A stretch of 15,293 bases of DNA from Rhodopirellula sp. (GTDB lineage: Bacteria > Planctomycetota > Planctomycetia > Pirellulales > Pirellulaceae), in contig PAXU01000006.1 of NCBI GenBank assembly GCA_002714565.1, positions 97,900-113,192 of the forward strand, read 5' to 3'. The notes under the pieces are model-generated. The model had not been told where the DNA came from, ran no database searches, and saw nothing but the letters and a program-made list of their open reading frames with translations. Positions 1 to 15,293 of this stretch are shown here, piece by piece (the first letter of the stretch is position 1; each line of letters starts with the position of its first letter). Made by a program: the position numbers and the translations under genes.

Positions 1-1995
1 CCTGCCGCTGTCCCAGAAACGCTTGGGCGACGTCTCTACCTGGGGCTAACCGGTTTGCCACCTACGCTCAAGCAACAGGCAGCCATCGATGCAAACAGCG
101 ATCCGGAACAATTTGATCACCTTGTTAAAAAACTGTTGGCAAGTGAAGCATACGGAGAACGATGGGCTCGCCACTGGTTGGATATCGTGCGATATGCAGA
201 AACAAACGGGTACGAACGTGATGGTATGAAACCAAATGTTTGGAGATATCGTGACTACATCATTCGAGCACTCAACGATGATGTACCCTTCAATCAATTC
301 ATCCTCGAACAACTTGCTGGCGATGAATTGGAAACTGTTGACTCACGTACGGTGATTGCTACTGGTTACTATCGACTGGGACCATTTGACGATGAGCCTG
401 CTGATTTCGCTGAAGATCGGTTCGATCAACTCGACGACATGCTTAACACAACGAGTCAGGTTTTTCTTGGGATCACCCTTGCTTGTGCCCGCTGTCACGA
501 TCACAAGTTTGAAGCACTCACGCAACATGACTATTACAAGATGATCGCGATCTTCAATCCGCTAACGCGACCGCAATCCGGAAGGTCGGATCTGGATTTG
601 CCGGCTGGTAGTGTTGAACAACTGGCCAATGAGCAGAAGCGAAATGGTGAGATTGCAAAGCATAACAGTAACATCGACTCGATCAATTCGGCGGTTGCTC
701 TGAAGCGTATCCAAGATGGTACATCCAAACTGGATGAGGCAATCCAGAAGGCACTTAAGACCCCGGCTGGCGATCGAGATTCAGATGCTGTTAAGTTGAT
801 TGCAAGCAAACGCAACGAGATTGCAGCCGATGCAGATTCCGGGTTGAACGATGAACAACGGGACCAACTATCTCAGACGAAGCAGGCTATCAAAGCCCTA
901 AGAGAAGAAACACCCGATTTACCGCGTGGATACTTCTTTACCGAGTCTCTTGAAAACGTACCGGAAACAAATCTCCTCGTGCGTGGCAAAGCGTCCAGTC
1001 CCGGACCCGTTGTGCAACCTGGTGTACCGACAGTACTTACAAGCGTGCAGCCGGATTTTGATAATCCTACAAACCACACGACCGGTCGAAGATTGGCGTT
1101 GGCGAATTGGATTGCCAGTGATGCCAACCCACTGACCGCGAGAGTGTTGGTTAATCGTGTTTGGCAACATCACTTTGGCGTTGGTATTGTTCGCACACCG
1201 AACGACTTCGGTGTAATGGGCGCAGCTCCGACACACGAAGCATTACTTGACTGGTTGGCGGATTGGTTTGTCAATGAAGGCGAATGGTCTCTGAAAAAGC
1301 TGCATGCATTGATTCTCTCGAGTAATGCGTATCGCATGAGCTCAGAATGGAACGAGTCATATGCTGCAGAAGATCCGGAAAACAACTTACTGTGGAGACG
1401 CCCGTATCGCCGACTAGAGGTTGAAGCAATCCGCGATAGTATTTTGGCAGTCAGCGGCCAAATCAATCGGAAGATGTATGGCCCCAGCATGTACCCATAT
1501 GTGCCGTCCGACGCTCTAGATAACCATGCTGACAAACAGAAAATCTGGCCTGCGTTTAATGAAGAAGAGGCAAATCGACGCACCATATACAGTTATGTAA
1601 AGCGGTCACTGATTGTGCCATTTTTAGAAGTTCTGGATTTATGTGATACGACCAAATCCACGCCACAAAGGATTGTTACCAGCGTAGCGCCTCAGGCGTT
1701 GACTCTCTTTAACGGCAAGTTCGTTAATCGACAGGCAGAGTACTTTGCCAAACGATTAGAAACTGAAGCCGGTGATGGCTCAGCAGCGCAAATAACGCTT
1801 GCATTTAAACTTGCACTTTGCCGTGAACCAACAGCCACGGAGTTGCAAGTTATGACTGACTTTCTTGCTACGGAAACAAAAAAGTTCAGGGAAGAGGATG
1901 CGGATGGAAAGTTGGCCACGTCACCCGAATATAGAGCCCTCGTTCAAATCTGCAGAGTCATTTTCAACCTCAACGAGTTCGCGTATCCGGATTAA
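1..1995 (+). CDS. DUF1549/DUF1553 (PSD1-type) planctomycete protein, 5' truncated by the window
   Basis: The reading frame is open from base 1, so the gene begins upstream; a TTG at 55 sits inside the conserved LTGLPPT motif and is not the start. Counting residues from base 1, the DUF1549 domain occupies about 1-190 (LTGLPPT, then LLAS-YGERWARHWLD, then CARCHDHKF with a CxxCH motif at 162-166). A charged, probably coiled-coil linker follows (about 215-310). DUF1553 fills the rest, with TGRRLALANWI, NRVWQHHFG, YRRLEVEAIRD and the family-typical end NLNEFAYPD. Full-length relatives often carry an N-terminal planctomycete cytochrome c domain (PSCyt1), which would lie outside the window. The biochemical role of the family is not established; export and redox or surface roles are usually inferred. 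It is followed after 38 nt by a DUF1501 gene, the usual partner in planctomycetes, so the two are probably co-transcribed. Confidence 0.93.
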   Translation, partial: PAAVPETLGRRLYLGLTGLPPTLKQQAAIDANSDPEQFDHLVKKLLASEAYGERWARHWLDIVRYAETNGYERDGMKPNVWRYRDYIIRALNDDVPFNQFILEQLAGDELETVDSRTVIATGYYRLGPFDDEPADFAEDRFDQLDDMLNTTSQVFLGITLACARCHDHKFEALTQHDYYKMIAIFNPLTRPQSGRSDLDLPAGSVEQLANEQKRNGEIAKHNSNIDSINSAVALKRIQDGTSKLDEAIQKALKTPAGDRDSDAVKLIASKRNEIAADADSGLNDEQRDQLSQTKQAIKALREETPDLPRGYFFTESLENVPETNLLVRGKASSPGPVVQPGVPTVLTSVQPDFDNPTNHTTGRRLALANWIASDANPLTARVLVNRVWQHHFGVGIVRTPNDFGVMGAAPTHEALLDWLADWFVNEGEWSLKKLHALILSSNAYRMSSEWNESYAAEDPENNLLWRRPYRRLEVEAIRDSILAVSGQINRKMYGPSMYPYVPSDALDNHADKQKIWPAFNEEEANRRTIYSYVKRSLIVPFLEVLDLCDTTKSTPQRIVTSVAPQALTLFNGKFVNRQAEYFAKRLETEAGDGSAAQITLAFKLALCREPTATELQVMTDFLATETKKFREEDADGKLATSPEYRALVQICRVIFNLNEFAYPD

Positions 1996-2033
1996 CCGAC
2001 AGATAACTCGTCTCACGCTAGTGAAAGTAAGAC

Positions 2034-3503
2034 ATGAATCGATTTATGAGTCCAAATCAAACACCGTGTAGGAATTCGCGTAGAGAGTTTCTCTGGGAAA
2101 CCGGCGCGGGTTTTACAGGTCTTGCGATGCTGGACTTACTCAGTCGCGATGGATTCTTTGATAAATTGCGCGCTGAAGACAAAGAGGGATTGAGTGGATT
2201 GTTGGCGCCGAAAAAACCGCACTTTGAAGCCAAAGCAAGTCGCTGTGTCTTCTTTTTCATGAATGGTGGCCCAAGTCAAATTGATACGTTTGATCCTAAG
2301 CCTGTCCTCGATAAACACCATGGCGAAGAGTACAACGGAGAGCTCGAAGTAGGCTCAAATGGAAGAGCCATTGGTTACTTGATGAAGTCACCATTCAAAT
2401 TTCAGAAGCGCGGCGAAAGTGGATTGGAAATCAGCGACCTCTATCCTCATCTATCCACGCACGCTGATGACCTATGCCTGTTTCGCAGTTGCTATACCGA
2501 TACCGCAGCACATGCCTCCGGTTGTATTCAGATGAATACCGGGAAAGTGGGGATCGGCAGCCCATCGATCGGTTCATGGGTAAACTATGGACTCGGAACG
2601 ATCAGCCAGGATCTACCAGGTTACGTTGTTATGACCGATCCACGTGGCGGCCCAATTGGAAGCGCTTCAAACTGGAGTAGTGGTTACATCCCGGCAGCAT
2701 ATCAGGGAACCATGTTCCGAAGCAGCGGCACACCTTTGTTAAACATGGAGAATCCAAAGGGAGTTACCGATCGTGGCCAGCGCAAGTCATTGGACTTACT
2801 TGGAGCACTCAATCAGCAACACCGACGCACTCGAAAATTCGAGTCTGAACTGGAAGCCCGTATCGAGTCCTACGAATTGGCATATCGCATGCAGGTGGCC
2901 GCTAAGGACGTTGTTGATTTGTCTCAGGAATCAGCAAAGACGCATGAACGCTATGGATTGAACGACAAAATCACCGCCGACTTTGGCAGAAAATGTTTGA
3001 TAACCAAGCGTTTACTTGAGAGCGGAGTGCGGTTTATTCAACTTTACTCCGGTGGTGGCCATATCGAAGATACCTGGGATGGTCACACTGACTGTATCAC
3101 CAATCACAAACTTCATGCCGGTGAAACAGATAAGCCCATGGCAGCCTTAATGCAAGATATGAAAGATATTGGCCTGTGGGATGAAACGCTGTTTGTTTGG
3201 GGTGGTGAATTCGGTCGCACACCGACAAGTGAAGGAATCGGGAAACCTGGTCGTGATCACAACTGGCATGCCTTTACCATGTGGCTAGCTGGTGGCGGAG
3301 TCAAAGGCGGGCAGGCCATCGGCGCAAGTGATGACCTGGGATTTGGAATAGCTGATCGGCCCGTGCACGTTTCAGATTTTCATGCAACGATCTTGCACTT
3401 AATGGGTCTGGACCACAATTTACTCTCTTTTTATTATCAGGGCCTCGATCAGCGGCTAACTGGGCCGGATGAGGCACACGTCGTCGAAGAAGCGCTAGCT
3501 TAG
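2034..3503 (+). CDS. DUF1501 family protein with twin-arginine leader
   Basis: A 489-residue protein of the DUF1501 family, which is distantly related to the alkaline phosphatase/sulfatase fold. The N-terminus has a Tat-like motif (SRREFLW, Arg16-Arg17) followed by a short hydrophobic stretch (AGFTGLAMLDLL), so export in folded form is likely. Family landmarks are FFMNGGPSQIDTFDPKP, SCYTDTAAHASGC, GGGHIEDTWDGH, WGGEFGRTP and GRDHNWHAF; the Asp, His and Glu residues in these could bind metal. The chosen start is ATG 2034; ATG 2046 in the same frame is an alternative and neither has a good ribosome site. It lies 38 nt after the DUF1549/DUF1553 gene, the standard planctomycete pair. Its substrate is unknown. 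Its position directly upstream of the pst block is suggestive, but a 338-nt gap with its own regulatory signals separates them, so I do not assign it to the Pho operon. Confidence 0.92.
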   Translation: MNRFMSPNQTPCRNSRREFLWETGAGFTGLAMLDLLSRDGFFDKLRAEDKEGLSGLLAPKKPHFEAKASRCVFFFMNGGPSQIDTFDPKPVLDKHHGEEYNGELEVGSNGRAIGYLMKSPFKFQKRGESGLEISDLYPHLSTHADDLCLFRSCYTDTAAHASGCIQMNTGKVGIGSPSIGSWVNYGLGTISQDLPGYVVMTDPRGGPIGSASNWSSGYIPAAYQGTMFRSSGTPLLNMENPKGVTDRGQRKSLDLLGALNQQHRRTRKFESELEARIESYELAYRMQVAAKDVVDLSQESAKTHERYGLNDKITADFGRKCLITKRLLESGVRFIQLYSGGGHIEDTWDGHTDCITNHKLHAGETDKPMAALMQDMKDIGLWDETLFVWGGEFGRTPTSEGIGKPGRDHNWHAFTMWLAGGGVKGGQAIGASDDLGFGIADRPVHVSDFHATILHLMGLDHNLLSFYYQGLDQRLTGPDEAHVVEEALA

Positions 3504-3606
3504 GATTCAATCAAGTATTCAAAGCAGCCTGTTTTGGATGGATTATCGGTGATTTTCACGGCTTTCTGTCACCTATTTCACTCTGAATAATTGGGAGCTT
3601 TGTTAT

Positions 3607-3646
3607 CGGTGCCTATCCACCAAGTCGTGGCTAAATGTGGGCACCG
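3607..3646. repeat. Nested inverted repeat downstream of the DUF1501 gene
   Basis: The outer arms CGGTGCC (3607-3613) and GGCACCG (3640-3646) are perfectly complementary. Inside them CCAC (3617-3620) pairs with GTGG (3627-3630) around a 6-nt loop. Together they could fold into an interrupted stem-loop. It lies about 105 nt after the DUF1501 stop and is not followed by a T-run, so it is not a classical terminator. It could act as a 3'-end structure of the upstream message or as a protein-binding site. Confidence 0.5.
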
Positions 3647-3692
3647 TTAGCTGTTCACATCAACATCCTGTTTCTTACCATGCGATGAGTAA

Positions 3693-3712
3693 TTCTTAAC
3701 ATTTTCTTAACT
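3693..3712 (+). promoter_or_regulatory. Pho-box-like direct repeat and probable pstS promoter region
   Basis: TTCTTAAC occurs twice (3693-3700 and 3704-3711) with an exact 11-bp period, that is TTAACA-5 nt-TTAACT. Direct repeats with 11-bp spacing are the hallmark of sites bound by PhoB/PhoP response regulators. The TTAACA half-site resembles the Gram-positive PhoP box more than the enterobacterial CTGTCAT. A possible -10 element (GATACA, 3720-3725) lies about 7 nt downstream, the place expected if the box replaces the -35. A PhoB-family regulator is encoded in the same block. Binding is inferred, not shown. Confidence 0.55.
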
Positions 3713-3786
3713 TAGTGGTGATACACATAACTCATACGAGCTGTCGATGTTCGTATTAAATGGTTTCACAGCTACTAGCAATATCA

Positions 3787-3802
3787 CTCGAAGCGGTTCG
3801 AG
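3787..3802 (+). repeat. Perfect hairpin in the presumed pstS leader
   Basis: CTCGAA (3787-3792) and TTCGAG (3797-3802) are exact inverted repeats separated by GCGG. The hairpin ends about 40 nt before the pstS ATG and would lie in the 5' untranslated region if transcription starts near the Pho-like repeat. It could stabilise the abundant pstS message, regulate translation, or be an operator. It has no T-run. Confidence 0.5.
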
Positions 3803-3841
3803 AAGCTGTGTGTTGACGTAGAAATAATGTAGGAATAAGAA

Positions 3842-4729
3842 ATGAAACGAATAAAGCAGTTTGCCGCGTTACTTGCAGTGGCAATCATGATCACAGGATG
3901 TGGCGGCAGTGGTGACAATGGATCCACCAAAGGCGAAGATGAATCGGCAATCAGAATTGAAGGTTCTGATACGATGGTCAATCTGGCTCAAGCCTGGGCA
4001 GAACGCTATCAAGAATCCAATTCCAGCGTTGAAATCGAAGTATCCGGCGGAGGCTCGGGTGTTGGAATCAAAAGTCTGATCAGCGGTCAGGCTGACATGG
4101 CAAACGCTAGCCGCAAAATGAAGGACTCGGAAAAGACACGAGCCAAAGAGGAACTTGGAAAAGACCCGGTGGAGTTAATCGTGGGACGCGATGCACTTGC
4201 TGTTTATGTGCATAAAGACAATCCCATCGATGAAATTTCATTGGCTCAACTCAAGGCAATCTATGCCGATGGCGGAAACATCACTAACTGGAGTGATATT
4301 GGGATCACAATGCCTGAAGGCACTGCTGATGAAATCACCCGTGTTAGCCGCCAAAACAATTCCGGAACCTATGCTTACTTCCGCGAATCGGTCTTGGACG
4401 AAGAGGACTTTAAACTTGGCTCCATCGACCAGAGTGGTTCAAAAGATGTTGTCGCACTGGTAAGCACAACGCTCAACTCGATCGGCTATAGCGGAATGGG
4501 CTATGCAACACCCGACGTAAAAATGCTTAAAATCAAATCGAGTGATGACGGAGATGCTGTTGAGCCTAAGGCAGAAAACGTTATAAACAACACTTACCCA
4601 ATTGCTCGACCATTGCATATTTATACGCTGGGCGAACCTGCTGGCAACGTAAAGGAATACCTTGACTGGATCATGTCCGATGCAGGTCAGGCAGTTGTTT
4701 CAGAGATGGGTTATGTACCAGTCAAATAA
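3842..4729 (+). CDS. pstS: Phosphate ABC transporter substrate-binding lipoprotein PstS
   Basis: A 295-residue high-affinity phosphate-binding protein that delivers phosphate to PstC/PstA. The N-terminus is a lipoprotein signal peptide with lipobox ITGC, so Cys20 would be lipidated and the protein anchored to a membrane. Phosphate-pocket motifs are present: EGSDTM (40-45), SGGGSG (68-73), ADMANASRKM (84-93) and SRQNNSGTYAYF (169-180). The C-terminal closing segment (NNTYPIARPLHIY) is also typical. The start ATG 3842 is preceded at a good distance by AGGA (3831-3834). The length is normal for the family. It is the first gene of the pst block, with pstC 57 nt downstream. A Pho-box-like repeat about 130 nt upstream suggests induction under phosphate limitation. 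Confidence 0.96.
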   Translation: MKRIKQFAALLAVAIMITGCGGSGDNGSTKGEDESAIRIEGSDTMVNLAQAWAERYQESNSSVEIEVSGGGSGVGIKSLISGQADMANASRKMKDSEKTRAKEELGKDPVELIVGRDALAVYVHKDNPIDEISLAQLKAIYADGGNITNWSDIGITMPEGTADEITRVSRQNNSGTYAYFRESVLDEEDFKLGSIDQSGSKDVVALVSTTLNSIGYSGMGYATPDVKMLKIKSSDDGDAVEPKAENVINNTYPIARPLHIYTLGEPAGNVKEYLDWIMSDAGQAVVSEMGYVPVK

Positions 4730-4786
4730 CGATTGGTTCGAACAGTGCTGACAAACTGCTGATCCTCATTTAATTGGCGGAGTGCG

Positions 4787-5782
4787 ATGGCGGGAACATC
4801 CACGCAACCACCTACAATTACCGATGATGGTAGTAGGCCACCTGGCGAAAGCCAGCGTGGTTTCCGCTATTTCTCCAACATTCTAGTAGACAAGTTTGAA
4901 TGGTTTTTTGTTAGTTTCATCTACGTGTGTGGGTGGAGCGCTATTCTGTTTGTCCTGGCAATTTTCTTCTTTGTGTTTATCGAAGGATTGCCGGCGATCA
5001 CAGGAAGTGGCGAAGGTCAACTTGATTTAGTCGACTTCTTCACCAATGAGAAGTGGATACCTGAATCTGCTAAGAAGCCGCAATTCGGCATCTTTGCGAT
5101 GCTCATGGGTACGTTGTCCGTCACGGTTCTTTCGATGCTAATTGCCGTTCCATTAGGGCTCGGTGCCGCAATATACGTGTCAGAGTTTGCAAGCAACAAG
5201 ACACGTGAAATACTTAAAGTGTTGATTGAATTGCTCGCTGCTATTCCATCGGTCGTTTGGGGGTTTGTGGGATATATGGTTCTCGGACCCATTCTGCTCG
5301 ATACTTTTGACTCGGCCGTTGTTGGTATTAATCTCTTAAACGGCGGAATCATTCTCGCACTGATGAGCGTTCCGGTCATTGTTTCCATGTCCGAAGATGC
5401 ACTGCGTGCCGTTCCTGACTCCTACCGTGAAGCCGCAATGGCACTTGGAGCGAACAGGACGGAAATGGTCTTCAAGGTTCTGTTTCCAGCAGCCAAGCAT
5501 GGGCTGTTGGCCGCCGTATTGCTTGGAGTCGGACGAGCGATTGGAGAAACGATGGCGGTGCTGATGTGTACCGGCCATGCAGTGCAAATTCCAGAGGGAT
5601 TGCTCGATCCGGTACGTACTCTCACGGCAACCATTGCAGCGGAACTCGGTGAAACGGCACCCGGTGATATGCACTATCAGGTGCTATTCGTTATTGGCAT
5701 TGTTTTATTCACCTTTGCATTCCTGATCAACATCATTGCTGATGTCATCGTGAAGGGGATAAGGATGGAAAAGCATGGCTAA
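4787..5782 (+). CDS. pstC: Phosphate ABC transporter permease PstC
   Basis: A 331-residue inner-membrane permease that forms the phosphate channel with PstA. A hydrophilic N-terminal tail of about 35 residues precedes the first membrane helix (about 42-66); further helices lie at about 105-130, 146-170, 186-202, 238-260 and 300-322. The coupling (EAA) loop is intact: YREAAMALGA with Glu215-Ala-Ala, followed by the family motif GRAIGETMAVLM (249-260). The start ATG 4787 has GGCGGAG just upstream (4776-4782). The 3' end overlaps the pstA start by 8 nt (5775-5782), implying translational coupling. The retained EAA glutamate contrasts with its loss in PstA. Confidence 0.96.
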   Translation: MAGTSTQPPTITDDGSRPPGESQRGFRYFSNILVDKFEWFFVSFIYVCGWSAILFVLAIFFFVFIEGLPAITGSGEGQLDLVDFFTNEKWIPESAKKPQFGIFAMLMGTLSVTVLSMLIAVPLGLGAAIYVSEFASNKTREILKVLIELLAAIPSVVWGFVGYMVLGPILLDTFDSAVVGINLLNGGIILALMSVPVIVSMSEDALRAVPDSYREAAMALGANRTEMVFKVLFPAAKHGLLAAVLLGVGRAIGETMAVLMCTGHAVQIPEGLLDPVRTLTATIAAELGETAPGDMHYQVLFVIGIVLFTFAFLINIIADVIVKGIRMEKHG

Positions 5783-6887
5783 TATAAATATTTCACCGCC
5801 TAGCAATAAGAATCCATTTGCAACAACGCAACAGGAAGTAAACCGCCAACGCTTTGAATTAGTCACCAAAGTCGTTTTCTTCCTGATGGCAATGGCACTG
5901 GTAATTCCGATGCTCTGGATCATGTGGGATCTCGCGTATCGAGCTTTTGATGTCTTGTCTTATACCTACATGGTTATTGGCATCGGATGTGTTGGATTGT
6001 TGATTCCGTACTTCCTCATCGAAGCCGCGAAGCGCAGTGAGGACAATCGCAAACTCCTAATGGGTATAGCCATTGCGATTCTCGCCGGCGTCTCCATTTG
6101 GTTAGTCTCAATAACCATCTTCAATATGGACAACGGCGGATTTGACTTCCTCACGCTGAATCCCAAGAAACGGATGACAGCAGGTGGTATTTGGGCACCT
6201 CTGATCGGTACATTCCTCCTTGTCCTTCTTTCACTTGTCATTTCCGCTCCTATCGGAATTCTGGCGGGCGTTTATCTCAGCGAGTTCGCTCAGGAGAATT
6301 GGTTTACTCGAGTCATCAATCTTGCGGTTGTGAATCTTGCTGGAGTACCAAGCATCGTGCATGGTTTGTTTGGTGTCGGCGCCTTTGTTTACTTTATGGA
6401 CATGGGCAGATCGTTGCTGGCTGCTTCTTCCACTGTTGCTGTGATGACACTTCCTGTAATCATCACAAGTACCAAGGAAGCATTGTCCTCTGTACCTCAG
6501 TCATTTCGTGCTGCATGCTGGAACATGGGAGCAACGAAATGGCAAACTATCCGGACAATCGTCCTACCAAACTCCATCAGCGGAATTCTCACCGGGGTGA
6601 TCCTTCAGGTTGCTCGGGCTGCAGGTGAAACAGCGCCGATCCTATTTACCGGTGCCCTGTTCTACAAGAAAGTCGCTGACTCAGGATTCGAATCATTTGC
6701 ACCGTACGGCCTCGATGATCGATTCATGGCCCTGTCATATCATTTGTTTACCGTGGCTACTCAAGTTCAGGACGTATCGGAGTCATTCCAGTTCGGAACG
6801 GCTGTTGTACTCATAGGTTTGGTATTAATGGTAAACAGCGTGTCAATTGCTTTCCGCATCTACCTTCGCGCACGCAAGAGGTGGTAA
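5775..6887 (+). CDS. pstA: Phosphate ABC transporter permease PstA with an extra N-terminal membrane hairpin
   Basis: The second permease subunit of the Pst system. At 370 residues it is longer than usual (about 280-300). The canonical core starts near residue 138 (GGIWAPLIGTFLLVLLSLV) and includes NLAGVPSIVHGLFG (187-200), the coupling loop SFRAACWNMGA (243-253) and RAAGETAPILFTGALF (281-296). Residue 246 of the coupling loop is Ala where the EAA consensus has Glu. After the first membrane helix (about 31-52) there are two extra hydrophobic segments (about 67-83 and 94-115) joined by a charged loop, so the subunit probably has eight rather than six helices. It overlaps pstC by 8 nt. Its stop TAA (6885-6887) lies next to the pstB1 ribosome site. 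Confidence 0.94.
   Translation: MANINISPPSNKNPFATTQQEVNRQRFELVTKVVFFLMAMALVIPMLWIMWDLAYRAFDVLSYTYMVIGIGCVGLLIPYFLIEAAKRSEDNRKLLMGIAIAILAGVSIWLVSITIFNMDNGGFDFLTLNPKKRMTAGGIWAPLIGTFLLVLLSLVISAPIGILAGVYLSEFAQENWFTRVINLAVVNLAGVPSIVHGLFGVGAFVYFMDMGRSLLAASSTVAVMTLPVIITSTKEALSSVPQSFRAACWNMGATKWQTIRTIVLPNSISGILTGVILQVARAAGETAPILFTGALFYKKVADSGFESFAPYGLDDRFMALSYHLFTVATQVQDVSESFQFGTAVVLIGLVLMVNSVSIAFRIYLRARKRW
6877..6884 (+). promoter_or_regulatory. Ribosome binding site deciding the pstB1 start
   Basis: AGAGGTGG, inside the last codons of pstA, is a strong Shine-Dalgarno match. It lies about 6 nt before GTG 6890 but overlaps the alternative GTG at 6881, so it favours 6890 as the pstB1 start. Confidence 0.7.
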
Positions 6888-6889
6888 CC

Positions 6890-7714
6890 GTGAATCAAAA
6901 CTCCTCCACACAATTAACCGAACACGATAAGCCGAAATCAGCTGTAGAAAACGCAAGTGACGTTCATATATCGTTTGACAATGTCAGTATTTATTACGGT
7001 AAGGATGTAGCTCTCCAACCGTTTAGTATGCAGATAAAGCGAAACGAGATATTCGGAATCATTGGTCCAGCCAATGCCGGAAAAACATCGTTGTTAAAGT
7101 CCATTAACCGAACATTAGACTTCATCCCATCCGCGAAAGTCTACGGTTCAGTCAAGGTAAATGGACAAGATGTCAACGCAATCAGAGGTCGGAGGGTACA
7201 TCAACTCAGACGACATATCGGTATGGTTTTCCCTTTGCCTGTGGGATTGCCGTTATCGGTTTATGAAAACGTCGCTTATGCCCCGCGACGGGCTGGGATG
7301 CACGACCGGCGTGTCCTGGATGAATTGGTTGAAAAATGCCTGCGACAAGCCATGCTTTGGGATGAAGTTAAAGATCGGCTGAACATGCTTGGCACCAAGC
7401 TGTCCGGTGGACAACAACAACGTTTGACCATCGCCAGAGCACTGTCACATCAACCGGAAATCCTGTGCCTAGATGAATTCTCGATCGCAATTGACCCGGT
7501 CACCACAATGAAAATCGAAGATGTGCTATTGGAGCTTAAACAAGAGCTAACTATTGTTCTGGTTACCAACCTCGTTCAACAGGCGCGACGACTGGCTGAC
7601 CATACAGCATTCTTCAATAAATCAGAATTAATTGAGTACGGTTCAACTGAGAAGATATTCTCCGAGCCGGAAGAGCAAATCACCTTGGATTATGTAATGG
7701 GGGATTTTGGTTAA
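6890..7714 (+). CDS. pstB: PstB1: phosphate ABC transporter ATPase with degenerate Q- and H-loops
   Basis: A PstB-family ATP-binding subunit of 274 residues from GTG 6890 (277 from GTG 6881; 6890 is preferred for its Shine-Dalgarno site). Present: A-loop Tyr (YYG), Walker A GPANAGKT (59-66), signature LSGGQQQR (171-178), Walker B with Asp195-Glu196 (LCLDEF, where most PstB proteins have DEP) and a D-loop (SIAID). Altered: the Q-loop reads MVFPLP, so Pro115 replaces the glutamine of MVFQKP; the H-loop reads VTNLVQQARR, so Asn227 replaces the switch histidine of VTHNMQQA. The codons (CCT at 7232, AAC in 7561-7570) are clear in the DNA and the frame is intact. It can therefore supply a good signature to a partner, but its own nucleotide site should hydrolyse poorly. 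The next gene begins immediately after its stop, which fits a PstB1-PstB2 heterodimer. Confidence 0.93.
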   Translation: MNQNSSTQLTEHDKPKSAVENASDVHISFDNVSIYYGKDVALQPFSMQIKRNEIFGIIGPANAGKTSLLKSINRTLDFIPSAKVYGSVKVNGQDVNAIRGRRVHQLRRHIGMVFPLPVGLPLSVYENVAYAPRRAGMHDRRVLDELVEKCLRQAMLWDEVKDRLNMLGTKLSGGQQQRLTIARALSHQPEILCLDEFSIAIDPVTTMKIEDVLLELKQELTIVLVTNLVQQARRLADHTAFFNKSELIEYGSTEKIFSEPEEQITLDYVMGDFG

Positions 7715-8551
7715 ATGGCCGTTGATCTCATGGAATCAAAAACACAAAAACCTGAAGTCGAGACACTGGTTACTGAACCGCAGACTCAGGAAGTGAGTAT
7801 CACAACTCGAGATCTGAGCTTGTGGTATGGAGATTTTCAAGCACTTGAAAACGTGACACTCAATATCCGTAAGGGAATCATTACGAGTCTTATTGGACCG
7901 AGCGGTTGCGGCAAAACAACGTTGCTGCGGTGTTTCAATCGCATCAATGAGCGATATGGAAACGTAACGACAACTGGTGAAATTCGCATCCTCGACAAGA
8001 ACATTCTCGACCCTGATGTTTCCACTCGCCAGTTACGAAAATCGGTTGGCATGGTTTTTCAACGACCCAATCCTCTCCCGATTTCCATCTACGATAACGT
8101 GCTGTTTGGCAGCAATATTCATGCAGCGCATAAAGGCATAAGCAGGTCCGTACGAGATCAAATTGTCGAAGAAGCATTAGTCGAAGTCGATCTTTGGGAT
8201 TCGGTAAAAGACCGCCTTAAACAGCGAGCCACCTGGCTGACACTGGAACAACAACAAAAGCTCTGTATCGCGAGACTGTTGCCGCTTAAACCTGAAATCA
8301 TCCTAATGGATGAACCGTGCTCGGCATTAGACGCGGAAGGTACGGAGAAGATCGAGAATCTCATCGAGAGACTGCGCGAAGAATTCACGGTCGTCATCGT
8401 TACTCACAATATGGCACAAGCTCGCCGAGCATCCGATGAATGCGTTTTCATGCTGCTTGGGGAAATCATTGAACATCGACCAACGGCTGATCTGTTCATG
8501 ACCCCGGAAAATGAAAAAACTGAAATGTATATTCAAGGGCGATACGGATAG
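7715..8551 (+). CDS. pstB: PstB2: phosphate ABC transporter ATPase with a degenerate signature motif
   Basis: The second PstB-family ATPase, 278 residues. Its ATG 7715 directly follows the pstB1 stop (7712-7714), with GGGGG (7700-7704 region) upstream; an in-frame ATG at 7730 is an alternative. Present: Walker A GPSGCGKT (61-68), Q-loop VFQRPNP with Gln116, Walker B ILMDEP with Asp199-Glu200, D-loop SALD and H-loop VTHNM with His231. Altered: the signature reads LTLEQQQKL (175-183) where PstB normally has LSGGQQQRL, so Ser and both Gly are lost and Gln is kept. The nucleotide pocket on this subunit is complete, but it cannot offer a normal signature to a partner. The defect is the mirror image of that in PstB1. 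phoU follows after 58 nt. Confidence 0.93.
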   Translation: MAVDLMESKTQKPEVETLVTEPQTQEVSITTRDLSLWYGDFQALENVTLNIRKGIITSLIGPSGCGKTTLLRCFNRINERYGNVTTTGEIRILDKNILDPDVSTRQLRKSVGMVFQRPNPLPISIYDNVLFGSNIHAAHKGISRSVRDQIVEEALVEVDLWDSVKDRLKQRATWLTLEQQQKLCIARLLPLKPEIILMDEPCSALDAEGTEKIENLIERLREEFTVVIVTHNMAQARRASDECVFMLLGEIIEHRPTADLFMTPENEKTEMYIQGRYG

Positions 8552-8609
8552 GATTTCATTAGCGTCGTTCTTGCCCCGGTTTCGTCGACCATAAATTGGC
8601 AATAATCAA

Positions 8610-9275
8610 ATGAAGAAATTTGACCAGGAATTAACTGACTTACAGCACCGCCTAGTACAGATGGCCGAACGCGCCGAGTCCATGCTCGCGCTCGCCGTTG
8701 ACTCTCTCGATTCAATTGATGATAAAACGCGGGAGAATATCCATGAGCAGGAACAAGAGCTCGACCAGATGCAGATGGATGTCGATCAGGAAGTGGTAAG
8801 AATGCTCACCGTATTTACACCGGTTGCTTCGGACCTGCGTTATTTGCTAACAACGTCTCATATTGCAACCAGCCTCGAACGCATGGGCGATCAGGCCACC
8901 AACATCATCAATTCTCTGGAAATGATGCACTTAAAGAGCGTGGCATCACCCCAGGACCGCTTGTTACAAATGGGAAAGATGACCCGCGAAATCGTGCACG
9001 ATGCGGTTACAGCTTATGTAAATAAAGATGCTGACCTCGCTGAATCAACACTTGGTCATGATGAACTAATCGATTCTCTGAATGATCAAATCATGAAAGA
9101 ACTTCTAAACGATGAAGTTGTTCGCGAGATGATCTCCGGCCCAACTGATATCGCTGGACGATTGTCGCAGATCCTCATCGGGCGCTCGCTCGAACGTATT
9201 GGTGATCAGGCGTGCAATGTGTGCGAAGAAGTGATCTACATGGTCAAAGGCGATGATGTGCGACACGGTCATTAA
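8610..9275 (+). CDS. phoU: Phosphate signalling protein PhoU
   Basis: A 221-residue, all-helical cytoplasmic protein with the two-repeat PhoU fold. Both repeats carry the metal-cluster motif: ERMGDQATNI (90-99) and ERIGDQACNV (195-204). PhoU proteins restrain PhoR signalling when phosphate is plentiful and modulate the Pst transporter through PstB and the PhoR PAS domain. The length and both motifs are normal. ATG 8610 has no clear Shine-Dalgarno site. It lies 58 nt after pstB2 and 61 nt before the response regulator, consistent with one transcription unit. Which of the two unlike PstB subunits it contacts is an open question. Confidence 0.95.
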   Translation: MKKFDQELTDLQHRLVQMAERAESMLALAVDSLDSIDDKTRENIHEQEQELDQMQMDVDQEVVRMLTVFTPVASDLRYLLTTSHIATSLERMGDQATNIINSLEMMHLKSVASPQDRLLQMGKMTREIVHDAVTAYVNKDADLAESTLGHDELIDSLNDQIMKELLNDEVVREMISGPTDIAGRLSQILIGRSLERIGDQACNVCEEVIYMVKGDDVRHGH

Positions 9276-9336
9276 CATACTGCGAGTACATCCTTATTTC
9301 GAAACAATGTTTCCCCACTCATTGAGAATGTGAGTC

Positions 9337-10020
9337 ATGGCTGGCGAGACAATCTTAATCATCGAAGATGAACCAACGCTGATTGACGTCTTAACATATA
9401 ACCTCGAGTCACAAGGTTATATTGTTCACTCACGGGATAATGGCATTGATGGATTAGCTGCCGTTAAGCAGTTACTCCCCGACCTTGTTCTTCTGGATCT
9501 GATGTTACCTGGACTTGATGGATTGGCGATTTGTAGGAATCTGAAGTCGTCTCAGGTGACTCAGGATATTCCTATCCTGATGCTCACAGCTAAGAGTGAA
9601 GAGATTGATGAATTAGTCGGGTTCCAAACGGGGGCCGATGACTATGTTTCAAAGCCTTTTAAAGTGGTTTTGTTGTTAGCCCGTATCAAGTCACTGCTAC
9701 GCAGAACGTTAGCATCGAGTGATGAAAAAGACATATTGAAATACCGTGGCATAGTTCTTGACCGCCTTCAATACAAAGCTCTCAATGACGGTGCCACATT
9801 TCAACTGACACCAACCGAATTCGAGCTCCTATGGCAACTCATGGTCCATCCGGGACGAGCATATTCTCGATATGATCTCATGGAAAGTCTGATGGGGGAT
9901 AACACTTTAGTGCTAGAGCGCACCATTGACGTTCACATCCGTGCGCTACGTAAAAAGCTCGGTGATAAATCAGCTCTGATCGAGACTGTTCGTGGCGTCG
10001 GCTATCGTGTGCACGCTTAG
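9337..10020 (+). CDS. phoB: PhoB/PhoP-type response regulator (OmpR family)
   Basis: A 227-residue response regulator. The N-terminal receiver domain (about 4-120) has acidic residues Glu10/Asp11, phospho-acceptor Asp54 (LVLLDLMLPG), Thr84 and Lys106 (YVSKPF). The C-terminal OmpR-type winged-helix DNA-binding domain (about 132-226) has LTPTEFELLWQL, a recognition segment ERTIDVHIRALRKKLG and the wing RGVGYRV. It probably activates pst genes when phosphorylated by the PhoR homologue encoded opposite; assignment to the Pho system rests mainly on this neighbourhood. The start ATG 9337 follows a weak GAG. Its stop TAG (10018-10020) overlaps the stop of the convergent phoR gene, unlike the usual co-directional phoBR operon. 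Confidence 0.9.
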   Translation: MAGETILIIEDEPTLIDVLTYNLESQGYIVHSRDNGIDGLAAVKQLLPDLVLLDLMLPGLDGLAICRNLKSSQVTQDIPILMLTAKSEEIDELVGFQTGADDYVSKPFKVVLLLARIKSLLRRTLASSDEKDILKYRGIVLDRLQYKALNDGATFQLTPTEFELLWQLMVHPGRAYSRYDLMESLMGDNTLVLERTIDVHIRALRKKLGDKSALIETVRGVGYRVHA

Positions 10021-11780
10021 CATTGTGGAAGGCGTACGATAAAAGAAGTGCCTTGGCCAGCGGTACTTTCAACCTCTACAGATCCACCAAATGCACCGGC
10101 CAAGTGCTTGACGATGGCTAGACCCAATCCAGTTCCACCTAGTTCTCGCGACCTGGCCTTGTCGACGCGGTAAAATCGCTCGAATATCCTCTCAATGTGA
10201 ATCTGACTAATTCCGATCCCGCTGTCTCTTACAACAATGTGCACATCATCCCCATCGACATCCAATTCAACATCAACACTACCACCGGCAGGCGTATATT
10301 TGATTGCATTATCGATCAGGTTATCCATGATCTGCCGCATGCCTTCTGGATCGACGTGTGCGGACACATCTTGTGTACGTAGCATAAGACCCAATTCAAC
10401 CTCTCGTTTTTGCGCACGTGACTTGTGGTATTCAATACATTCCTGAAGGAAGCTTACCAAATTCAGATCCACAAATTCGAATGGATGGTTTCCAGCCTCC
10501 ACCCTGGCTAGGCTAAGAAGATCCTGAATGAGTGCGCTCAATCGTTCAGCTTGCTCCACAATACGCTGTACAAATCCCTCGTTGTTCTGTTCATCATCCA
10601 ATGCGCCGGATAATAGAGTCTCAGAGTAAGCTTGAATCGATGCTAGCGGAGTCTTCAACTCATGTGAAACGTTCGCAACGAATTCACGCCGCATGTTTTC
10701 GAGCCTTCGCAAATCAGTAATATCATGCAACACAAGAATCACACCGCCATCCGAGGTTCCTGGCACAGCTGATACCGTTGTTGATAGATACCTTTGCGGT
10801 GGCCCCAGCAACTCAATCTCTACTCTCTGTGTTTCACCCGAGCTGAGTACATCGACGATGGTTGTTTCAATGATTTGATTTCGTATCACTTCCCAGACGG
10901 GCCTACCAACATCGTCCGGCACACTGAATTCAAACATTTTGCATGCCGCGTCATTCGCAAAACGAATGCGCTCATCAACGTCGATCGAAACGACACCTTC
11001 ATCCATTCCTTCTAGGGTTGCAAGCAATTGGCCTCTGTTATCTTCCAGCATCGCCATTCGCGATGACAATTCCCGGCTGAGCTCATTCAGTGTTCGACCG
11101 AGTTCGTCAATTTCATTTCCGCCGGTTAGATTAACCGTCTCTCCCAACTGACCCATCGTCAACTCTCTTGTTTCATTGACAAGAGAAGTGAGCGGACGTG
11201 TCATCCAGGCCACTAGGATCATACAGATTAATACTCCACCTGCGGTGACAATCCCAATGAGACGAGCGATGGAATACTGTATCCTTGACACTTGATCATC
11301 GATTTCCGAAGTCGGTAGTGCTACTCTCACCGTTCCAACTGGATTGGACTGTTGTCCAATACGGACAGCAAAGTACCGCATATCCATATCAAGCGTATCA
11401 CTATGCCGCTCAGACTTCCCTTCACCACTTTTGATTGCTGACAGAATCTCCATGCGTCGATCATGTGGTTCCATGGTTTTAGGGTCGCGATGTGAGTCTG
11501 CAACCACTAAGCCATCCAACTCCACTATGGTGATACGGGCATCTGTACGATTGGAAACCTCTTCAACGAGTGGTTCGATTTCGTCTTCTAACCGCGCACT
11601 TATGTATTCGCTAACCTGTGGCCTGAGAGCCATAGCGATGCTCTTTAATCGTAGATCAAGTTGATCGATCAATTGCTGCCGCTGCAACATAGACATCATC
11701 GAGTGCGCAATCACACCGCTGATCACAATCAGCAATACGAACAACACAAATGGTCGCCAGAATAATCGCGATGTCCACAT
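10017..11780 (-). CDS. phoR: PhoR-type membrane sensor histidine kinase
   Basis: A 587-residue sensor kinase, the likely partner of the PhoB homologue. Order of parts: membrane helix 1 (about 9-29); an extracytoplasmic region (about 30-170), much larger than in E. coli PhoR and more like Gram-positive PhoR; membrane helix 2 (about 173-193); HAMP (about 194-246); PAS (about 250-358); dimerisation/phosphoacceptor domain with His373 (NVSHELKTPLAS); ATPase domain with the N-box (DNLIDNAIKYTP, Asn491), G1 box (DSGIGIS, 519-525), F box (FERFYRVD) and G2 box (GGTGLGLAIVKHL). The PAS domain is the expected PhoU contact. The start codon is ATG (complement of 11778-11780), with an AGAGAGGA about 10 nt upstream. 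It is transcribed toward phoB and the two stop codons overlap (shared bases 10017-10020), so it must have its own promoter in the region 11781-12005. Confidence 0.92.
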   Translation of the reverse strand: MWTSRLFWRPFVLFVLLIVISGVIAHSMMSMLQRQQLIDQLDLRLKSIAMALRPQVSEYISARLEDEIEPLVEEVSNRTDARITIVELDGLVVADSHRDPKTMEPHDRRMEILSAIKSGEGKSERHSDTLDMDMRYFAVRIGQQSNPVGTVRVALPTSEIDDQVSRIQYSIARLIGIVTAGGVLICMILVAWMTRPLTSLVNETRELTMGQLGETVNLTGGNEIDELGRTLNELSRELSSRMAMLEDNRGQLLATLEGMDEGVVSIDVDERIRFANDAACKMFEFSVPDDVGRPVWEVIRNQIIETTIVDVLSSGETQRVEIELLGPPQRYLSTTVSAVPGTSDGGVILVLHDITDLRRLENMRREFVANVSHELKTPLASIQAYSETLLSGALDDEQNNEGFVQRIVEQAERLSALIQDLLSLARVEAGNHPFEFVDLNLVSFLQECIEYHKSRAQKREVELGLMLRTQDVSAHVDPEGMRQIMDNLIDNAIKYTPAGGSVDVELDVDGDDVHIVVRDSGIGISQIHIERIFERFYRVDKARSRELGGTGLGLAIVKHLAGAFGGSVEVESTAGQGTSFIVRLPQC

Positions 11781-12005
11781 TTAGACGAAATCCTCTCTCG
11801 TGCATGCGCCGCAAAGTCGGTGAATACATGCAGCTTATCGCAGCTTGAACATCTATTGTATCTGCAATTGCAAGACGTGCAGCAATACAATCCGCAGTAG
11901 CAGTGCATCTATTTCATCCAGAACATTAACTGTATATTGCTGCTTTGCCCCTCCTTTTATGCCTTCCTTTGACGTGTATGCCAAAGCGTTGCATACCATC
12001 TTTGC
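11781..12005. other. Divergent intergenic region between phoR and the MFS gene
   Basis: This 225-bp region must contain the promoters of both flanking, divergently transcribed genes. I see no convincing -35/-10 pair and no TTAACA-type Pho repeat. It contains a short direct repeat GCAGCTT (11830-11836 and 11840-11846) and a long imperfect hairpin (11855-11891). No small gene is supported. Confidence 0.6.
11855..11891. repeat. Long imperfect inverted repeat in the phoR/MFS intergenic region
   Basis: ATTGTAT (11855-11861) pairs with ATACAAT (11885-11891), and the adjoining CTGCA (11862-11866) pairs with TGCAG (11878-11882). A 2-nt bulge (CA, 11883-11884) interrupts one arm and the loop is 11 nt. 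The total is 12 base pairs. It lies between divergent genes and could be a regulator's operator or an RNA structure in either leader. No T-run follows. Confidence 0.5.
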
Positions 12006-13208
12006 ATGACATCTCCGAAAACAGATCACGACCGGCTCTATACACCAGCGTTCGCCGTGATGTTCTTGGGGCAAATCGGATTCGTGATGTCCAACGCGGT
12101 CATTGCACACTATGGACGCTTTATTAAGCATCTTGGTGGCTCCGTGGATACGGTTGGACAGATTACTGCGGGCGGTATGGTCGCTAGCCTGGTACTTCGA
12201 CCGTGGATCGGACAGCTCATCAACTTCCTTGGCACGAAGAATACACTTGCTATCGGATATGTCGTATTTGCCAGCGGCACGGCCGGTAACCTGCTGCTCG
12301 ATGATCTTCATTGGACTATTTATCTCTTTCGTGGCGGCTTAGCTTTAGGTGCAGCATTTGTGTTCTCCAGCATGCTCACCTACGCAACGCTTATCGCTCC
12401 AGATTCGCGTCGCGCTGAAGCGATCGGAAGTCTTGGAGTTGCCGGTTTCATCGGCTTGATGGTCGGACCTGCACTTTGGGATCTTGTGCTTGGAACTGGA
12501 CCATACACCGATGGTGTGTTTGACCGCATGTTTATGACCGTCATGGGATGCCTCGCACTTCCAGCGCTGCTGATTCTCATCTTGCCTGTACCCGAACGTG
12601 AAGAAAGAAGTGGTCCGAGTGGCTTGCTGACATTCTTTGCCATCGCCAGAAAGAACTGGCCTGGTACGGTTATCGCCGTAAATGCCGGCTTTGGGATGTG
12701 TATGACGATTCCTCTGACATTTTTCACCAGATGGATTGACGACAAAGGCATCCAGCTTGAAGGCATGTCTTTTGTAACTCTCTTCTTTTTAATTTACGCC
12801 GGCTGGGGAATGTCACTTCGAATCTTAACCCGGCAGCTACCTGACCGTATTGGCAGACGGAAAGTACTCTTGGCTGGTGTGGTCTCGATGTTTTTCGGAA
12901 TGCTTACATACACATTGGTTACAGCAGACAATCCATATTTAATTGTGATACCTGCATTTCTCTGCGGCAGTGGCCACGCACTTATATACCACTCCATGAC
13001 CTCCATCATTCTAAGTGAATTCTCACCAAGCGAACGTGGATCAGGTACGGCCTTAGCAACAATGACATTCGACGGCGGCCATATACTGATGTCCTGGATT
13101 CTGGGGATCATCGCCAAGCAAGTCAGTTATGATGCCATGTTCTTAACGGTCGCAGGAGTATTGGCAGCCGTCTCTGTTTTGTACTTTGGCCGTAACGGAA
13201 TACGCTAA
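12006..13208 (+). CDS. Major facilitator superfamily transporter, substrate unknown
   Basis: A 400-residue integral membrane protein with about twelve hydrophobic helices in two halves, separated by a charged central loop near 195-215 (PVPEREERSG, then ARKNWPG). The motif between helices 2 and 3 is degenerate (RPWIGQLINFLGTKN), while the equivalent motif between helices 8 and 9 is canonical (RQLPDRIGRRKVLL, 277-290). Other MFS-like features are LFRGGLALGAAF in helix 4 and the short segment FSPSERGSG before helix 11. ATG 12006 is used because no earlier in-frame start fits; it has no Shine-Dalgarno site. The substrate cannot be told from sequence. The downstream dehydrogenase and mannonate dehydratase make a sugar or sugar acid possible, but drug or metabolite efflux is equally open. 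Confidence 0.85.
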   Translation: MTSPKTDHDRLYTPAFAVMFLGQIGFVMSNAVIAHYGRFIKHLGGSVDTVGQITAGGMVASLVLRPWIGQLINFLGTKNTLAIGYVVFASGTAGNLLLDDLHWTIYLFRGGLALGAAFVFSSMLTYATLIAPDSRRAEAIGSLGVAGFIGLMVGPALWDLVLGTGPYTDGVFDRMFMTVMGCLALPALLILILPVPEREERSGPSGLLTFFAIARKNWPGTVIAVNAGFGMCMTIPLTFFTRWIDDKGIQLEGMSFVTLFFLIYAGWGMSLRILTRQLPDRIGRRKVLLAGVVSMFFGMLTYTLVTADNPYLIVIPAFLCGSGHALIYHSMTSIILSEFSPSERGSGTALATMTFDGGHILMSWILGIIAKQVSYDAMFLTVAGVLAAVSVLYFGRNGIR

Positions 13209-13232
13209 TCGTTGTAGTCAACGCTGTACGAG

Positions 13233-13264
13233 GGTGTTAAAAAAGACTTTCCTGATCAAACACC
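13233..13264. repeat. Weak inverted repeat after the MFS gene
   Basis: GGTGTT (13233-13238) can pair with AACACC (13259-13264), extended by a G-T and an A-T pair, around a 20-nt loop. It begins 25 nt after the MFS stop. The loop is large and no T-run follows, so it is at best a weak terminator. It is followed by TGTAG-GT-CTACA (13266-13277), a compact inverted repeat upstream of tdk. Confidence 0.3.
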
Positions 13265-13309
13265 TTGTAGGTCTACACCGTCCCCTTGTTCTTCATAATT
13301 CCCATTCAT

Positions 13310-13942
13310 ATGTCAAAGCTGTACTTCTACTACTCCAGTATGAATGCGGGTAAGTCGACGACACTATTGCAGGCAAGTTACAACTATCAGGAACGCGGGA
13401 TGCAGACGCTTGTGCTATGTCCTGAATTGGATGATCGCGACGGTGCTGCACAAGTTGTATCTAGAATCGGGATCTCAGCAGATGCAGTTACATTTAATCC
13501 AACAGATGACATGTACTCATTGGTAGAGAAACTCCATGAGAATTGTCATCGCGACTGTGTACTGATTGATGAAGCTCAGTTTTTGACACGGCAACAGGTA
13601 AAACAGATTTCTGACGTTGCTGACGCGCTTAATATACCGGTTCTCTGTTACGGGCTTCGCACGGACTTTCAAGGAAACCTATTTGAGGGCAGTGAGCAGT
13701 TGTTAGCCTGGGCAGATACGATCACAGAGATTAAAACAATCTGCCATTGCGGTCGCAAAGCCACCATGGTCCTGCGTCTGGATGAAAAAGGTAACGTGAT
13801 TAAACAAGGTGCGCAAATCAAAATTGGGGGCAATGACCAATATACAAGTGTCTGTCGATTGCACTTCAAGAAAGCGATGGCCGCCCGCCGTCCAGATGAA
13901 TTAATGCTAAATGGATTCGAGGATGTTGAGGTTACTTCATGA
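13310..13942 (+). CDS. tdk: Thymidine kinase
   Basis: A 210-residue type II thymidine kinase that phosphorylates thymidine to dTMP with ATP in the pyrimidine salvage pathway. The start ATG 13310 gives the family-typical N-terminus [17 protein letters not shown]; an upstream TTG (13286) would add eight atypical residues. Visible parts are the P-loop (SMNAGKST, 10-17), the catalytic region VLIDEAQF with Glu88, the conserved [15 protein letters not shown], and the zinc-binding lasso with Cys145/Cys147 (CHCGRK) and Cys182-x2-His185 (CRLH), enclosing the nucleoside-binding segment GGNDQY. No good Shine-Dalgarno site is seen. The stop overlaps the next gene's start (ATGA, 13939-13942), so it is translationally coupled to an apparently unrelated dehydrogenase. 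Confidence 0.95.
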
Positions 13943-14727
13943 TTGACCTAAAAGGACATGCAGCATTAATCACCGGTGCCACACAGGGTGTCGGGCAGGC
14001 AATTGCAGTGGCATTCGCAAAGGCTGGAGCGGATCTTGTCCTGCATGGGTTACATGACGATGCAGCAGCTGCTCAGTCACTTGAGATGTGCCGGGCTGAA
14101 GGTGTGCAGGCTAAACTTATCACGGGTGATTTAGCTGGTAGCACACAGCAATGTGTGGATCATGTCTACCAAAGTGCTCTTTCAGCAAACAGCAATCTAG
14201 ACATACTCGTGAACAATGCCGGAACATATATCGACAAGCCATATCTTGATATGGATCATGAGACGTTCGAGAAAACGATGAGATTGAATGTCTATTCGTA
14301 TTACTTTTTAACCCAGAGGTTCTGTCGGAACTGGGTGGCTGACGAAATCAACGGGCGTGTGCTGATGGTTGGCTCGATCAATGCCAAGCTCGCAGAGGAT
14401 GTTCACACAGCTTATGACACATCAAAAGGCGCGGTTGAATCTATGGTTAAGTCATTGTGCGTCTCGCTCGCACCAATGAACATTCGTGTAAATGGAATCG
14501 CTCCGGGGTTGTTCTATACGCCCCTGACCGCACCTGCACTGGATGACCCTGAATTCAAAAATTGGATGGAACACCATACACCGAACAAAACCGTTCCAAC
14601 GGCTGACGTCTGCGGCGAGGGCGCTGTTTATCTTGTCAGTGACGCAGCTCGACATGTCCACGGACACATGCTAATGGTCGATGGCGGCATGAGTGTGTGG
14701 CAGCAACCGGATCCACCAAAAGAATAG
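13939..14727 (+). CDS. Short-chain dehydrogenase/reductase (SDR family)
   Basis: A 262-residue classical SDR, an NAD(P)-dependent oxidoreductase with a Rossmann fold. Motifs are the cofactor loop TGATQGVG (12-19), NNAG (92-95), active-site Asn117, Ser146 (GSIN), and Tyr159-x3-Lys163 (YDTSK), followed by [10 protein letters not shown] (181-190) and the C-terminal VDGG (247-250). Asp64 in the GDLAG segment is the usual adenine-site residue. All catalytic residues are present. The substrate is not deducible. With a mannonate dehydratase 21 nt downstream, a fructuronate/mannonate or keto-deoxygluconate dehydrogenase role is plausible, since SDR-type enzymes of this kind occur in hexuronate pathways. 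The ATG 13939 overlaps the tdk stop by 4 nt. Confidence 0.9.
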
Positions 14728-14748
14728 TCGACCACGAGGAATAACAAC

Positions 14749-15293
14749 ATGCGTCTAGGTTCTGTGTTAACACCCTTATCAGATGAAAACCTCGCATTGG
14801 CAGCACAATGCGGCGTAACGGATATCACTCTGCGTAATCAGGGTCCAAATATCGAAGACTGGAAACCAGTAGTAGAACAAATCCGAAATTTTGGACTTAC
14901 TCCAGCGGTTGTGGAAGATGCGCTCGAAACGGAACACATTATTTGTGGCGGCCCGAATCGTGATAATGAAATCGAGGGAATCCACAATCTACTCCGGATT
15001 ATGGATTCACTTGAGATTCCCGTTCTTTGTTACAACTTCATGGCCGGAACGGATTGGGTAAGAACACGACTGGACGTTCCAAGCCGTGGCGGAGCAAGAG
15101 TCACTGAATTCAAACTTTCCGATATCGATGATGCTAAATCTCTGGATCAACCATCAAAGCAATTGGAACACCAGTCACTAAACGCAGATGACCTCTGGGA
15201 AAATTTGGAGTATTTCCTGACTCGCGTAATCCCCATCGCCGAAGATCTTGGCATCGCACTTGCCATGCACCCGGATGATCCGCCACTCGATGA
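14749..15293 (+). CDS. uxuA: Mannonate dehydratase family protein (UxuA-like), 3' end outside the window
   Basis: The reading frame is open from ATG 14749 to the window edge (181 codons seen). AGGA (14736-14740) provides a good ribosome site. The family enzyme dehydrates D-mannonate to 2-keto-3-deoxygluconate. Matching features are VLCYNFMAGTDWVRT (residues about 92-106; E. coli UxuA has a similar CYNFM-DWTRT), then ADDLWENLEYFLTRVIPIAEDLGI, then MHPDDPP with His174, a conserved TIM-barrel active-site segment. The N-terminus is shorter than in E. coli UxuA and the stretch between the two conserved blocks is reduced, so it may be a planctomycete subfamily with a different sugar acid. The metal ligands in the C-terminal part cannot be checked. 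It probably shares an operon with the SDR 21 nt upstream. Confidence 0.82.
   Translation, partial: MRLGSVLTPLSDENLALAAQCGVTDITLRNQGPNIEDWKPVVEQIRNFGLTPAVVEDALETEHIICGGPNRDNEIEGIHNLLRIMDSLEIPVLCYNFMAGTDWVRTRLDVPSRGGARVTEFKLSDIDDAKSLDQPSKQLEHQSLNADDLWENLEYFLTRVIPIAEDLGIALAMHPDDPPLD

Follow-up and report, generated by a model that had tools for sequence, protein, structure and literature searches.

The window analyzed here, a stretch of 15,293 nt from Rhodopirellula sp., contains a phosphate-uptake locus with the gene order pstS-pstC-pstA-pstB1-pstB2-phoU-phoB and a convergent gene for a phoR-like kinase. The genes are listed in Table 1 together with the ATP-site motifs of the two PstB subunits, which belong to a form termed strong here; a mild form is described below. 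The products of pstS, pstC, and pstA scored above their family cut-offs. TIGR00972 was the top family for both PstB1 and PstB2 over the whole protein, and both missed its curated cut-off of 343.2 bits (283.1 and 318.6 bits, respectively). By context the pair belongs with PstB, as pstS, pstC, pstA, and phoU are encoded alongside it, and neither subunit has all ABC motifs intact. Because both subunits fall under the TIGR00972 cut-off, we named them a PstB variant and not a standard PstB. The GTG at 6890 is preceded by AGAGGTGG and lies directly after the stop codon of pstA (6885-6887); starting instead at GTG 6881 raises every PstB1 residue number by 3. At the far end of the locus, the last four bases of phoB (10017-10020) are shared with the convergent phoR-like gene.

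Table 1. Genes of the pst-pho locus and ATP-site motifs of its two PstB subunits, in window positions.
Feature	Position	Strand	Remarks
pstS, phosphate-binding protein	3842..4729	+	TIGR02136, over cut-off
pstC permease	4787..5782	+	EAA loop REAAMALGA, motif kept
pstA permease	5775..6887	+	coupling (EAA) loop FRAACWNMGA, strong-form sequence including Trp
pstB1 (strong form)	6890..7714	+	LSGGQ intact; longest frame from GTG 6881
PstB1 Walker A	7064-7087		GPANAGKT; Asn in place of one Gly
PstB1 Q-loop	7226-7246		VFPLPVG; Pro replaces Gln
PstB1 signature	7400-7414		LSGGQ, intact
PstB1 Walker B	7466-7480		CLDEF
PstB1 H-loop	7562-7573		VTNL; Asn replaces His
pstB2 (strong form)	7715..8551	+	pocket motifs intact; LTLEQ replaces LSGGQ
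PstB2 Walker A	7895-7918		GPSGCGKT
PstB2 Q-loop	8054-8071		VFQRPN
PstB2 signature	8237-8251		LTLEQ for LSGGQ
PstB2 Walker B	8303-8317		LMDEP
PstB2 H-loop	8399-8410		VTHN
phoU	8610..9275	+	TIGR02135, over cut-off
phoB-like response regulator	9337..10020	+	TIGR02154 237 bits, below cut-off 296
phoR/PnpS-like sensor histidine kinase	10017..11780	-	NF046044 393 bits, slightly below cut-off 400

The region is part of a syntenic block of ~78 kb shared with a genome of the same genus (G001), mostly at 92-100% identity per 500 bases. Identity was only 75-85% across the pst-phoU genes (window positions about 4000-9000) and 64-75% per 250 bases across the N-terminal sensor half of phoR (about 10750-11900); phoB, which lies between these two divergent segments, was 99-100% identical. 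The divergence of importer and sensor looks like a linked allelic exchange.

The motifs of the two subunits agreed with the initial annotation in nearly every respect. It had described PstB1 as keeping LSGGQ, with Pro115 in the Q-loop and Asn227 in the H-loop, and PstB2 as keeping Walker A, Gln116, Asp199-Glu200, and His231, with LTLEQ in place of LSGGQ; all of these residues are present, those of PstB1 when numbered from GTG 6890 (Pro118 and Asn230 from GTG 6881). Its list of PstB1 defects was correct for the Q- and H-loops and incomplete for Walker A, where the change of Gly to Asn had been missed. In PstB1, the Lys of Walker A, the Asp-Glu of Walker B, and the Tyr of the A-loop are all retained, which points to a crippled pocket and not an erased one. 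An ABC ATP site combines the Walker A and B motifs and the A-, Q-, and H-loops of one nucleotide-binding domain (NBD) with the signature of the partner (PMC7756269). Read motif by motif, the complementary split that had been proposed was borne out: the PstB2 pocket with the PstB1 signature is canonical, and the other site collects all of the defects. With pocket defects on one NBD and a signature defect on its partner, the pair shows the motif pattern of an ABC transporter that has one canonical and one degenerate ATP site. Single-chain models predicted intact folds for both subunits (pLDDT of 86.2 for PstB1 and 88.7 for PstB2), and a PDB fold comparison with the PstB1 model returned E. coli PstB as the best match (9k3x_C; target TM 0.95). 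Relative to the nearest relative, both genes are under purifying selection (rough dN/dS of 0.04 and 0.02, with dS >1), values on which a decaying duplicate was rejected.

A genome scan for PstB1 relatives showed that 136 genomes encoded one, and 80 loci were kept. The first set of sequences comprised 83 distinct B1, 80 distinct B2, and 24 canonical PstB proteins, sorted on overall score without regard to motifs. In the B1 proteins so sorted, the Q-loop had Pro in 82/82 readable sequences, the H-loop had Asn in 81/81, and the fourth residue of Walker A was other than Gly in 81 of 83. The Gly-Gly of the signature was replaced in all 80 readable B2 proteins (Leu-Glu in 79, Leu-Asp in one). The recurrence of the same residues in 82/82 B1 and 80/80 B2 readable relatives excludes both chance and an assembly or sequencing error. 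A full set was then compiled from all retrieved loci, with duplicates removed and pieces of <200 residues dropped; of its 275 distinct frames, five were low-scoring ABC proteins belonging to other families and were taken out, which left 270 PstB proteins. These fell into three states: 116 had a defective pocket with LSGGQ intact, 114 had a defective signature with an intact pocket, and 40 were canonical, with every scored motif intact. Both the Q-loop Gln and the H-loop His were lost in all 116 pocket-defective proteins, and the Gly-Gly was lost in all 114 signature-defective ones (H-loop readable in 112), whose fourth signature residue was Glu in 113 and Asp in one. None of the 270 combined both kinds of defect or lay outside the three states. 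As the relatives share ancestors, these counts measure conservation and not independent events.

By class, the 270 proteins comprised 102 strong B1, 14 mild B1, 101 strong B2, 13 mild B2, and the 40 canonical PstBs. All 102 strong B1 proteins had the Lys of Walker A and the Asp and Glu of Walker B, and 98 had the Tyr of the A-loop. Mild B1 proteins had Ala or Ser at the Q-loop position and TNN in the H-loop, with LSGGQ intact, and the mild B2 signatures were LSAEQ, LSPEQ, LSLEQ, LTPEQ, LPPEQ, or LSGEA, mostly of the type LS[A/P/L]EQ. The best 120 of 7,993 scored relatives of mild B1 all had Asn in the H-loop and an [LI]SGGQ signature, with Ala (117) or Asp (3) in the Q-loop. Mild B1 proteins (loci L142-L146, L149-L162, and L172) had the A-loop Tyr in only 4/14 and kept the Walker A Gly in 10/14; the strong form was the opposite, with that Gly kept in only 9/102. 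Mild and strong B1 may thus represent two routes toward a weak pocket.

Two scans covered the 294 genomes of a phylum sample, the genome of the window included. The strong form occurred in 23 (matches of at least 349 bits, which were then typed) and the mild form in at least 14 others, the latter an undercount, as mild-form and canonical PstB proteins overlap in score and reading covered the 30 best loci. Some PstB was found at E 1e-62 in 230 of the 294. Among near relatives, 7/39 had the strong form, three of the seven with a second PstB-like match, which indicates a patchy distribution inside one family. Strong-form loci were also found under titles naming Verrucomicrobiota, Myxococcota, Acidobacteriota, and others, although these are titles of metagenome-assembled genomes (MAGs) and single entries may mislabel taxa. 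A local anomaly is excluded by the 23 genomes within the phylum together with the loci titled as other phyla. Thus, the asymmetric PstB pair, which had been read as an oddity of one locus, is a conserved class common to many bacteria. Since the members checked lie below the standard annotation cut-off, surveys of pstB that use it miss them.

In all 112 loci with both genes, B1 and B2 were on the same strand with B1 first, and their conserved domains were separated by no more than 144 bases in 111 of them and by 597 bases in one (L080). Grades were matched throughout, strong with strong in 99 loci and mild with mild in 13, with no crossed pairs, although the grades are partly defined by the motifs themselves. 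Distances among B1 proteins correlated with those among B2 proteins at r 0.91 over 110 loci; the best of 500 permutations reached 0.21. Six loci showed a single gene of the two. Five of them are at a contig edge, and in the sixth (L089) an insertion splits the B1 match into pieces that fall below the 200-residue filter. Neither a fused double-NBD PstB nor, at scores >40 bits, a fusion of PstA, PstC, or PhoU to PstB was found among the retrieved frames. Tandem relatives with both paralogs intact, which the initial annotation had named as evidence against its proposal, numbered 0/112, in a search seeded with PstB1 relatives that may miss intact pairs; no retrieved canonical locus contained two canonical PstBs. 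The adjacency of B1 and B2 and their correlated divergence support a heterodimer.

An unrooted tree was built from a diverse selection of 85 among the 270 sequences, with the motif columns removed. One branch (100/99) had every B1 on the same side, and a second branch (99/95) did so for every B2. Because each half groups together, separate origins of the mild and strong grades were rejected. The mild sequences did not form a group of their own, with two changes each in B1 and B2. These features are consistent with a single ancient duplication and subsequent stepwise loss. The branches to a distant ABC outgroup were too long for rooting, and as the root was not fixed, we infer the order from mild to strong.

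The permeases also differ between forms. The PstA coupling loop of strong-form loci has the sequence REACWN[M/L]GA or a close variant of it, and its Trp was present in 83/83 distinct loops (obtained from 100 of 103 loci). The one Trp-bearing loop first grouped as canonical (L048) was reassigned because its operon is of the strong form and its pair had been removed as a duplicate. Canonical PstA had Tyr, Leu, Phe, or Ala at the same position in 34/34 and Trp in none, and the mild form had an ordinary PstA loop (six loops, from 6/14 loci). PstC kept the EAA Glu in 78/78 distinct strong-form loops. Its position matching the PstA Trp had no fixed residue: it was non-aromatic in all 78, as it is in the window, versus Tyr or Phe in 6/6 canonical loops. 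The Q-loop contacts the permease loops (PMC7756269); together with the fixed PstA Trp and the Q-loop Pro of PstB1, this hints that PstA may dock on PstB1 and PstC on PstB2. The changes in PstC at the matching position and the ordinary PstA loop of the mild form weaken this suggestion.

Taken as a whole, the observations make it probable that the PstC-PstA phosphate channel is powered by a 1:1 heterodimer of the ATPase subunits PstB1 and PstB2, in which one ATP site hydrolyses and the other is degenerate; this heterodimer is probably obligate. The PstB2 pocket and the PstB1 LSGGQ would make up a canonical site that hydrolyses ATP. At the other site, formed by the PstB1 pocket and the PstB2 LTLEQ, retention of the Walker A Lys, the Walker B Asp/Glu, and the A-loop Tyr makes ATP binding plausible with hydrolysis impaired, such that ATP is probably still bound with slow or no turnover. 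Many degenerate ABC sites lack the Walker B Glu; as PstB1 has it intact, some hydrolysis at this site is possible. The degenerate side could act as a hinge or clamp while the canonical side fires, and PstA, through its strong-form Trp loop, may sit on PstB1, with PstC on PstB2. We infer the heterodimer, the identity of the hydrolysing site, the retention of ATP, and the docking order from sequence comparisons. A more elaborate scheme can be drawn, in which a widespread class runs a one-ATP-per-stroke cycle, the PstB1 site is a clamp that remains ATP-loaded, PstA is wired to it via a dedicated coupling loop, the permanent asymmetry allows flux to be reported to PhoU-PhoR in a way that differs from symmetric PstSCAB, and the two genes evolved stepwise from mild to strong and were transferred together from phylum to phylum; in its entirety we offer this scheme tentatively and regard it as doubtful.

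It could also be that PstB2 (or PstB1) partners a separate canonical PstB, with its tandem mate serving as a regulatory subunit or fading as a duplicate. A third complete pstB, again something that the initial annotation had said would speak against its proposal, was not found in the genome of the window (about 89% complete), where the next match scored 151 bits as compared with 318 and 283 for the pair. Exactly two PstB-like matches were present in 14 of the 23 strong-pair genomes of the phylum sample and in 26 of a further 36 genomes with the pair, which we selected among the 80 loci for their spread over phyla and checked whole; 29 of these 36 were without any match above the TIGR00972 cut-off. 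In genomes where the pair is the only PstB found, mostly incomplete MAGs, it probably does the work. The remaining 9/23 and 10/36 genomes had more PstB-like matches, the type of which was read for few, so that some hosts may have a backup. In one of them (G345), the extra copies resemble a second tandem pair in position and score. In loci L048 and L051, a canonical pstB (bases 1-613) lies upstream of the asymmetric pst genes, with about 4 kb from its end to these genes, which indicates that canonical and lopsided systems can be neighbors. These additional copies, and the unequal roles of the tandem PstBs of Enterococcus faecalis (PMC12096839), are in keeping with a separate partner. Against it are the genomes with no third PstB, purifying selection on both genes, and defects that are fixed and not drifting, and we consider such an arrangement improbable.

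That the pair serves chiefly as a regulator, a PhoU-PhoR signaling transceptor that has largely lost transport, would suit its position between pstSCA and phoU-phoB, with phoR adjoining, and the way in which importer genes and the sensor half of phoR diverge jointly from G001. Yet pstS, pstC, and pstA are present and score above their family cut-offs, in many genomes no PstB other than the pair was found, and one of the composite sites is fully canonical, all of which leaves this reading very improbable. Two encoded subunits could instead each form homodimers used under different conditions, and on present data such homodimers are physically possible. A PstB2 homodimer, however, would be without LSGGQ at both sites, and a PstB1 homodimer would be without the Q-loop Gln and the H-loop His at both; the strict tandem pairing with matched grades is a further argument against them, and we give this alternative next to no weight.

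PstSCAB is a textbook ABC importer, usually drawn with two identical PstB subunits, and the role of degenerate ATP sites has been studied mainly in exporters. The split-motif PstB class thus represents a natural importer for tests of a degenerate site, with separate subunits and milder evolutionary forms. A search of open-access titles and abstract openings, largely outside of which fall subscription papers and preprints, returned no description of a PstB pair with complementary motif loss. The pair resembles canonical E. coli PstB (PDB 9k3x/9k3s; TIGR00972) in its best family, its pstS-C-A-B-phoU operon, and the predicted fold of PstB1. It differs in that the 40 canonical PstBs read were all motif-intact, whereas here there are two genes, both below the cut-off, with complementary loss.

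Adjacent pstB genes within a pst locus are also found in E. faecalis, where both PstB1 and PstB2 have all of the four motifs examined, a set without the Q-loop (PMC12096839); here each subunit lacks a different set. According to the authors of that report, no study had yet been published on how tandem pstB paralogs compare in their contributions (PMC12096839). Measured against E. faecalis, the window pair departs from a Firmicute-type tandem PstB with two motif-intact paralogs. Bacillus subtilis has two PstB subunits as well, PstBA and PstBB, which were modelled as one complex (PMC11466899). Two other ABC importers of B. subtilis, RbsA and NupO, have one degenerate ATP site by sequence (PMC11466899), but these are type II importers whose two NBDs are joined in a single polypeptide, as opposed to the separate subunits found here. 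For E. coli DppABCDF, an alignment of the NBDs with consensus and degenerate sites is mentioned in the literature (PMC12136057).

The same division, with pocket defects on one NBD and a signature defect on the other, is found in Pdr5, TAP, ABCC1, and TM287/288 (PMC7756269). The Pdr5/TAP group consists of exporters, whereas the pair described here belongs to a PstC/PstA importer with separate NBD subunits; in place of the fused TMD-NBD architecture of exporters, the window has separate pstC, pstA, and pstB genes together with pstS. In contrast to the asymmetric exporters, PstB1 also still has Lys in Walker A and Glu in Walker B. Yeast Pdr5 offers the closest parallel: its degenerate site combines a Tyr in the H-loop with the partner signature LNVEQ, in which Glu occupies the position that it has in LTLEQ, and making all four motifs canonical abrogated both ATPase activity and transport (PMC7756269). 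The PstB1-PstB2 pair is probably a case of Pdr5-like asymmetry in a phosphate importer.
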